A stretch of DNA of 61,258 nt from an uncultured Bacteroidia bacterium (lineage in GTDB: Bacteria > Bacteroidota > Bacteroidia > Bacteroidales > UBA932): NCBI GenBank assembly GCA_902796555.1, contig CADBPR010000059.1:1-61258 (forward strand). Direction: 5' to 3'. Shown here piece by piece: positions 1 to 61,258 of the stretch; the stretch's first letter is position 1, and the number at the start of each line of letters is the position of its first letter. A program made the translations under genes and the position numbers. The notes under the pieces were generated by a model, which did no database searches, was not told where the DNA came from, and was given only the letters and a program-made list of their open reading frames with translations.

Positions 1-6
1 ACCCCC

Positions 7-38
7 TCAGACTATCGTCTGAACCCCCTATTAGGGGG
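7..38. repeat. Two adjacent perfect stem-loops at the left edge
   Basis: TCAGAC (7-12) pairs with GTCTGA (17-22) around a TATC loop. CCCCC (24-28) pairs with GGGGG (34-38) around TATTA. The heptamer ACCCCCT occurs twice (1-7 and 23-29), and either copy could pair with AGGGGGT (33-39), so two alternative folds are possible. The upstream gene lies outside the window, so the role is unknown. Confidence 0.5.
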
Positions 39-56
39 TATTTCGGCCTCCGGCCG

Positions 57-75
57 GTCGCTGAAGCGACTTTTT
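57..75 (+). terminator. Probable Rho-independent terminator of an upstream plus-strand gene
   Basis: GTCGC (57-61) and GCGAC (66-70) form a perfect stem with a TGAA loop, followed at once by five T (71-75). It faces the end of the minus-strand porin gene, so it would end a plus-strand transcript entering from the left. The stem is short. Confidence 0.5.
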
Positions 76-111
76 AGCCACCCACTTCTTTGTGTTATTC
101 AGTAGCAATTT

Positions 112-1683
112 TTAAAAGCGCAGGCCGAAGGTCAGGACGGCGTCCCACAGCCGGTTGTTGACGGCGATTTCAGGCGCGTCTGCGGTAGGGTAGGGATAAT
201 TCCAGTCCGTCGGATTGATTTTGCAGCGCAGGGCGAAATCGCAGAAGAAGGAACCGGAAGAACTGTAACCGATACCCAGGGACCCGGTATGCCACCAGGC
301 GGAAGGAGTGAAGCGGATACCGTTCTCGTCGTATTCCCGGTTGGGGTTGCTGCCGAGGTTGTAGCCGGCGCGGATGGCGAACTGCGGGATAATCTTGTAC
401 TCGGCGCCGAGGCGGAAATAGTGCGCCATGCCGAGATAATCCGTCACTTCGGCGTTGGAGCCGTCAAATCCGCTGTGGTCGTTCCCGCGGGCTTCGCGGT
501 ACCGGGCGGTGCTGAAGTCCGTCAGTTCGTAGTCGAAACTGACCAGACCCTTCTGTCCGAGCGTCCACGCGATACCGAAATTGTAGCGGGCCGGCAGACG
601 CAGCCGATAGCGGTATTCGTAGTCGGCCGAAGCCTTGCCTTCCGCACCCTTGAAGTTGTTCAGGGCATCGTACCACCGGTATTCCTGGATGTTCATGGCC
701 GTGGGCGTCTGGATGGCCGCGCCGATGCGCAGACCGTCCACCGGAACGGCGATGATGCCGAATTTTCCGTAGACGCCGCTGCCGGAAGCGTTGTATTCAT
801 AGCTGAATTTCATGTCGGTCCAGCTGTCGCTCTCGCCTTGGATGGTGACGGGGAACTCCTCCGGATTCAGGGCGGTCTCCCGGATGTATTCGTTCATCCG
901 GTTGCTCAGGAAAATCATGCCCAGGTTGGCACCGATGAACACCCGGTTGGCGATATTGAAACCCAGGTTGAAGACCATGTCCTGTTTGCGGCCAATCATC
1001 TGCTGGCCGTACTGCTGGTTGATTTCGCCCCGCAGCGGATAGTTGCCGCTGCCGCTATTCAGCTGGGCCGGGCTGATATAAGGGGCGCCCGCCACGCCGG
1101 TGGCTTCGTTGACCATCCCGGACTGATAGCCCAGTGCGGGCAGCCAGTAAGCGGTGGACAGGTCGCTCAGGTTGCCGTTCAGCGTTGCTGCGGAAAGATT
1201 GGCGCGGGTGGCTGCATCGGCCAGGTAGCCCATATAGGAGGACGTGCCCTTCCCGGCCGCCGTAAAGTCCTTGTTCCAGATGCCGGTGGCGTTCATGACG
1301 AACCCGAAGGTGACAGCCTTCAGCCCGGAAGTCCGGTGCGTGTTGAAATTCAGGATGCCGCCTACGTTGGGCAGGTTGACGCGGGTTTCGCTTGTCTTAT
1401 AGGGGCTGCCGTCGTTGAAGGAGGCGGAGCTTCCGGAAATGCTCAGGGCCGGGGTAATCGTGAACTGGGACCAGTTGTTGACCGCTGAACCGGCCGGGTT
1501 GATGCCGACGGATCCGAGGTCGCCGCCCAGGGCGGTGAAAGCATTTCCCATGGCGACGGTCCGGGCCGTTCCGTAATAGTTGTTTTCTCCGAAGAGGAGG
1601 GCTTCATTGGCCCCTTGGCCCCAGGCGGTCACACCGGCCGCCAGCAGGGCGCAGGCCATCAAAATATGTCTTTTCATTGTCAT
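112..1683 (-). CDS. OmpP1/FadL-family outer-membrane beta-barrel protein
   Basis: This 523-residue protein has a signal peptide (MKRHILMACALLAAGVTAWG, cleavage after about residue 22). The mature N terminus is of the FadL/OmpP1 type seen in Bacteroidales: a 'YYGTARTVAMGNAFTALGG' block, then 'GSVGINPAGSA'. The rest is alternating beta-strand sequence ending in a terminal Phe (LRF), the usual signal for Bam-dependent insertion. FadL relatives carry hydrophobic compounds across the outer membrane; the substrate here cannot be read. A second ATG two codons in (1677) is an equally good start. It lies 18 bp downstream of the repeat-rich lipoprotein gene on the same strand, so the two are probably cotranscribed. 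Confidence 0.85.
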   Translation of the reverse strand: MTMKRHILMACALLAAGVTAWGQGANEALLFGENNYYGTARTVAMGNAFTALGGDLGSVGINPAGSAVNNWSQFTITPALSISGSSASFNDGSPYKTSETRVNLPNVGGILNFNTHRTSGLKAVTFGFVMNATGIWNKDFTAAGKGTSSYMGYLADAATRANLSAATLNGNLSDLSTAYWLPALGYQSGMVNEATGVAGAPYISPAQLNSGSGNYPLRGEINQQYGQQMIGRKQDMVFNLGFNIANRVFIGANLGMIFLSNRMNEYIRETALNPEEFPVTIQGESDSWTDMKFSYEYNASGSGVYGKFGIIAVPVDGLRIGAAIQTPTAMNIQEYRWYDALNNFKGAEGKASADYEYRYRLRLPARYNFGIAWTLGQKGLVSFDYELTDFSTARYREARGNDHSGFDGSNAEVTDYLGMAHYFRLGAEYKIIPQFAIRAGYNLGSNPNREYDENGIRFTPSAWWHTGSLGIGYSSSGSFFCDFALRCKINPTDWNYPYPTADAPEIAVNNRLWDAVLTFGLRF

Positions 1684-1701
1684 CGGATACTGCTGAGTTG
1701 A

Positions 1702-3030
1702 TTATCTTCTGTGTACACCGCTTCCGCCCACGGAGTGGGAACCGCCGGAGGAATGGCTGCTGCCGCCCGAAGAGGACCCGCCCCGGTATCCACCGGAAGA
1801 GGAACTGCCGCTGCTGCGATAACTGCTTGAGGAAGAGCTGCTTCTATAGCTTCCGGAAGAGGAGCTGCTCCGGTACGAGCCGGACGAAGAGCTGCTTCTG
1901 TAGCCGGAGGATGAAGAACTGCGGTAACTGCCGGTAGAGGAGGAGCCGCTGCTTCTGCGTACGGTAGAGGAAGAAGAACCGCTGCCGCCCACGCGGTAGT
2001 TGCTGCCGGAGGCGGTGCGGCGGCTGGTGCTCACGGTACCGCTGCTGTGGCGGACCGTATTGCTGCTGCCGGCACTGCGGACAGAACTGCTGCTGCGGAC
2101 CGTATTGCTGCTGCCGGTTCTGCGGACGCTTTGGGACGTACCGCTGACCGTGCTGCGGCCGGCGGCTGCGGCACCCTGATGGGCACGGACCGTCGTAGGG
2201 CTGCCGGTACGGGCCGTGCGGACCGCTCCGGACTTGGTGGTGGCTCCGAGACCGCTCCTGCGGACGACGCTGGCCGACGAAACGTCGGTCCGTGCGACCA
2301 TCCGGTCTGTGCTGCTGCGGCGTGCCGTGGACGTGAATCCGCCCAGCCCGCCGGCACGGGGTACGAAGCCTTGTCCGGCACCCATGGGACCGTGGTTCAT
2401 GCGATGGCGTCCGCCGCCGCTGTACCAGCCGTCATACCAGCCGCGGTAATACCCGTGATGGTAACCGGGGCCGTACCAGCCGCCGTAGTAATAAGGCCTG
2501 TACCAAGGGTCGTAATACCAGTGGTGATGGCCCCAGCCCCAGGTCCAGCTGTCATAGTACCAGCTGCTGCGATACCAAGGGTCCCAATACCAGGAACTGT
2601 AGTACCAGGGGTCATAGCGCCAGGCATGCCAGCCGCTGTAATACCAGGGGTCCCAGTACCAGCTGCTGTACGCCCAAGGACGGTACCAGTAGGTATAGGA
2701 CCAGGGGGAATAGCCCATAAAGGGGTCGATATCCACGATGGTGACCGTCGTGGTGCTGTTGTCTTTGAAAGATACCTGCGCGGCTTTGCCGGCAGGGAGA
2801 ATCAGCGTGTCCCGCTGACCGTTGGCAATGTATATTTCCGAGCCTTTCGTCTCCTCGATGAGGCCGGCCACCTCCGCGTCGGCGGCGAGGACCTCTTGCT
2901 TATCCGTATCGGAAGGCCTGTAATAGATTCCGTCCTGAAACTGCTGGCCGGAAGAGGCGAGCTGAGCTGATGAACCGCACGCGGACAGTGCAAGCAGGGC
3001 TGCTACCATTGTTGTGATGTTCCGTTTCAT
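1702..3030 (-). CDS. Trp/Tyr-rich and Ser/Arg-rich repetitive lipoprotein, function unknown
   Basis: This 442-residue protein has a lipobox ending in Cys18 (LSAC), so it is probably a lipoprotein. Residues 30-105 look like a small beta domain. Residues 107-205 are extraordinarily rich in Trp, Tyr, Pro, Asp and Gly, with repeats such as SSWYWDPWY and YDPWYRP. Residues 236-442 are Ser/Arg/Gly-rich with tandem YRSSSSSG units and no acidic residues near the end. The start is set by the lipoprotein signal and by an AGGAG (revcomp 3040-3044) about 9 nt upstream; the reading frame stays open far upstream through proS, which is a coincidence. No known family function is recognised. An aromatic, cationic surface or cell-wall-binding protein is an inference. 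It precedes the FadL-like porin gene. Confidence 0.75.
   Translation of the reverse strand: MKRNITTMVAALLALSACGSSAQLASSGQQFQDGIYYRPSDTDKQEVLAADAEVAGLIEETKGSEIYIANGQRDTLILPAGKAAQVSFKDNSTTTVTIVDIDPFMGYSPWSYTYWYRPWAYSSWYWDPWYYSGWHAWRYDPWYYSSWYWDPWYRSSWYYDSWTWGWGHHHWYYDPWYRPYYYGGWYGPGYHHGYYRGWYDGWYSGGGRHRMNHGPMGAGQGFVPRAGGLGGFTSTARRSSTDRMVARTDVSSASVVRRSGLGATTKSGAVRTARTGSPTTVRAHQGAAAAGRSTVSGTSQSVRRTGSSNTVRSSSSVRSAGSSNTVRHSSGTVSTSRRTASGSNYRVGGSGSSSSTVRRSSGSSSTGSYRSSSSSGYRSSSSSGSYRSSSSSGSYRSSSSSSSYRSSGSSSSGGYRGGSSSGGSSHSSGGSHSVGGSGVHRR
1816..1926 (-). repeat. Tandem 24-27 bp repeats coding for YRSSSSSG units
   Basis: Four consecutive units (YRSSSSSG, YRSSSSSGS, YRSSSSSGS, YRSSSSSSS; residues 369-403) followed by a degenerate fifth. 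On the plus strand this reads as iterations of 'gaagagctgcttctgtag'-like DNA. Such arrays can change copy number by slippage. Confidence 0.7.
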
Positions 3031-3050
3031 AATCGGTATCTCCTGATAAA

Positions 3051-3076
3051 TTTGTAATAAAAACTTCGTATATTTG
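3051..3076 (+). promoter_or_regulatory. Candidate Bacteroidetes promoter for proS
   Basis: A TATATTTG box (3069-3076) matches TAnnTTTG. A TTTG lies at 3051-3054, but the 14-bp spacing is shorter than usual. A perfect stem-loop CAGGCC-GGCA-GGCCTG (3077-3092) follows directly and would sit at the 5' end of a roughly 100-nt leader. Confidence 0.45.
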
Positions 3077-3162
3077 CAGGCCGGCAGGCCTGTATCGGTA
3101 TCGTCTCTGCAATTATCAGACCCGAAACCCGGTACAAGGTTAAAAAATAATACGGTAAAAAA

Positions 3163-3170
3163 CAAACATA
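3163..3170 (-). promoter_or_regulatory. Candidate -7 box for the lipoprotein/porin pair
   Basis: On the minus strand 3163-3170 reads TATGTTTG (TAnnTTTG), about 130 nt upstream of the lipoprotein start at 3030. No convincing -33 element is seen. Confidence 0.3.
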
Positions 3171-3180
3171 ATCGATAAAA

Positions 3181-4659
3181 ATGGCAGATCAGATTACAAA
3201 ACGGTCGGATAATTATTCTCAGTGGTACAACGACCTCGTGGTGAAAGCGGACCTCGCGGAGCAGTCTCCGGTGCGGGGATGTATGGTCATCAAACCCTAT
3301 GGCTATGCAATTTGGGAAAAAATGCAGCGGACGCTGGACGATATGTTCAAAGCCACCGGTGTGCAGAACGCCTATTTCCCCCTGTTTATCCCGAAGTCTT
3401 TCTTCAGCAAGGAGGCCGAGCATGTGGCCGGGTTCGCGAAAGAATGTGCCGTGGTGACCCATCACAGGCTGATGAACGACCCCGACGGCAAGGGCGTGGT
3501 CGTGGACCCGTCCGCGAAGCTGGAAGAGGAACTCATTGTCCGGCCTACGTCTGAAACCATTATCTGGAGTACCTACAAGAACTGGATCAAGTCCTGGCGC
3601 GACCTGCCCATCCTGTGCAACCAGTGGGCGAACGTCGTGCGGTGGGAGATGCGTACCCGCCTCTTCCTGCGGACGGCCGAATTCCTCTGGCAGGAAGGCC
3701 ATACGGCCCATGCAACGGCCCAGGAAGCCCAGGAAGAGACCCTGCGGATGGTCAACGTATACGCCGATTTCGCGCGCAACTACCTGGCCCTGCCGGTCAT
3801 CGTCGGACACAAGAGTCCCAACGAGCGTTTCGCCGGTGCCCTGGATACGATGACCATCGAAGCCATGATGCAGGACGGAAAGGCCCTCCAGGCCGGTACT
3901 TCCCATTTCCTGGGGCAGAATTTCGCCAAGTCCTTCGACGTGAAATTCGCCAACAAGGCCGGGGAACTGGAATATGTCTGGGCGACTTCCTGGGGCGTAT
4001 CCACCCGTCTGATGGGTGCGTTGATCATGGCCCACGGCGATGACAACGGCCTCGTGCTGCCGCCGGCCCTGGCGCCGATTCAGGTGGTGATGGTTCCGAT
4101 TTACAAAACCGACGACGAGCGGGCCGCGATTCTCGCCAAAATGGCCGAATTCAAGAAGGCCCTCGAAGCGAAGGGACACAGCGTGAAGATTGACGACCGC
4201 GATACCCTCCGTCCCGGCTTCAAGTTCGCCGAATGGGAATTGAAGGGCGTTCCGGTCCGCATGGCCATGGGCCCGCGTGACCTGGCGAACGGTACGGTGG
4301 AAGTGGCGCGCCGCGACACCATGACCAAGAGCACGGTCGCCCTGGAGGGGCTGGAACATTCTGTCGAAGACCTGCTGGCCGATATCCAGAAAGGTATTTA
4401 TGAAAAGGCCTTCGCCTTCCGGGCTTCCAATGTGGAGAAGTGCGACGACTGGGAGACCTTCAAGGCCAAAATCGGCACCGGCAAGTTCCTGCTCTGCCAC
4501 TGGGACGGTACGGCCGAGACCGAGCAGAAAATCAAGGACGAGACCAAGGCGACCATCCGTTGCATCCCGGTCGACAGTTTCGTCTGCGAAGAAGAGGGCA
4601 AGGATATCTATTCCGGAAAGCCTTCCAAACAGCGCGTTGTATTTGCAATCGCTTATTAG
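3181..4659 (+). CDS. proS: Prolyl-tRNA synthetase (class II, ProS type 3)
   Basis: This 492-residue enzyme charges tRNA-Pro with proline in the cytoplasm. It begins '[20 protein letters not shown]' and continues '[21 protein letters not shown]', the archaeal/eukaryotic-like short form that lacks the bacterial editing insertion; this form is standard in Bacteroidetes. Class II motif 2 is visible around '[21 protein letters not shown]' (about residue 145-165). Motif 3 is expected near '[22 protein letters not shown]' (about 270-290). The anticodon-binding domain and the C-terminal zinc-like region ending in a Tyr (AIAY) follow. Length matches the type 3 family. The start ATG is the only one consistent with the conserved N terminus. 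Confidence 0.97.
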
Positions 4660-4671
4660 TTAGTATATTTG
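4642..4671 (+). promoter_or_regulatory. Promoter of the DUF3078 gene
   Basis: TTTG (4642-4645), 18 bp, then TATATTTG (4664-4671). The first element lies inside the 3' end of proS. The start codon is 24 nt beyond the box. Confidence 0.6.
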
Positions 4672-4695
4672 CAATTGCCGATTAAATAGAAGTTT

Positions 4696-5742
4696 ATGAA
4701 AAAGATACTGAGCCTTATCGCCTTTGCCGCAGCCGTCGTTCCCGCCCTTGCGCAGGAAGTGACGGATGCCCAGGCCGCAGCCGAACAGGCCGCCGCCGCC
4801 ATTGCGGACGCTCCGAAGGAGGAAGTCGCGGCCCCGAAACCGGTGTATTGGACCAACACCCTGCAGACCAACATCAATTTTACCCAGCTGGCTCTGAAGA
4901 ACTGGGTGGCGGGCGGCTACAACGCCGTCGCCCTTGCCGGCAACGTGGACGCCAACGCCAACTATGCCAAGGACAAGATGAAGTGGAACAACCGTCTGCA
5001 GTTGGACTACGGTTTCATGTACTCCAAGGACAAACCGATTCTCCAGAAGACCAAGGACAGGATGTACTTTGAAAGCAAGTGGGGCTATGCTACGCCGGTC
5101 CGGCATCTGGACTATTCCGCCAACTTCAGCTTCCTGAACCAGTTCCACAAGAACTATGACTACAAGACGCCGACCGACGACCAGTTTGCCGCCTATCCGG
5201 ACAATCCGACGGCCGCCTGGGAAGCGGCGCGGGTCCTGAAATCCGACTTCTTCGCCCCGGCCTACATCACCCTCGGTGTCGGTGTGGACTGGACGCCCTG
5301 GGACTGGCTGGCCGTCAACTTCGCCCCGATTACCGGCGGTGTGGTGGCCGTCAGCGTGCCGGAACTGCGCAAGACCTACGGTATGGCCCTGAAGTCCGAA
5401 GGACTGGACGATACAGTCGGCAGCAACTTCCGCAGCGCCCGTTTCCAGTTCGGTGCCCAGCTGAAGATTGATGCCAAATGGATTATCAACGAGAACTTCA
5501 GCTATACCACGCAGCTGGTCGTTTTCACGGACTATCTGGACCATCCGTTCACCAAGAACCGTATCAACTGGGATAACAAGGTGTACTGGAAACTGGCCAA
5601 ATATTTCGCCCTTACCCTGTCCACGAACATGATTTACGACCCGAATGTGACCATTCCCGACCTCGGTCACGACGGCGTCCAGTGGAAGGAATTCCTCGAG
5701 TTCGGTTTTACCTACGCCTTCGCCTTCCCGAAAGCCCAGTGA
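4696..5742 (+). CDS. DUF3078 outer-membrane protein
   Basis: This 348-residue protein has a signal peptide (MKKILSLIAFAAAVVPALAQ). An Ala-rich linker (about residues 20-50, 'AAAEQAAAAIADAPKEE') is followed by a beta-rich domain starting 'WTNTLQTNINFTQLALKNWV'. The block of paired aromatic and Asn residues ('NWVAGGYNAVALAGN') is characteristic of DUF3078, a Bacteroidetes family predicted to form an outer-membrane barrel. Function is not established. The stop codon overlaps the GTG start of tilS (GTGA at 5739-5742), so translation of the two is probably coupled, although their roles look unrelated. Confidence 0.85.
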   Translation: MKKILSLIAFAAAVVPALAQEVTDAQAAAEQAAAAIADAPKEEVAAPKPVYWTNTLQTNINFTQLALKNWVAGGYNAVALAGNVDANANYAKDKMKWNNRLQLDYGFMYSKDKPILQKTKDRMYFESKWGYATPVRHLDYSANFSFLNQFHKNYDYKTPTDDQFAAYPDNPTAAWEAARVLKSDFFAPAYITLGVGVDWTPWDWLAVNFAPITGGVVAVSVPELRKTYGMALKSEGLDDTVGSNFRSARFQFGAQLKIDAKWIINENFSYTTQLVVFTDYLDHPFTKNRINWDNKVYWKLAKYFALTLSTNMIYDPNVTIPDLGHDGVQWKEFLEFGFTYAFAFPKAQ

Positions 5743-7109
5743 TTCGTACTTTTACAGATACCTTCGAAAGACTGCTCCCATCCGATATGGGAGCAGTGTT
5801 GTTAGCGGTCAGCGGCGGCCGCGATTCGATGTGTCTGGCGGACCTGACCTTTCGCAGCGGCCGGCCCTTTGCGGTGGCGCATGTCAACTTCCATCTGCGG
5901 GGGGCGGACAGCGATGCCGACGAGGAACTGGTTCGCAGTTGGTGCGCTGCCCGCGCGGTGCCCTGTCATGTACAATCCTTTGATACAGTATCCTATGCCG
6001 CCCGGGAGGGGCTCAGCATTGAGATGGCCGCCCGCCGGCTGCGTTACCGGTGGTTCGGCGCTTTGTGCGCAGCGGAAGGCTATGCCGCCGTCGCGGTGGC
6101 GCACCATGCCCAGGATAATGCAGAAACGCTGATTCTCAATTTGTTGCGCGGCACCGGACTCCGGGGTGTCTGCGGAATGGATCCGGTCGGGGAACTGCCG
6201 GATTCCGACCAGGCCGGGATTCCCTTGATTCGCCCCCTGCTGGGTTTTTCGCGGGAGCAGATTCAGCAGTATGTCCAAACGGAACAGGTGCCGTACCGGG
6301 AAGATGCCACCAATGCGGAAACGCAGTATAAGCGGAACCGCATCCGGCACGAAGTCCTGCCTGTTTTCGAGCAGATCAATCCCGCGTACCTGTCCGTCCT
6401 GAACCGGGATATGGCCCATTTCGCCCAGGCCCAGGCTGTCCTGGACCGCTGGTATGCCGCGGTGACGGCCCGGCTGGTCCGGGAGGAAGGCGCTGTGCAG
6501 CGGGTGGACCTTCGGGCGCTGGCCGCCTGCCCCGACCGGGATTATCTGCTGTATCGCCTGATGGCTGCCAACGGCTTTCATGAAGCGGAAACCGCATCGG
6601 TTGCGGCCCTGCTGGACGGAAGCGGGACTCGTAGCGGCAAGGTCTTCAGAAACGCTTCCCGTACGCTGGTGACAGCGACGGGGGAACTGTTGTTCTTCAA
6701 TACGGTACAAGGGGAAGAAACGGATACGGCCGTGGTGATTCCCGGCCCCGGCACGTATCAACTGGGCGCGGACCGCTTTTCCGTAGAAGTCCGGCCGGCG
6801 GATGATGCGCTGCCCCTGAAGCAGCCCGGCTCTTCCTGTCTGGATGCGGACCGCCTGCCCTTTCCTTTCGTGGTCCGCCGTCCGCAGCCGGGAGACTGGC
6901 TGAAACCCATCGGCACCGGCGGCCGCAAGAAACTCAGCAACCTGTTCACGGACCTGAAGTTTTCCCTGCTGGACAAGGCCGGCGCACTGCTGGTCCTGCC
7001 GCCGGGCGAACCGCACCGCATCTGTGCCCTGGCAGGGTGGCGCGTCGATGAACGCTACCGGGTGCGTCCCGATACGCAGCAGGCGGTAGTTATCCGTCGA
7101 ATTCTTTGA
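5739..7109 (+). CDS. tilS: tRNA(Ile)-lysidine synthase TilS
   Basis: TilS ligates lysine to C34 of tRNA-Ile(CAU) using ATP, converting the AUG-like anticodon to read AUA. The PP-loop SGGRDS (residues 25-30) gives the N-type ATP pyrophosphatase domain, followed by 'HVNFHLRG' and 'VAHHAQDNAETLILNLLRGTG', both family hallmarks. A substrate-binding middle region and a C-terminal TilS domain ('FVVRRPQPGDWLKPIG', 'GRKKLSNLFTDLK') follow. I choose the GTG at 5739, which overlaps the previous stop as GTGA and gives 456 residues. The frame is open further upstream but would only add residues antisense to family expectation. The next ATG (5787) leaves just eight residues before the PP-loop. Confidence 0.93.
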   Translation: MIRTFTDTFERLLPSDMGAVLLAVSGGRDSMCLADLTFRSGRPFAVAHVNFHLRGADSDADEELVRSWCAARAVPCHVQSFDTVSYAAREGLSIEMAARRLRYRWFGALCAAEGYAAVAVAHHAQDNAETLILNLLRGTGLRGVCGMDPVGELPDSDQAGIPLIRPLLGFSREQIQQYVQTEQVPYREDATNAETQYKRNRIRHEVLPVFEQINPAYLSVLNRDMAHFAQAQAVLDRWYAAVTARLVREEGAVQRVDLRALAACPDRDYLLYRLMAANGFHEAETASVAALLDGSGTRSGKVFRNASRTLVTATGELLFFNTVQGEETDTAVVIPGPGTYQLGADRFSVEVRPADDALPLKQPGSSCLDADRLPFPFVVRRPQPGDWLKPIGTGGRKKLSNLFTDLKFSLLDKAGALLVLPPGEPHRICALAGWRVDERYRVRPDTQQAVVIRRIL

Positions 7110-7135
7110 AATCATAAGAAAACACCGTATCTTTG
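7105..7135 (+). promoter_or_regulatory. Promoter of glnA
   Basis: TTTG (7105-7108), 19 bp, TATCTTTG (7128-7135). It overlaps the tilS stop codon. The leader would be about 20 nt. No NtrC-like site is visible. Confidence 0.65.
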
Positions 7136-7163
7136 TCTATCGTTCATAATTGATAACATCGAA

Positions 7164-8678
7164 ATGGATAAGAATATTAAACTCAATCCCAACGCCGTCG
7201 TGGCCTTTCTGGGCAAAGCGCCCGAGACATTCACCCGTGAGGATATGCTCCGTTTTATCTGTGAGAACGGCATTCGCATGATTGACTTCATGTATCCGGC
7301 CGAAGACGGCCGGGTCAAAACTCTCAATTTTACGGTGAACAGCCTGGCCTATGCTGAGACCATCCTGTCGGAAGGCGAGCGGGTGGACGGTTCCAGTCTG
7401 TTCCCGTCCTTCATTGAAGCCGGAAACAGCGACCTGTATGTGATTCCCCGCTACCGGACGGCATTTGTCGACCCTTTCGTGGAGATTCCGACCCTCTGCT
7501 TCCTCTGCTCTTTCTTCGACAAGGACGGCAAGCCCTTCGACTGCGCTCCGTACCAGACCCTGCTGCGGGCTGAAAAGGCCTTCCATGCCGCTACCGGCAT
7601 GACGTTCGAGGCCATGGGTGAGTTGGAATATTATGTAATAACGGACGAAGACCCGCTTTTCCCGGCCACCGACCAGCGGGGCTACCACGAGTCGGAACCG
7701 TTCGCCAAGCTGAACGATTTCCGTCGCGAGTGCATGGACCATGTGGCCAAAGCGGGCGGTCAGATTAAGTACGGCCACAGCGAGGTCGGTAACTTTACCC
7801 TGGACGGAAAGATTTATGAGCAGAACGAGATTGAGTTCCTGCCCAATCCGGTGGAAACGGCGGCCGATCAGCTGCTGATTGCCAAGTGGGTCATCCGCAA
7901 CCTGGCTTACCGCTACGGGCTGGATGTCACCTTCGCTCCGAAAATCATTGTCGGGGAGGCCGGTTCCGGCATGCATATCCACATGCGTCTGATGAAGGAC
8001 GGGGTCAACTGCACCCTGGGTCCGGACGGAAAACTGTCCAAGGAAGCCCGCCGGGCCATCGCCGGACTGATGCTGATGGCGCCGGCTATCACGGCCTTCG
8101 GCAACAAGAACCCGACGTCGTACTTCCGGCTGGTGCCCCACCAGGAAGCGCCGACCAATGTCTGCTGGGGCGACTGCAACCGTTCCGCACTGGTCCGCGT
8201 GCCGTTGGGCTGGTCTACCGGTACGGATATGTGTTCCGCCGCCAATCCGCAGGAACCTGCCCGCCAGCTCGACACCACGGGGAAACAGACCTTCGAGATG
8301 CGTTCTCCGGACTGTTCCGCCGATATCTACCAGCTGATGTCGGGCTTGTGCGTCGCCGCCCGTTACGGTCTGGAACTTCCTGAGGAAGAGGCACTTCGCA
8401 TTGCCGATGAAAAATATGTGGATATGGATATCCACAAGGCCGAAGCGGCCGACAAACTGGCCAGCCTGGATTCCCTGCCGACCTGCTGTGCGGAATCTGC
8501 CGCGTGCCTGGAGAAGGCGCGGGCCATTTTCGAAGCGGAAGATGTGTTCCGCCCGCGGATGATAGACGGTATCGTGAAATCGCTGAAGGCCTACGATGAT
8601 GCTGACCTCCACCGTCGCGCCAAAGAGGACGAGGCGCTGATGGGCAAGTTGGTGGACAAATATTTCTACTGCGGCTAG
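7164..8678 (+). CDS. glnA: Glutamine synthetase family protein (GSI-like)
   Basis: This 504-residue enzyme is predicted to make glutamine from glutamate, ammonia and ATP. The N-terminal beta-grasp ('GIRMIDFMYPAEDGRVKTLNF') is followed by the catalytic barrel. Metal- and ATP-site motifs are clear: 'MGELEYYVI', 'YGHSEVGNFTLDGKIYEQNE', 'GEAGSGMHIHM', 'NRSALVRVP' and 'FEMRSPDCSAD', which align with GSI signatures. The first is HSEVG where classical GSI has HHEVG. The second half of the E-site reads QNEIEF as expected. Length is slightly above the 440-470 of classical GSI, with the extra sequence at the C terminus. A specialised gamma-glutamyl ligase cannot be excluded from sequence alone. It is followed 61 bp later by the FAD/Fe-S dehydrogenase. 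Confidence 0.88.
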   Translation: MDKNIKLNPNAVVAFLGKAPETFTREDMLRFICENGIRMIDFMYPAEDGRVKTLNFTVNSLAYAETILSEGERVDGSSLFPSFIEAGNSDLYVIPRYRTAFVDPFVEIPTLCFLCSFFDKDGKPFDCAPYQTLLRAEKAFHAATGMTFEAMGELEYYVITDEDPLFPATDQRGYHESEPFAKLNDFRRECMDHVAKAGGQIKYGHSEVGNFTLDGKIYEQNEIEFLPNPVETAADQLLIAKWVIRNLAYRYGLDVTFAPKIIVGEAGSGMHIHMRLMKDGVNCTLGPDGKLSKEARRAIAGLMLMAPAITAFGNKNPTSYFRLVPHQEAPTNVCWGDCNRSALVRVPLGWSTGTDMCSAANPQEPARQLDTTGKQTFEMRSPDCSADIYQLMSGLCVAARYGLELPEEEALRIADEKYVDMDIHKAEAADKLASLDSLPTCCAESAACLEKARAIFEAEDVFRPRMIDGIVKSLKAYDDADLHRRAKEDEALMGKLVDKYFYCG

Positions 8679-8739
8679 GTGCGTTTGCGGGGAGAACCGG
8701 ACGGCTCATCGCGGCGGCATGCCTTGTTAAACTGGAAAT

Positions 8740-11562
8740 ATGCAATCTTTTATCCGTGAAGTCAGGCAGTTCCTGTCTGCCGAACAGGTCTATACCGACG
8801 TTCTCCGTCGCTTTGCATGGGGCACCGACGGCAGCTTCTACCGCCTCACGCCCCAGGTTGTCGTACGGGCGGCTTCCGAAGAGGAAGTTTCCCGTGTCCT
8901 TGCGGCAGCCGGCAGGAGAGGCATTCCCGTAACCTTCAGAGCAGCCGGTACGTCCCTTTCCGGACAAGCGGTCTCTGACAGTGTGCTTTTGGTGGCCGGG
9001 AAGAACTGGGAACAGAAGTCCTATCATCCCGAAGACGCTTCCGTCACCCTCCAGCCAGGCGTTGTCGGAGCGGAAGTAAACCGGTTTCTGGCCCGTTATG
9101 GCAGGCATTTCGGACCGGATCCGGCCAGCATTGGGAGCTGCATGGTGGGAGGCATCGTAAGCAACAACGCCTCCGGCATGAGTTGCGGTGTTCGTTACAA
9201 CAGCGACCGCATGCTTCTGGATTCCAGGATTGTCCTCGCAGACGGAACCGTGGTCGACACCGGCTCCAAGGAGAGCCGCGAAGCCTTCCGCGCTTCTCAT
9301 CCGGCTTTTGTGAAAGGAATCGAGGCGCTCCGGGACAAGGTCCAGGGCGACCCGGAACTGGTGGCGCACATCCGTTACAAGTATTCCATCAAGAACGTCA
9401 CGGGGCTCAATCTCCTGCCGCTCATTACCTACCATGACCCTTTTGACATCCTCGCTCATCTGATGGTGGGTTCGGAAGGCACGCTGGGATTCATCAGCCG
9501 CGTCCGCATGAAGACCCTTCCGCTGGCGCCGTTCAAGGCCTCCGCGATGATTTATTTCCCTTCCATCAGGACCGCGGCAGAAGCGGTGGTGGCCATCCCG
9601 GAAGGGACGGTTTCCGCTGCCGAACTGCTCGACCGGCGCTCGCTGCTGTCTGTCAAGGATCCACACGTGGGGGAGGGGGACACGACAGCCGTGCTCACCG
9701 AAGTGCAAGGGACCACGCATGCGGAACTGCTTTCCCGGATACAAGCGGTCCAGGAGGCGGTCAGACCTTTCGGCGTGGACGTGGATTTTACCGAAGACCC
9801 TGCCGTCTATGCCGGATACTGGGCCATCCGTGCAGGGATATTCCCCACCGTAGGAGCCATGCGAAAGGAAGGTACGACCTGTCTGATTGAAGATGTCGCC
9901 TTCCATCTGAAAGACCTTCCCGATGCAACCGAGGACCTGTCCGCTCTACTTGACAGGCACGGTTACGAGGACAGCTGCATCTATGGCCATGCCCTGGCCG
10001 GAAACTTCCATTTTATTATAAACCAGTCGTTTGCGAACCAATCGGAAGTGGAACGCTATGCGGAGATGATTCGCGACGTGGCATCTCTGGTGGTCGACAA
10101 ATACCACGGGTCGCTGAAGGCCGAACACGGGACCGGGAGAAATATGGCACCGTTCGTCGAACGCGAGTGGGGCAGCGGGGCATTCGCCGTCATGAAGGAA
10201 ATCAAGGCCCTTTTCGACCCTTCGGGAATCCTGAATCCGGGCGTCATTTTCAACGATGACCCCCAGTGTTTCATCAAGCATTTCAAAGCCCTTCCGCCCT
10301 TGTCCCTGGAGACAGAATCGGAGGAAGCCCGGGACGTATTGAAAGCTGCCGACAAATGTATTGAATGTGGCTTTTGTGAAGTTAACTGTACATCCTGCGG
10401 CTTCACCCTCTCATCCCGGACGCGCATTGCCGTCCAGCGTGAAATCGCCCGTTTGAAAGCCGACGGATCGGACCCTGAGACACTTGCCCTGCTGGAAAAA
10501 GGATATACGTATTTCGGAGATCAGACCTGTGCGGCAGACGGCCTCTGCGCGACATCCTGCCCCATGAATATCAATGTGGCCGACCTGACGCACCTGCTCA
10601 GGGAAGCCGCAACCACAGCGCTGGCCCATCGCGCCGGTGCTTTTGTCGCCGACCATTTCCACGGCACGAAGAATGTGCTGCGGGGTGTGCTGGGGCTTGC
10701 CCAGGCCGGAAGAGTCCTGATGGGGCCGACGGCTATGACTGCCGTTGGGAAAGCACTCCATAAGGGTCTCGGCCTCCCACTTTGGACCCCCTCTACCCCG
10801 AAACCCTACCGTGTGAAACAGATACCCCGGAAGGAATCCTGCGACAAGGTGGTTTATTTCCCCAGCTGCCTGAACCAGATGATGGGATTGCAGCCTGCGG
10901 CGCCGGTGCAACGGCCCCTGGTGGAAGAGACGGTCGCCCTGCTCGAGAAAGCAGGATTCGAAGTGGTCTTCCCCGCTGAGATGGACAGCCTCTGCTGCGG
11001 GATGATATGGGAAAGCAAAGGGCAGAAGGACGTGGCCGACCAGAAGGCCGGGCAACTCAGAGCGGCCCTGTTGGCGGCCTCTGACAACGGCCGTTACCCC
11101 ATTCTCTGTGACCAGAGTCCCTGTCTTCACCGCATGAAGAAGACCCTGAAGGGACTTGACCTCTATGAGCCCGTCGGTTTCATCCGCAAGTTCGTCGTAC
11201 CCAGGCTTTCGTTCCACGCCGATGATGTGCCTGTGCTGGTACATGTGACCTGCTCGACCCGCCTGATGGGGCTGGAGAAGGATTTGATTGAACTGGCCGG
11301 GCTGTGTTCGCATGACGTCCGCGTCCCGGAGGGCGTCGGATGCTGCGGCTTCGCCGGCGACAAGGGCATGACCCGTCCCGAACTCAATGCGTGGAGCCTC
11401 CGGAAACTGCGTCCGCAGGCAGAAGGCATTCCGGCGGGTTACTCCAACAGCCGCACCTGCGAGATTGGCCTGGAGACCCACAGCGGCGTCCCTTACATGT
11501 CAATTGTCTACCTGGTCAACGCCCATACCCAGCCTCTTCCCCAGCAGGGCGGCACCGATTGA
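8740..11562 (+). CDS. FAD/Fe-S fused D-lactate or glycolate dehydrogenase
   Basis: This 940-residue protein combines a GlcD/Dld-type half and a GlcF-type half. The N-terminal FAD-binding PCMH domain contains 'VTFRAAGTSLSGQAV' and 'GSCMVGGIVSNNASGMSCG' (about residues 60-150). A FAD-oxidase C domain follows with 'KAEHGTGRNMAPFVEREWG'. Two ferredoxin-type clusters are bound by 'CIECGFCEVNC' (about 540-550) and 'CAADGLCATSCP' (about 597). Two CCG domains follow ('FPSCLNQMMG...CCGMIWE' and 'VTCSTRLMG...CCGFAGDKG'). The family oxidises D-lactate or glycolate and passes electrons to quinone at the membrane. Substrate cannot be assigned; D-lactate is most common for this fused architecture. Confidence 0.88.
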   Translation: MQSFIREVRQFLSAEQVYTDVLRRFAWGTDGSFYRLTPQVVVRAASEEEVSRVLAAAGRRGIPVTFRAAGTSLSGQAVSDSVLLVAGKNWEQKSYHPEDASVTLQPGVVGAEVNRFLARYGRHFGPDPASIGSCMVGGIVSNNASGMSCGVRYNSDRMLLDSRIVLADGTVVDTGSKESREAFRASHPAFVKGIEALRDKVQGDPELVAHIRYKYSIKNVTGLNLLPLITYHDPFDILAHLMVGSEGTLGFISRVRMKTLPLAPFKASAMIYFPSIRTAAEAVVAIPEGTVSAAELLDRRSLLSVKDPHVGEGDTTAVLTEVQGTTHAELLSRIQAVQEAVRPFGVDVDFTEDPAVYAGYWAIRAGIFPTVGAMRKEGTTCLIEDVAFHLKDLPDATEDLSALLDRHGYEDSCIYGHALAGNFHFIINQSFANQSEVERYAEMIRDVASLVVDKYHGSLKAEHGTGRNMAPFVEREWGSGAFAVMKEIKALFDPSGILNPGVIFNDDPQCFIKHFKALPPLSLETESEEARDVLKAADKCIECGFCEVNCTSCGFTLSSRTRIAVQREIARLKADGSDPETLALLEKGYTYFGDQTCAADGLCATSCPMNINVADLTHLLREAATTALAHRAGAFVADHFHGTKNVLRGVLGLAQAGRVLMGPTAMTAVGKALHKGLGLPLWTPSTPKPYRVKQIPRKESCDKVVYFPSCLNQMMGLQPAAPVQRPLVEETVALLEKAGFEVVFPAEMDSLCCGMIWESKGQKDVADQKAGQLRAALLAASDNGRYPILCDQSPCLHRMKKTLKGLDLYEPVGFIRKFVVPRLSFHADDVPVLVHVTCSTRLMGLEKDLIELAGLCSHDVRVPEGVGCCGFAGDKGMTRPELNAWSLRKLRPQAEGIPAGYSNSRTCEIGLETHSGVPYMSIVYLVNAHTQPLPQQGGTD

Positions 11563-11639
11563 GCATAATACAGTTGAAGATAATCCGGACGGCAGAGCAA
11601 GCCACCGACGTGACCGTCAAATAGCAAAGGCAACCTCTT

Positions 11640-12089
11640 TCAGGCGCCAGCTTCTTTCCGTTTGCTCCGGAAAAAGTCCAGCATCAGGGCGGAACAGGGT
11701 TCGGCCAGGACGCCGGCGGTGATTTCGGTACGGGGATGGTAGAGAGAAGGGGAGTAGAGCGAACTGCCCCGCCTGGGGTCCCCGGCGCCGTAGACGACGC
11801 GGCCGGTCTGGGCCCAGTTCAGCGCTCCCGCGCACATAGGACAGGGCTCCACTGTAACATATAACGTACAGTCATTCAGGTATTTGCCGCCGATGGCCTC
11901 GGTGGCGGCGGTAATGGCAATCATCTCGGCATGGGCGGTGGGGTCATGCAGGGTCTCCGTCAAGTTGTGCCCCTTGGCGATGACCCGCCCTTTCCATACC
12001 ACGACGGCCCCAATCGGGATTTCCCCGGCATCCAGGGCCTCCCGTGCCTGGCGAAGTGCTTCGGCCATGAACTTTTCGTCTGCTTCCAT
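11640..12089 (-). CDS. tadA: tRNA-adenosine(34) deaminase TadA
   Basis: This 149-residue cytidine/deoxycytidylate-deaminase-fold enzyme has HAE ('TAHAEMIAI') with the proton-shuttle Glu and PCPMC ('EPCPMCAGALNWAQ') supplying the zinc ligands. Length and the 'GEIPIGAVVV' start block match TadA, which converts A34 to inosine in tRNA-Arg. A guanine deaminase or another nucleoside deaminase is the alternative, but the 'DPRRGSS' region fits TadA better. It lies 24 bp downstream of the carbonic anhydrase gene and is probably the last gene of a three-gene minus-strand operon. Confidence 0.87.
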   Translation of the reverse strand: MEADEKFMAEALRQAREALDAGEIPIGAVVVWKGRVIAKGHNLTETLHDPTAHAEMIAITAATEAIGGKYLNDCTLYVTVEPCPMCAGALNWAQTGRVVYGAGDPRRGSSLYSPSLYHPRTEITAGVLAEPCSALMLDFFRSKRKEAGA

Positions 12090-12113
12090 AAAAAGTGAGC
12101 CTTGCTTAACGTT

Positions 12114-12653
12114 TTACCGGATTTCCGTGAGGGCGCCGGTGACGGAATCGATGATGAATCCTCTGACCACCAGATCCTTCGGGACCAGCGGATGATTTAC
12201 GATAGCGGCCACCGTCTTCCGGACCGAGGCCTCCGTGTCATGGAATCCCTCCAGCCAAGCGGCGACATCTTTGGAAGACTCCCAGTCGGCCAGTGTTTCC
12301 GCGCTGATTCCCCTTTCCAGCATATGCGGCTTGAACGCCTCATAGCTCATGTGGCAGGCGCCGCAGGTGGAATGATGGACGACCATCACTTCCTTCACGC
12401 CCAGTTCATAGATGGCGACCAACAGCGAGCGGATGGCGGAGTCTTTCTCCGATAAGACGAGTCCTCCGGCGTTCTTGATAATCTTGGCGTCACCGTTGCG
12501 CAGCCCCAGGGCTTTCGGAAGGAGTTCCGTCAGCCGGGTGTCCATGCAGGTCAGAACCGCCAGCTTCTTTTCGGGATACTTGTCTGTCACATAAGGTTGG
12601 TATGCCTTCGATGCTACAAATTGCTTGTTGTACGTGAGAATCTGATCAATCAT
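12114..12653 (-). CDS. Beta-class carbonic anhydrase
   Basis: It interconverts CO2 and bicarbonate. The zinc site is seen as 'CMDTR' (Cys, with the Asp-Arg dyad) and 'HHSTCGAC' (His-x-x-Cys). The usual Gly before the ligand His is a His here. The start at 12653 (MIDQILTYNKQF) matches the usual N terminus of Bacteroidales homologues and lies 2 nt after the stop of the flavoprotein gene. An upstream ATG (12671) would add six residues and overlap that gene by 17 nt. The protein has 179 residues, within family range. Confidence 0.9.
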   Translation of the reverse strand: MIDQILTYNKQFVASKAYQPYVTDKYPEKKLAVLTCMDTRLTELLPKALGLRNGDAKIIKNAGGLVLSEKDSAIRSLLVAIYELGVKEVMVVHHSTCGACHMSYEAFKPHMLERGISAETLADWESSKDVAAWLEGFHDTEASVRKTVAAIVNHPLVPKDLVVRGFIIDSVTGALTEIR

Positions 12654-12654
12654 A

Positions 12655-13134
12655 CTATTTTTCTCTAACATGTTTTCCGCTCATATGTTCAATGGTAAGC
12701 GCCAGCACCAGCGCCCGTGGCGCATTCTTTACCATATCCGCTTCGATATCGTATCCTCCCGGGAAATACTTTGCTCCGAGAAGACGGAGCAGCCTGTCAT
12801 GTTCGGCGGGGTCGGTAATTTCCTGGATTCTACCGAAGCAAATCACGCTCGTGAAGCAGTTCCACCACTCTCCCGGGTTCTTGTGGGCGCCGGATAGCAC
12901 ACAGAAAGAAGCCTTGTCACAGGCGCGGACGGCATCCAGTTTATGGCCTTCCATCGCGCAGTGGAAATAAATCTTTCCGCCCTCGTAGATGAAATTCAGC
13001 GGCATGCCGTACGGGTAGCCGCCGTCGCCAAGGACGGACAGGACCCCGCGAGGTGCCGTTTTCAGGAGAACCGTGCACTCCTGCTCAGAGGCCGCCTGCT
13101 TGAAGCGGCGCATGGGTCTGAATGTTATTGCCAT
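12655..13134 (-). CDS. Nim-like pyridoxamine 5'-phosphate oxidase-fold flavoprotein
   Basis: This 159-residue split-barrel protein belongs to the NimA/PNPOx-like group. It begins 'MRRFKQAASEQECTVLLKT', has the flavin-binding segment 'GGYPYGMPLNFIYEGGKIYFHCA' and 'EGHKLDAVRACDKASFCV', and ends with 'LALTIEHMSGK'. Some family members reduce 5-nitroimidazole drugs and give resistance, but most chromosomal homologues have unknown substrates, so a resistance role is not claimed. The gene heads an apparent operon with carbonic anhydrase and tadA. Confidence 0.85.
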   Translation of the reverse strand: MAITFRPMRRFKQAASEQECTVLLKTAPRGVLSVLGDGGYPYGMPLNFIYEGGKIYFHCAMEGHKLDAVRACDKASFCVLSGAHKNPGEWWNCFTSVICFGRIQEITDPAEHDRLLRLLGAKYFPGGYDIEADMVKNAPRALVLALTIEHMSGKHVREK

Positions 13135-13170
13135 TTCAAAACAAGTTGTTCCATTCGTTTCTTACAAAAA

Positions 13171-13178
13171 CAAAAATA
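13171..13178 (-). promoter_or_regulatory. Candidate -7 box for the nim-like/carbonic anhydrase/tadA operon
   Basis: The minus strand reads TATTTTTG (TAnnTTTG), 36 nt before the start at 13134. The surrounding gap (13135-13224) is AT-rich. Confidence 0.45.
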
Positions 13179-13224
13179 GTAAAAATCTGCTAATTTTTTT
13201 TTCTCTCATCCGGCGGATTTTCCG

Positions 13225-13232
13225 TATTTTTG
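13225..13232 (+). promoter_or_regulatory. Candidate -7 box for addB
   Basis: TATTTTTG matches TAnnTTTG. A transcript from here would carry a leader of about 95 nt that includes a 28-codon upstream ORF. Confidence 0.45.
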
Positions 13233-13252
13233 TATGACGGACGCGCATCGAT

Positions 13253-13339
13253 ATGAAAAGCGACTGTAACCCGGTGCCTGTCCGAAAGAAAAAGAAGCCG
13301 AATCCGTATAAAGGAAATAACTGTAACGTCCGCCTATGA
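13253..13339 (+). CDS. Possible 28-residue upstream ORF overlapping addB by ATGA
   Basis: The ORF starts ATG AAA AGC GAC TGT and ends CGC CTA TGA. Its last bases form an ATGA overlap with the addB start (13336). The product is strongly basic in the middle (VRKKKKPNPYKGN) and has two Cys. It lies entirely between the candidate promoter and addB. There is no homology I recognise. It may be a leader peptide, a genuine small protein or chance, though the four-base overlap is what coupled genes elsewhere in this window show. Confidence 0.3.
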   Translation: MKSDCNPVPVRKKKKPNPYKGNNCNVRL

Positions 13340-16233
13340 ATGTGATGGAACCTTTTCTGAAACAAGTCGCGGAGCATGCCTGTGAAACCGGCGGCATCGA
13401 CGGAACCTGCTTTGTGTTCCCGAACCGCCGCGCCATGGTCTTTTTCCGCAAATACCTGTGCGCCGTCGCCGCCCGTCGGAAAACGCCCCTTCTGGTTCCG
13501 GAGATGCTGACAATCAATGACTTCTTCTACCGGATTGCCGATGCGGACTTGACCGACCGGGTCACCCTCCTGCTGACCTTGTATGACTGCTACAAAGCGT
13601 TGCATCCCAAGGCGGAACCCCTGGACGACTTTATTTTCTGGGGCGATGTGATTCTCGCCGATTTTTCCGACGTGGACAAATACCTGGTGGACCCCCGCGG
13701 ACTCTTCGCCAATGTCGCCGAGCTGCGCGACCTGCAGGATACCTACACCTATCTGACGGACGAACAGCGGGCCGCCATCGAACATTTTATCACCCATTTC
13801 CGCGAGGGCGGCAAACTCAAGGTCCGCCTGGACACGGACGCGCCCGACGTGAAAGCCCGTTTCCTGCAGATATGGAACCTGCTGTATCCCCTGTATACCG
13901 CCTTCACGGAGCGGCTCCGCAGCCGGCACCAGGCTTACGACGGCATGGTGTACCGCGCGATGGCCGAGCGCTTGGAACAGGAATCGGCCGTCGATATCCT
14001 GGCCACAGCCTTCCCGAATGCGGAACATTTTGTCTTTATCGGACTCAATGCCTTGAGCACCAGCGAAAAACGCGTGCTGAAAAAGATGAAGGACGCCGCG
14101 CTGGCCGACTTCTGCTGGGACTATAGTTCCCCGATGATTCGTGACGGGCATAACCGTTCCTCCGTCTTCATGGAAGAGAACATCGCCCTGCTGGGGCAGT
14201 CCTTCCAGACCGATTCGGCGGGTTTGCCGCAGACGGAATTCCATGTGGTCAGCGTACCTTCCGCGACGGGGCAGGCCCGGCTGCTGCCCGCATTGCTCGG
14301 CGACGGCTCCGAGGAAAGGACAGCGATTGTTCTGCCGGATGAAAGCCTGCTGCAGCCCGTCCTGGCCTGCATTCCGCCCCATATCCAGGATATCAACGTG
14401 ACGATGGGCGCCCCGATGAGCGGGAGTGCGCTGGCGGCCTTTATGTCCGATGTGGCGGCCCTGCAGCTGCGGATGCGCCGGCAGGGCGACCGCTGGCTGT
14501 TCTACCATAAGAACGTGTGGAGCCTGTTTTCCTCCCAACTGCTGCGGCAGGCCCTGGAAGAAACGGAAATGGCTCAGCTGGCTGCCATCAAACGGGATGC
14601 GCAGTATTATATTCCGGCCGAACGTTTTGACGGGGGAGCGCTGCTGCAGCTGATTTTCCGGCCGGTGGTGACGGACCCGAAGGCGGCGGACGCAGCCCAG
14701 ATCCGTGCCTTGGAGGATTACCAGACTGCCGTACTGTCGGCCCTGGCACCCCGCATAAAGGCCGTTTTCCCGCAGGAAGTGGAATATGCCCGGCGCTATT
14801 TCCAGTGCATTGCCCGGCTGCGCACACAAGACCTTTCCGTCCAGCCGCAGACCTATGTCCGCCTGCTGAACCAGCTGCTGGCCGGGGAATCCGTCCCGTA
14901 CAACGGCGAGCCGGTGAAAGGCCTGCAGATCATGGGTCCGCTGGAAACCCGTGCCCTGGACTTCGATACCCTGATCATCCTGTCCTGCAACGAGGGGGTG
15001 TTCCCCCGCCGCAGCGTGTCGTCCTCCTTCGTCCCGCCGGAGCTGCGGAAAGGTTTCGGCATGCCGACGTATGAGTACCAGGATGCCGTATGGGCCTATT
15101 ATTTCTACCGGATGATTCAGCGCGCGCAGCAGGTGTGGCTGCTGTATGATTCCCGTACGGAGAAGATGAAACCCGGAGAGGAAAGCCGCTACATCAAGCA
15201 GCTGGAGTACCATTTCCGCGTGCCGGTGCAGCGGCATGTCGCCCGGGCCGCCATCGCCTCGCCAGAAGCGGAAGAATCCTTCCCCAAGCCAGCGTATTAT
15301 ACCGAACGCCTCCATGCCCGGCCCCTGTCCGCATCGGCCCTGCAGAGCTGGCTGGCCTGTCCGGCCCAGTTTTTCTATGGCTTTATCGAAGGACTGGAGG
15401 CCGAAGAAGAGGTGGCCGAATCGCTGGACGCCGGCATGATCGGCAATGTCTACCACAAGACCATGCAGGCCCTGTATACCCATACAGACGCCATGCGGCC
15501 GGATTTTGACATGGCACGGATCCGGGACCTGACGCCGATGGCGTGGGTGACGGACGACTACCTTTCCGCCTGGCTGAAACGGCGCGACGAGATTCACAGC
15601 CGGGTTCTGAGCCTGATTCAGGCTGAGATGAACACCCTGGAAGTGACGGGACGCAACCTGGTCTACGGGGATGTCATCCTGAACTATGTGCTGAAGACCC
15701 TGGAGCGGGACCGGGAACGTCTCCGGCAGTCCCATACCGACCGTTTCCGCATCCTGGGCCTGGAGGAATGCCGTTTCTGGTCGTTTGACGGATTCCGTTT
15801 CAAGGGTTATATCGACCGCCTGGACAGTTTCACCGAGGGCGAAATCCGGGTGGTGGACTACAAGACCGGCAAGGTGACGAACGAGGACGTGCTCATCACC
15901 GACGCCAATGCGGAAAAGGTGCTGGACGCCCTGTTCGGAACGGACAATGCGAAACGGCCGAAAATCGCCCTGCAGCTGTTCTTGTATGACATGTATGTGT
16001 CCGACGGCGATGCCGGCCGCCTGGCCGGGATGCGCAATGCCATTTACCCGGCGGCCAAACTCTTTACGGCTCCGCCTCCCGAAGCGCCGGTCAGCCCGGC
16101 CTTTTGCCGGGGCATGAAAGAACGGCTTTCGGACCTGCTGAAAGACCTTTCGGACCCGACGTCGCCCATTACCCGGACTGCGGACCGGAAAACCTGTGAC
16201 TATTGTGATTTCAAAAACATTTGCGGAAGATGA
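13336..16233 (+). CDS. addB: AddB-type helicase-like protein with PD-(D/E)XK nuclease and Fe-S motif
   Basis: This 965-residue protein has an N terminus ('GTCFVFPNRRAMVFFRKYL') resembling an inactivated UvrD-type domain without a Walker A, as in AddB. The C-terminal nuclease shows 'GYIDRLDSF' and 'RVVDYKTGK' (about 838-846). A likely 4Fe-4S cage is made by one Cys at 'LACPAQFFYGF' (about residue 675) and three at the C terminus (CDYCDFKNIC), the arrangement known from AddB. It should act with AddA in processing double-strand breaks for recombination. The stop overlaps the addA start (ATGA, 16230-16233). The gene could also be annotated simply as a PD-(D/E)XK nuclease family protein. Confidence 0.88.
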   Translation: MNVMEPFLKQVAEHACETGGIDGTCFVFPNRRAMVFFRKYLCAVAARRKTPLLVPEMLTINDFFYRIADADLTDRVTLLLTLYDCYKALHPKAEPLDDFIFWGDVILADFSDVDKYLVDPRGLFANVAELRDLQDTYTYLTDEQRAAIEHFITHFREGGKLKVRLDTDAPDVKARFLQIWNLLYPLYTAFTERLRSRHQAYDGMVYRAMAERLEQESAVDILATAFPNAEHFVFIGLNALSTSEKRVLKKMKDAALADFCWDYSSPMIRDGHNRSSVFMEENIALLGQSFQTDSAGLPQTEFHVVSVPSATGQARLLPALLGDGSEERTAIVLPDESLLQPVLACIPPHIQDINVTMGAPMSGSALAAFMSDVAALQLRMRRQGDRWLFYHKNVWSLFSSQLLRQALEETEMAQLAAIKRDAQYYIPAERFDGGALLQLIFRPVVTDPKAADAAQIRALEDYQTAVLSALAPRIKAVFPQEVEYARRYFQCIARLRTQDLSVQPQTYVRLLNQLLAGESVPYNGEPVKGLQIMGPLETRALDFDTLIILSCNEGVFPRRSVSSSFVPPELRKGFGMPTYEYQDAVWAYYFYRMIQRAQQVWLLYDSRTEKMKPGEESRYIKQLEYHFRVPVQRHVARAAIASPEAEESFPKPAYYTERLHARPLSASALQSWLACPAQFFYGFIEGLEAEEEVAESLDAGMIGNVYHKTMQALYTHTDAMRPDFDMARIRDLTPMAWVTDDYLSAWLKRRDEIHSRVLSLIQAEMNTLEVTGRNLVYGDVILNYVLKTLERDRERLRQSHTDRFRILGLEECRFWSFDGFRFKGYIDRLDSFTEGEIRVVDYKTGKVTNEDVLITDANAEKVLDALFGTDNAKRPKIALQLFLYDMYVSDGDAGRLAGMRNAIYPAAKLFTAPPPEAPVSPAFCRGMKERLSDLLKDLSDPTSPITRTADRKTCDYCDFKNICGR

Positions 16234-19200
16234 TACGGATACTGAAAGCCTCTGCGGGCTCCGGAAAAACCTTCCGCCTCGCCAAGACCTATATCAGCCT
16301 GCTGCTGAGCTCTGATGACCGTTATGCCTACCGGCATATCCTGGCCGTCACCTTTACCAACAAGGCTACGGACGAAATGAAACGCCGTATCCTGAAAGAG
16401 CTGGATATCCTCTCGCGGACGCCGGAAGAAAGCGGCTATATCGAAGACTTCCGGAAGTGCTTCGGGAGCACCGAAACCATCCGCAAAAAGGCCCGGCGCA
16501 TCCTGCTGGATATCCTGCATGACTACAGTGTTTTTTCGGTCAGCACGATTGACAAGTTTTTTCAGCTGGCCCTGAAGGCCTTTGCCCGCGAAATCGGCCA
16601 GTTCTCTTCCTATCAGGTGGAATTGGACAAGGATACCCTGGTCCGCGAAAGCGTGGACCGGATTCTGGATGCCATGACCGCTTCGGACAAGGCCCTGATC
16701 CGCTGGCTGACGGACAGCGTCATGGAGAACCTGGAACAGGGCGGCCGCCTCAGCCTGGAGAACAGCTTGTATGAAACGGCGATTGCCCTGAAATCCGATG
16801 AACACCGCGAGCTGATGGAACGCGCGGGCCTCCGGGAAGACCAGGTCTATTCCAAAGAACATCTGACCCGCGTGCGGGACATTTGCCGGAAGGTTATCCG
16901 GACCTATCTGGAACAGGTGCGGACCGCCGCGGAGACGGCCTTGCGTATCCTGGATGAGGCGGGCGTGTCCCCGGATGTGACCCGAGGCGGGTTTATGGCC
17001 AAATTGCGGGATGTGTGGGCGCAAGTGGACGAACGCAGCGGCGTGGAGCCGCCTACGGATGCCTGGATACGGAACGCCCGGGATAGTGAGAAATGGTTTA
17101 CCAAACCGAACGCCCCGCAGTACCTGCCCCGCGTGGCGGGTGTGCTGGACCCTGCCCTGAATGCCTTCTGCGACCTTTTCGGTCCGCCGTACAAGGTGTA
17201 CCGGACCGCCCTCATCCTGCGCAGCCAGCTCTACAGCCTGGGCATCGCCGGGGAACTGTACCAGTCCTTCGACGCCCTGCTGAAAGAGAAGAACGTCATG
17301 AGTATCGATGATTCCAACAGCCTGCTCCGCAAGATTATCGGCGAGAGTGACGCGCCGTTCATCTATGAGAAACTGGGCGTCCGCTTCGAGGATTTCCTGC
17401 TGGATGAGTTCCAGGATACCTCCACGATTCAATGGGAGAATTTCGCCCCGTTGCTGGCCGAGAGTGAAGCGGCCGGGCGCGACAACCTGGTGGTGGGCGA
17501 TATCAAGCAAAGTATCTACCGCTGGCGGGGCTCCGACTGGAACCTGCTGGCTTCCCGTGTGAAAGAACGCTTTCCGCGGGCGGATGACGGCGAGTCCCTG
17601 CGGGACAATTGGCGCAGTCTGCGGACGGTGGTGCAATTCAACAATGCCTTTTATCCCTACGCGGCGGCTGCGCTGGACCGGCAGTGCGGGGGCACCCGGA
17701 TAGCCGAAATCTATGCCGATGTGGCGCAGCAGGTCCGGACCCGTGACCAGGCGCCTGGCCATGTCTGTTGTGCCTTCTGTCCGCCTTCCGAGCAGCCCGC
17801 GCGGGTGCTGGAGGCCATCCGCGGCGTCTGCATCCGCGGCGCTTCCTATGGACAGATTGCGGTGCTGGTGCGCGGCAATGCCGAAGGCTCTGCGCTGGCG
17901 GCTTACCTGATAGAGAATGGCATCCCGGTCGTGTCGGACGACTCCCTGAAGGTCAAATCCTCCGTCGCGGTGCGGCGGCTGGTATCGCTGCTCTCGCTGG
18001 TGGACAATCCCGGCGACACGGTCGGCGGCTACCTGGCCTCCCGGCTGGGCGTGACCATTCCGGAAAGTTATACCTCGCTGGTGGAACTCTGCGAGGACCT
18101 GCTCCGCATGATGCAGGAACAGACCGACGATTCCTACGACGGGCAGTTGCTGTATATCCAGTCTTTCCTGGACGACCTGCAGGACTGGACCGCCACCAGC
18201 GGAAACCATCTGTCCGCCTTCCTGCGGCATTGGGCCGAATCAGACAGCAAAATCAGCTCTCCGGACGATGCGGATGCTGTCCGCATCCTTACCATCCACA
18301 AGGCAAAGGGACTGGAGTTTCCCTTCGTGATTTTCCCCTATGCCGAAAAAGTAGGCTTGTTCCGTCCTTCCGAGCGCTGGACCTGTCCGCCGCTGGAAGG
18401 TACGGCGCTGGACGGTGCGGGCGAGGGCGCCTACCGGGTGTCCCTGTCGGACCAGTCGCGCGACACCCTCTTCCAGGTAGATTTCGAGCGGGAGCGGCAG
18501 CTGCAGTATATCGACAATATCAATACGTTCTATGTGGCGACGACGCGCGCCGTGACGGAATTGCAGGTCATCGCCGCCTTGCCGTCGGAAAAGTGCCGTG
18601 CGGCCGCGCGGGACGGGGCGGACTATCCGTTCAAGGATTTTTCCCAGCTGCTCTGGCATTTCCTGCAGGCGGAACATGTCCCTTCCGACGAGGACAATGT
18701 CTTCTGTCTGGGCGAGCCGTATGATTACCGCAGCCTGCCTGCACCGGCCGAAACGGTCGTTCCGATGGAAAGCCGTTACCGGTCCTGGCCGGCGGATACG
18801 GGGGAAGGACCGCGGTTGAAACTCAAGTATGATTCCTTCGATTTCTTCGGGGAAGAAGGCCGGTCCGAACGGTTGAAGGGCATTCTGCTGCATGATATGC
18901 TGGCCGGTGTTCGGGTGGCGGCCGATGTGCCGCGCGCCGTGGAACGTGCCGTTCAGGCGGGCGATATCGATGCCTCTGACCGGGAGGCCTATCTGCAGTT
19001 CCTGTCCGGCCGGATTGCCGCCCATCCGCAGTGGTTCCCGGACGACGGGGCGCAGGTGCGCAACGAGGTGGATGTGATTGCCCCCGACGGGACGCTGCAT
19101 CGCCCCGACCGGGTGGTGCTGAGCGGCGGGAGCGCCGTTATCATCGATTACAAATTCGGAGAAGCCCGTTCTGCCTATCGCCGCCAGCTGGAGGGGTATG

Positions 19201-19286
19201 CCGCCCTGTACCGGGCTCTGGGTTATCCGGACGTGACCGCCTGGCTGTGGTATCTGACCGATGACCGGGCCGAACAGGTGGTATAA
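16230..19286 (+). CDS. addA: AddA-type UvrD/Rep helicase-nuclease
   Basis: This 1018-residue protein has Walker A 'ASAGSGKTF' (near residue 10), 'VTFTNKATDEMKRR' (motif Ia region), Walker B 'LLDEFQDTS' (about 388-396), 'VVGDIKQSIYRWRGSD' (motif III), 'ILTIHKAKGLEFPFV' (motif V) and 'FYVATTRAVTEL' (motif VI). A C-terminal nuclease is indicated by 'HRPDRVV', 'IIDYKFG' (about 970) and 'QLEGYAALY'. This is the AddA architecture. ATG 16230 is chosen because it overlaps the addB stop and begins three codons later than a TTG. Transcription ends at the hairpin at 19328-19352. Confidence 0.92.
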   Translation: MIRILKASAGSGKTFRLAKTYISLLLSSDDRYAYRHILAVTFTNKATDEMKRRILKELDILSRTPEESGYIEDFRKCFGSTETIRKKARRILLDILHDYSVFSVSTIDKFFQLALKAFAREIGQFSSYQVELDKDTLVRESVDRILDAMTASDKALIRWLTDSVMENLEQGGRLSLENSLYETAIALKSDEHRELMERAGLREDQVYSKEHLTRVRDICRKVIRTYLEQVRTAAETALRILDEAGVSPDVTRGGFMAKLRDVWAQVDERSGVEPPTDAWIRNARDSEKWFTKPNAPQYLPRVAGVLDPALNAFCDLFGPPYKVYRTALILRSQLYSLGIAGELYQSFDALLKEKNVMSIDDSNSLLRKIIGESDAPFIYEKLGVRFEDFLLDEFQDTSTIQWENFAPLLAESEAAGRDNLVVGDIKQSIYRWRGSDWNLLASRVKERFPRADDGESLRDNWRSLRTVVQFNNAFYPYAAAALDRQCGGTRIAEIYADVAQQVRTRDQAPGHVCCAFCPPSEQPARVLEAIRGVCIRGASYGQIAVLVRGNAEGSALAAYLIENGIPVVSDDSLKVKSSVAVRRLVSLLSLVDNPGDTVGGYLASRLGVTIPESYTSLVELCEDLLRMMQEQTDDSYDGQLLYIQSFLDDLQDWTATSGNHLSAFLRHWAESDSKISSPDDADAVRILTIHKAKGLEFPFVIFPYAEKVGLFRPSERWTCPPLEGTALDGAGEGAYRVSLSDQSRDTLFQVDFERERQLQYIDNINTFYVATTRAVTELQVIAALPSEKCRAAARDGADYPFKDFSQLLWHFLQAEHVPSDEDNVFCLGEPYDYRSLPAPAETVVPMESRYRSWPADTGEGPRLKLKYDSFDFFGEEGRSERLKGILLHDMLAGVRVAADVPRAVERAVQAGDIDASDREAYLQFLSGRIAAHPQWFPDDGAQVRNEVDVIAPDGTLHRPDRVVLSGGSAVIIDYKFGEARSAYRRQLEGYAALYRALGYPDVTAWLWYLTDDRAEQVV

Positions 19287-19319
19287 AACCGAGCAGGCCG
19301 TATCAACTCCGGCGGGACG

Positions 19320-19356
19320 TAAAAAAAGGGCAGCCTTTCGTTGAGGCTGCCCTTCT
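19320..19356. terminator. Bidirectional Rho-independent terminator
   Basis: GGGCAGCCT (19328-19336) and AGGCTGCCC (19344-19352) form a perfect 9-bp stem with a TTCGTTG loop. On the minus strand it is followed by seven T (complement of 19321-19327), on the plus strand by TTCTT. It separates convergent addA and the DUF4988 lipoprotein gene. Confidence 0.85.
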
Positions 19357-19375
19357 TCAATGTGTTGTCACAGAA

Positions 19376-22300
19376 TTATTTGACTAATTCGGCGCGGGTG
19401 CGCTGAGTCGTCCTGTGCTCCTTGTCGGAAGCGGCCGGGACGGTCGCGACCGTGAGGGAGACTTCTTTGCCGGCGGGAGCAAGGCTGCCACGTTTCTTGG
19501 CTTTGATCGCTATATTTGCCTCGGCTGCAGCTTTGCGGAGGGTCATCGGGTCGATGTTCTTGATAGCTGCGGTAGCGTTGGAAAGCGTCTCGTAGACATC
19601 CAGGTCAACGAACAACATGTTCTTGAACATCAGGAGATATCCCAGGTCGTCTGTGCAGGCCTCATCCGAGTAGGCTTCGAGGGCGAATTGGTCGACGCCA
19701 TAGCCATCCGTATCGACGAAAGCGATGATGCCGTCGGCCACTTTGACACCGATGTTATAATAGTCATATTTGAAGAGACCATATTTGCTGCTATACTGCA
19801 CGAAACGGAGGTAATACGTGTCATTGAACAGCCAGGTGACGGTATTGCCGGTCAGGAAGTACAGGTAACCGTTATACCACTCGAATTCAATCTTGTCATC
19901 ACCGTCTGCGAAACCGAGGCTCAGGCCGCTTACCGTGACCAAATCGACGTCGTCCGCCTTATCCTCTGCTTCTGCTATCTGGGCCAGGCTCAGATACTCG
20001 CGCTTGCCGGCAAAGCCTTCTTCTCCTTCAAGATCGCCCATGACAATCCATTTCTTGGCGAAGAGTTCTTCCTTTTCGGCTCTTCCGATTCTGTCACCGG
20101 TCGTGTACTCGACCTGCAGCGGATCGATTACCACGGCCTCTTTGGTGATTTCGATTTCGGTCGGAATCGATACAAGGGCCGTATTGCCGGTAATGCTGCC
20201 GGCTGCAACACTCAGGAAGGTAAAGCTTTCAAACTTGTATCCGGAAGGACCCGTCTGTGCTTCAGCCGCGATGCTGCCGTCTGTAAGGTAAGATACGGTG
20301 AAAAGGGTGCTCGGCTCAACATCCGGTCTCATCGGATAGAGTACGCTGGATTTGTTGAATACACCGGCGAGGTAGACCCCGGCTGTCGTTTCGGTCTCGG
20401 CAACGACATTCTGCTCGACGAAATGGAAGTAGCCGTCGACGAATTTCGCTTCGACCGCATAGTCGCCCTGGCCGTTGATGCCGGTGACGGTGTAGCTTTC
20501 GCCGTTCACCTTTTCTTCAATGGTCCAGATTGTCTTTCCGTCAAGCACCATGGTGCCGAGGAAATCTTCGTAAAGGGCGGGTACATGCGGGTCAACTTTC
20601 TCGAATTCGAGATAGGCATATTTTCCGGTCGGATAACCGTTCTCGTCCAGACCGGTAGCGAAGACGATATACTTGCCATAGTCGACGGCATCCGGATAGA
20701 AGGAGCCGGTCTCGATGCGGGCGTCATCTTCGATGGTCTCGCCGTAGCGGCTGAAGTAGAAAATGATATTGTCGGATACGTTCAAGGCCTCTTTCATCGC
20801 CAGATTGGCAATGGAACCGGCTTCGGCGAGATCTTCTTCGCTGTAGATGGTGATGCCGTAGTATGCATAATAATCCTGGCTGCCTTCTTCCACCGTGTTG
20901 AGGATGTCTTCCATCTCATAAACGGTACCGCCGTAGGTTTCGGAAATCGTTCCGTTGTAGGTGAGCGTCCATGCAGGATTCTCCGTGAATTCGATACCCT
21001 TGACGGAATTGGCGATGAAGTTGTAATAACCGGTGAAATTGAACGCCTCATCCAGATCTACGAAGACGCCGTTGGTGTAGCCTTCTACAATGACGGGCTT
21101 GTCGACAAGGGCCTCGAAAGCGGCTTCGTCGAGCGGTGTCTCAATCATGATGGCCGGGATATACGGAGTCGTCAGGACATATTCGTCTTCTACTTTGGAC
21201 AGTATGCCGGCTGTACCGGTCTTGATGGAATTGTAGTTCTCGCCATAGCCGATATACATCTGATCCAGTTCATAGATTTCGTTGTCGGAAGAAGCGACTT
21301 CGACTGTGGTGGTTTCTACATAAACCAGATTGGTCTGCTCGTCGGTTTTCTTTACACCGGCGAAGTTGATTTCGTCACCGATGGCGACGGGCGTGGCGGT
21401 GGTCACATAGAGGTAGGCACCGTTTGCATCGATGATGAGGGCACCCTTCTTGGAAGCTGCGGATACGATACCCGTGGCGCTGACAGCTTCGCCGTCAGGG
21501 AGTTTGCGGATGGATGCGATGTCGACAGGCTCGCCCGCGACGGGATCCTGAACGATATCCCAGGTCTCGATGGCCTCGCCGGTAGCGGTATTCACCAAGG
21601 CGACCGTACCGTAGCGGTAGGCGGCGGTGGTGTTGGCATCGATGGTGATTTCCAGGTTGTCCGTGTGGGTTGCCTTGGTGATGGCGGGAACATGAATCCA
21701 GCTCTCGGCTCCGTCACTGACATTGATGGAATAGGCGATATTCGTGGTGACGGATACCGGAATCGTTCCGCCGTCGGCAGCGATACGCTCCACTTCTGCC
21801 ACGCCGGTCAGGGTGCCGGTCTCCAGGGTGATGGACTTAATGTTGGTCTTTCCCTGGTTGTTGTCGGCATAGACGAAAATTTTGCCGGTGGTGACATCGG
21901 TGGCGGTGATGATGATTTCACCCTGGATAGCGGTGGTGGCATTGACCTTGGCGCTGATGCCGGCCGTGCTGCTGAGCACATCTACGGTGACGTTGTCCAG
22001 CGCGGCGGCGCCCTTTACGCTATAGGGAACGGCGAGGCTGGAGTTGGCGGAAATACCCAGGCCGGCGAGGTCGGCATCAATGACGAGGGCGAAGGGGTTG
22101 CTCACCGGGACGGTGATGGTGCTACCGTCGGAAAGGGTGATGATGCAGTTGGCCCCGGAACGGTCAATCTTGACGATAATCGGGTTGCCGGTCACGCTGA
22201 CAGGTCCCCAGGTCGTTCCGTCGAAGGAAACTTCCAGCACGCCGTCGGCAATCCTGAACTGCGGTGCGGCGCCCTGGACAGGCAGGGGCTTGCCGTCTTC

Positions 22301-22672
22301 GCCATTGACCAGTTCACCGTCGATGGTCCAATAGTAAACACCGTCCTCGAGCTTGACGCCGACGAGCGGGGAGTGACCGTCATGACCGATGACACCGTTG
22401 GTGATGTTGGCGGTGGTTCCGTCGGAGAAGCTGATGGCGTAGCCGTCCTCCGTAGGGGTTACTTTGTCAACGAACACCTTCTTCTGAAGGTTGTTGACGA
22501 TGGTCTGGAGACCGGGAATCGTGGTCTCGGAGAGAGCCTTGACCTTGGTTTCCAAGGTCCCGACCCGTTCTTTGAGGTCGCTGATGTCCTCTTTGAGGGC
22601 CGAGTCGTCATACTGGCAGGACGTGAAGGTCACCAGCAGTGACGCAAAAACAAACCAAATAACTTTTTTCAT
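19376..22672 (-). CDS. Large DUF4988/BACON surface lipoprotein
   Basis: This 1098-residue protein has lipobox 'TFTSC' (Cys19). A short coiled coil follows (about residues 25-70, 'LKEDISDLKERVGTLETKVK'). A DUF4988 domain is recognisable from 'TPTEDGYAISFSDGTTANI' and 'GVYYWTIDGELVNGEDGKPL' (about 75-190). A BACON-like domain lies at about 290-385 ('ADGGTIPVSVTTNIAYSIN' ... 'ETWDIVQDP'). An OB-like segment follows (about 390-520, 'GIVSAASKKGALIIDANGAYLYV'). The remaining 550 residues are acidic, beta-rich repeats I cannot name. Such proteins are exported to the Bacteroidetes cell surface; ligands are unknown. There is no SusC/SusD pair nearby, so a glycan role is not indicated. The gene is transcribed alone. 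Confidence 0.85.
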   Translation of the reverse strand: MKKVIWFVFASLLVTFTSCQYDDSALKEDISDLKERVGTLETKVKALSETTIPGLQTIVNNLQKKVFVDKVTPTEDGYAISFSDGTTANITNGVIGHDGHSPLVGVKLEDGVYYWTIDGELVNGEDGKPLPVQGAAPQFRIADGVLEVSFDGTTWGPVSVTGNPIIVKIDRSGANCIITLSDGSTITVPVSNPFALVIDADLAGLGISANSSLAVPYSVKGAAALDNVTVDVLSSTAGISAKVNATTAIQGEIIITATDVTTGKIFVYADNNQGKTNIKSITLETGTLTGVAEVERIAADGGTIPVSVTTNIAYSINVSDGAESWIHVPAITKATHTDNLEITIDANTTAAYRYGTVALVNTATGEAIETWDIVQDPVAGEPVDIASIRKLPDGEAVSATGIVSAASKKGALIIDANGAYLYVTTATPVAIGDEINFAGVKKTDEQTNLVYVETTTVEVASSDNEIYELDQMYIGYGENYNSIKTGTAGILSKVEDEYVLTTPYIPAIMIETPLDEAAFEALVDKPVIVEGYTNGVFVDLDEAFNFTGYYNFIANSVKGIEFTENPAWTLTYNGTISETYGGTVYEMEDILNTVEEGSQDYYAYYGITIYSEEDLAEAGSIANLAMKEALNVSDNIIFYFSRYGETIEDDARIETGSFYPDAVDYGKYIVFATGLDENGYPTGKYAYLEFEKVDPHVPALYEDFLGTMVLDGKTIWTIEEKVNGESYTVTGINGQGDYAVEAKFVDGYFHFVEQNVVAETETTAGVYLAGVFNKSSVLYPMRPDVEPSTLFTVSYLTDGSIAAEAQTGPSGYKFESFTFLSVAAGSITGNTALVSIPTEIEITKEAVVIDPLQVEYTTGDRIGRAEKEELFAKKWIVMGDLEGEEGFAGKREYLSLAQIAEAEDKADDVDLVTVSGLSLGFADGDDKIEFEWYNGYLYFLTGNTVTWLFNDTYYLRFVQYSSKYGLFKYDYYNIGVKVADGIIAFVDTDGYGVDQFALEAYSDEACTDDLGYLLMFKNMLFVDLDVYETLSNATAAIKNIDPMTLRKAAAEANIAIKAKKRGSLAPAGKEVSLTVATVPAASDKEHRTTQRTRAELVK

Positions 22673-22772
22673 ATTACAATAGGTTTAAAAAAATAACTTT
22701 AAGCTTAATTGTAGTTTCAGGTCGTAAGTCTGAATGGTTTTAATAGGTCAAAAACTATAAGTCCCTAAGATT

Positions 22773-22780
22773 CAAATGTA
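22773..22780 (-). promoter_or_regulatory. Candidate -7 box for the DUF4988 lipoprotein gene
   Basis: The minus strand reads TACATTTG. The predicted leader is about 95 nt. A second weaker candidate lies at 22844-22851. Confidence 0.4.
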
Positions 22781-22974
22781 TGAAAATTGCTTTTAAATAG
22801 CAACCCTGGCCCTCGAAAAATAACGCAAAAACTACCAAAAGAACAAAATTACGACCAAATGAACATAATTGTATAACCCTTGCTCTTACTGATTGAAACT
22901 TGCGGGAAGCAGCGCCGGCACACGCGTAAAAAAAATAATTGAGAATCATTGGCAGGAAATCCGCAAGGAATTGT

Positions 22975-22982
22975 TAACTTTG
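22975..22982 (+). promoter_or_regulatory. Promoter -7 box of the DUF4290-ftsK-lolA operon
   Basis: TAACTTTG matches TAnnTTTG, with TTGG at 22949-22952 as a possible distant -33. The box is 53 nt before the start codon at 23036. Confidence 0.55.
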
Positions 22983-23004
22983 CAGGACAAGTCTAAAATA
23001 TAGG

Positions 23005-23022
23005 GCGGATGGTCGCATCCGC
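23005..23022 (+). other. GC-rich leader stem-loop ahead of the DUF4290-ftsK operon
   Basis: GCGGATG (23005-23011) and CATCCGC (23016-23022) pair perfectly around GTCG. The stem-loop ends 13 nt before the ATG at 23036 and is followed by AAAAA, so it is not a terminator on the plus strand. It may influence translation or stability. Confidence 0.45.
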
Positions 23023-23035
23023 AAAAAGCGTATTT

Positions 23036-23731
23036 ATGGAAAACAGAAATAATGTCGTATTGGATTACAATACTGAAAGAGAAAGAATGAAAATGCCGGA
23101 ATACGGCCGCAACGTGCTGCGGATGGTCCAGCGCCTCAAGACCATTGAGGACCGTGACGAGCGGACACGCCAGGCCCGGGGCGTGGTGCGGGTGATGGAA
23201 CTGCTGAATCCCCAGGTCCATGTCGAAGAGAACTGGGAGCAGCGTCTGTGGGACCACCTCTTCGTTATTTCCGGGTATGACCTGGATGTGGATTCTCCGT
23301 ATCCCATCCCCGAGCCGGAGCATCTGCAGACCCGTCCCGATGTGATTCCCCTGAAGAAGAGCCGGATCAAGGCCACGCATTACGGCCGCAACATCGAGAG
23401 CATCATCGACCTGATTGCCGGGCTGGAAGACGGCGAGCGCAAGACCGAGATGATTCGTTCCCTGGCCATCTACATGCGCCAGCAGTATCTGATCTGGAAC
23501 AAGGACAGCGTGGCGGACGAGACCATTTTCCAGGATATCGAAAAGCTTTCCGACCACCGGATCCGCGTCCCGGAAGGCATCAGTCTTTCCCGCATTTCCG
23601 CGGAGGCGACCTTCTCCCGTCCGGGCATGAACCTGGACTTCGGCTTCCGGCGGGGTCAGAACCGGAATTTCCAGGGACGTAAATTCCAGGGCGGCAATTA
23701 TCACAAGAACTTTCAGAAAGGGAATCGCTGA
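23036..23731 (+). CDS. DUF4290 family protein
   Basis: This 231-residue cytoplasmic protein has no signal peptide. The helix-rich DUF4290 domain starts 'LDYNTERERMKMPEYGRNVL' and includes 'YPIPEPEHLQTRP' and 'ATHYGRNIESIIDLIAGLED'. The C-terminal tail is Gly/Asn/Gln/Arg-rich ('RRGQNRNFQGRKFQGGNYHK'), an RGG-like disordered tail often linked to nucleic-acid binding; that link is an inference. The start at 23036 is the first ATG with the family N terminus; the frame runs nine codons further upstream without a better start. The stop overlaps the ftsK start by one base (TGATG), so it is translationally coupled to the chromosome-segregation gene. Confidence 0.85.
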   Translation: MENRNNVVLDYNTERERMKMPEYGRNVLRMVQRLKTIEDRDERTRQARGVVRVMELLNPQVHVEENWEQRLWDHLFVISGYDLDVDSPYPIPEPEHLQTRPDVIPLKKSRIKATHYGRNIESIIDLIAGLEDGERKTEMIRSLAIYMRQQYLIWNKDSVADETIFQDIEKLSDHRIRVPEGISLSRISAEATFSRPGMNLDFGFRRGQNRNFQGRKFQGGNYHKNFQKGNR

Positions 23732-26199
23732 TGGCAAAGGAGCAAGTCAGAGCGGAACGCCGGCCCCTGCGGGTCTTCTCGTTCTGGAAAGACATGGATG
23801 AGCTTCGCAAAAACCGGATTATCGGTTTCTGCGGGTTGCTGATGGCTGCGCTGGCTCTGTTCACGCTGCTGTCCTGCGTTTCCTACCTGTTTACCTGGCG
23901 GGAAGACATGAGCTTGCTGCAGGACCCCGGCCGGATGGCGCTCTCGGAGCCCGTCCATAACTGGGGCGGCAAATGGGGCGCCAGCTGGAGCGCATTGCTG
24001 GTGTACCGCTGGTTCGGCCTGGGCGCGTTCGCCCTGATTGTGCTGATGGTCATTCTCGCTGCCCGGATGCTGGGACGCAAGTCCGTATCTCTGGTCAAGT
24101 CGGTCCTGCTGACGGTGACTGGAGCCTTACTGGCTTCCTTCATCCTTGCCTTCGTGTCCCGGGTGAGCGGACAGGAGTATTGGTTCGGCGGCGGCCTGGG
24201 CGGCCGTTTCGGCGACTTTGCCATTGCTTCCACCGCCAACCTGATCGGGATGCCGCTGACGGCCGTCCTCCTTCTGCTGCTGTTCCTGCTGTGGTTTGTC
24301 TTTGCCAACAGCCGTTTTTCCGACTGGTTCTCCGGCATCGGCCTGCCGACCCATCCCGAAACGGCGCAAGTGCCGGTAGCCCCCGCGATGACGTCCCCTG
24401 TCGAGAAGACGGAAATAACTGATATAGAGGAAGATGTGGCGGCTGCCGAACCGGAACCGGTGCAGCCGGCCGCCAAGCCCGGCGGCTTTACTTGGGCAGA
24501 AGTCAAGATGGAGACGTCCGCCGGTACGCAGGTCGTGACACCGGCCCCTGCGGCGGAACCGGCTCCCGAAGCGGACCAGCTGGAAGTGCTGGCCGGCGAG
24601 GAACTGTCCACCGATATTCAGGAGGAACTGCCCCGTATCGACGTGCGGGACGAACTGAAAGACTACCGTTTCCCGTCTCTGGATTTGCTGGACGGCTATG
24701 AATCGGGCCGGAACGAGGTGTCCCAGGAGGAGTTGCGCCGTAACAATTACCGGATTCGCGCCACGCTGAAGACCTTCAAAGTGGAGGTCGACAATGTCAA
24801 GGCAGTGGTCGGACCGACCGTCACCTTGTACAAAGTCTATCCCGCCCCGGGCGTCAAGATTTCGATGATCAAGAATCTGCAGGACGATATCGCCATGTCC
24901 CTGAACGCCAAGGGTGTGCGTGTGGTGACCCTGGAGGATTCCGTGGGTATCGAGGTGGCCAATGACCAGCCTTCCATCGTGCCGCTGAAGGCCCTGCTCA
25001 ACGATGCGGCCTTCCGCGAGAGCAAGGCGGAACTGCCCGTGGCCATCGGTTATACGATTACCCAGCAGGTCAAGGTTTTCGACCTTGCCGACGCCCCGCA
25101 TCTGCTGGTGGCCGGTGCCACCAAACAGGGTAAATCCGTGGGACTGAACGTGCTGATTAATTCCCTGCTGTATTCCAAGCATCCTTCCGAACTGAAATTC
25201 GTGTTCATCGACCCGAAGATGGTGGAATTCTCCGCGTATGAGGGGCTGCTGAAACACTATCTGGCTGTGTTGCCGACTGCCGGCAGCGACCAGGACGAGC
25301 GGGAGCATTGTATCGCCAAGACGGCCAAGGATGCCGAGGCCATCCTGAAATCCCTGTGCGTGGAAATGGACGAACGGTACGCCCTGCTGTCCAAAGGCCA
25401 TGTGAACAACATCAAACTGTACAACGAGAAGTACAAAGACCGGCATCTCAACCCCAACGACGGCCACAAGTACATGCCGTATATCGTGACGGTGGTGGAT
25501 GAATACGCCGACCTGACCATGTCCGTGGGCGGCAGCTCCGACAGCAAGGTCATTGCCCGCAGCATTTCCACTTCCATCATCCGTCTGGCCCAGAAGGGCC
25601 GTGCCGCCGGCATCCATGTAGTGCTGGCTACCCAGCGTCCTTCCGTGGATGTCATCACGGGTCTGATCAAGTCCAACTTCCCGACCCGTATTGCCTTCCG
25701 CGTCTTCTCCATGACGGACTCCCGGACCATCCTGGATTCCCCGGGTGCCGAGAAACTGATTGGCAAGGGTGATATGATTTACCTTTCCGGCGTGGACAAC
25801 GAGCGTGTGCAGTGCGCCTTTATCAGCAATGCCGAAATCAATGCCATCAATGCTTTCATCGCCTCCCAGACCGGCTGGAAGAAGAGTTTCAATACGCCGT
25901 ATTACCTGCCGGCCCCCGAACCGGACCAGGCGGAAGAAGGCACGGCGATGGTCGACATGAAAAACCTGGACGAACGCTTCGAAGAGGCCGCCCGCCAGGT
26001 GGTTCTGTCCCAGCGGGGTTCGACCTCCGACCTCCAGCGCAAACTTGGCATGGGTTATGCAAAAGCAGGTCGTGTGATGGACCAGTTGGAAGCGGCGGGT
26101 ATCGTCGGACCGCAGGACGGTTCCAAACCCCGGCAGGTGCTTGTGGGCGATCTCGCCGAGCTGGAAACCATCATTGAAGCTTATAAGAACGCGCAATGA
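23731..26199 (+). CDS. ftsK: DNA translocase FtsK/SpoIIIE
   Basis: This 822-residue protein has four predicted membrane helices in the first 200 residues ('IIGFCGLLMAALALFTLLSC', 'GAFALIVLMVILAARMLG' and two more). An acidic Pro/Ala/Glu-rich linker follows (about 205-310, shorter than in enterobacteria), then the RecA-like motor with Walker A 'GATKQGKSVGLN' (about 462) and Walker B 'YIVTVVDEYADL'. A C-terminal gamma winged helix closes it ('RGSTSDLQRKLGMGYAKAGR'). FtsK pumps chromosome ends through the closing septum and helps dimer resolution at dif. It overlaps the LolA-like gene by four bases (ATGA). Confidence 0.95.
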   Translation: MAKEQVRAERRPLRVFSFWKDMDELRKNRIIGFCGLLMAALALFTLLSCVSYLFTWREDMSLLQDPGRMALSEPVHNWGGKWGASWSALLVYRWFGLGAFALIVLMVILAARMLGRKSVSLVKSVLLTVTGALLASFILAFVSRVSGQEYWFGGGLGGRFGDFAIASTANLIGMPLTAVLLLLLFLLWFVFANSRFSDWFSGIGLPTHPETAQVPVAPAMTSPVEKTEITDIEEDVAAAEPEPVQPAAKPGGFTWAEVKMETSAGTQVVTPAPAAEPAPEADQLEVLAGEELSTDIQEELPRIDVRDELKDYRFPSLDLLDGYESGRNEVSQEELRRNNYRIRATLKTFKVEVDNVKAVVGPTVTLYKVYPAPGVKISMIKNLQDDIAMSLNAKGVRVVTLEDSVGIEVANDQPSIVPLKALLNDAAFRESKAELPVAIGYTITQQVKVFDLADAPHLLVAGATKQGKSVGLNVLINSLLYSKHPSELKFVFIDPKMVEFSAYEGLLKHYLAVLPTAGSDQDEREHCIAKTAKDAEAILKSLCVEMDERYALLSKGHVNNIKLYNEKYKDRHLNPNDGHKYMPYIVTVVDEYADLTMSVGGSSDSKVIARSISTSIIRLAQKGRAAGIHVVLATQRPSVDVITGLIKSNFPTRIAFRVFSMTDSRTILDSPGAEKLIGKGDMIYLSGVDNERVQCAFISNAEINAINAFIASQTGWKKSFNTPYYLPAPEPDQAEEGTAMVDMKNLDERFEEAARQVVLSQRGSTSDLQRKLGMGYAKAGRVMDQLEAAGIVGPQDGSKPRQVLVGDLAELETIIEAYKNAQ

Positions 26200-26810
26200 A
26201 AAAGGTTCTGACCCTGCTGCTGGCTGCCCTGGCCCTGAGTCTTCCGGCCCGGGCCGACCGGGTGCTGAAGGCCTTCACGGAGAAGGTCGCATCCGCCTGT
26301 GTTTCCTTTGAATATACCTGGCGGACCGTGGATGATGTACCGATGACCGGAGCGGGCAAAGCCATGCTGCAGGGAGCCGCCTTCCGTGTGGAAGGAAACG
26401 GCATCGAGATGGCCTGCGACGGCCACACCCGCTGGAGTGCCGATCCCGCTGCGAAAGAAATGGTAGTGGAGACCGTGGACGGCGCCCTTGACGTGGCCGG
26501 GAACCCGGTCCTGCTGATTACCCGTCTGGAGGAAGTGTTCACGGTGTCCGATGCCGGCCAGAGCACGTTCCGCGGCAAGACGCTCCATACGGTGGCCTTG
26601 ACTCCGCGGGTGGCTTGCGGGATGTCGCTGGTAAAACTGTATTTCTTGCCGGACGGCGGCTTGCGGGGTGTACGGGTCGTTGCGACGGACGGTACGCAGA
26701 CCGAGTTTGCCCTGTCCGGATGGACGTTCGCGCAGCGCCGGGATTTGTCCGCCTTTTCCTACGACATGTCCACCCTGGACAACAGCTGGGTTATCAGTGA
26801 TTTGCGATAG
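26196..26810 (+). CDS. LolA-like outer-membrane lipoprotein carrier protein
   Basis: This 204-residue periplasmic protein has signal peptide 'MKKVLTLLLAALALSLPARA'. The remainder shows the LolA/LppX-type half-barrel pattern ('ASACVSFEYTWRTV', 'GKAMLQGAAFRVEGNGIEM', 'LDVAGNPVLLITRLEEVF'). LolA shuttles lipoproteins from the inner to the outer membrane. Location immediately after ftsK with an ATGA overlap is a common Bacteroidetes arrangement. Sequence identity to proteobacterial LolA is low, so the assignment rests on fold pattern and context. Its last 17 bases overlap the end of convergent apbE. Confidence 0.75.
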   Translation: MKKVLTLLLAALALSLPARADRVLKAFTEKVASACVSFEYTWRTVDDVPMTGAGKAMLQGAAFRVEGNGIEMACDGHTRWSADPAAKEMVVETVDGALDVAGNPVLLITRLEEVFTVSDAGQSTFRGKTLHTVALTPRVACGMSLVKLYFLPDGGLRGVRVVATDGTQTEFALSGWTFAQRRDLSAFSYDMSTLDNSWVISDLR

Positions 26811-27792
26811 GGAAGCCGTCGGAATGCCAGGATTGCATCCGACCGTCTTCTTCATAAATCAGCAGGCCTTCCAGGTCTGCTCTTTTTGTAATCAGGCTGC
26901 GTGCTTCATCCAGCCCGATGACCATGCAGACGGTGGCATAGGCGTCGGCGGTGGCCGCATCGGGTGCCGTGACGGTGGCGCTCAGCAGGGAATGTTCGAC
27001 AGGATAGCCGCTGCGCGGGTCAATCGTATGGGCGAATTTCCGTCCGCCTCGGATATAGAATTTCCGGTAGTTGCCGGACGTGACGATGCCGACCGGGCCG
27101 CCGTCCGAGTGCCAGACGCCGCTGGTCTGCCGGCCCGGCTGGTCATTGCCGTCCACCGGCGTATCCACTGCGATGCTCCAGGGCTGCCCGGAGGGATTGC
27201 GGCCGTCGCAGTAGATTTCTCCGATATCGACCAGCATGTCCCGGACCCCGATGCCATAGAGGTAACGGGCTACGACATCGCAGCTGTATCCTTGCGCGAT
27301 TGCATTGAAATTCAGTTTGGTAACCCCGTCTGCCACCAGGCTGTCCGCCGTGGCGGGCAAGCGTTTCATCCCGCAGGCGGTCAGCAGCGAGCGGACGGTG
27401 GCGTCGTCCGGCAGGGAGTCTTTCGAGAAGCCGAATCCCCAGGCATCGTACAGGGGTGCGGCGGCCGGGTCGAAGGCGCCGTCGCTTTCGGCCCATACGG
27501 CGCGGGAAAGGGCGTATACCTCCCGGAAATAGTCGTTGGGAACGATGCGTTCACCCCGGTTGAAACGGCTCAGCAGGGATCCTTTGTTGTAGCCGGACAG
27601 GGATTGGTCCAGATCCTGCAGGATGGAATCAATCCGCTCCCGGATGACAGCCGGTTTCTCCCGGACCCCGCTGAGGTTCAGTTTGACAGTGTACGTTCCG
27701 CCCTGGGCATAGCCCCGGATGGCGATGTAACGGTCTCTCTGACAGCCGCAGAGACACAGGATGAGCAACAGAGCAAGCGATAATTTACGCAT
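26794..27792 (-). CDS. apbE: FAD:protein FMN transferase (ApbE), lipoprotein
   Basis: This 332-residue enzyme attaches FMN to Thr of target flavoproteins, such as subunits of the NQR and RNF complexes. Lipobox 'LCLCGC' near residue 16 anchors it in the periplasm. Family motifs seen include 'GYAQGGTYTVKLN', 'NKGSLLSRFNRGE', 'FDPAAAPLYDAWGF', 'NFNAIAQGYSCDVVARYL', 'DIGEIYCDG' and the metal/FAD site 'FAHTIDPRSGYPV'. The ATG at 27792 gives the lipoprotein signal; earlier in-frame codons lie in the promoter region. The 3' end overlaps the LolA-like gene by 17 bp in convergent orientation. Confidence 0.92.
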   Translation of the reverse strand: MRKLSLALLLILCLCGCQRDRYIAIRGYAQGGTYTVKLNLSGVREKPAVIRERIDSILQDLDQSLSGYNKGSLLSRFNRGERIVPNDYFREVYALSRAVWAESDGAFDPAAAPLYDAWGFGFSKDSLPDDATVRSLLTACGMKRLPATADSLVADGVTKLNFNAIAQGYSCDVVARYLYGIGVRDMLVDIGEIYCDGRNPSGQPWSIAVDTPVDGNDQPGRQTSGVWHSDGGPVGIVTSGNYRKFYIRGGRKFAHTIDPRSGYPVEHSLLSATVTAPDAATADAYATVCMVIGLDEARSLITKRADLEGLLIYEEDGRMQSWHSDGFPIANH

Positions 27793-27820
27793 TCCGGACA
27801 AGGATTTGTACAAAGTTACA

Positions 27821-27839
27821 GGTTTTTTTCTTATCTTTG
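27821..27839. promoter_or_regulatory. Back-to-back promoters for apbE and the FISUMP lipoprotein gene
   Basis: The minus strand has TAACTTTG (27821-27828) facing apbE and the plus strand has TATCTTTG (27832-27839) facing the FISUMP gene. The boxes are only 3 bp apart, so RNA polymerase binding at one should exclude the other. Confidence 0.6.
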
Positions 27840-27860
27840 TACGAATATACGCTTGAATTG

Positions 27861-28835
27861 ATGAAGATTGCAAAATATATCCTGGCCCTGGGTTTGGCGG
27901 CGACGGCGCTCTTTGCCTGTAAAAAGCAAGAGGAGTCTACGACGTTGTCCGACTCTTTCGAAGGGAAACTGGTCATCCTGACGCCCACCTTTGTCGAGGC
28001 GGGGGATGTCCTGCAGATTACGCCCGGGGGAGTGTCCCCCTTGACAGATGACGTAGATTTCGGTTACTTCTGGACTGTGTCGCCTGTGGCCACGCAGCGC
28101 GATACCGTACGCCATATCGGCGACCCGGCCGAGAAGGACGGGACCCTGACCTTCGCCGTGCCGGATACCCTCTGCAGCCTGACGTTTACCTGTTCTGCCT
28201 TTGCCAAGGGGTACTACAATAAGTCGGGTTCCGCCCATACGACCATCGTGTCGGACGAATCCCTGACGGACAACGAAATCGCCATTACGGACGGCGGCAT
28301 CTTCAAGGACGACCGGGACGGCAACGAATATATCTACAACCACATCGGCGGTCAGGACTGGCTGTGTTCCAACCTGGTATACGGCGAAGACGGCATGTCC
28401 TACGAGGACTGTGATGCGGTCCGGGATATGTTCGGCGTGTTCTATACCTGGGAAGAGGCTTCGACGGCCTGTCCCGCCGGCTGGCACCTCCCTACGCTGG
28501 ACGAGTGGAAGAGCCTCTGCGGCGGTTCCTTCGCGGGCAAGGCCGGTTCTCTGATGGTGGACGCCCGATTCAACGGCGAGAAGTTGTGGGAGTATTGGCC
28601 GGAGGTCAAGATTACCAATGAGACCCTTTTCACGGCTCTTCCGGCCGGATACGGGACCCGCGACCTGGTCGGCAGTACCTTTACCGGTTTCGGTTCCTAT
28701 GCCGCATTCTGGACGGCGGATGTCTATGATGCGGAGCAGGCGGTCTATGTCTATCTGAACGAGCGTACGCCCGATGTGATGGCGGCCAGTGCAGACAAGA
28801 CCCATTTCATGGCTCCGGTGCGCTGCGTCCGTTAG
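27861..28835 (+). CDS. FISUMP-domain lipoprotein
   Basis: This 324-residue protein has signal peptide and lipobox 'ATALFACKK'. The middle region (about 40-150) may be a beta-sandwich. The C-terminal 180 residues match the Fibrobacter succinogenes major paralogous domain: 'DRDGNEYIYNHIGGQDWLCSN', 'YTWEEASTACPAGWHLPTLDEW' and 'AAFWTADVYDAEQAVYVYLN', ending 'APVRCVR'. FISUMP proteins are surface or secreted proteins of unknown biochemical role. The ATG at 27861 is the first codon that gives the lipoprotein signal and sits about 20 nt after a promoter box. Confidence 0.85.
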   Translation: MKIAKYILALGLAATALFACKKQEESTTLSDSFEGKLVILTPTFVEAGDVLQITPGGVSPLTDDVDFGYFWTVSPVATQRDTVRHIGDPAEKDGTLTFAVPDTLCSLTFTCSAFAKGYYNKSGSAHTTIVSDESLTDNEIAITDGGIFKDDRDGNEYIYNHIGGQDWLCSNLVYGEDGMSYEDCDAVRDMFGVFYTWEEASTACPAGWHLPTLDEWKSLCGGSFAGKAGSLMVDARFNGEKLWEYWPEVKITNETLFTALPAGYGTRDLVGSTFTGFGSYAAFWTADVYDAEQAVYVYLNERTPDVMAASADKTHFMAPVRCVR

Positions 28836-28836
28836 G

Positions 28837-28862
28837 AAGTTGTTATTGATTATTAACAGCTT
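28837..28862. terminator. Possible weak terminator between convergent genes
   Basis: AAGTTGTTA (28837-28845) pairs with TAACAGCTT (28854-28862) with one G-T pair, loop TTGATTAT. It lies exactly between the ends of the FISUMP and comEC genes but lacks a good T-run. Confidence 0.3.
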
Positions 28863-29951
28863 CTACAGCCCGGCGATAATTTCGAGAATCTGAATGAGCA
28901 ACTGGCAGGCGGCATCGTCTGCCAGTATCAGTATCTGCGGGCAGCAGCCGGCGGCGGAGAGGGCGACCGTCGCGACGGACAGTATCATCAGCAGGCTGCT
29001 GACGGGCATGGCCAGCAGGTTGGTAAGCAGGAAGAAACGCGGGAAGGTCCCGAAAATCCGCCAGCTGAGCGGGGCGGTGAAAGCCTGGCAGGAAAGGGCC
29101 AGAGCGGCGCCTTCCCAGATGCGACGGGGCAGGTTGAAGCGGTCCCGGACGGGCCCATCGGAGGGATACAGGTCCCGCAGCGGGGGAAAGAGCAGGAAAA
29201 TGCCGGCCATGGCCAGGTAGGACAACTGGAAGCCGACCGATGTAATCACGGACGGGTTCAGGGCCAGTTGAATCAGGATGCCGCCGCACCAGACTTTCAC
29301 CGGCGTGGTTTCCCGGCCGGTCAGCCGGGCGGTTTCCCACAGGAAAATAAAGAGGAAGGCCCGGACAATGGACGGCCCGGCGCCGGTCACCAGCACATAG
29401 GAACCCGAGGACAGGAGAATCAAGCCATAGCGCAGGGACCGGGCGAGGGGACTGTTCCCCATCGGTTTCAGCAACCAGGTCAGTATCAGATAGATAATCC
29501 CCAGGTGCATCCCTGACAAGGCCAGCAGATGCGCCGCTCCGCTGCGGCGGAAGACGGCGGTCAGTGCCGGGTCCAGGGCACTGCGGTCGCCGGTCGTGAG
29601 CGCTTTGACGAGCGCGCCGCTGCGCGCATGGGGGTAGGGGATGGCGTCCACTACTGTCTGCAGTGCTGTCGCGGCCCGTCCGATGCAGGCAGGGCCTTCC
29701 GATACGGTGCCGAATGTGCCCAACTGCCAGCTCAGGCTGCAGAACAGTCCGGTCATCAGCAGGAGCGGCAGCAAGGAAAACCGGGTGCGCAGCCGCAGGG
29801 CAAGCAGAAGGCAGCCGGCCAGCAGGGGCAGGGCCATCCCCGCGGCCGGATACAACAGGGCCGGCCGGCAAACCGTTATCAGAACGGCTCCGGCGGCGAT
29901 TCCAGCTACGAACGGCAGGGATAGGCTTTCTATGTCCCGGGAGAATGTCAT
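28863..29951 (-). CDS. comEC: Short ComEC/Rec2-type competence channel protein
   Basis: This 362-residue polytopic membrane protein carries the Competence domain core 'VKALTTGDRSALDPALTAVFRRSGAAHLLALSGMH' (quoted in part; about 145-185), where the 'LLALSGMHLG' block is diagnostic. Many hydrophobic helices follow. ComEC forms the inner-membrane channel for DNA uptake. Full-length proteins are commonly 600-800 residues with an N-terminal OB-type DUF4131 and often a C-terminal metallo-beta-lactamase domain. Here the N-terminal part is short and the C-terminal domain is absent. Start 29951 is supported by an AAGGAAG ribosome site; an earlier in-frame ATG (30062) would run through the ackA promoter. 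Confidence 0.8.
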   Translation of the reverse strand: MTFSRDIESLSLPFVAGIAAGAVLITVCRPALLYPAAGMALPLLAGCLLLALRLRTRFSLLPLLLMTGLFCSLSWQLGTFGTVSEGPACIGRAATALQTVVDAIPYPHARSGALVKALTTGDRSALDPALTAVFRRSGAAHLLALSGMHLGIIYLILTWLLKPMGNSPLARSLRYGLILLSSGSYVLVTGAGPSIVRAFLFIFLWETARLTGRETTPVKVWCGGILIQLALNPSVITSVGFQLSYLAMAGIFLLFPPLRDLYPSDGPVRDRFNLPRRIWEGAALALSCQAFTAPLSWRIFGTFPRFFLLTNLLAMPVSSLLMILSVATVALSAAGCCPQILILADDAACQLLIQILEIIAGL

Positions 29952-29970
29952 CGCCACTTCCTTCAGATTC

Positions 29971-30002
29971 TTTGCTAAAATAGCGATTATTCTGTATATT
30001 TG
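29971..30002 (+). promoter_or_regulatory. Promoter of ackA
   Basis: TTTG (29971-29974), 20 bp, TATATTTG (29995-30002). The start codon is 19 nt beyond, giving a leader of roughly 13 nt. Confidence 0.65.
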
Positions 30003-30021
30003 CGAAAGAAATCTGAAAAAT

Positions 30022-31236
30022 ATGATCATACTTGTAATCAACTGCGGCAGCTCTTCCATCAAGTATCAGCTGCTTGACATGAAGAGTGATGATGTCTATG
30101 ACCTCATCGCAAAAGGAATCGTAGAGAAAATCGGCCTTGAATCCGGTATTTTCCAATACAAACCGACCGGCAAGGAGGCGGAGGTGCGCGAATTGCCTGT
30201 TCCGGACCACAAAGTAGGTATGAAACTGGTCCTGGAAGCCCTGACCAATCCGAAGACCGGTGTGCTCCAGTCGATGGAGGACATCGAAGCGGTCGGTCAC
30301 CGTATCGTGCAGGGGGCGGACTTCTTCTCCGGCAGTGCGCTGGTCAATGAAGACGTCCTGGAGAAAATCGGCATCTGCTGCGATTTCGCTCCGCTGCACA
30401 ACCCGGCCCACCTGCTGGGCATCCGTGCCGTGCAGGATGTGCTGCCGACCGTTCCGCAGGTCGTCACCTTCGACACCGCTTTCCACCAGACAATGCCTGC
30501 CTACGCCTATATGTACGCCCTTCCGTATGAGTATTACGAGAAGTATCACGTACGCCGTTACGGTGCCCATGGTACCAGCCACCAGTTCGTGGCCAACAAG
30601 GGTGCGAAGTTCTGCGGCATCGACATCAACCATTCCAAGATTATCACCTGCCACATCGGCAACGGCAGCAGCGTGACGGCCATTCTGAACGGCAAAGTGG
30701 TGGATACTTCCATGGGTTTCACCCCGCTGGAGGGCATGATTATGGGTACCCGTTGCGGCAATATCGACGCCAACATCATCCCTTATATCATGAAGAAGGA
30801 GAACTTGACGCCCGATGAGATGACCACCATCATGAACAAGAAGAGCGGCTTCCTGGGTCTGTCCGGCAAGACTTCCGACTGCCGCGACCTCAGCGACCTG
30901 GCCGCTTCCGGCGACCCGAAGGCCAAACTGGCGCTCAAGAAGCTGGTCTATGACCTGATTAAGAACATCGGTATGTATGTGGCCGTGATGGACGGTGTCG
31001 ACCTGATTGTGTTTACCGGCGGTATCGGCGAGCACAACGGACGGCTGCGCCGCCGCGTCTGCGAGAATTTCACCCACCTGGGCCTGAAGTTCGACTACGA
31101 TGCCAACGTCGCCTTCGGTGAGGATGCCATCATTTCCCTGCCGGATTCCAAGGTGAAGGTGGCGCTGATTACCACGGACGAGGAGTTGGTCATCGCCCGC
31201 GATACGATGCATATTGTTTCTGCTTTAGAGGATTAA
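30022..31236 (+). CDS. ackA: Acetate kinase
   Basis: This 404-residue ASKHA-fold kinase interconverts acetyl phosphate + ADP and acetate + ATP, the ATP-yielding last step of acetate fermentation. It begins 'MIILVINCGSSSIKYQLLDM', has 'GHRIVQGADFF', 'RRYGAHGTSHQFV', 'CHIGNGSSVTAI' and 'DTSMGFTPLEGMIMGTRCG', and ends with 'FTGGIGEHNGRLR'. Length and the NCGSSSIKYQ start distinguish it from butyrate kinase (about 355 residues, NPGSTSTK). The downstream partner is a phosphate butyryltransferase-type enzyme rather than a standard long Pta, 46 bp away in the same direction. Confidence 0.95.
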   Translation: MIILVINCGSSSIKYQLLDMKSDDVYDLIAKGIVEKIGLESGIFQYKPTGKEAEVRELPVPDHKVGMKLVLEALTNPKTGVLQSMEDIEAVGHRIVQGADFFSGSALVNEDVLEKIGICCDFAPLHNPAHLLGIRAVQDVLPTVPQVVTFDTAFHQTMPAYAYMYALPYEYYEKYHVRRYGAHGTSHQFVANKGAKFCGIDINHSKIITCHIGNGSSVTAILNGKVVDTSMGFTPLEGMIMGTRCGNIDANIIPYIMKKENLTPDEMTTIMNKKSGFLGLSGKTSDCRDLSDLAASGDPKAKLALKKLVYDLIKNIGMYVAVMDGVDLIVFTGGIGEHNGRLRRRVCENFTHLGLKFDYDANVAFGEDAIISLPDSKVKVALITTDEELVIARDTMHIVSALED

Positions 31237-31282
31237 TTATCCTCTGAGATTTTTTTCGTCAACAAATAAATAGCGTCTCATA

Positions 31283-32191
31283 ATGATAGCAAACTTTAAC
31301 GATGTATTCGCCGAACTGAAAGCCGGCGGCATTTGCAAGAAAATGGTGGCCGCATGGGCCGTGGACGAACATACCATCGAGGCGGCCTCCAAGGCGGTCG
31401 ACATGGGGATAGTCAAAGTAGTCCTGGTCGGTGACGAACAGCTGATTCGGGAGGTCTGCGCCAAAATCGGGGCCGACCCTGCCAAGTTTGAAATTGTTCA
31501 TGAACCGGTCGAACTGAAGGCGGTGGCCAAAGCGGTGCAGCTGGTGCATGACGGCGAGGGCGATGTCCTGATGAAGGGTCTCTGCTCCACCGACAAATTC
31601 CTCCGCGCCATCCTGAACAAGGAGACCGGCCTGCTGCCTCCGAAGGGCCTGCTGAGCCATGTCGGCGTGATTGAAAACCCGAACTACCACAAGCTGATTT
31701 TCCTGACCGACATGGCCGTGATTCCGGCTCCGGATTTCCGTCAGAAGGTGAAGATGACCGGTTTTGTGACGGATGTGGCCCGTGCGTTCGGCATTGCGAA
31801 GCCGAAGGTGGCGTTCATCGCCGCTTCCGAGCAGATGCTGGACAGCATGCCTGCCTGCATGGAAGGCGCCATGTTGGCCAAAATGTGTGACCGCGGCCAG
31901 ATCAAGAGCTGCATCGGTGACGGCCCGTTGGCCCTGGATGTGGCCATCGATGCCGAGTCGGTCCAGATTAAGAAGCTCCAGAGCCCCGTGGCCGGTGATG
32001 CCGACTGCCTGGTATTCCCGAATATCGAGTCCGCCAATGTGTTCTGGAAGACCAATTCCAAACTGGCGACCGGTGTCCGTCAGGCCGGCATGCTGGTCGG
32101 TACCAAGGTTCCTTGCATCCTGGCCAGCCGCGCCGACAGCGTCGACACCAAACTGAACTCTATCGCTGAAGCAGTGATGTTCGTGAAATAG
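31283..32191 (+). CDS. ptb: Phosphate acyltransferase, phosphate butyryltransferase (Ptb) type
   Basis: This 302-residue enzyme is of the PTA_PTB family: 'KKMVAAWAVDEHTIEAASKAV', 'GDVLMKGLCSTDKFLRAILN', 'LLSHVGVIENPNYHKLIFLTDM' and 'DCLVFPNIESANVFWKTN'. The family transfers an acyl group between CoA and phosphate. The length and the MKG/TDKFLRA segment are typical of Ptb (about 300 residues). Pairing with acetate kinase suggests it supplies acetyl phosphate, or acts on several short acyl-CoAs with AckA finishing the reaction. Substrate preference cannot be read from sequence. Confidence 0.88.
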   Translation: MIANFNDVFAELKAGGICKKMVAAWAVDEHTIEAASKAVDMGIVKVVLVGDEQLIREVCAKIGADPAKFEIVHEPVELKAVAKAVQLVHDGEGDVLMKGLCSTDKFLRAILNKETGLLPPKGLLSHVGVIENPNYHKLIFLTDMAVIPAPDFRQKVKMTGFVTDVARAFGIAKPKVAFIAASEQMLDSMPACMEGAMLAKMCDRGQIKSCIGDGPLALDVAIDAESVQIKKLQSPVAGDADCLVFPNIESANVFWKTNSKLATGVRQAGMLVGTKVPCILASRADSVDTKLNSIAEAVMFVK

Positions 32192-32212
32192 CCGGGCGTA
32201 TTGCCTGCATGA

Positions 32213-32614
32213 TTACGTGTCCCTGGGGGCTGTCTTTCCGGATGCCTTCAGGGATTCGTTTTCGGCTTTGAGGCGGTCGATTGCCTCCAGCGCTTTTTTA
32301 CAACGGTTCTCCAGCGTGTCTTTACCCTTGGGCCCTGTCCGTTTGGGCTCCGGGGGTGCTGCGGCGATGATGCGCGCGCACAGGTTTTCAAGCATGGGCA
32401 CGGCTTCCCATCCTTCTACGGCGTAGATTTCCTCCAGCCGGCGGTTCAGTTTCTCAAAGCCGTGGGTCACGCGTCTGCGGATGGCTTGTACGGTCGTCAC
32501 CTTCAGCAGCGGCATCTCCGCCACCCGCATATTGCAGCGCAGGTATTCCACCAGAAACCGGCCATCCTTATCGTCCCCCAGCACCTTCTCGATGAAGGCT
32601 CCACGTGCTGCCAA
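32213..32614 (-). CDS. Conserved-looking hypothetical protein downstream of the nucleoside phosphorylase
   Basis: This ORF of up to 133 residues starts at TTG 32614 or a later GTG such as 32584; there is no good ATG near the front. The product is basic and helix-rich ('VTTVQAIRRRVTHGFEKLNR', 'LENRCKKALEAIDRLKAENE') with a short C-terminal coiled coil. It is in the same reading frame as the phosphorylase gene, separated from it only by that gene's TAA and four sense codons (GCG AAC GGG CCT). That means either a normal downstream gene with a non-ATG start or a former extension. I do not recognise the family. Confidence 0.5.
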   Translation of the reverse strand: MAARGAFIEKVLGDDKDGRFLVEYLRCNMRVAEMPLLKVTTVQAIRRRVTHGFEKLNRRLEEIYAVEGWEAVPMLENLCARIIAAAPPEPKRTGPKGKDTLENRCKKALEAIDRLKAENESLKASGKTAPRDT

Positions 32615-32626
32615 AGGCCCGTTCGC

Positions 32627-33496
32627 TTAGCGGGTCATCCGCTCGAGGCCCAGTTCGATGAGGCCGCGAATCTGCGGCTTGTAGTCCGGATTGGAGCTCT
32701 TGAGGTGGCGGTTGGCGATGGCGCAGCAGACGGTGGCGGCGTTGTGCCCGAGCAGGGCGGCCAGGCCGGCCAGCGGTGCGCTTTCCATTTCGAAGTTGGT
32801 GATGCGCCAGTCTTTGAAACGGAAGGACTCAATCCGGCTCAGCATGTCGGGCATGGCCAGCGGCAGGCGGACAACACGACCTTGCGGACCGTAGAATCCC
32901 GGCGCGGAGATGGTAACCCCCTTGATGGTGACGTCGGACAGCCTGTCGATGATGGGCTGGCCGGCCTTGACGAAATAGGGCGAAGCAATCAGCGGGTCCC
33001 AGTTCATGTGCTCTTTGAACCGCTCTTCGACCTCGGTGAGGGCGATGTCTTTCCGGCCGGCATACCAGTTGAGCACGCCGTCGAAGCCGACGGAATAATG
33101 GCTCAGCACGTATGAGCCCAGGGGAATGTCAGGATGCAGGGCGCCGGAGGTGCCGATGCGCAGGATGTTCAGGGTCTTGTGTTCCGGTTTCACCTCGCGG
33201 GTGGCGAAATCCACGTTGGCCAGCGCGTCAAGTTCGGTCATGACAATATCGATGTTGTCCGGCCCGATGCCGTGGGAGATGGCCGTGACGCGTTTGCCGT
33301 TGTATTTTCCGGTAATGGATACGAATTCGCGGTTGGCATGGCGGAATTCGATATCGCTCAGGTATTCACCAATCATGTCAACGCGAGCCGGGTCTCCCAT
33401 CATCAGAATGGTGTCGGACAGCTCTTCCGGTTTCAGATGAATGTGGAATACAGAGCCATCATCGTTGATGATCAGTTCGGATGCAGGTATTTTCAT
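32627..33496 (-). CDS. Nucleoside phosphorylase (uridine/purine phosphorylase family)
   Basis: This 289-residue PNP_UDP_1-fold enzyme cleaves nucleosides with phosphate to give base and ribose-1-phosphate. Family signatures are 'MMGDPARVDMIGEYL', 'GIGPDNIDIVMTELDAL', 'RIGTSGALHPDIPLGSYV', 'PGFYGPQGRVVRLPL' and 'ITNFEMESAPLAGLAALLGH', the last including the Met-Glu that binds the ribose. It resembles the Bacteroidales uridine phosphorylase-like group more than E. coli Udp, so the base is not assigned. The ATG at 33496 gives the conserved 'MKIPASELIINDDGSVFHIH' start and is about 20 nt from a promoter box. Confidence 0.88.
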   Translation of the reverse strand: MKIPASELIINDDGSVFHIHLKPEELSDTILMMGDPARVDMIGEYLSDIEFRHANREFVSITGKYNGKRVTAISHGIGPDNIDIVMTELDALANVDFATREVKPEHKTLNILRIGTSGALHPDIPLGSYVLSHYSVGFDGVLNWYAGRKDIALTEVEERFKEHMNWDPLIASPYFVKAGQPIIDRLSDVTIKGVTISAPGFYGPQGRVVRLPLAMPDMLSRIESFRFKDWRITNFEMESAPLAGLAALLGHNAATVCCAIANRHLKSSNPDYKPQIRGLIELGLERMTR

Positions 33497-33515
33497 AAGG
33501 CATATTATTAAAAGA

Positions 33516-33552
33516 CAAATATAGTTTTTATCTGCGAAATTTCCTATTTTTG
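33516..33552. promoter_or_regulatory. Divergent promoters for the nucleoside phosphorylase and DUF4293 genes
   Basis: The minus strand has TATATTTG (33516-33523) and the plus strand has TATTTTTG (33545-33552), both matching TAnnTTTG, each about 20 nt from its start codon. Confidence 0.6.
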
Positions 33553-33572
33553 CAATCCGAAACTTGAAAACT

Positions 33573-34010
33573 ATGTGGCAAAGAGTACAGACTTTATACC
33601 TGGCTATCGCAACGGTGCTCATCGGTGTGATGTTCTTTTCCGTGAAAGCGGCCAGTTATGGTGCGGACGGTGAGACGGTCCGCACGTTGATGTATACCGA
33701 TTATATTCCTTATCTGGTTCTCCTGATTGTCATCACCCTGCTGAATATCCTGGCGCTGACCACCTTCAAGCACCGTATCTTCCAGATGCGCACCGCCGGC
33801 CTGGCCGCCATCGTCACGCTCGCCCTGCAGATTTGGCTGGGCGTGGATTTCTGGCTCACCCGCGGAGAATTCGTCTTCAAGGTGACGGCCGTGTTCCCGT
33901 TGCTCTGCGTTATCCTGGACATCCTGGCCGCACGTGGTATTCTGGCTGACCAGCTGCTGGTCGAAAGCGCCTATCACCTCCGCAAAGCCCGCAGGGAGCG
34001 CCGCCGGTAA
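33573..34010 (+). CDS. DUF4293 membrane protein
   Basis: This 145-residue protein has four predicted membrane helices. It starts 'MWQRVQTLYLAIATVLIG', the conserved DUF4293 opening (MWQR.QT). Helices follow at about 48-66, 75-95 and 105-122, and the tail is strongly basic (LRKARRERRR). The family is restricted to Bacteroidetes and of unknown function. ATG 33573 is preferred to a TTG nine bases earlier because MWQR is conserved. Confidence 0.85.
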   Translation: MWQRVQTLYLAIATVLIGVMFFSVKAASYGADGETVRTLMYTDYIPYLVLLIVITLLNILALTTFKHRIFQMRTAGLAAIVTLALQIWLGVDFWLTRGEFVFKVTAVFPLLCVILDILAARGILADQLLVESAYHLRKARRERRR

Positions 34011-34188
34011 AAGGAGGCGGCGTCCACGTCTTTAACAGAAAGGCTGAATGCAAGGGTAGCAATAGCCTGCATTATCCTTTATATACTCCGATGAATAGCA
34101 AGGCCCCGGTCGTTTGTTCTGTTATATAGAAAACAAATGGCTGTAGGGCATGAAAGTATTTCATCGTAGGATCGAGTGCATCGTGCGA
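34011..34188. other. 178-bp convergent gap with alternative weak stem-loops
   Basis: AGGCT (34041-34045) can pair with AGCCT (34064-34068), and AATGCA (34047-34052) with TGCATT (34068-34073); the two are mutually exclusive. Neither has a T-run, so termination is uncertain. No gene is supported in the rest. Confidence 0.3.
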
Positions 34189-34722
34189 TTATTTCTCGAA
34201 GAAGCTGAAGTGGACCCTGCCGTAGCGTTTTTCTTTGACGAAGGCGGGGTGGGCGGAGAAGTTGTGCTCGTCGCCGTGCTCGAGAATGAAATAGCCTCCC
34301 GGGTGAAGGATATCCCGGGACAGGACCTGGTCCGGAAGGGTTTCCAAGCCGTCCAGCGCATAGGGCGGGTCGGCAAAAATCAGGTCGAACTTCTCCGTAC
34401 AGAGCGGGAGAAAATCGAAAACATTGTGCCGCACTACCGTCATGTTGCGGATGCCCAGACGACGCATCTGGGAGGAGATGAATGTGGCATGGGCCGGCGC
34501 CATCTCGACACACCAGACATGCCCGACGCCGCGGGAGATAAACTCAAAAGAAACGGCCCCGGTACCGCCGAACAGGTCCAGTACCTTGAGGTCGTCAAAT
34601 TCGTATTCGTTGGAGAGAATGTCGAACAGGGCTTCTCGGGCGAAGTCCGTCGTGGGACGGGCCTTGTACCCGGCCGGCGGGTCAATCGTCTTTCCTTTCA
34701 GGCTGCCCCCGATGATTCTCAT
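34189..34722 (-). CDS. rsmD: 16S rRNA (guanine966-N2)-methyltransferase RsmD
   Basis: This 177-residue SAM-dependent methyltransferase begins 'MRIIGGSLKGKTIDPP' and has 'RPTTDFAREALFDIL', the SAM motif 'VLDLFGGTGAVSFEFISRG' and the catalytic 'FADPPYAL' (NPPY-like) that marks N2-guanine methylation. Length fits RsmD. Its ATG overlaps the DUF3822 stop (ATGA, 34719-34722), a pairing that recurs in Bacteroidetes. Confidence 0.93.
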   Translation of the reverse strand: MRIIGGSLKGKTIDPPAGYKARPTTDFAREALFDILSNEYEFDDLKVLDLFGGTGAVSFEFISRGVGHVWCVEMAPAHATFISSQMRRLGIRNMTVVRHNVFDFLPLCTEKFDLIFADPPYALDGLETLPDQVLSRDILHPGGYFILEHGDEHNFSAHPAFVKEKRYGRVHFSFFEK

Positions 34723-35402
34723 AGCGTCTCGACCGATTTGAAATAACGGTACAGGGACATTTCCTGGTCGGACGTGAGCGGCGTCCGGAAACAGATGGAA
34801 CTCAGCTCGGGATTGAGCTGGAGCTTCTTCATGGCCAGGAAAATGAAATACTCGGCGGTGGTGAAGTCGACTGCCTCGTAGACGTTGCACAGCAGCAGGC
34901 TCTTGCCCTGGGCCACCACCAGGTGCAGCCACCCGTCCCGCCAGGAAGCGAGAATCTTGTTGTACTCGGTGCAGCGGCTCAGGTCGCGGAGCAGATAGTA
35001 CAGCTCCGGCAGAACGCGGACCGTGTCCCCGGCCGTCGTATAAACGGTCTGTGCAATCACTTTGGACAGGGACTCGTCGATGGCGTTGGAAAAAACCAGC
35101 ACGGCGCCCAGGGAAGGAATCGCGATGGATTCCACCGGGTCGCTTTCCCGGAGCCGGACCACCTCGGAGAGGGACTGACGGGCGGTTTCCGGGGTAAAGA
35201 AGTGAGCCGGCACCAAGGTGCATTTGGGCGTAAGGAGGGCAATCTCTACGCTGTCGTAGCGGCGCTGGAACTCCGGCGTAGTGAAGAGCCGGTCGGCTCC
35301 CAGCCAACCGGATTCCCGGACCTTTCCGTCCTCTTCCACTTTAAAAGAATATCCACTCAAGGAGACTTGAATGGATATTCTGCTATGCTGGTCAGGAGTC
35401 AT
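34719..35402 (-). CDS. DUF3822 family protein
   Basis: This 227-residue cytoplasmic protein is recognised as DUF3822 from 'SIQVSLSGYSFKVEEDG', 'ESIAIPSLGAVLVFSNAID', 'DTVRVLPELYYLLRD' and its fixed position before rsmD. The alternating pattern is compatible with an actin/ASKHA-like fold, as suggested for the family. Function is unknown; the ATGA overlap with rsmD suggests coordinated expression. Confidence 0.85.
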   Translation of the reverse strand: MTPDQHSRISIQVSLSGYSFKVEEDGKVRESGWLGADRLFTTPEFQRRYDSVEIALLTPKCTLVPAHFFTPETARQSLSEVVRLRESDPVESIAIPSLGAVLVFSNAIDESLSKVIAQTVYTTAGDTVRVLPELYYLLRDLSRCTEYNKILASWRDGWLHLVVAQGKSLLLCNVYEAVDFTTAEYFIFLAMKKLQLNPELSSICFRTPLTSDQEMSLYRYFKSVETL

Positions 35403-35403
35403 A

Positions 35404-36093
35404 TTACTCCCAGTTGCCTGCGTTGTTGTTCGGCGCGGTTACGCTGCCGACCTGGAGGCCTTCGTAGCGGTTGGACGCACGGCAGTCGGCATCGAGGTTG
35501 ATGCGAAGCTGGTTGTCGAGGCCTTTGAGGAGGGCGCGGTAGGGCATCTTGGCTTCAAAGAGCGGAACCTGAACACCGGATACGGTCTTGACGATGGCGT
35601 CCGTTTCAACGGGCATCTTGCCGGAGAAAGGAATGTACTTCAGCGAGTCGGCGACGAAGTCGGTACGGCTGTGGAAGAGGGTGTCCTTCACCGGGATGGA
35701 GTTCTTGATGGAGAACACGAGGTTCTCGCCCTTGAGGTAACGCTCGTACATTTCCTGCGGGGTAATCTTGCGGTTCTGCTTCTTGAGCTTCTCGGTGTTC
35801 ACCACGGCGAGGGAGTCGTCGTTGGAACCGACCTGCATGATGATGTCCATCTTGCCGGTGTTGTAGAACAGAATCAGGGAATCCACATCGGCGGTGTAAT
35901 GACCGGTGACACCTTTGTACGCCACTTCCAGGGTGCGGATGTCTTTCAGACGCTGCACGGCGACGGCGCTGCGGATGTCTTTCTGCTTGTTGAAATTGAC
36001 GGGCTCCATGATGCTGCCCACGATTGCGTATACCAGATAGACAATCAGCGCGAGGAGCACGATGCTGAGGGTAATTTTAAGACCTTTGTTCAT
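35404..36093 (-). CDS. Conserved membrane-anchored protein of unknown function
   Basis: This 229-residue protein has one N-terminal membrane helix (about residues 5-27, 'ITLSIVLLALIVYLVYAIVG') and a roughly 200-residue domain outside the cytoplasm. 'AVAVQRLKDIRTLEVAYKGVTGHYTADVDSL' (quoted in part) resembles the start of pseudopilin-like folds where a helix leads into residues paced by KDIRTLE and YKGV, but there is no prepilin peptidase site, so this is not claimed. The C terminus is Asn-rich (APNNNAGNWE). It is the first gene of the operon with DUF3822 and rsmD, one base apart. Confidence 0.75.
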   Translation of the reverse strand: MNKGLKITLSIVLLALIVYLVYAIVGSIMEPVNFNKQKDIRSAVAVQRLKDIRTLEVAYKGVTGHYTADVDSLILFYNTGKMDIIMQVGSNDDSLAVVNTEKLKKQNRKITPQEMYERYLKGENLVFSIKNSIPVKDTLFHSRTDFVADSLKYIPFSGKMPVETDAIVKTVSGVQVPLFEAKMPYRALLKGLDNQLRINLDADCRASNRYEGLQVGSVTAPNNNAGNWE

Positions 36094-36126
36094 TATGATG
36101 CTGTTTTATTTTTGTCAAACTTCCGA

Positions 36127-36174
36127 CAAAGTTATGAAAATCATTTATCAAATACAAGATTTTGACTAAATTTG
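36127..36174. promoter_or_regulatory. Divergent promoters for the 36093 minus-strand operon and nrnA
   Basis: The minus strand has TAACTTTG (36127-36134); the plus strand has TAAATTTG (36167-36174). Both match TAnnTTTG and lie in a short AT-rich gap. Confidence 0.6.
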
Positions 36175-36191
36175 CAGAGACAAAAAATGAT

Positions 36192-37235
36192 ATGGAGAAA
36201 CTGGAACGGACAAAGCTGGAGACCCTGCATCGCTTCCTGACGGAAAGCCGCAGGGTGACCCTGGTTTCGCATATCCATCCGGACGGCGACGCGGTCGGCA
36301 GTACCACGGCGCTGTACCTTTGGTTGCGCAGCCTGGGGAAGGAAGCCCATGTCTGTTTCCCGACCCGGGTGCCGGACAGCCTCGCTTTCATCGCACAGGA
36401 TGCGGAGGCCCGGGCTTATGACCCCGGCTGCTGCGATGCCGACATCCTGTCTTCCGACCTGCTGGTCTGCCTGGATTTCAATGCGTTGAACCGGGCGGAA
36501 GGGATGGAGACGCTCCTGCGGTCACTCTCCGCGAAAAAGGTGCTGATTGACCATCACCTGGCCCCGGCCGAGGACGAATTCGACCTGTGCTTTTCCCGCA
36601 CGGACATTTCGTCGGCCTGCGAACTGCTGTTCTATATCCTGATGGAAATGCCGGAAATCGGAGGGGATGCCCGTCGGCTTCCGCCGGCTTCCGCTGCCGC
36701 CCTCATGGCCGGGATGACGACCGATACCAACAACTTCGCCAATTCGGTCTTCCCCTCGACGCTGGAGATGGCCTCCCGTCTGCTGGCCGCCGGCGTGGAC
36801 CGGGACGCTCTGCTGGAGGCCCTGTACAACCGCTATCGGGAGAACCGGATCCGCCTGTTCGGCGAAATGCTGAAAGACCGGCTGGTGATTTCTCCGCGGG
36901 GCGTGGCCTGCATGTTCCTGGACGAGGCGGTCAAGCGCCGCTGGGATGTCCGGGAAGGGGAGTCGGATGGGCTGGTCAACCAACCGCTGGCCATCGACCG
37001 TGTCAAACTGTCCGTCCTGGTCAAGGAAGAGGACGACGGCTCGGTACGGGTCTCGCTCCGGTCGAAACGCGGCGTATCGGCCAACCGTTGCGCCCGCCTG
37101 TATTTCCACGGCGGCGGACATGAACAGGCAGCCGGTGGCAAGATTCTTGTGCCGCAGGATGTGCCGGCGGCCGCCGCGGCCGGAGACTTTGCCGCCCGCA
37201 TGGCGGAACAATACATGGAATTATATGAAAGCTAA
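36192..37235 (+). CDS. nrnA: DHH/DHHA1 phosphoesterase, NrnA type
   Basis: This 347-residue enzyme degrades short oligoribonucleotides and often 3'-phosphoadenosine 5'-phosphate. Metal motifs are clear: 'HIHPDGDAVGST' (about 29-40), 'LVCLDFN', 'VLIDHHLAP' (the DHH), 'MTTDTNNFANSVFPST' and the DHHA1 'FHGGGHEQAAGG' near the C terminus. ATG 36192 is chosen over an upstream TTG. The last 11 bases overlap the next lipoprotein gene, and it appears to head a run of six plus-strand genes. Confidence 0.92.
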   Translation: MEKLERTKLETLHRFLTESRRVTLVSHIHPDGDAVGSTTALYLWLRSLGKEAHVCFPTRVPDSLAFIAQDAEARAYDPGCCDADILSSDLLVCLDFNALNRAEGMETLLRSLSAKKVLIDHHLAPAEDEFDLCFSRTDISSACELLFYILMEMPEIGGDARRLPPASAAALMAGMTTDTNNFANSVFPSTLEMASRLLAAGVDRDALLEALYNRYRENRIRLFGEMLKDRLVISPRGVACMFLDEAVKRRWDVREGESDGLVNQPLAIDRVKLSVLVKEEDDGSVRVSLRSKRGVSANRCARLYFHGGGHEQAAGGKILVPQDVPAAAAAGDFAARMAEQYMELYES

Positions 37236-37869
37236 ATACTTCGCACTTCTTGCCATTGCCTTCCTGCTGCTCTCCTCTTGCATGAAAGAGAGCACCAAGA
37301 CCTTGTATGCCCGGCAGGAGACCAACATTGAGACCTTGGTCGCGGCGCAGCAGAAGGCCAACGAGAACTATACCGTGACCACCCGCGACGGCAGTACCCG
37401 GCTGACGCTGGCGGCAGGCGAGGGTGACGAATTGACAGATGACAAAATCATCTCCTTTTATTATGCCGGCTATGTGCTGTCCGGTTCCTCCCTTCCGGCG
37501 GCAAGCGCGCTTTTCGCGACCAACAGCGAAGAGGTGGCCACCGCGGCCAAATGGGATTTGACCAAGGCGGACGAAACGGGTGCCGACGTCAGTGGCGATG
37601 CCAGCGCGGATGCTTCGGAAGATGCTGCAGCAGAGGAAGTTGAGGAAGAGCCCGACCCGCGCTATGAGATTCTGACCGTGCGCCTTTCGGAAGCCCGGTT
37701 CATCGAAGGCCTGCACAACGGCCTGCTGGGCGTGAAGGGCGGAGAAGAGTGCTGGATTTTCTTTTCCGGGCAGCATGGGTTCGGCGACCGGAAAATCGGC
37801 ATGATTCCTGCAAATTCAGCCATTGCCTACCATATTTGGGTACACAGCGTCCAGACGGATGCCTTGTAG
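37225..37869 (+). CDS. FKBP-like peptidyl-prolyl isomerase lipoprotein
   Basis: This 214-residue protein has lipobox 'FLLLSSC' (Cys about 19). The FKBP domain is visible as 'IISFYYAGYVLSGS', then 'FIEGLHNGLLGVKGGEECWIFFSGQHGFGD' (quoted in part) and 'IPANSAIAYHIWVHSV', which matches the FKBP core (VIxGxxxGLxxMxxGE...YG...IPxNS). An Asp/Glu/Ala-rich insertion (about 117-148) interrupts the domain. The protein is predicted to help fold outer-membrane proteins. It overlaps nrnA by 11 bases and is followed by a second FKBP-type lipoprotein 10 bp later. Confidence 0.8.
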   Translation: MKAKYFALLAIAFLLLSSCMKESTKTLYARQETNIETLVAAQQKANENYTVTTRDGSTRLTLAAGEGDELTDDKIISFYYAGYVLSGSSLPAASALFATNSEEVATAAKWDLTKADETGADVSGDASADASEDAAAEEVEEEPDPRYEILTVRLSEARFIEGLHNGLLGVKGGEECWIFFSGQHGFGDRKIGMIPANSAIAYHIWVHSVQTDAL

Positions 37870-37879
37870 GAATTACGTA

Positions 37880-38899
37880 ATGAACATGCGTATGAAAAAA
37901 ATACTTGTTTTGATAGGAAGCGTGGTGGTGCTGGCCACCTGCGCAAAGACGGAGACCGTCAATGCGAACGATACCGAGAAAGCCGAGCTGGAAGCCTGGC
38001 TGCAGCTCAATTACCCCGGGGTGCAGGCCACGGATCCGGGCATCTATATCCTGGAAGATACCCCCGGCACCGGAACGGCCCTGCCGGAAACCGGCTATCT
38101 GATTGTTGATTATACCTCCACGGAACTGTCCGGCGAAGTGGTCAACACCACCAGCGAGACCATCGCCCGCCGGGTGGGGACCTATTCGGCTTCTTCCTAT
38201 TACGGCCCCGTTGTCCAGTATACGGGCGGCACGACCCTGCCTGCCGGCGTAGCTGCCATGATGCAGGGTATGAAGGAAGGCGGACGACGCAAAGCGGTTA
38301 TCCCGGCCTGGCTGCAGACCACGACCCGCTATGCCACGGCAGCCGAATATCTGGCCCAGTCCACGGATGCCTCCACCCTGATTTATGACGTGACGGTCCG
38401 GGAAGTGACGGATGATATCGCCGCCTACCAGAAGCAGGAAATCGAAACCATGTCCCGCACCCTTTTCGGCAAAGTGAATGCCGTGGAGGACGGGTTCTAC
38501 TACTATACGGTCCGGGATGCGAAAAGTTCCCGGGACATGCCGTCCGACACCACGGTCTATATCAATTATACCGGTAAACTGCTCAACGGGCAGGTCTTCG
38601 ACACGACGGTCGAATCCGTAGCCAAAGATGCCGGCATCTGGAGTAAATCCCGTACATACAAGCCGGCCAAGATTGACTGGGCGTCGGAGCGGGCCAACCT
38701 GAAAATGACACCTGCCGGCAGCACGTCTTCCTCCACGGTCATCGAAGGCATCCAACTGACGCTTTGGCAGATGCATCCGGGGGAATCCGCCGTCAGCCTG
38801 TTCTGGTCCGACCTGGGATACAAAGACTCCGGCAGCGGCAAGTCCATTCCTGCCTACGCGCCGCTCCTTTTTGAAATCGAACTGGTTGATAATCAGTAA
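37880..38899 (+). CDS. Two-domain FKBP-type peptidyl-prolyl isomerase lipoprotein
   Basis: This 339-residue protein has a lipoprotein signal ending in Cys near residue 21 ('VVLATCAK'). Domain 1 (about 65-195) is a degenerate FKBP with 'GYLIVDYTSTELSGE' and 'AAMMQGMKEGGRRKAVIPAW'. Domain 2 (about 215-338) has 'DTTVYINYTGKLLNGQVFDTTV', 'GIQLTLWQMHPGESAVSLFWSDLGY' (in part) and 'IPAYAPLLFEIELVDNQ'. Three possible starts lie within 12 bases; 37880 has an AGGA about 7 nt upstream. The usual Tyr-Gly loop is altered in both domains, so catalytic activity may be reduced. Confidence 0.8.
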   Translation: MNMRMKKILVLIGSVVVLATCAKTETVNANDTEKAELEAWLQLNYPGVQATDPGIYILEDTPGTGTALPETGYLIVDYTSTELSGEVVNTTSETIARRVGTYSASSYYGPVVQYTGGTTLPAGVAAMMQGMKEGGRRKAVIPAWLQTTTRYATAAEYLAQSTDASTLIYDVTVREVTDDIAAYQKQEIETMSRTLFGKVNAVEDGFYYYTVRDAKSSRDMPSDTTVYINYTGKLLNGQVFDTTVESVAKDAGIWSKSRTYKPAKIDWASERANLKMTPAGSTSSSTVIEGIQLTLWQMHPGESAVSLFWSDLGYKDSGSGKSIPAYAPLLFEIELVDNQ

Positions 38900-38902
38900 T
38901 CT

Positions 38903-40294
38903 ATGGCGGCAGGAAAGATTCCTTCGGAACTCGGAACCAAAAAAGTCAGCACCCTGCTCAAGGAGTACGCCGTCCCTGGTATCATCGCCATGACGGCTTC
39001 TTCCTTGTATAATATGGTCGACAGCATTTATATCGGCCATATTCCCGACGTGGGCTCCCTGTCCATCGCCGGTCTGGCCGTCTGTTTCCCGCTGATGAAT
39101 CTGTCCACCGCCCTGGGTACCCTGGTCGGTGTGGGCGCTGCCACGATGATTTCCGTCCTGCTGGGCAAGAAGGATTATGACAAGGCCAACACCGTCCTGG
39201 CCAATGAAGTGAGCCTCAATGTAATCGTGGGGACGCTGTTCGCGGTGCTGGCCCTGGTGTTCCTGGACCCGATTCTCACCTTCTTCGGGGCCAGTCCCGC
39301 CATTCTGCCCTACGCCCGGGACTATATGCAGGTGATTCTGTTCGGGAATGTCATCACCCACCTGTATTTCGGCCTGAACAGCGTGATTCGCTCCTCCGGC
39401 AACCCCCGGCTTGCAATGGGGCTGACCATTTTCACCGTTACGTCCAATGCCATCCTGGACCCGCTCTTCATTTATGTGTTCGGCATGGGCATCCGCGGCG
39501 CGGCGTGGGCGACGGTGCTCTGCCAGGTGATGGCCCTGTCCTATACGTTGTGGTACTTCCTGGACCACAAACGCTTCCTGCACCTGCCCAAGCGGATTTT
39601 TGCCCTGGACTGGGGCATTGCCAAAGAATCCCTGGAAATCGGCATGGGGCCGTTTCTGATGAATTCCGCTTCCTGCATTGTGGCGATTTTCATCAACCAG
39701 CAGCTGCAGAAATATGGCGGCGACCTGTCCATCGGGGCCTACGGTATCGTGAACCGGATTAGCTTCCTGTTCGTGATGATCAATATGGGCATCAACCAGG
39801 GGATGCAGCCAATTGCCGGGTACAACTATGGCGCACGGCAGTATTCCCGTGTGAAAGAAGTCTATTTCCTGGCGGCCAAATGGGCGACGGTGGTGATGGT
39901 GGTCGGCTTTATCGTGTCGGAATTCCTGCCCGGCCTGGCCGTCAGCGCCTTTACCGGCGACCCGGAGCTGGAGACCGTGGCGGCACGGGGACTGCGGATG
40001 ATGAACATCGTATTCCCCATCATCGGTTTCCAGATGATTGCCACCAATTTGTTCCAGTGCCTGGGCATGGTGCAGACATCCGTGATTCTGTCCCTTTCGC
40101 GGCAGCTGCTCTTCCTGGTCCCTTGCGTCTACCTTTTGCCACTGTGGTTGGGCGTAGACGGGGTCTGGGTCAGTTTCCCGGTATCTGACTCGCTCGCTAC
40201 CATCTTGACAGTCATTTATCTGACGGGCCTCGTCCGGAAACTGAACCGGCTTCACGACGGGGACGACCCCGCTATTTTGGGTTCGAGAATATGA
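38903..40294 (+). CDS. MATE family multidrug/cation antiporter
   Basis: This 463-residue protein has 12 predicted membrane helices in two pseudo-symmetric halves. The family opening 'LLKEYAVPGIIAMTASSLYNMVDSIYIGH' (in part) is typical, with 'GLNSVIRSSGNPRLAMGLTI' and 'NMGINQGMQPIAGYNYGARQYSRVKE' in the second half. MATE exporters use Na+ or H+ gradients to expel organic cations; substrates are unknown. It starts 3 bp after the FKBP gene and ends overlapping the serine hydrolase (ATGA), so it appears to be part of the same operon. Confidence 0.9.
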   Translation: MAAGKIPSELGTKKVSTLLKEYAVPGIIAMTASSLYNMVDSIYIGHIPDVGSLSIAGLAVCFPLMNLSTALGTLVGVGAATMISVLLGKKDYDKANTVLANEVSLNVIVGTLFAVLALVFLDPILTFFGASPAILPYARDYMQVILFGNVITHLYFGLNSVIRSSGNPRLAMGLTIFTVTSNAILDPLFIYVFGMGIRGAAWATVLCQVMALSYTLWYFLDHKRFLHLPKRIFALDWGIAKESLEIGMGPFLMNSASCIVAIFINQQLQKYGGDLSIGAYGIVNRISFLFVMINMGINQGMQPIAGYNYGARQYSRVKEVYFLAAKWATVVMVVGFIVSEFLPGLAVSAFTGDPELETVAARGLRMMNIVFPIIGFQMIATNLFQCLGMVQTSVILSLSRQLLFLVPCVYLLPLWLGVDGVWVSFPVSDSLATILTVIYLTGLVRKLNRLHDGDDPAILGSRI

Positions 40295-41571
40295 GGAATA
40301 AAAACATACTTTACGCCGCGGCGGCTACGCTGGGTCTTGTGGTCATCGTGCTGATGACGGCGGGCCGCTCCTGCCAGGCGGAAGACGAACCGCAGGTCCA
40401 GGGGGTCAACGCCTGGATTACCAATGCCTTGTCCGATACGGCCGACCTGAAAGGACTCGACCGCAAAATTGCCCAATATATGCAGCAGTGGCAGCTCAAA
40501 GGCTTGTCCCTGGCGGTGATGCGCAATGATTCTCTGCTCTATGCCAAAGGATACGGATGGGCGGACGAGGAGCGGCAGGAAGCGATGGAACCCTATCATC
40601 TGCTGCGGATTGCGTCCGTGTCCAAGTTGGTCACGGCTGCGGCGGTCATGCGGCTGCAGGAGGAGGGGAAACTGTCGCTGCGGGATTCCGTTTTCGGCCC
40701 GAACGGCATTCTGGCGGAGTACAACGACGCCATCAAGGACCGGAACCATTATCGGATTACGGTGGAGGACCTGCTCCGTCACAAGGGCGGTTTTACGGTC
40801 CGCGGCGGCGACCCGATGTTTTCGACCCGTACCATCATGCGGGTGAATCATCTGGATGTGCCGCCTACCAATGCCGAACTGGCCCGGATTGTGCTGGGCC
40901 GCCGGCTCGGTTACCTGCCGGGCACCTCCCAGTCCTATTCCAATTTCGGATTCGTGCTGCTCAGCCTGATTATCGAAAAAGTCAGCGGACAACCCTATGC
41001 CGATTATGTGCAGGAACATATCCTGCAACCGGCCGGATGCATGGATTTCCATATCGCCGGCAACTATCCCGCCGACGCCCATCGGCATGAGGTGCACTAC
41101 TATGTCCCGGTGAACGAAGTCCCCGTCCCCGAATTCAATAACAGCGGGGATTCCGTGGTCCGTTGCTACGGCGGCAACAACATTACCGCCCTGTCCGGCG
41201 CCGGCGCCTGGGTGGCCTCTGCACCGGAAGTGGCCCGTTTCGTGGCCGCTATCGACGCGCGGGGTATCCTACCCGACGTGATTGGCCCCGAAAGCGTGGC
41301 GGACATGGTGGAATATTTTGACAAAGAAACCTACTCGCTGGGCTGGAACGACACGGAACCGGAGTCGGGGTGGACCCGTTCCGGCACCTTCTCCGGCACC
41401 AGCGCCCTGGTAAAGTATTATCCGGACGGGGAGTGCTGGGTGCTGATTACCAATACCAGTACCTGGAAAGGCCCCGGACTGGCCCGGTACACGTCGGGAC
41501 TCTTCCGCAGCCTGCGGGAGCAGTACTCCGACCGGCTTCCTGCCCGTAATTTATTTGAAAACAGCTTCTAA
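40291..41571 (+). CDS. Beta-lactamase-family serine hydrolase (class C-like fold)
   Basis: This 426-residue protein has an N-terminal membrane segment ('ILYAAAATLGLVVIVLMTAG'). The active-site SxxK is S109-V-S-K112 and the second motif YxN is Y215-S-N217. The third motif is likely near 'RSGTFSGTSAL' in place of KTG/HxG. These features place it with the broad Beta-lactamase (PF00144) esterase/peptidase group, not with dedicated penicillinases; resistance is not implied. The substrate is unknown. It lies between the MATE gene and clpC. Confidence 0.85.
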   Translation: MRNKNILYAAAATLGLVVIVLMTAGRSCQAEDEPQVQGVNAWITNALSDTADLKGLDRKIAQYMQQWQLKGLSLAVMRNDSLLYAKGYGWADEERQEAMEPYHLLRIASVSKLVTAAAVMRLQEEGKLSLRDSVFGPNGILAEYNDAIKDRNHYRITVEDLLRHKGGFTVRGGDPMFSTRTIMRVNHLDVPPTNAELARIVLGRRLGYLPGTSQSYSNFGFVLLSLIIEKVSGQPYADYVQEHILQPAGCMDFHIAGNYPADAHRHEVHYYVPVNEVPVPEFNNSGDSVVRCYGGNNITALSGAGAWVASAPEVARFVAAIDARGILPDVIGPESVADMVEYFDKETYSLGWNDTEPESGWTRSGTFSGTSALVKYYPDGECWVLITNTSTWKGPGLARYTSGLFRSLREQYSDRLPARNLFENSF

Positions 41572-41572
41572 A

Positions 41573-43924
41573 ATGGACATAAAAGTATCAGACGAACTGA
41601 ACGGCATCATCGGCTATGCCCGGGAGGAGGCCCTTCGCACCGGCAGTTACGGCATCGGTCCGGACCACCTGTTCCTGGGGATTATCCGCCATGCCGAGAA
41701 CCCGGCGGCGGCCACCCTCAAGGGGCTGGACGTGGATACCGACCAGTTGAAGAAATTCATCGATTCCCGCATCTTTACGTCCGAGCAGATTCCTTATTCG
41801 GAACTGGACCATATCACGTTTTCACGCGGTGCGCAGAACGTGCTCAGCCTTACGGTGTTGGAAGCGACACGCCTGCATAGTTCCGTGGCGGGTGCCGAGC
41901 ATCTGCTGCTGGCCCTCTGCCGGACGACGGGCAGTTACGGCCAGGCTTATCTGCGCGGTGTGGGCATCGATTACGGCCGTATCCTGACCTATATGGAAAA
42001 GAACGGTCTGCTGGGCCAGTCCACCCGCCCCGAGACGCCCGAACGCAGCGACGACGGCGACGAAATCAACTATGATAACGGCCAGAACGGTGCCGGAAAG
42101 GAAGAGAAGGACGAACTGGCGGAATTCGGCTACGACCTCACGAAAGCGGCGGCCGAAGGCAATCTGGACCCGGTCGTGGGCCGCGACAACGAAATCAGCC
42201 GGGTGATAGAAATCCTGGGCCGACGCAAGAAAAACAATCCGATGCTGATTGGCGAACCCGGGGTGGGCAAGTCCGCCATCGTGGAGGGAATCGCCCTGCG
42301 GATTGCATCCGGGGACATCTCTCCGGTGCTGGCGAAAAAGCGGATTGTTTCCCTGGACATCGCCTCCGTGGTGGCCGGAACGAAGTACCGCGGTGATTTT
42401 GAGAAACGCCTGAAGACCATCATCGCAACAGTCAGCAACAATCCGGACATCATCCTTTTCATCGATGAATTCCATACCATCGTGGGCGCCGGCGGTGCCG
42501 GCGGGAGCCTCGATGCGGCCAATATGCTGAAACCCGCCCTGGCCCGCGGTGAAATCCAGTGCATCGGCGCCACGACGATGGACGAGTTTACCAAAATCGT
42601 GGAGAAGGACGGGGCGCTGGACCGTCGTTTCCAGAAAATCGTGGTCGAAGCGACCGATGTGGACCAGTCCATCGCCATCCTGAAGCGGCTGCGCGACAAT
42701 TACGAACAGTTCCACAACGTGACCTATAACGATGCGGCCCTGGAGGCCTGCGTACGGCTGACGGACCGGTATTTCACCGAACGTTCCCTGCCGGACAAAG
42801 CCATTGACGCGATGGACGAGGCCGGTTCCATGGTGCGGATCAAGGCCGGCGGCGCCAAACGGGCCGTGACGGAAGAAGATGTCGCGACGGTGGTGTCCAA
42901 GATGACCGGCATTCCGGTCAATAAGGTGGCCGAGTCGGAAGGCAACCGGATTCTGAAGATGCGGGAACGGCTCGCCGGACGGATTATCGGCCAGGATGAA
43001 GCCATTGATACGGTGGTCGGCGCCATCCGGCGCAACCGGGCCGGACTGAAGGACCCCTCACGCCCCATCGGCTCCTTCCTGTTTTTCGGTCCCACCGGTG
43101 TGGGAAAGACCCAGCTGGCCAAGTGCCTGGCGGAGTATCTGTTTGACTCCGAGGAGAATATGGTGCGTATCGACATGAGCGAGTATATGGAAAAATTCTC
43201 CGTCTCGCGGCTGATTGGCGCGCCTCCGGGCTATGTGGGGTATGAAGAGGGCGGCCAACTCAGCGAGCGGGTGCGCCGCAAGCCCTATTGCGTGGTGCTG
43301 CTGGATGAGATTGAGAAGGCGCATCCGGATATTTTCAACTTGCTGCTGCAGGTGCTGGATGACGGCCGTCTGACAGACAGCGAAGGCCGTACGGTCAGTT
43401 TCCGGAATACCATTGTCATCATGACGTCCAATGTCGGAAGCCGGGATATGGAAGAGTACGGAAGCGGCGTCGGTTTTTCCACTTCGACGCGGAATGTGGC
43501 CCAAAACCGGCAGAGCGTCCTGGAAAAAGCCGTCAAGAAGGCCTTCCCGCCGGAATTCATCAACCGGGTGGACGAGCAGGTCTTCTTCAATGCCCTTACG
43601 CGGGAGGATATCGAACGGATTATCGATATCGAACTGCGCGACCTGCGCAAGCGGGCGGAAGAGGCCGGCTTCAAACTGACCGTGACGCCCACGGCGAAGA
43701 AGTTCATCGCGGATGCCGGATTCGACCCGGCCTTCGGGGCACGGCCGCTCAAGCGGGCCCTGATGCGTTATGTCGAAGACCCTGTGTCCGAGTTCATTAT
43801 CGCGGACCGCGTCTTGAACAAGGGCCGTTCGCCGGAAGGACTCCGGACCCTGCGGGTCATACTGACCCCGGACAAGGAGAGTACGACGGTGGCCCTGAAA
43901 GAAACGGAAACCGAGACCGTTTAG
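41573..43924 (+). CDS. clpC: ClpC-like AAA+ unfoldase of the Clp protease
   Basis: This 783-residue protein has an N-terminal ClpN double repeat (about 1-145), D1 Walker A 'GEPGVGKSAI' (about 235) and Walker B 'ILFIDEFHTIVGAG', and D2 Walker A 'GPTGVGKTQL' (about 505) and Walker B 'VVLLDEIEKAHPD'. A VGF tripeptide in 'GSGVGFSTSTRN' matches the ClpP-binding loop. Between D1 and D2 the sequence passes directly from 'RIKAGGAKRAVTEEDVATVV' to 'MTGIPVNKVAES', so the coiled M-domain of ClpC/ClpB is missing, as in ClpA. ATG 41573 begins the conserved ClpN; a TTG upstream lies inside the hydrolase gene. Confidence 0.93.
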   Translation: MDIKVSDELNGIIGYAREEALRTGSYGIGPDHLFLGIIRHAENPAAATLKGLDVDTDQLKKFIDSRIFTSEQIPYSELDHITFSRGAQNVLSLTVLEATRLHSSVAGAEHLLLALCRTTGSYGQAYLRGVGIDYGRILTYMEKNGLLGQSTRPETPERSDDGDEINYDNGQNGAGKEEKDELAEFGYDLTKAAAEGNLDPVVGRDNEISRVIEILGRRKKNNPMLIGEPGVGKSAIVEGIALRIASGDISPVLAKKRIVSLDIASVVAGTKYRGDFEKRLKTIIATVSNNPDIILFIDEFHTIVGAGGAGGSLDAANMLKPALARGEIQCIGATTMDEFTKIVEKDGALDRRFQKIVVEATDVDQSIAILKRLRDNYEQFHNVTYNDAALEACVRLTDRYFTERSLPDKAIDAMDEAGSMVRIKAGGAKRAVTEEDVATVVSKMTGIPVNKVAESEGNRILKMRERLAGRIIGQDEAIDTVVGAIRRNRAGLKDPSRPIGSFLFFGPTGVGKTQLAKCLAEYLFDSEENMVRIDMSEYMEKFSVSRLIGAPPGYVGYEEGGQLSERVRRKPYCVVLLDEIEKAHPDIFNLLLQVLDDGRLTDSEGRTVSFRNTIVIMTSNVGSRDMEEYGSGVGFSTSTRNVAQNRQSVLEKAVKKAFPPEFINRVDEQVFFNALTREDIERIIDIELRDLRKRAEEAGFKLTVTPTAKKFIADAGFDPAFGARPLKRALMRYVEDPVSEFIIADRVLNKGRSPEGLRTLRVILTPDKESTTVALKETETETV

Positions 43925-44046
43925 ACCGTATGGATGTCCTTGATTTCCAGACCCATGTCGGAAATCATGTCGACAAGTGCCTGCAAGGAGGCTTCGGAGG
44001 AGATGATGGTGCTCAGCGTGTCGAGGTTGTATTCTGTGTTTTTCAT
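43921..44046 (-). CDS. Small ORF coding a 41-residue acidic protein
   Basis: The minus strand reads ATG AAA AAC ACA GAA TAC AAC CTC ... GTC TAA. The product starts MKNTEYNLDTLSTIISSEA and ends MGLEIKDIHTV. It is amphipathic, mildly acidic and has no signal peptide. A promoter-like TAATTTTG (minus, 44081-44088) lies 35 nt upstream. Its last bases overlap the end of clpC by four bases in convergent orientation. I do not recognise a family. Codon choice (CTC, CTG, ATC, TCC) fits the neighbours, which favours a real gene. Confidence 0.55.
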   Translation of the reverse strand: MKNTEYNLDTLSTIISSEASLQALVDMISDMGLEIKDIHTV

Positions 44047-44080
44047 GGCTGAAAAATTTTGTCGTTCAACTTTCTGGATG

Positions 44081-44118
44081 CAAAATTACACCCACCTTGT
44101 GCCAAAGCAAGGCACAAG
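44081..44118 (-). promoter_or_regulatory. Promoter with inverted-repeat candidate operator for the small ORF
   Basis: The TAATTTTG box (minus, 44081-44088) is followed on its upstream side by a perfect inverted repeat CTTGTGCC (44096-44103) - 7 bp - GGCACAAG (44111-44118), which covers the -33 position. It lies between the divergent small ORF and the AI-2E permease gene and could bind a dimeric regulator. Confidence 0.45.
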
Positions 44119-44158
44119 CTAAAAAAATTGAAAAAACTTTTACTATTTTGATTCCACT

Positions 44159-45295
44159 ATGGAGAGAAGCACCGACAAACTGGCTCGTTATACGATGTAC
44201 ACCGTGGCTGCCGCGGCTGTCTTCGCCCTTTGCTGGTATTTCCGTAATGTATTGATTTACATTATTGCCGCCTTGGTGGTGGCCCTGATTGCGGCCCCGC
44301 TGAAACGTTTGTTGAAAAAAATCCGGATCAAAGGAAAAAGTGCGCCGGACGGTCTGCTGGCCGTCATCAGCCTCCTGCTGGTCCTGGTTCTGTTCATCGG
44401 ACTGGTGACGCAGATTATTCCGGTCGTCTACAGCATCGTCCAGAATATTTCGGGCAATCTGCAGACGGCGTCGTTCTCTTCCTCCGGTTTTACGGCCGCC
44501 CTGGATTCGGTCAACCGCTGGCTGATCGGGATGTTCCCCGACCTGGGACGGGATTTCCGGGTGGAAACGGCTGCGGTAGACTTTATCCGGCAGGAATTCA
44601 AATTTTCATCCGTGACTTCGGTGGTGGGGTCCGTGGCTTCCGTCGTCGGCAGCCTGGGCGTGGCCCTGTTCTCCATCATCTTCATCGGCTTTTTCTTCAT
44701 CCGGGACGACAACCTCTTCCGCAATATCATGGGAGCCCTGGTCCCGGACCGCTATGAAGAAAAGGCAAAGGACACCATCGGCGATATCGAGTACCTGCTG
44801 TCCCGTTATTTCGTCGGCATCCTGATTGAAGTGATGGGGGTGGCCCTGCTGAATTTCCTGGGCCTGTGGCTGGCGGCCCGACTGGACCTGACCACCGCCC
44901 TGGGTATCGCGTTCATGACCGGCATCCTGAACATCATTCCCTATGTCGGACCCTGGATCGGGGCCGCCATCGGCACGGTCCTGGGCGTGGTGCTCAAATA
45001 CAGTTCCGCCGCCGCTGCCGGGGCATCCCTGAACTTCGTGGCGGTCGTCGCGGTGCTGCTGGCCGTGTTCCTGGTGACGCAGCTGGTGGACAATTTCCTG
45101 TTCCAGCCGATTATCTATTCGCGGAGCATCAAGTCCAGTCCGCTGGAGATTTTCATCGTCCTGCTCCTGGCGGGCCATCTGGGCGGTATCTTCGGCATGA
45201 TTGCGGCCATTCCGGCCTATACGGTCGTCCGCGTGGTGGCCGGCACCTTCTTCCGGAACGTCAAGGCCATCCGCCGGCTGATACCGGAAGAATAA
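44159..45295 (+). CDS. AI-2E family (TqsA/PerM-like) permease
   Basis: This 378-residue membrane protein has about eight helices in the pattern of the AI-2E exporter family: two early helices, a soluble region at about 100-165 ('SSGFTAALDSVNRWLIGMF'), then the conserved 'LGVALFSIIFIGFFFIRDD', 'GILIEVMGVALLNFLG', 'GILNIIPYVGPWIGAAIG' and 'DNFLFQPIIYSRSIKSSPLEIFIVLL' (in part). Members export signal molecules, ions or are Na+/H+ antiporters; the name does not prove autoinducer transport. A terminator follows at 45316-45345. Confidence 0.88.
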   Translation: MERSTDKLARYTMYTVAAAAVFALCWYFRNVLIYIIAALVVALIAAPLKRLLKKIRIKGKSAPDGLLAVISLLLVLVLFIGLVTQIIPVVYSIVQNISGNLQTASFSSSGFTAALDSVNRWLIGMFPDLGRDFRVETAAVDFIRQEFKFSSVTSVVGSVASVVGSLGVALFSIIFIGFFFIRDDNLFRNIMGALVPDRYEEKAKDTIGDIEYLLSRYFVGILIEVMGVALLNFLGLWLAARLDLTTALGIAFMTGILNIIPYVGPWIGAAIGTVLGVVLKYSSAAAAGASLNFVAVVAVLLAVFLVTQLVDNFLFQPIIYSRSIKSSPLEIFIVLLLAGHLGGIFGMIAAIPAYTVVRVVAGTFFRNVKAIRRLIPEE

Positions 45296-45315
45296 AGAAC
45301 CTTCCCGATATGAAA

Positions 45316-45345
45316 AAGCCCTGCCGGTTGAGCAGGGCTTTATTT
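45316..45345. terminator. Bidirectional Rho-independent terminator
   Basis: AAGCCCTGC (45316-45324) and GCAGGGCTT (45332-45340) form a perfect 9-bp stem with loop CGGTTGA, then TATTT on the plus strand and a T-run on the minus strand (complement of 45313-45317). It separates the permease and the alpha/beta hydrolase genes. Confidence 0.8.
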
Positions 45346-45364
45346 GTAGACGTAACCGTCTGAA

Positions 45365-46321
45365 TTACATCTTTTTAACCTTGTCGAGGAAAGCCGCGAC
45401 GTGCTGCTTGTATTCCTCGGGATACTTGGCGAAGGAATTGGCGTGGACGGCGCCGGGCGTTACCCACATCTCTTTGTAGCCCTGGGTCTTCGCATCGTAG
45501 TTCTTCTGCAGGTGGGAGAAGGGGACAAAGTCGTCGGCGTCACCGTGGATGAACAGCATCGGCCGGTCGCATTTGGCAAGCTGATTGACGGAAGAAGCCT
45601 CCTTGAAGGACCATCCGTAGCGTCTCTTGCAGACCGTGCTGGCGCTGTTCAGGACCGGGAAGGACGGCAGGTGGAAGCTATCCTTGAGGTTGAAGGCGAG
45701 CTGGTCCCAGACGGAACTGTAGCCGCAGTCTTCGATGTAGGCCTTGACGTAGTCCGGCTGCGGGTCGCCGCTCATCATCATCGTCGTCGCAGCACCCATG
45801 GACACGCCGTGAACCACCAGGAAGTCGTCCTGGAAGATGTCGTGGGCCACTTTGGCCCATTCGGACACGTCGAAACGGTCGTACCAGCCCATCTGGACGT
45901 GGTCGCCTTCCGAATAGCCGTGATACTGCAGGTCGGGGAAGAGAACGTTATAGTTGAGGTCGTCCCGGTACATCCGGACCAGATACAGGAATACGAAGTG
46001 GTTGTCGCCGTAGCCGTGGACCACGATGGCCGTTCCCTGGGCCGTGGCCGGGTCCTTGGCCGGCGCGTAGCAGCCGTGTACCTTGAAGTTCCGGTAACCG
46101 GTGATGGTGGTGTCTTTCAGGATGCCTTGCGCCTTGAGGCCGTCATACCAGGCCGTGCTGCCGGGAAGGAGGGAGTCCGCTTTGTGGCGGGTACGCTCGA
46201 TATCTTCCACACCGTGTACTTTAGGAACGAGGGCGAAGTTGCACATATACTTGCCGACTGCGCAACTGCTCAGAGAACAAACAGCCAGGAAGGCTGCGAG
46301 AAGTTTGGGAATTCGTTTCAT
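45365..46321 (-). CDS. Alpha/beta hydrolase lipoprotein
   Basis: This 318-residue protein has lipobox 'SLSSCAVGK' (Cys20). The hydrolase domain has the oxyanion strand 'AIVVHGYGDN', nucleophile elbow 'VHGVSMGAAT' (GxSxG), an acid near 'FIHGDADDFVPF' and His at 'GAVHANSF'. The arrangement is like the serine aminopeptidase/BAAT-type enzymes often annotated in Bacteroidales. Substrate is unknown. The ATG at 46321 produces the lipoprotein signal and lies about 24 nt from a TACCTTTG promoter. Confidence 0.87.
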   Translation of the reverse strand: MKRIPKLLAAFLAVCSLSSCAVGKYMCNFALVPKVHGVEDIERTRHKADSLLPGSTAWYDGLKAQGILKDTTITGYRNFKVHGCYAPAKDPATAQGTAIVVHGYGDNHFVFLYLVRMYRDDLNYNVLFPDLQYHGYSEGDHVQMGWYDRFDVSEWAKVAHDIFQDDFLVVHGVSMGAATTMMMSGDPQPDYVKAYIEDCGYSSVWDQLAFNLKDSFHLPSFPVLNSASTVCKRRYGWSFKEASSVNQLAKCDRPMLFIHGDADDFVPFSHLQKNYDAKTQGYKEMWVTPGAVHANSFAKYPEEYKQHVAAFLDKVKKM

Positions 46322-46344
46322 TGCTTTAATTATGTTTGCTGTTG

Positions 46345-46352
46345 CAAAGGTA
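46345..46352 (-). promoter_or_regulatory. Promoter -7 box of the alpha/beta hydrolase gene
   Basis: The minus strand reads TACCTTTG, matching TAnnTTTG, 23 nt before the start codon. Confidence 0.55.
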
Positions 46353-46407
46353 GCAATAATTTTAGGAATTGTGAAAAAATAACATGTTTCCCTTTTGCCG
46401 TTTTGTA

Positions 46408-46439
46408 TTTGTGATTTCCCTAAAAAATTGTTAAATTTG
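46408..46439 (+). promoter_or_regulatory. Promoter of gyrA
   Basis: TTTG (46408-46411), 20 bp, TAAATTTG (46432-46439). The start codon is 40 nt downstream. Confidence 0.65.
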
Positions 46440-46479
46440 CATGTTTTAGAGAAACCTGAAAAAACAGAGTAAACGATAC

Positions 46480-49026
46480 ATGGAGAATAACGAAAACGAA
46501 GAGCTGAAGACAAGCGGTATCATCGAACAGGTGAATATCGATGAGGAGATGAGAAGCGCATACATCGACTATTCGATGTCTGTGATAGTATCCAGGGCCC
46601 TTCCCGATGCGCGGGACGGCCTGAAACCGGTGCAGCGTCGCGTACTGTTCGGTATGGACGGGCTGGGGCTGAGCTACAGCGGCCAGACCCGCAAATCGGC
46701 CAAGGTGGTCGGTGAAGTGCTGGGTAAGTACCACCCGCACGGCGACAGCAGCGTGTACGACGCCATGGCCGTGCTGGCCCAGAACTGGAAGCAGCGCTAT
46801 CCGCTCGTATACGGACAAGGTAACTTCGGTTCGATGGACGGCGACCCGGTCGCGGCCATGCGATACACGGAGGCGAAGCTGGAGAAAATCACCGAAGAAA
46901 TGCTCCAGGACCTGGACAAGCAGACCGTCGATTTCACCCCGAACTTCGACGATACCGAAATGGAGCCGACCGTGCTGCCGACCAAGGCGCCCCTCCTGCT
47001 GCTCAACGGTTCTTCCGGCATCGCCGTGGGTATGGCCACCAATATGGCTCCTCACAACCTGAGCGAATGCTGCGACGCCATCTGCGCCTATATTGACAAC
47101 CCCGATATCGACACCGACGGCCTGATGCAGCATATCAAAGGTCCCGATTTCCCGACCGGCGGCATCATCCAGGGCGTGAGCGGCATCCGCGAAGCCTATG
47201 AGACCGGCCGCGGCCGCATCGTCGTACGGGCCCGTACCGATATCGAAGTGGCGGACAACGGCCGCGAGACCATCGTCATCACCGAGATTCCGTATATGGT
47301 CAACAAGCGGGCGATGATTGAGCGCATCGGCCAGATGGTCGAGGAGAAGCGAATCGAAGGCATTACCTATATCAACGACGAAACTTCCCGCGAAGGCGTC
47401 CGGGTGATTATCCGCGTCAAGCAGGGCTACAACTCCAACGTGGTGCTGAACACCCTGTTCAAGTACACGGAGCTCCAGTCCAGTTTCGCCATCAACAACG
47501 TGGCCCTGGTCAAGGGCCGGCCGCGGACGCTGAGCCTCAAGGAGATGATTCAGGTCTTCGTGGACTTCCGTCATGAAGTGGTCGTCCGCCGGACGAAATT
47601 CGAGCTGGAAAAGGCCCAGAAGCGTGCCCATATCCTCGAAGGCCTGCTCAAGGCCATCGACGTGATTGACGAAATCATCCGGATTATCCGCGCTTCCAAG
47701 AACGTGGACGATGCCAAGAACGAGTTGATGGAAACCTTCGCCTTTACCGAGGTACAGGCCCAGGCCATTGTCGAGATGCGTCTCCGTCAGCTCACCGGTC
47801 TGGAACGCGAGAAGCTGCAGGCCGAGTTCGACGAGCTCTCCAAGTTCATCGCCCACTGCCAGGAGGTCCTCGGCAGCGAAAAACTGCAGATGGACATCGT
47901 CAAGCAGGAAACGATGGAACTCAAGGCCAAGTACGGCGATGCGCGCCGCACCGAGATTACCATGAGTTCCGACGAGTTCAACCCGGAAGACTTCTATGCC
48001 GACGATGACGTGGTGATTACCATTTCCCACTTCGGCTATATCAAACGGACAGCCCTGAGCGAATTCCGTACCCAGAACCGGGGCGGCGTCGGCATCAAGG
48101 GCAGCGCCACCAAGGACGAGGATTTCATCGAGCATGTCTATGTGGCCAATATGCACAGCACGCTGCTGCTCTTCACCGAGCAGGGCCTGTTCTACGGCAT
48201 CAAGGTCTATGAAATCCCGGAAGGCAACCGTACGTCCAAAGGCCGAGCGATTCAGAATCTGCTCAATCTTTCCGCGGACAACAAGGTCCAGGCCTATATC
48301 AACGTCAAGAACCTCAAGGATGAGGATTACCTGAACAACAACTACATCGTGCTCGTGACGAAGCGGGGAACGGTGAAGAAGACGGTTCTGGACAAGTATA
48401 AGAACTACCGCAAGAACGGCGACGGCGTGCGCGCCATCGTTATCCGGGAAGGGGACGAACTGGTCAATGCCGTGTTGACCAACGGACAGGAAGAACTGCT
48501 CATCGCCGCCAAGAAGGGCCGCTGCGTCCGCTTCAATGAGACGGATGCCCGCCCGCTGGGTCGTACCTCCTCCGGTGTGCGTGGCATCAATATTGAAGAA
48601 GATGATGAAGTGATAGGAATGATATCCTATGACCCCGAGACGGAAGGTGCTGAAAACCAGACGGTTCTGGTCGTCAGTGAGCACGGGTTCGGCAAACGGA
48701 CCGACTTCGACGAGTACCGCAAGACTGCCCGTGGCGGCAAGGGTGTCAAGACCATCAACATTACGGACAAGACCGGCAGCCTGGTAGCGCTGAAGAATGT
48801 GACGCAGGAGAATGACCTGATGATCATTACGAAGAGCGGCCTGACCATCCGGATGGCAGTATCCACGATCAAGGAGTCCGGACGGGCCACCCAGGGCGTG
48901 AAGCTGATCAACATCAAGGACGGCGACTCCATTGCAGCCGTGTCCGTGGTGAACCGTAACGAAGAAGAGGAAGCTGCCGCCGATGCGCCTGACGCAGAAG
49001 CGCCGGCGCCGCAGACAGAGGAATAA
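46480..49026 (+). CDS. gyrA: DNA gyrase subunit A
   Basis: This 848-residue protein is the breakage-reunion subunit of gyrase, which introduces negative supercoils with GyrB. It starts with a short acidic tail, then '[35 protein letters not shown]' (in part). The quinolone region reads '[13 protein letters not shown]', with Ser and Asp at the positions of E. coli Ser83 and Asp87, so it looks wild-type. The catalytic Tyr is in '[10 protein letters not shown]' (about residue 129). Six C-terminal beta-pinwheel blades follow with the GyrA box QNRGGVG (in '[11 protein letters not shown]', about 528), which separates it from ParC. The tail is acidic and ends in Glu-rich sequence. The TPR gene follows 20 bp later. 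Confidence 0.97.
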
Positions 49027-49046
49027 TAACATTAACTGATACGATT

Positions 49047-50345
49047 ATGAAAAAGATTTTCATCGCATTGGCACTTTTGGCAACCACATGGGTGGCCGGT
49101 GCCCAGGTAAAGAGCCCTGCGGAGGCCAAGAAGATGGTCGACAACGCAATCTCTGCTACCCAGAATGAAAAGAAAGCCGGCAAAGCCAACACCTGGATCA
49201 ATCTGGGCAAGGCCTATGTGGCTGCATACGAGGCTCCTATCGGCGAAGTCTGGCAGTGGGCTTCCAAGCAGGAACTGTCCCTGATTATGAAGGAGCAGCC
49301 TACTTCCGTCAGCAACGTGGAACTGGCCGACGGCCTTTACACCAAGGAAGTTTATGCCGACAAAAACCTGTATTTCAACCAGGCCGGCCAGCTGGCTGTC
49401 ATCGAGGTGACGAACCCTGTGCTTGACAATCCGCTGAGCAAGGCAGTCGAGGCATATACGAAAGCGTATTCCCTGGATGCGAAGAAGGCGAAAGACGTGA
49501 CGGCGGCCCTCAGCTCCATCTCGTCCAAGTTCACGACGGATGCCTACAACCAGTACACGCTGGGCCATGTGGCCGAAGCCAGCGTCCTGTTCGAGAAAGC
49601 GGCGGACGCCATCGCCAACCCTCCGGTCAGCCGGATTGACACCAACGCGATTTACAATGCCGGTTTCACCGCCCTGCAGGTCGGTAACAAGGCCCGCGCC
49701 AAGACCTTCCTGGAGCGTTGCTACGAAATCGGTTACTATGCCGAGGGCGGAGAGGTGTTCTCCAAACTGGCCGAGGTCGATACGACCAAGACCCGCGCCT
49801 ATCTTGAAGAGGGCTTCACCAAGTTCCCGCAGAGCCAGTCCATCCTGATTGGTCTGATCAACTATTACATCAAGTCCGACGGCAACACCACCCGCCTGTT
49901 CGAACTGCTCGACATGGCGAAGGCCAATGAGCCCAACAACCCGTCTCTGTACTATGTGGAAGGCAATATCCGCACGGAGCTCGGTGAGGTTGAAAAAGCC
50001 GTTGAGGCATATCGCAAGTGCGCGGAAATCAGCCCGGCTTACGAGTATGGTTATATCGGAGAGGGTATCCTTTTCTACAACCGTGCCGTCGAGCTGCAGG
50101 ACAAGGCCAACAACGAAATCGACGATGCCAAGTACATGGAGCTGAGCAAGCAGTTTGAGGAAAGCCTGAAGAATTGCATCGAGCCCTTCGAGAAGGCATA
50201 CCAGATTACGGCTGATACGGTCGTCAAGACCAGCATTGCCGAGTATCTGAAGAACGCCTGCTATCGTTTCCGTGATGAGAGTCCGGAGTACATGGCCAAG
50301 TATGAGAAGTATGACAAGGTGGTGAAGACCGGCGTAGCCGACTAG
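49047..50345 (+). CDS. Periplasmic tetratricopeptide repeat protein
   Basis: This 432-residue protein has signal peptide 'MKKIFIALALLATTWVAGAQ'. TPR-type helical hairpins run from about residue 130: 'PLSKAVEAYTKAYSLDAKKA', 'AEASVLFEKAADAI', 'ARAKTFLERCYEIGYYAEGG', 'PSLYYVEGNIRTELGEVEKAVEAYRKCAEISP' (in part). It is predicted to be a secreted scaffold; partners are unknown. Cotranscription with gyrA is likely because they are 20 bp apart, and a strong terminator follows. Confidence 0.85.
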   Translation: MKKIFIALALLATTWVAGAQVKSPAEAKKMVDNAISATQNEKKAGKANTWINLGKAYVAAYEAPIGEVWQWASKQELSLIMKEQPTSVSNVELADGLYTKEVYADKNLYFNQAGQLAVIEVTNPVLDNPLSKAVEAYTKAYSLDAKKAKDVTAALSSISSKFTTDAYNQYTLGHVAEASVLFEKAADAIANPPVSRIDTNAIYNAGFTALQVGNKARAKTFLERCYEIGYYAEGGEVFSKLAEVDTTKTRAYLEEGFTKFPQSQSILIGLINYYIKSDGNTTRLFELLDMAKANEPNNPSLYYVEGNIRTELGEVEKAVEAYRKCAEISPAYEYGYIGEGILFYNRAVELQDKANNEIDDAKYMELSKQFEESLKNCIEPFEKAYQITADTVVKTSIAEYLKNACYRFRDESPEYMAKYEKYDKVVKTGVAD

Positions 50346-50365
50346 TTTTCACTGAAATAACGCAA

Positions 50366-50395
50366 GAAGGGCGGCTCCGTCGGGAGCCGCCCTTC
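50366..50395. terminator. Strong bidirectional terminator
   Basis: GAAGGGCGGCTCC (50366-50378) pairs with GGAGCCGCCCTTC (50383-50395), a perfect 13-bp stem with loop GTCG. It lies between the convergent TPR and phoH genes. Confidence 0.8.
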
Positions 50396-50419
50396 ATTCA
50401 TTTATCATGCAGATGTCCG

Positions 50420-51355
50420 CTATGCTTTCTCGTAGGCCCGGACGATTTTGGTAACCAGCGGGTGCCGCACGATGTCGGCGCTGGTGAAGAAGACCGAGGC
50501 GACCCCCTGGATGTCCTTCAGCAGCTCGATGCTGCGCAGCAGGCCGGAATCTTCACGCCGGGGCAGGTCCACCTGGCTGGCGTCGCCGGTGACAATGAAT
50601 TTGGCATTGGGTCCCATACGGGTCAGGAACATTTTCAGCTGCCCAATATTGGTGTTCTGCGCCTCGTCCAGAATGACGCAGGCCCGGTCCAGGGTCCGGC
50701 CGCGCATATAGGCCAGCGGGGCAATCTGAATCGTGCCGTCCGCAATGAAATCCTGCAGCTTGCGGGTGGGAATCATATCGCCCAGGGCGTCATAGAGGGG
50801 CTGGAGATAGGGGTCCAGCTTGTCCTTGAGGTCGCCGGGTAGGAAGCCCAGGCGCTCGCCGGCTTCCACGGCCGGACGGGTCAGGATAATCCGCTTGATT
50901 TCCCGGTTCTTCAGCGCCCGGACCGCCAGGGCAATCGCGATGTAGGTCTTGCCGGTACCGGCCGGCCCTACGGCGAAGACCAGGTCATTGTCGAAATAGG
51001 CCTTGACCATGGTCTCCTGGGTCTTATTCCGGGCTCGGATGGGTTTGCCGTCGGTGTTGTGCACGATGACGGCGTCCCCGCTGAGGCGGAACTTCTCCGG
51101 GGCGTTTTCGCCGTCGAAGATATCCTCCACATCGTAGGCGGTCAGGTTCATCTTATGGTGTCTGCGTTCAATCAGTTCGCCCAGGCGGATATTGAACTCC
51201 TCAATCTGGGACGGTTTGCCGTCCAGGTGCAGTTCATTTCCTCTTGCAACTACTTTCAAACCAGGGAAATAGCTGCAGAACGTTTCCAATATCCGGTTGC
51301 CGGCCCCATAGATTTCGATGGGGTCGATGGCTTCGAGTATGATGGTTTTCTTCAT
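50420..51355 (-). CDS. phoH: PhoH family ATPase
   Basis: This 311-residue protein has an N-terminal KH-like region (about 1-90), then the ATPase with Walker A 'AVGPAGTGKTYIAIALAV' (about 130) and Walker B 'RACVILDEAQNTNIGQL', plus 'FIVTGDASQVDLPRREDSG'. PhoH/PhoL proteins are linked to ribosome and RNA metabolism, often with YbeY; that gene is not next to it here. The start at 51355 is only eight bases from a TAAATTTG box, so the mRNA may have almost no leader. Confidence 0.93.
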   Translation of the reverse strand: MKKTIILEAIDPIEIYGAGNRILETFCSYFPGLKVVARGNELHLDGKPSQIEEFNIRLGELIERRHHKMNLTAYDVEDIFDGENAPEKFRLSGDAVIVHNTDGKPIRARNKTQETMVKAYFDNDLVFAVGPAGTGKTYIAIALAVRALKNREIKRIILTRPAVEAGERLGFLPGDLKDKLDPYLQPLYDALGDMIPTRKLQDFIADGTIQIAPLAYMRGRTLDRACVILDEAQNTNIGQLKMFLTRMGPNAKFIVTGDASQVDLPRREDSGLLRSIELLKDIQGVASVFFTSADIVRHPLVTKIVRAYEKA

Positions 51356-51362
51356 GGTTTTG

Positions 51363-51391
51363 CAAATTTAGACAATAATTGCGTATTTTTG
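51363..51391. promoter_or_regulatory. Divergent promoters of phoH and the CapA-like gene within a 39-bp gap
   Basis: The minus strand has TAAATTTG (51363-51370) and the plus strand has TATTTTTG (51384-51391). Start codons lie 8 nt and 4 nt beyond the boxes, implying leaderless or nearly leaderless transcripts if these boxes are used. Confidence 0.55.
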
Positions 51392-51394
51392 CAT

Positions 51395-52510
51395 ATGGGC
51401 CTGAACAAAATCAGACGGCTTTTCTTCCTGGCGGCATGGCTGTGCTGCCTGCCTTTGCATGCCCAGCGCCTGGAAGACAATTGGATGGCCGGGTTCGGCG
51501 ACGTCCGCGGCCTGTGGGAACGCTCGGATACGGTGACGGTGACGCTCATCGGCGATGTCATGATGCATGCGCGCCAGCTGCAATACGACTGTACCGCCTT
51601 TCTGGAAGGCATCCGTCCCTTGCTGCAGACGTCCTCCCTGGCCGTGGCCAACATGGAGTTCACCCTGGCGGGAGAGCCGTATACGGGCTATCCGAGTTTT
51701 TCGGCGCCGGACCGTTATGCGGATTATGTCCGGGACTGCGGCGTCGATGTGTTCCTGCTGGCCAACAACCATATCCTGGACAAGGGTAATGCCGGGCTGC
51801 TGCGGACCCTGGGCGTCTACCGGGCGATGGAAGGGGTGTACTATACCGGTGTGGCGGAGGATGATGCCGAAGAAGCGGCGACCCATCCGCTGATACTGGC
51901 TGCGGGCGGCATCCGCATCGCTTTTGTCAACGCGACCTACGGTACCAATCACCCGGGCGGACGCGGCTGGCCGAAAGTCAACCGGCTGGCGGAAGCGGAC
52001 CTGGTCCCGGCCATTGACCGGGCCCGTCGCGCGGGTGCGGATTTTGTCATCGCCCTGCCGCATTGGGGCGAAGAATATGCGCTGCGGCACAATGCCGCCC
52101 AGGAACGGACGGCCCGCATGCTGGCCGAGGCAGGGGCGGATGTCGTGGTCGGAGCCCATCCCCACGTGGTTCAGGACAGTTGCACCGTCGTGACGAGCCG
52201 GGGGCGCCGGGTGCCGGTTTTCTATTCCCTGGGCAACGCCGTCTCCAATATGAGCGCGGTCAACACCCGGCTGGAACTGGCTGTTACCCTGCGCTTTGTC
52301 AACCGCCCCTGGAACCGTCCCGAAATGCTCCCGCCCCGGGTTCATTTCCTGTGGTGTACGCTGCCCGGCAAACGGACGGACAACTACGGCACGATTCTCG
52401 TACGGGATGCGCTGGGACACCGGGACGAATGGCTGCAGCCGTCCGACTATGACAACATGGTTTCCACCTGGGAACGGGTGAAGTCCGTCACGGGTATCCG
52501 CGAGGAATAA
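51395..52510 (+). CDS. CapA family metallophosphoesterase-like protein
   Basis: This 371-residue secreted protein has signal peptide 'KIRRLFFLAAWLCCLPLHAQ'. CapA/PgsA-type (PF09587) blocks are 'VTLIGDVMMHARQ' (about 48-60), 'VANMEFTLAG', 'FLLANNHILDKGNAGL', 'VIALPHWGEEY' and 'VVGAHPHVVQD', ending near 'VPVFYSLGNAV'. The Asp/His/Asn-rich motifs fit a metal-dependent phosphoesterase. In Bacillus the family helps make poly-gamma-glutamate; no capsule genes are nearby, so the substrate is not assigned. Confidence 0.9.
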   Translation: MGLNKIRRLFFLAAWLCCLPLHAQRLEDNWMAGFGDVRGLWERSDTVTVTLIGDVMMHARQLQYDCTAFLEGIRPLLQTSSLAVANMEFTLAGEPYTGYPSFSAPDRYADYVRDCGVDVFLLANNHILDKGNAGLLRTLGVYRAMEGVYYTGVAEDDAEEAATHPLILAAGGIRIAFVNATYGTNHPGGRGWPKVNRLAEADLVPAIDRARRAGADFVIALPHWGEEYALRHNAAQERTARMLAEAGADVVVGAHPHVVQDSCTVVTSRGRRVPVFYSLGNAVSNMSAVNTRLELAVTLRFVNRPWNRPEMLPPRVHFLWCTLPGKRTDNYGTILVRDALGHRDEWLQPSDYDNMVSTWERVKSVTGIREE

Positions 52511-52546
52511 TTCTGCAGGCGCGTGCGCGGCCGGGGGCGAAAAGGG

Positions 52547-52577
52547 TTTGAAATCCCCTGCAAAAATGCTATCTTTG
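52547..52577 (+). promoter_or_regulatory. Promoter of the SPOR-pseudopeptidase-leuS-yitT operon
   Basis: TTTG (52547-52550), 19 bp, TATCTTTG (52570-52577). The first start codon is 25 nt beyond the box. Confidence 0.65.
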
Positions 52578-52602
52578 CAAATTGTTTACAATGTAGAGGT
52601 AT

Positions 52603-53118
52603 ATGAGAACAGCTGTCATACCCCTGTTGCTGGCCGCCGTTTTGCTGGTGACCGGTTGCGATGCATTCCGCCGGCTGGCCGGACGGCCCACCGCCGCTGA
52701 GTTGCAGGCCAAAAAGGAACATGTCCTGATGGAACGCGAAGCTGCGCGTCAGGCGGTGCGGGATTCAATCGAAAAGGTCCGCGCCGACTCCCTCCTGCGG
52801 GTGCAGGAAGCCCTGGATTCCCTGGAAACCTTGCGGACGACCGGTCAGGCCAAGAGCTCCCGGGGGCTGCTGGCGGAAGCTTTTCCGAAGCGGTATGCCG
52901 TGGTGCTGGGCGCCTTCAGCGTGCCGGAAAACGCCACCCGTTTTGCGGAAAAGGTGAAAAAAGCGGGCTATGACGCCCGGACCGTCGCCTTCCGAAACGG
53001 ACGGACAGCCGTGTACGTCAACCCTACCGACCGGGAGCAGGAAGCCTTCGATTCCATGGAAAAAGTCCGTCAGGAGGATTTCTGCCCGCAGGATGTCTGG
53101 ATTCTCGTCAATGAGTAG
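52603..53118 (+). CDS. SPOR-domain lipoprotein
   Basis: This 171-residue protein has lipobox 'LLVTGC' (Cys19). A charged helical stretch follows (about 30-80, 'LMEREAARQAVRDSIEKVRA'). The C-terminal SPOR domain (about 95-170) is 'KRYAVVLGAFSVPENATRFAEKVKKAGYDARTV' (in part). SPOR domains bind glycan strands stripped of peptide side chains at division septa, so a role at the cell wall is likely. The last 8 bases overlap the start of the M28-like/TonB gene. Confidence 0.88.
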   Translation: MRTAVIPLLLAAVLLVTGCDAFRRLAGRPTAAELQAKKEHVLMEREAARQAVRDSIEKVRADSLLRVQEALDSLETLRTTGQAKSSRGLLAEAFPKRYAVVLGAFSVPENATRFAEKVKKAGYDARTVAFRNGRTAVYVNPTDREQEAFDSMEKVRQEDFCPQDVWILVNE

Positions 53119-54439
53119 GCTGAAAATAATCTGTATGCTGCTGATGCTGCTCCCGTGGGCGGCATCGGCCCAGTTCCGCAGCACCATGCTGCAGGGAGAC
53201 GAAAGCGAGACCGTGCAAGCGCTGCGCGGCCACGTTTCGTATTGGACGGCGGCGGCCCTGGAAGGACGGGCAGCCGGGTCCGAGGGCGAAAAAGAGGCGG
53301 CGGAATACCTGTATGATATCCTGGAAGGATACGGCGTGGAGATGGTTTGTCCCCGGCAAGGGGAGACCTTCGGCATCGCCCGGGACAACGGGGACACCCT
53401 GACCTCCCGCAATATCATCGGCATCGTCCAGGGCTATGACGTCAAACTGCGGGACCGCTACATCGTGGTCGGCGCGCGGCTGGACAATCTCGCGCCCGGT
53501 GTGCTGACGGTCGACGGGGAACCGCATGTGCAGCGATATCCCGGAGCCAACGGGAACGCCTCCGGTCTGGCGATGCTGGCCGAACTGGCCCGGATGGTCT
53601 CCATCAATGCCGTGCTGTTCCGCCGCAGTGTGATTTTCGTCGGATTCGGTGCGTCCCGGGAAGCGTTCGCCGGCTCATGGTACTTCCTGAACCGGTCGTT
53701 CTCCGATGTCCCCGGCATTGACGCGATGATCAATCTGGATATGCTGGGTGCCGGTGAGGAATTCTATGCCTATACCGCCTCCAACGCTGATTTGAACCGC
53801 CTGGTGGCGGCCATTGAACTGCCGCCGGTCAAGCCGGTGCTGACAGCGGCGGAGCCTTATCCGTCCGACCACCGGAGCTTCTATTCCAAACAGATTCCGT
53901 CCGTGTTTTTTACCCGCGGCATCTATGTCCAGCATGACAGTCCCCGGGACACCCCGGATATCCTCGATTACGAACTGATGGAGCGCGAGCTGGAGACGGT
54001 GTACAGCCTCTGCCGTGACCTGGCCAACCTGGACCGGGCGCCCGACTTTATTGCCGAGAGCGGTTCCGAGAGCAAGGATGACAAAGTCTACGCCTATGAC
54101 GCCGTCGACTTCAAACCGACCTTCCTGGGCTCCGCCTATCTGGGCACCTTCCTGGAAAAATGGGTCTATCCTTATTTGAAATACCCGCCGCAGGCCGTGG
54201 ATGAAAAGGTCCAGGGCACGGTGCACGTCCGTTTTACCGTAGACCGCAAGGGAAAGGTCGGCGACGTGCAGGTGGTCCGGTCCGTCCACCCGCTGCTGGA
54301 CGCAGAAGCCGAAAAGGTGATTGCCGCCTCGCCGAAATGGAAACCCGCCAAACTGAACGGGAAGACCGTTCCCTGCCGGATTACCGTACCGGTGGAATTC
54401 AAATTGACCAAACAAGCAACTTTTGATATCAAGAAATAA
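53111..54439 (+). CDS. M28 aminopeptidase-like protein with lost metal ligands, fused to a TonB C-terminal domain
   Basis: This 442-residue protein has signal peptide '[15 protein letters not shown]' (cleavage about 20). Residues 35-305 follow the M28 peptidase fold, including '[14 protein letters not shown]', '[14 protein letters not shown]', '[19 protein letters not shown]', 'INLDMLGAG' and '[10 protein letters not shown]'. Compared with the canonical HxD, GANDNASG, EE, D and H sites, the first His is Arg123, the bridging Asp is Gly148 and the Glu-Glu pair is Ser182-Arg183; only Asp125, Asp210 and His275 remain. Residues 355-434 are a TonB C-terminal domain ('[20 protein letters not shown]', '[21 protein letters not shown]'). 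There is no membrane anchor beyond the signal. A catalytically dead periplasmic binding or scaffold protein is inferred. It sits between a SPOR lipoprotein gene and leuS. Confidence 0.85.
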
Positions 54440-54441
54440 CT

Positions 54442-57177
54442 ATGGAGTACAATTTCAGGGAAATTGAGCAGAAATGGCAGGCCCGTTGGGCGGCAGAACA
54501 TACATTCAAGGCCGTGGAGGATGCCTCCCGACCGAAGTATTATGTGCTGGACATGTTTCCGTACCCGTCCGGTGCCGGTCTGCATGTGGGACATCCCTTG
54601 GGCTACATCGCCAGCGATATTTTTTCGCGCTACAAACGCCTGCAGGGATTCAATGTTCTCCATCCGATGGGATATGACGCGTTCGGCCTGCCGGCCGAGC
54701 AGTATGCCATTCAGACCGGGCAGCATCCGGAAGTCACCACGGACAAGAACGTGGCGCGCTACCGTCAGCAGCTGGACCGGATTGGCTTTTCCTATGACTG
54801 GGAGCGGAGTTTCCGTACCTGTGACCCGGACTATTTCAAATGGACCCAGTGGGCTTTCCTGCAGATGTTCGGCAGCTGGTATGACCCGGAGCAGAACAAG
54901 GCGCGTCCCATCACCGAATTGATTGCCCGTTTTGAATCCACCGGTTATGCCGATGTGACGCCGGAGCGCTGGAAGGCGGCTTCGGAGCGGGAGAAATCCG
55001 ATATCCTGATGAACTATCGGATTGCCTATCAGGGAGAAACATCCGTGAACTGGTGCCCGGAACTGGGTACGGTGCTGGCCAATGACGAGGTCAAGGACGG
55101 ACTCTCCGTGCGGGGCGGATTCCCGGTGGAGCAGAAGAAAATGACCCAGTGGCAGCTGCGCGTTTCGGCTTATGCCGAACGGCTGCTGGACGGTCTGGAC
55201 CGTTTGGACTGGACGGAATCCCTGAAAGAGATGCAGCGCAACTGGATTGGCAAATCCTACGGTACCGAAGTGGTTTTCACGGTGGAAACCGGTGACAAGA
55301 AGACCGACGTCACCATCTTTACCACCCGCGTCGATACGATTTTCGGTGTCACCTTCATGGTTCTGGCGCCGGAAAGCGAGCTGACGCAGCAACTGACGAC
55401 CCCCGGACAGGAAGCGGCCGTGGCGGAGTATCTCGCCTATGTGGCCAAGAAGACGGAACGGGAGCGGATGGCTGAAACGAAGACCGTAACAGGCGTATTC
55501 TCCGGTTCTTACGGTATCAATCCGCTGACCGGCCAGAAGGTGCCGGTTTGGATTTCCGAATACGTGCTGGCCGGCTACGGCACCGGTGCCATCATGGCCG
55601 TGCCTGCGCATGACAGCCGCGATTATGCCTTCGCCCGGAAATTCGACCTGCCCATCGTGCCCATCATCGAGGGCTGTGACGTCAGCGAACAGAGTTTCGA
55701 TGCGAAGGAAGGCCGTATGTGCAATTCCGGTTTCCTGAACGGCATGGATGTCAAGGAAGCCATTCCGGCCGCGATGGACTATGTGGAAGCCCACGGTCTG
55801 GGCCACCGCAAGACCAATTATCGTCTGCGTGACGCCATTTTCTCCCGCCAGCGTTACTGGGGAGAGCCGTTCCCGATTTACTACAAGAACGGAATTCCCA
55901 CTCCGCTTCCGCAGGAAGCCCTGCCGTTGACCCTCCCGGAAATCGACCAGTACAAACCGACGGCGGACGGACAGCCCCCGCTGGCCCGTGCCAAGGACTG
56001 GACCTATGACGGATGGCCCCTGGAGACGAGCACGATGCCGGGCTTTGCCGGCAGCAGTGCCTATTATCTGCGTTATATGGACCCGCGCAACGACCGGGCC
56101 CTGGTCAGCCCCGAAGCCAATGCCTACTGGCGCAGCGTTGACCTGTATATCGGCGGCACCGAACATGCCACCGGTCACCTGATTTATTCCCGTTTCTGGA
56201 ACAAATTCCTCTATGACCTGGGTTATGTCTGCGAAGACGAACCGTTCCGCAAGCTCATCAACCAGGGCATGATTCAGGGCCGGTCCAACTTCGTCTACCG
56301 CATCGTCGGGACGAATACCTTTGTGTCGGCCGGACTGAAGGAGCAGTACCAGACCCAGGAAATCCATGTGGATATCAGCCTGGTCCGCAATGACAGGCTC
56401 GACCTGGAAGGCTTCCGTGCCTGGCGCCCTGAGTTCGCCCAAGCCGAATTCGTGCTGGAGAACGGCGAATATATCTGCGGCTGGGCCGTCGAAAAGATGA
56501 GCAAGTCCATGTACAACGTCGTCAATCCCGACGATATCTGCGACAGCTACGGAGCGGACACCCTGCGGCTCTATGAGATGTTCCTGGGTCCCTTGGAACA
56601 GTCTAAACCTTGGGATACGAAGGGTATCGACGGTGTCCATCGTTTCCTGCGCAAATTCTGGCGGCTGTTCTATGACGGCGACCGTTTCCTCGTAACGGAC
56701 GAGGAGGCCTCCGCCGAAGATTTGAAGACCCTCCACAAGCTGATCGGGAAGGAACAGTCCGATATCGAGAACTTCTCGTTCAATACGACGGTGAGCGCCT
56801 TCATGATTGCCGTGAATGACCTGACGGACCGCAAAGTCTCCAAGCGGGCCGTGCTGGAGCCGATGGTCATCCTGCTTTCTCCTTTCGCCCCGCATATCGC
56901 CGAAGAACTCTGGCAGGCCCTCGGCCATACGGACAGCGTGGCCTATGCCGCATTCCCGGTCTACCATCCGGAGTATACGGTGGAGAACAACTGCACGTAC
57001 CCGGTTTCGTTCAACGGCAAGATGCGTTTTACGGTGGATTTGCCCAAGACCCTGACCCCTGCCCAGGTGCAGGAACAGGTGCTGGCGTCGGAACAGACCG
57101 CCCGCTACACGGACGGAAAGACCGTGGTCAAGGTGATTGTCGTCCCCGGAAAGATAGTCAATATTGTCCTGAAATAA
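54442..57177 (+). CDS. leuS: Leucyl-tRNA synthetase
   Basis: This 911-residue class I enzyme charges tRNA-Leu. The HIGH-type motif is 'HVGH' in '[16 protein letters not shown]' (about 48-51). The CP1 editing domain lies at about 220-420 ('[20 protein letters not shown]', '[17 protein letters not shown]'). KMSKS is seen in '[16 protein letters not shown]' (about 685). An anticodon-binding domain and a C-terminal domain follow. There is no visible T-box leader, since it starts 2 bp after the upstream gene and depends on the promoter near 52570. Confidence 0.97.
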
Positions 57178-57178
57178 T

Positions 57179-58153
57179 ATGATCAACCAAAAGAGCGTCG
57201 GAACCATCATCCGTGAGTATCTTGTCCTGACCCTGGGCGTCCTGATTTACGTCACGGGCTGGACGGTCTTTCTGACCCCGCACAATATCGTGGGCGGGGG
57301 CGTGACCGGTATCAGCTCCATTGTCCAGTATGCGACAGGCTTCAAGATGGGTTACACCTATTTTATCATCAATGTGCTGCTGCTCATTATCGCCTTCCTC
57401 ATTCTGGGGATGGGGTGCGGGGCCAAGACGATATATGCCATCATCCTGGCTTCAATCGGGCTGAACGTCCTGCAGGCCGTCATTCCCCCTTCCATCATCG
57501 AAGGACTGGCCCTGAACAACGGCAAACTGATGTCCACCCTGATGGGCGGTATCATGGCCGGCCTGGGTATCGGTATGTCCATGTCCGTGGGCGGAAGTAC
57601 CGGCGGGACCGATATCATTGCCTTGATTGTCAACAAATACCGGAACATTTCCCTGGGCAAGATGATTCTCATCATGGACGTGGTTATCATCCTGTCCTCC
57701 CTGCTGTTCCCCTCCTATACGAAAAGCGGCGAGCTGGTCGGCTGGGCAGACAAGATTACCAATGTCGTCTATGGTCTGATTCTGGTCACGGTCAACAGCC
57801 ATGTGGTCGACCTGTATATCTCCGGTTCCCGCCAGTCCGTGCAGCTGATGATTCTGTCCCGGAAATATGAGGAAATCGCGGATGCCATCACCTATGATTT
57901 GAAACGCGGCGTGACCGTCATGCCGGCCAACGGCTGGTATACCAAGCAGGCCAGCCACGTGTTGCTGGTAATTACCCGCAAGACCGACCTGAACATTCTG
58001 CTGCGTTATATCAAAAGCATCGACCCGGATGCCTTTCTGTCAGTCAGCTCTGTCAGCGGCGTGTACGGAAAAGGCTTCGATACCATCAAAGAATCCTTCC
58101 GGCACAGCCTGGATGCGGGGCCTGAAAAAGATAAAAATGGTAAAAAGCGATAA
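57179..58153 (+). CDS. YitT family membrane protein
   Basis: This 324-residue protein has five or six N-terminal membrane helices ('EYLVLTLGVLIYVTGWTVFL', 'FFIINVLLLIIAFLILGMG'-like, and others) with the conserved loops 'PHNIVGGGVTGISSI' and 'MSVGGSTGGTDIIALIVNKY'. A C-terminal soluble DUF2179 domain (about 230-310, 'KRGVTVMPANGWYTKQASHVLLVITRK' in part) follows. The substrate is not established. It begins one base after the leuS stop and is followed by a terminator. Confidence 0.9.
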   Translation: MINQKSVGTIIREYLVLTLGVLIYVTGWTVFLTPHNIVGGGVTGISSIVQYATGFKMGYTYFIINVLLLIIAFLILGMGCGAKTIYAIILASIGLNVLQAVIPPSIIEGLALNNGKLMSTLMGGIMAGLGIGMSMSVGGSTGGTDIIALIVNKYRNISLGKMILIMDVVIILSSLLFPSYTKSGELVGWADKITNVVYGLILVTVNSHVVDLYISGSRQSVQLMILSRKYEEIADAITYDLKRGVTVMPANGWYTKQASHVLLVITRKTDLNILLRYIKSIDPDAFLSVSSVSGVYGKGFDTIKESFRHSLDAGPEKDKNGKKR

Positions 58154-58174
58154 AAATCGTATATTTTTGCAGTC

Positions 58175-58210
58175 AACCTGTCATGAAAAGATTTCACGGC
58201 AGGTTTTTTT
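58175..58210 (+). terminator. Rho-independent terminator after yitT
   Basis: AACCTGTC (58175-58182) pairs with GGCAGGTT (58198-58205), and TGAA/TTCA can pair inside the loop, followed by T 58204-58210. A TATTTTTG box (58162-58169) lies just before it, so it could also end a very short transcript. Confidence 0.75.
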
Positions 58211-58213
58211 ATA

Positions 58214-58221
58214 TACTTTTG
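58214..58221 (+). promoter_or_regulatory. Candidate -7 box for the AraC-type regulator
   Basis: TACTTTTG (TAnnTTTG) lies just downstream of the terminator, with the ATG (58245) 23 nt beyond. Confidence 0.45.
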
Positions 58222-58244
58222 TTGTGTCGAACCGCTGCTGATTA

Positions 58245-59375
58245 ATGAAAAGAATTGCTAAAATCATAACCAATACTATGAAAAAGATCATTGCTTTTTG
58301 TCAAAGCAAGCCGGCCGTCCTGATTCAGGCCGCATCGCTTTCTGTCATTGTCCTGGGGCCGGTTTTCCGGCTGGTGACCGGCGCCCCTTTCCGCCCGGAG
58401 TGGCTGTTGTTTGATTTCAGTTTGGCTACGACGCTGATTATGTTGCTGCCCTGGCCCGAAGATTCGTCCCGGGTGCTGCTGTCGCTGAGCCTGTCCGTTC
58501 TGGGGGTGGCCGTCCTGTTGTCCCTGTCGGGGAACCTGCTGCCGGCCCCGATGCTCCGTATCCTGTATATTCTGGCCGTTACGTTGCCCCTTCCCATCCG
58601 GTTGGCGGAGCGGGTTCGCCGTTTGACGGCCGACAAGGGCTACCTGACGGCCCAGTGGTCGGGGTGGGAGTTCCTTCAGATTCAGTTGAATCTGGTCCAG
58701 AATGTCGCTTTCCTGTTCTGGTTCGCCCTGGCCTCCCATTGGGTGACCCTGGCGGATTCCCCCTGGATGGACCTTCCTGCCGTCCTGATCAGCGTGGCCC
58801 TCTACCTGTTTCTCCTGTTCCGGGCCCACCTGCACAAGCCCGTCCCTCCCGAAGAAGCCGGCGATATCGCTTTTGCCCGCAGCCACGGTTACCCGGCCGG
58901 CGTCTTGTCCGGATCCCGGCAGTACAAACGCCTCTATAAGGCGATGTGCATGCTGCTGGAGGAGCGGCGTCCCTACCTGCGCAGCAATTATACCGTTCAG
59001 GATATGGCCCGGGAGCTCGGGACCAACCGGGCCTACCTGTCGCACATGATAAACCAGACGACCGGGCTGAATTTCAGTCAGTTGATGAATAAATACAGAA
59101 TTCTTTCAGCCCTGGAGCTGATCAAGAAGAATCCGACCATCCAGACGGAAGAGGCCGCCTTGCTCAGCGGATTCAACAACAAAGTTACCTTCGGTCTGGC
59201 CTTCAAACTGTTTCTGAACTGCACGATGAAGGAGTGGCGTCACCGCTATATGGAGTCCCTGGATCCGGAACAACGGTCGGCCATCCTTTCCCGTCCGAAG
59301 GCAAAGAAGCGCAAATCTCCATCGGGACGTGCCGCACAGGATGCTCGAAACGGATGTTCCGTGCCAGCAAACTGA
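58245..59375 (+). CDS. Membrane-anchored AraC-family transcriptional regulator
   Basis: This 376-residue protein (or 365 from the ATG at 58278) has about six membrane helices in residues 25-200 ('LIQAASLSVIVLGPVFRLV', 'LSLSLSVLGVAVLLSLSG', 'AVLISVALYLFLLFRAHL'). The C-terminal AraC domain (about 235-338) has helix-turn-helix 1 'YTVQDMARELGTNRAYLSHMIN' (in part) and helix-turn-helix 2 'NPTIQTEEAALLSGFNNKVTF' (in part). This design is common in Bacteroidetes sensors that respond at the membrane. The target is unknown. The last 173 bases overlap the end of the convergent pseudouridine synthase gene; the basic tail after residue 338 is encoded entirely in the overlap. Confidence 0.82.
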   Translation: MKRIAKIITNTMKKIIAFCQSKPAVLIQAASLSVIVLGPVFRLVTGAPFRPEWLLFDFSLATTLIMLLPWPEDSSRVLLSLSLSVLGVAVLLSLSGNLLPAPMLRILYILAVTLPLPIRLAERVRRLTADKGYLTAQWSGWEFLQIQLNLVQNVAFLFWFALASHWVTLADSPWMDLPAVLISVALYLFLLFRAHLHKPVPPEEAGDIAFARSHGYPAGVLSGSRQYKRLYKAMCMLLEERRPYLRSNYTVQDMARELGTNRAYLSHMINQTTGLNFSQLMNKYRILSALELIKKNPTIQTEEAALLSGFNNKVTFGLAFKLFLNCTMKEWRHRYMESLDPEQRSAILSRPKAKKRKSPSGRAAQDARNGCSVPAN

Positions 59376-59979
59376 TGCTTCCGTCCGGATTGGACCGGGG
59401 CGCACCGTATTTCAGGTCCCCTTTGATACAGCAGCCCATGTGGGCGAGCTGGCAGCGGATCTGGTGGTGCCGGCCGGTCAGCAGTTCCACCTCCACGAGC
59501 CAGTAACGCTCCGTCGGCTGCAGGAGGCGGTACCGCAGGCGTGCCAGCTTGGCATCCTTGCGCCCGGGTACGCAGACAAAGGACTTGTTCAAGGATTCGT
59601 TCCGCCACAGCCAGTCTTCCAGCAGTCCTTCCGCAGGGTCGGGCCGCCGGCAGACCAGGGCCCAGTAGGTCTTGTGGATACCGCCGTCCCGGAAAAGGGC
59701 GGACAGGCGTTCCAGGGCCTTGGAGGTCTTGGCCAGGAGGGTGACGCCGGCGACCGGACGGTCTAGCCGGTGGGGGATTCCGATGAAAACCTGCCCGGGC
59801 TTATGGTCCCGCATGGCGAGAAAAGCCTTGTATTTCTCGCCGAGGGGCTCGTCCCCGGTCTTGTCGCCCTGGACGATTTCTCCTGCGCGTTTGTTGACCG
59901 CCAGGATGTGGTTGTCCTCGTACAGGATGCGGGCAGCCAGGTCGGCGTATTCTGTTTCTGTCAGTTGTCTGTATATCAT
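59203..59979 (-). CDS. RluA-family pseudouridine synthase
   Basis: This 258-residue enzyme isomerises uridine in rRNA or tRNA. The catalytic motif is 'IPHRLDRPVAGVTLLAK' (HRLDRPVAG, about 90-98, with Asp as nucleophile). Flanking blocks are 'ILYEDNHILAVNKRAGEIVQ', 'YWALVCRRP' and 'LLTGRHHQIRCQLAHMGCC'. There is no S4 domain, as in the short RluA-like group. The conserved fold ends near 'LPSDGKGW'; the last 25 residues are a Pro/Ser/Thr-rich tail with no match in the family and lie antisense to the AraC-type helix-turn-helix. The RNA target cannot be assigned. Confidence 0.88.
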   Translation of the reverse strand: MIYRQLTETEYADLAARILYEDNHILAVNKRAGEIVQGDKTGDEPLGEKYKAFLAMRDHKPGQVFIGIPHRLDRPVAGVTLLAKTSKALERLSALFRDGGIHKTYWALVCRRPDPAEGLLEDWLWRNESLNKSFVCVPGRKDAKLARLRYRLLQPTERYWLVEVELLTGRHHQIRCQLAHMGCCIKGDLKYGAPRSNPDGSISLLARNIRFEHPVRHVPMEICASLPSDGKGWPTVVPDPGTPYSGDATPSSCSSETV

Positions 59980-59997
59980 TTCGGACCGATTGTGTCA

Positions 59998-60005
59998 CAA
60001 AGATA
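59998..60005 (-). promoter_or_regulatory. Promoter -7 box of the pseudouridine synthase gene
   Basis: The minus strand reads TATCTTTG, 19 nt before the start codon at 59979. Confidence 0.55.
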
Positions 60006-60022
60006 CGATTTAATTCTGACAA

Positions 60023-60054
60023 TTTGGCATAAAAAAGCCGCTGGCATAACATTG
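60023..60054 (+). promoter_or_regulatory. Candidate promoter of dnaK
   Basis: TTTG (60023-60026), 20 bp, TAACATTG (60047-60054), one mismatch from TAnnTTTG. No CIRCE element (TTAGCACTC repeat) is present in the leader. Confidence 0.45.
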
Positions 60055-60119
60055 GATAAAACGAAGGGTGTCCGCATGGACCATGAAAAGAATAAAAAAC
60101 AAAAATAGGAGATAAAAAT

Positions 60120-61258
60120 ATGGGAAAAATTATCGGAATCGACTTGGGAACCACCAACAGCTGCGTCGCTGTGATGGAAGGTAACCAGCCTACAGTCATC
60201 ATCAACAACGAAGGCCAGCGTACGACCCCTTCCGTGGTCGCTTTCACCGAAGGCGGCGAGCGGAAAATCGGCAGCCCTGCCAAACGCCAGGCCATCACCA
60301 ACCCGAAGAATACGGTATTCTCGATCAAGCGTTTCATGGGTGAAACCTTCGACCAGGTCTCGACCGAGGTCAACCGTGTGCCTTACAAGGTCGTCCGTGG
60401 CGACAACAACACCCCGCGCGTAAATATCGACGGGCGTCTCTTCTCCCCGCAGGAGATTTCCGCTATGATTCTGCAGAAGATGAAGAAAACGGCCGAAGAT
60501 TATCTGCGTCAGGAAGTGACCGAGGCCGTCATTACGGTCCCGGCCTACTTCAGCGACTCCCAGCGTCAGGCGACCAAGGAAGCCGGCAAGATTGCCGGTC
60601 TGGACGTCAAGCGTATCATCAATGAGCCGACGGCAGCCGCCCTGGCCTATGGCCTGGACAAGAAGAACAAGAACATGAAGGTCGCGGTGTATGACCTCGG
60701 CGGCGGTACCTTCGATATTTCCATTATGGAACTCGGCGACGGTGTGTTCGAGGTGAAATCCACCAACGGTGACACCCACCTGGGCGGTGACGACTTCGAC
60801 CAGAAGATCATCGACTGGCTTGCTGCCGAATTCGCGGCCGACAACAGCGGTGCGGACCTGAAGAAGGACCCGATGGCGCTCCAGCGTCTGAAAGAGGCGG
60901 CTGAAAAAGCCAAGATTGAACTGTCCAACCAGACGTCCACGGAAATCAACCTTCCGTATATCATGCCGGTGGACGGTGTGCCGAAACACCTGGTCAAGAC
61001 CCTGACCCGCGCCAAGTTCGAGCAGCTGTGCGACGACCTGTTCGCCCGCAGTATCGAGCCTTGCCGCAAGGCCCTGGCGGATGCCCACCTGAGCGCATCC
61101 CAGATTGACGAGGTCCTGCTCGTGGGCGGTTCCACCCGTATCCCGAAGGTGCAGGAAATCGTGAAGGAATTCTTCGGCAAAGAGCCCAACCGCAGCGTGA
61201 ACCCCGACGAGGTCGTCGCTATCGGCGCCTCCATCCAGGGCGGTGTGCTGGCCGGTGA
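60120..61258 (+). CDS. dnaK: Molecular chaperone DnaK (Hsp70), 5' part, cut by the window end
   Basis: The gene is open at the right edge; 379 complete codons are visible of about 640 expected. The nucleotide-binding domain is clear: '[20 protein letters not shown]' (phosphate 1), '[19 protein letters not shown]', '[13 protein letters not shown]' (phosphate 2), '[14 protein letters not shown]' and '[14 protein letters not shown]' (adenosine site). DnaK binds exposed hydrophobic segments in unfolded proteins in ATP-driven cycles with DnaJ and GrpE. The AGGAG at 60107-60111 gives an unusually good ribosome site, 8 nt before the ATG, consistent with high expression. The substrate-binding domain lies outside the window. 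Confidence 0.97.

Follow-up and report, generated by a model that had tools for sequence, protein, structure and literature searches.

A conserved fusion of an M28 peptidase fold with a replaced zinc site and a TonB C-terminal domain in a genus of Bacteroidales

Introduction

The locus described here raises the question of what an exported protein with the fold of a zinc peptidase does once other residues stand in its zinc site, and whether such a replacement is a private decay or has been kept in evolution. The gene lies in a window of 61,258 nucleotides, by which we mean the whole stretch of DNA that was analysed (contig CADBPR010000059.1 of assembly GCA_902796555.1, from an uncultured Bacteroidia bacterium). 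A sequence-only reading of the window had described it as an M28-type peptidase that has lost much of its active site and is fused to a C-terminal TonB domain.

M28 aminopeptidases hold zinc by ligands in the order H-D-E-D-H. Transferrin receptor and nicalin are non-cleaving relatives that act in binding or assembly, presumed to have an origin separate from that of the fusion family treated here, and to our knowledge non-cleaving M28 proteins are known mainly from eukaryotes. An excerpt of PMC7522609 places one zinc of M28 enzymes commonly at sites 2, 3 and 5 and the second at sites 1, 2 and 4, and gives glutaminyl cyclases a single zinc, which uses sites 2, 3 and 5. A term search of a review on metallopeptidase pseudoenzymes (PMC11266112) gave 0 occurrences of M28 in the main text, and no paper on an M28 and TonB_C fusion was found among the titles and abstracts listed in searches of the open-licence PMC literature, nor any there on the binding role of transferrin receptor and nicalin.

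Results

The gene (53111..54439; coordinates written with two dots are on the forward strand) is a complete coding sequence of 442 amino acids for a secreted pseudo-M28/TonB_C fusion, as judged from its translation, Pfam, an AlphaFold2 model and homologues in the genus. By eye, the protein starts with a signal peptide without a lipobox cysteine (residues 1-20; 53111..53170), which ends ..SA-Q, and an Ala-Gln or Gly-Gln junction stands at a similar place in most of the homologues aligned. The M28 scaffold claimed by the sequence-only reading is present at residues 101-297 (53411..54001), where Pfam PF04389 scores 67.6 bits against a cut-off of 21.3 and places the protein in the M28 fold family. 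The TonB-type domain is also well formed (PF03544, residues 355-432; 54173..54406; 74.4 bits against 24.6) and aligns well with that of an anchored TonB from a relative. The AlphaFold2 model, built from a 59-sequence alignment, has a mean pLDDT of 92.8 and a pTM of 0.70, and a model of a canonical sister protein (locus L110) has a mean pLDDT of 87.9. In Foldseek searches of the PDB with the window protein, M28 aminopeptidases (2anp, 1tkf, 1amp) came out on top and glutaminyl cyclases lower, the latter including those of Bacteroidota (6qql, 7d1d), which share the M28 fold. Aminopeptidases of this family were among the best HMMER matches as well, and known members (1amp/2anp, 1tkf, 2ek8, LapA 6esl/6ica) have the same fold and motif order as the window protein.

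By sequence, the C-terminal domain is the same as those of TonB proteins (2k9k, 2m2k HasB, 6fip, 6i97 and the anchored TonB of relatives). TonB itself, according to an excerpt of PMC12204202, has a transmembrane helix and a region that spans the periplasm. When the translation was read by eye, the window protein had no second hydrophobic segment and no Pro-rich spacer, and the lack of the anchor and long periplasmic spacer of a TonB energy transducer is thus borne out; it carries a signal peptide instead and, unlike TonB, an M28 domain between this peptide and TonB_C. The anchored TonB of relatives was sought but not found in the window's assembly, which is rated 83% complete, and may lie in unassembled sequence. 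We make no claim that the fusion holds the only TonB_C domain of a genome of this completeness. Near an ExbB match, the same genome encodes a 260-residue protein with an N-terminal hydrophobic segment (L198:3325-4107, contig C101) that looks like a TolA/TonB-type transducer, though it is absent from the TonB_C matches.

The motifs GARLD (R123), GANGNASG (G148) and GASREA (S182, R183) were read in the translation together with D210, as the sequence-only reading had it. Arg123 (codon 53477..53479) replaces the first metal His, Gly148 (53552..53554) the bridging Asp, and Ser182-Arg183 (53654..53659) the Glu-Glu pair of general base and metal ligand. The assignment of His275 as a further persisting ligand has to be corrected. 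In the phmmer alignment to 2ek8 and in alignment with canonical sister-genus proteins, the ligand His of YHTPxDT falls on Asp276 (53936..53938), and His275 aligns with the Tyr that precedes it. The H-D-E-D-H ligands thus correspond to R123, G148, R183, D210 and D276, with Asp210 (53738..53740) as the sole metal ligand retained; the earlier count of three missing ligands becomes four of five, whereas the loss of the general base stands. Compared with M28 aminopeptidases, the window protein keeps the fourth ligand only and has Ser182 in place of the base, and it lacks both the five-ligand set and the general base of an active enzyme. With the five sites mapped in sequence order, sites 1, 2, 3 and 5 are, as far as sequence can tell, replaced. 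By this mapping of ours, the zinc sites 2, 3 and 5 given for glutaminyl cyclases in the excerpt cited above are all among those replaced. Asp276 could itself contact a metal. With four of the five ligands and the base exchanged for other residues, loss of hydrolysis is very likely, in line with the expectation of the sequence-only reading.

The replacements are shared by the genus. A set of 76 same-genus sequences was compared, with that of the window counted in and one duplicate, fragments and further M28 proteins left out. Arg is found at position 123 in 72 of them, Gly at 148 in 71 and Ser at 182 in 71, and because they recur across this set the replacements are more than chance. Asp210 is present in 69 and absent in 7, and residue 183 varies freely. 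The canonical residues were found in 0 of the 76; two copies (L045 and L047) keep His123, both with Ala148 and Gly182. Of 571 confirmed hits the best 80 were taken as named loci, a choice that leans towards the window, and one of these was dropped for want of a readable frame. The combination of Arg123, Gly148 and Ser182 (R/G/S) was present in all 79 readable loci of these best 80, in which position 276 was Asn in 57, Asp in 18 and Gly in 4. Searches of 61 genus genomes gave a full-length gene in 51, a shortened form in three (G045, G009, G046), fragments in five and no match in two (G006 and G031). A further genus genome, G321, rated 96% complete, had no match at 1e-30, and the gene can therefore be dispensed with. 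Three genus copies (L054, L055 and L056) have a deletion that removes much of residues 126-147, which precede the motif with the bridging ligand, yet TonB_C is kept in them, as are the neighbouring SPOR and leuS genes described below.

Selection on the gene was estimated from pairs of R/G/S copies with 80-98.5% identity, each copy being used once, by our own Nei-Gojobori count. Of 29 such pairs, the 23 with dS < 2 were used; many of them have dS > 1, and two repeat others through a second collection with identical figures. Median dN/dS values were 0.054 (mature protein, 23 pairs), 0.045 (M28 domain, 23 pairs) and 0.037 (TonB_C, 22 pairs), and the highest whole-protein value among the 23 pairs was 0.113. 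Catalytic residues have been replaced in a gene under purifying selection, as is characteristic of a pseudoenzyme. Genus-wide conservation of the replacements and a dN/dS of about 0.05 bear out the proposal that the fold has been retained under selection, and on the same two grounds we reject a private decay. Canonical close homologues are absent from the 76 same-genus sequences.

Sister genera encode this fusion as well. Within the GTDB family, matches at E <= 1e-30 were found in 188 of 249 genomes, which belong to 16 of 25 genera. From these, 61 sister-genus copies were taken, one or two per genus and then down the ranking, so that the sample leans to better matches; 60 copies from 14 genera were readable. 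All six residues H-D-E-E-D-H (ligands and base) are present in 19 of the 60, in 5 genera, so that the loss, though old, does not extend to the whole family; 41 lack the full set. The ligand Glu183 is retained in 59 of the 60, and the four copies with a single change are all without the general base. The copies that have lost the site carry other residues there than the window's genus does (N, A, K, G, Q and others). The genus g56, with 13 copies, includes a canonical copy, partly changed copies and 7 copies with Arg123.

On a tree of 88 rows, built without the six active-site columns, the window's genus forms one group (100/99). If the canonical state was never regained, it has been lost on 12 branches; the root splits the window's genus into two branches, and the 13 computed losses are for this reason counted as 12. 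Stricter counting gives 11 losses with weak branches collapsed, 10 when at least two residues must have changed, and 8 with both conditions. When regain is allowed, parsimony requires 6 changes of the canonical state on this tree and 3 on a tree of 49 rows. The Arg123 copies of g56 fall in a well-supported group, remote from the window's genus and with His and Asn forms around it, which points to two separate origins of the Arg.

Both domains were matched in all 59 members of an alignment picked by us (A2). Across the order, a canonical sister query matched 61 of 393 genomes at E <= 1e-45. Both-domain matches occurred in the 6 same-family genomes among these, and in the other 55 the matches listed end by residue 325 of 444, that is, within the M28 half; up to four candidates were scored per genome, so that rarer fusions could be missed.

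The gene is tightly packed between its neighbours. The end of the upstream gene for a SPOR-domain protein (52603..53118), which by eye has a lipobox-like LVTGC, overlaps its start by 8 nt, and a gene in the same orientation (54442..57177), which from its sequence we take to be leuS, begins 2 nt after its stop. In the 80 named loci, the best of 571, tblastn matches to the SPOR protein were present upstream in 80 and to the leuS-like gene downstream in 78, and the gap between the SPOR and M28 genes was 30 nt or less in 66 of the 79 loci measured. In 21 sister loci, leuS lies downstream on the same strand in 18 and a SPOR match upstream in 15. By place, most copies look orthologous. A GcvT-like gene stands directly upstream in 14 of these 21 (our own reading, with the L110 copy confirmed by a scan), between the M28-TonB_C gene and the SPOR gene where the latter was found, and a glyoxalase-like gene takes this position in two sister loci scanned (L108 and L111). 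The earlier use of the SPOR operon as a functional clue is thereby weakened: the tight coupling is real in the window's genus, but among the loci compared it is seen there only, since the GcvT-like gene intervenes in sister loci. A link to peptidoglycan through SPOR is weakened on the same grounds. Further upstream (51428-52510) the window encodes a PGA_cap-domain protein (195.1 bits); a PGA_cap match is found in 73 of the 80 named loci (best 80 of 571), mostly on the opposite strand and in a few on the same one, which suggests local rearrangement.

Discussion

The best reading of these data is that an ancestrally active periplasmic M28-TonB_C peptidase was repeatedly turned into a non-cleaving binding module. 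Catalytic residues have been lost repeatedly while both domains were kept under strong selection, which argues for selected binding rather than cleavage. The zinc site of the protein in this gut-type bacterium has been replaced and the result kept in evolution, and the protein probably binds rather than cuts. It seems reasonably likely to us that the window protein is exported, probably soluble in the periplasm, free of catalytic zinc, and works as such a module.

A mechanism can be outlined on this basis. Arg123 would stand where the cations stood, perhaps paired with Asp125 or Asp210; an Arg in place of the cations is attractive on chemical grounds, and these contacts are hypothetical. The old peptide cleft may then bind the end of a peptide or protein and leave it uncut, and TonB_C would grip a second partner by strand addition, a mode of binding that we carry over by analogy from TonB and TolA. 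As it has no membrane anchor, the protein should not take energy from ExbB/ExbD itself. For peptide segments in the periplasm the fusion might serve as adaptor, cap or chaperone, with the N-termini of TonB-dependent transporters as possible targets. The recognition of peptide stems or of a TonB box, suggested by the sequence-only reading, is conjectural. Taken to its full extent, the proposal would be that zinc-free M28-TonB_C receptors arose repeatedly, some with Arg in place of the cations, and that their cleft reads a peptide terminus which the unanchored TonB_C hands to, or shields from, the TonB/transporter system; in this detailed form we regard it as speculative and rather unlikely.

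A somewhat doubtful but possible alternative is that the M28 half is a structural spacer or stabiliser, its motifs being kept for folding, and that the function lies in TonB_C, which would bind or compete for TonB-box-like segments. The entropy data bear on this in both directions. With the 91 R/G/S sequences left after thinning at 80% identity, the mean entropy was 0.607 at 42 motif positions versus 1.193 at the other 158 positions of residues 101-300, and 0 of 199 circularly shifted masks were as low; three of these 42 positions could not vary, since the set was chosen as R/G/S. The old active-site segments, about half as variable as the rest, are thus the most conserved part of the M28 domain, and Asp125, Asp253 and Phe257 are invariant in this set. 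These observations speak against a mere spacer, as does the equal conservation of the two domains in the R/G/S sequences (entropy 1.07 for M28 and 1.10 for TonB_C). In the sister genera, on the other hand, the motif positions show the same contrast (0.981 versus 1.735 elsewhere; again 0 of 199 shifts as low), and motif conservation may therefore reflect the fold rather than a ligand, or the fold no less than a ligand. There TonB_C is also the better conserved part (1.31 versus 1.58 for residues 101-300). That TonB_C is kept where the catalytic residues have repeatedly been lost, and stays even in the three copies with much of the metal loop deleted, would likewise be expected of a spacer.

It is improbable that the protein is still an enzyme, with a new metal-independent chemistry in which Ser182 and Arg123 work together with Asp125 or another residue close by. 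The strong selection on the M28 domain and the retention of Ser182 and Arg123 next to a freely varying residue 183 would suit such an activity. Against it, no catalytic triad was recognised, His254 is replaced in 8 of the 79 readable loci (named; best 80 of 571), and the sister-genus copies that have lost the site use a variety of other residues. Still less probable is a single metal, non-catalytic or weakly catalytic, held by Asp210, Asp276 and other residues: Asp210 is widely kept in the genus and Asp276 of the window could bind a metal, but position 276 is mostly Asn and sometimes Gly in the named loci, and the first His, the bridging Asp and the ligand Glu are gone. Neutral decay of a peptidase no longer needed, with which the many separate losses in the family, the free variation at 183 and the lack of a match in the near-complete genome G321 would agree, is hardly credible given the low dN/dS of all pairs used, the one R/G/S state that most of the genus has fixed and the open, full-length frames counted in 51 of the 61 genomes.

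We thus return to the selected binding module. The protein is an old, selected pseudo-M28/TonB_C fusion, and pseudoenzymes on the M28 fold are already a known kind. The profile of the fusion family matched chains of both transferrin receptor and nicalin, which have an M28-type domain; unlike the window protein, these are eukaryotic membrane proteins without TonB_C. What adds interest to the fusion is the recurrent series of losses. In a single family of Bacteroidales, a bacterial gene that mostly keeps the same chromosomal position shows the whole series: an intact site, a site short of the base alone, sites without metal ligands, and a fixed Arg form. How and why a zinc peptidase becomes a binding protein can thus be tested by comparing natural relatives. 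The fusion also suggests that TonB_C domains without an anchor have a role as yet unstudied.

Apart from the fusion, the window's genome (83% complete) gave a single M28-family match, a protein encoded on another contig (L071:1112-2122, or G000:C27:1112-2122), and canonical residues are missing from it too. It keeps AHYD and GADSNASG, its Glu-Glu pair is replaced (LDGHNAG) and its last His is Asn. This protein is matched at 1e-30 in 56 of the 61 genus genomes. In its best 20 copies, aligned with its own included, the Glu-Glu pair is present in 0 of 20, and by our own reading the position of the last His is occupied by Asn in 19 and by Phe in one.
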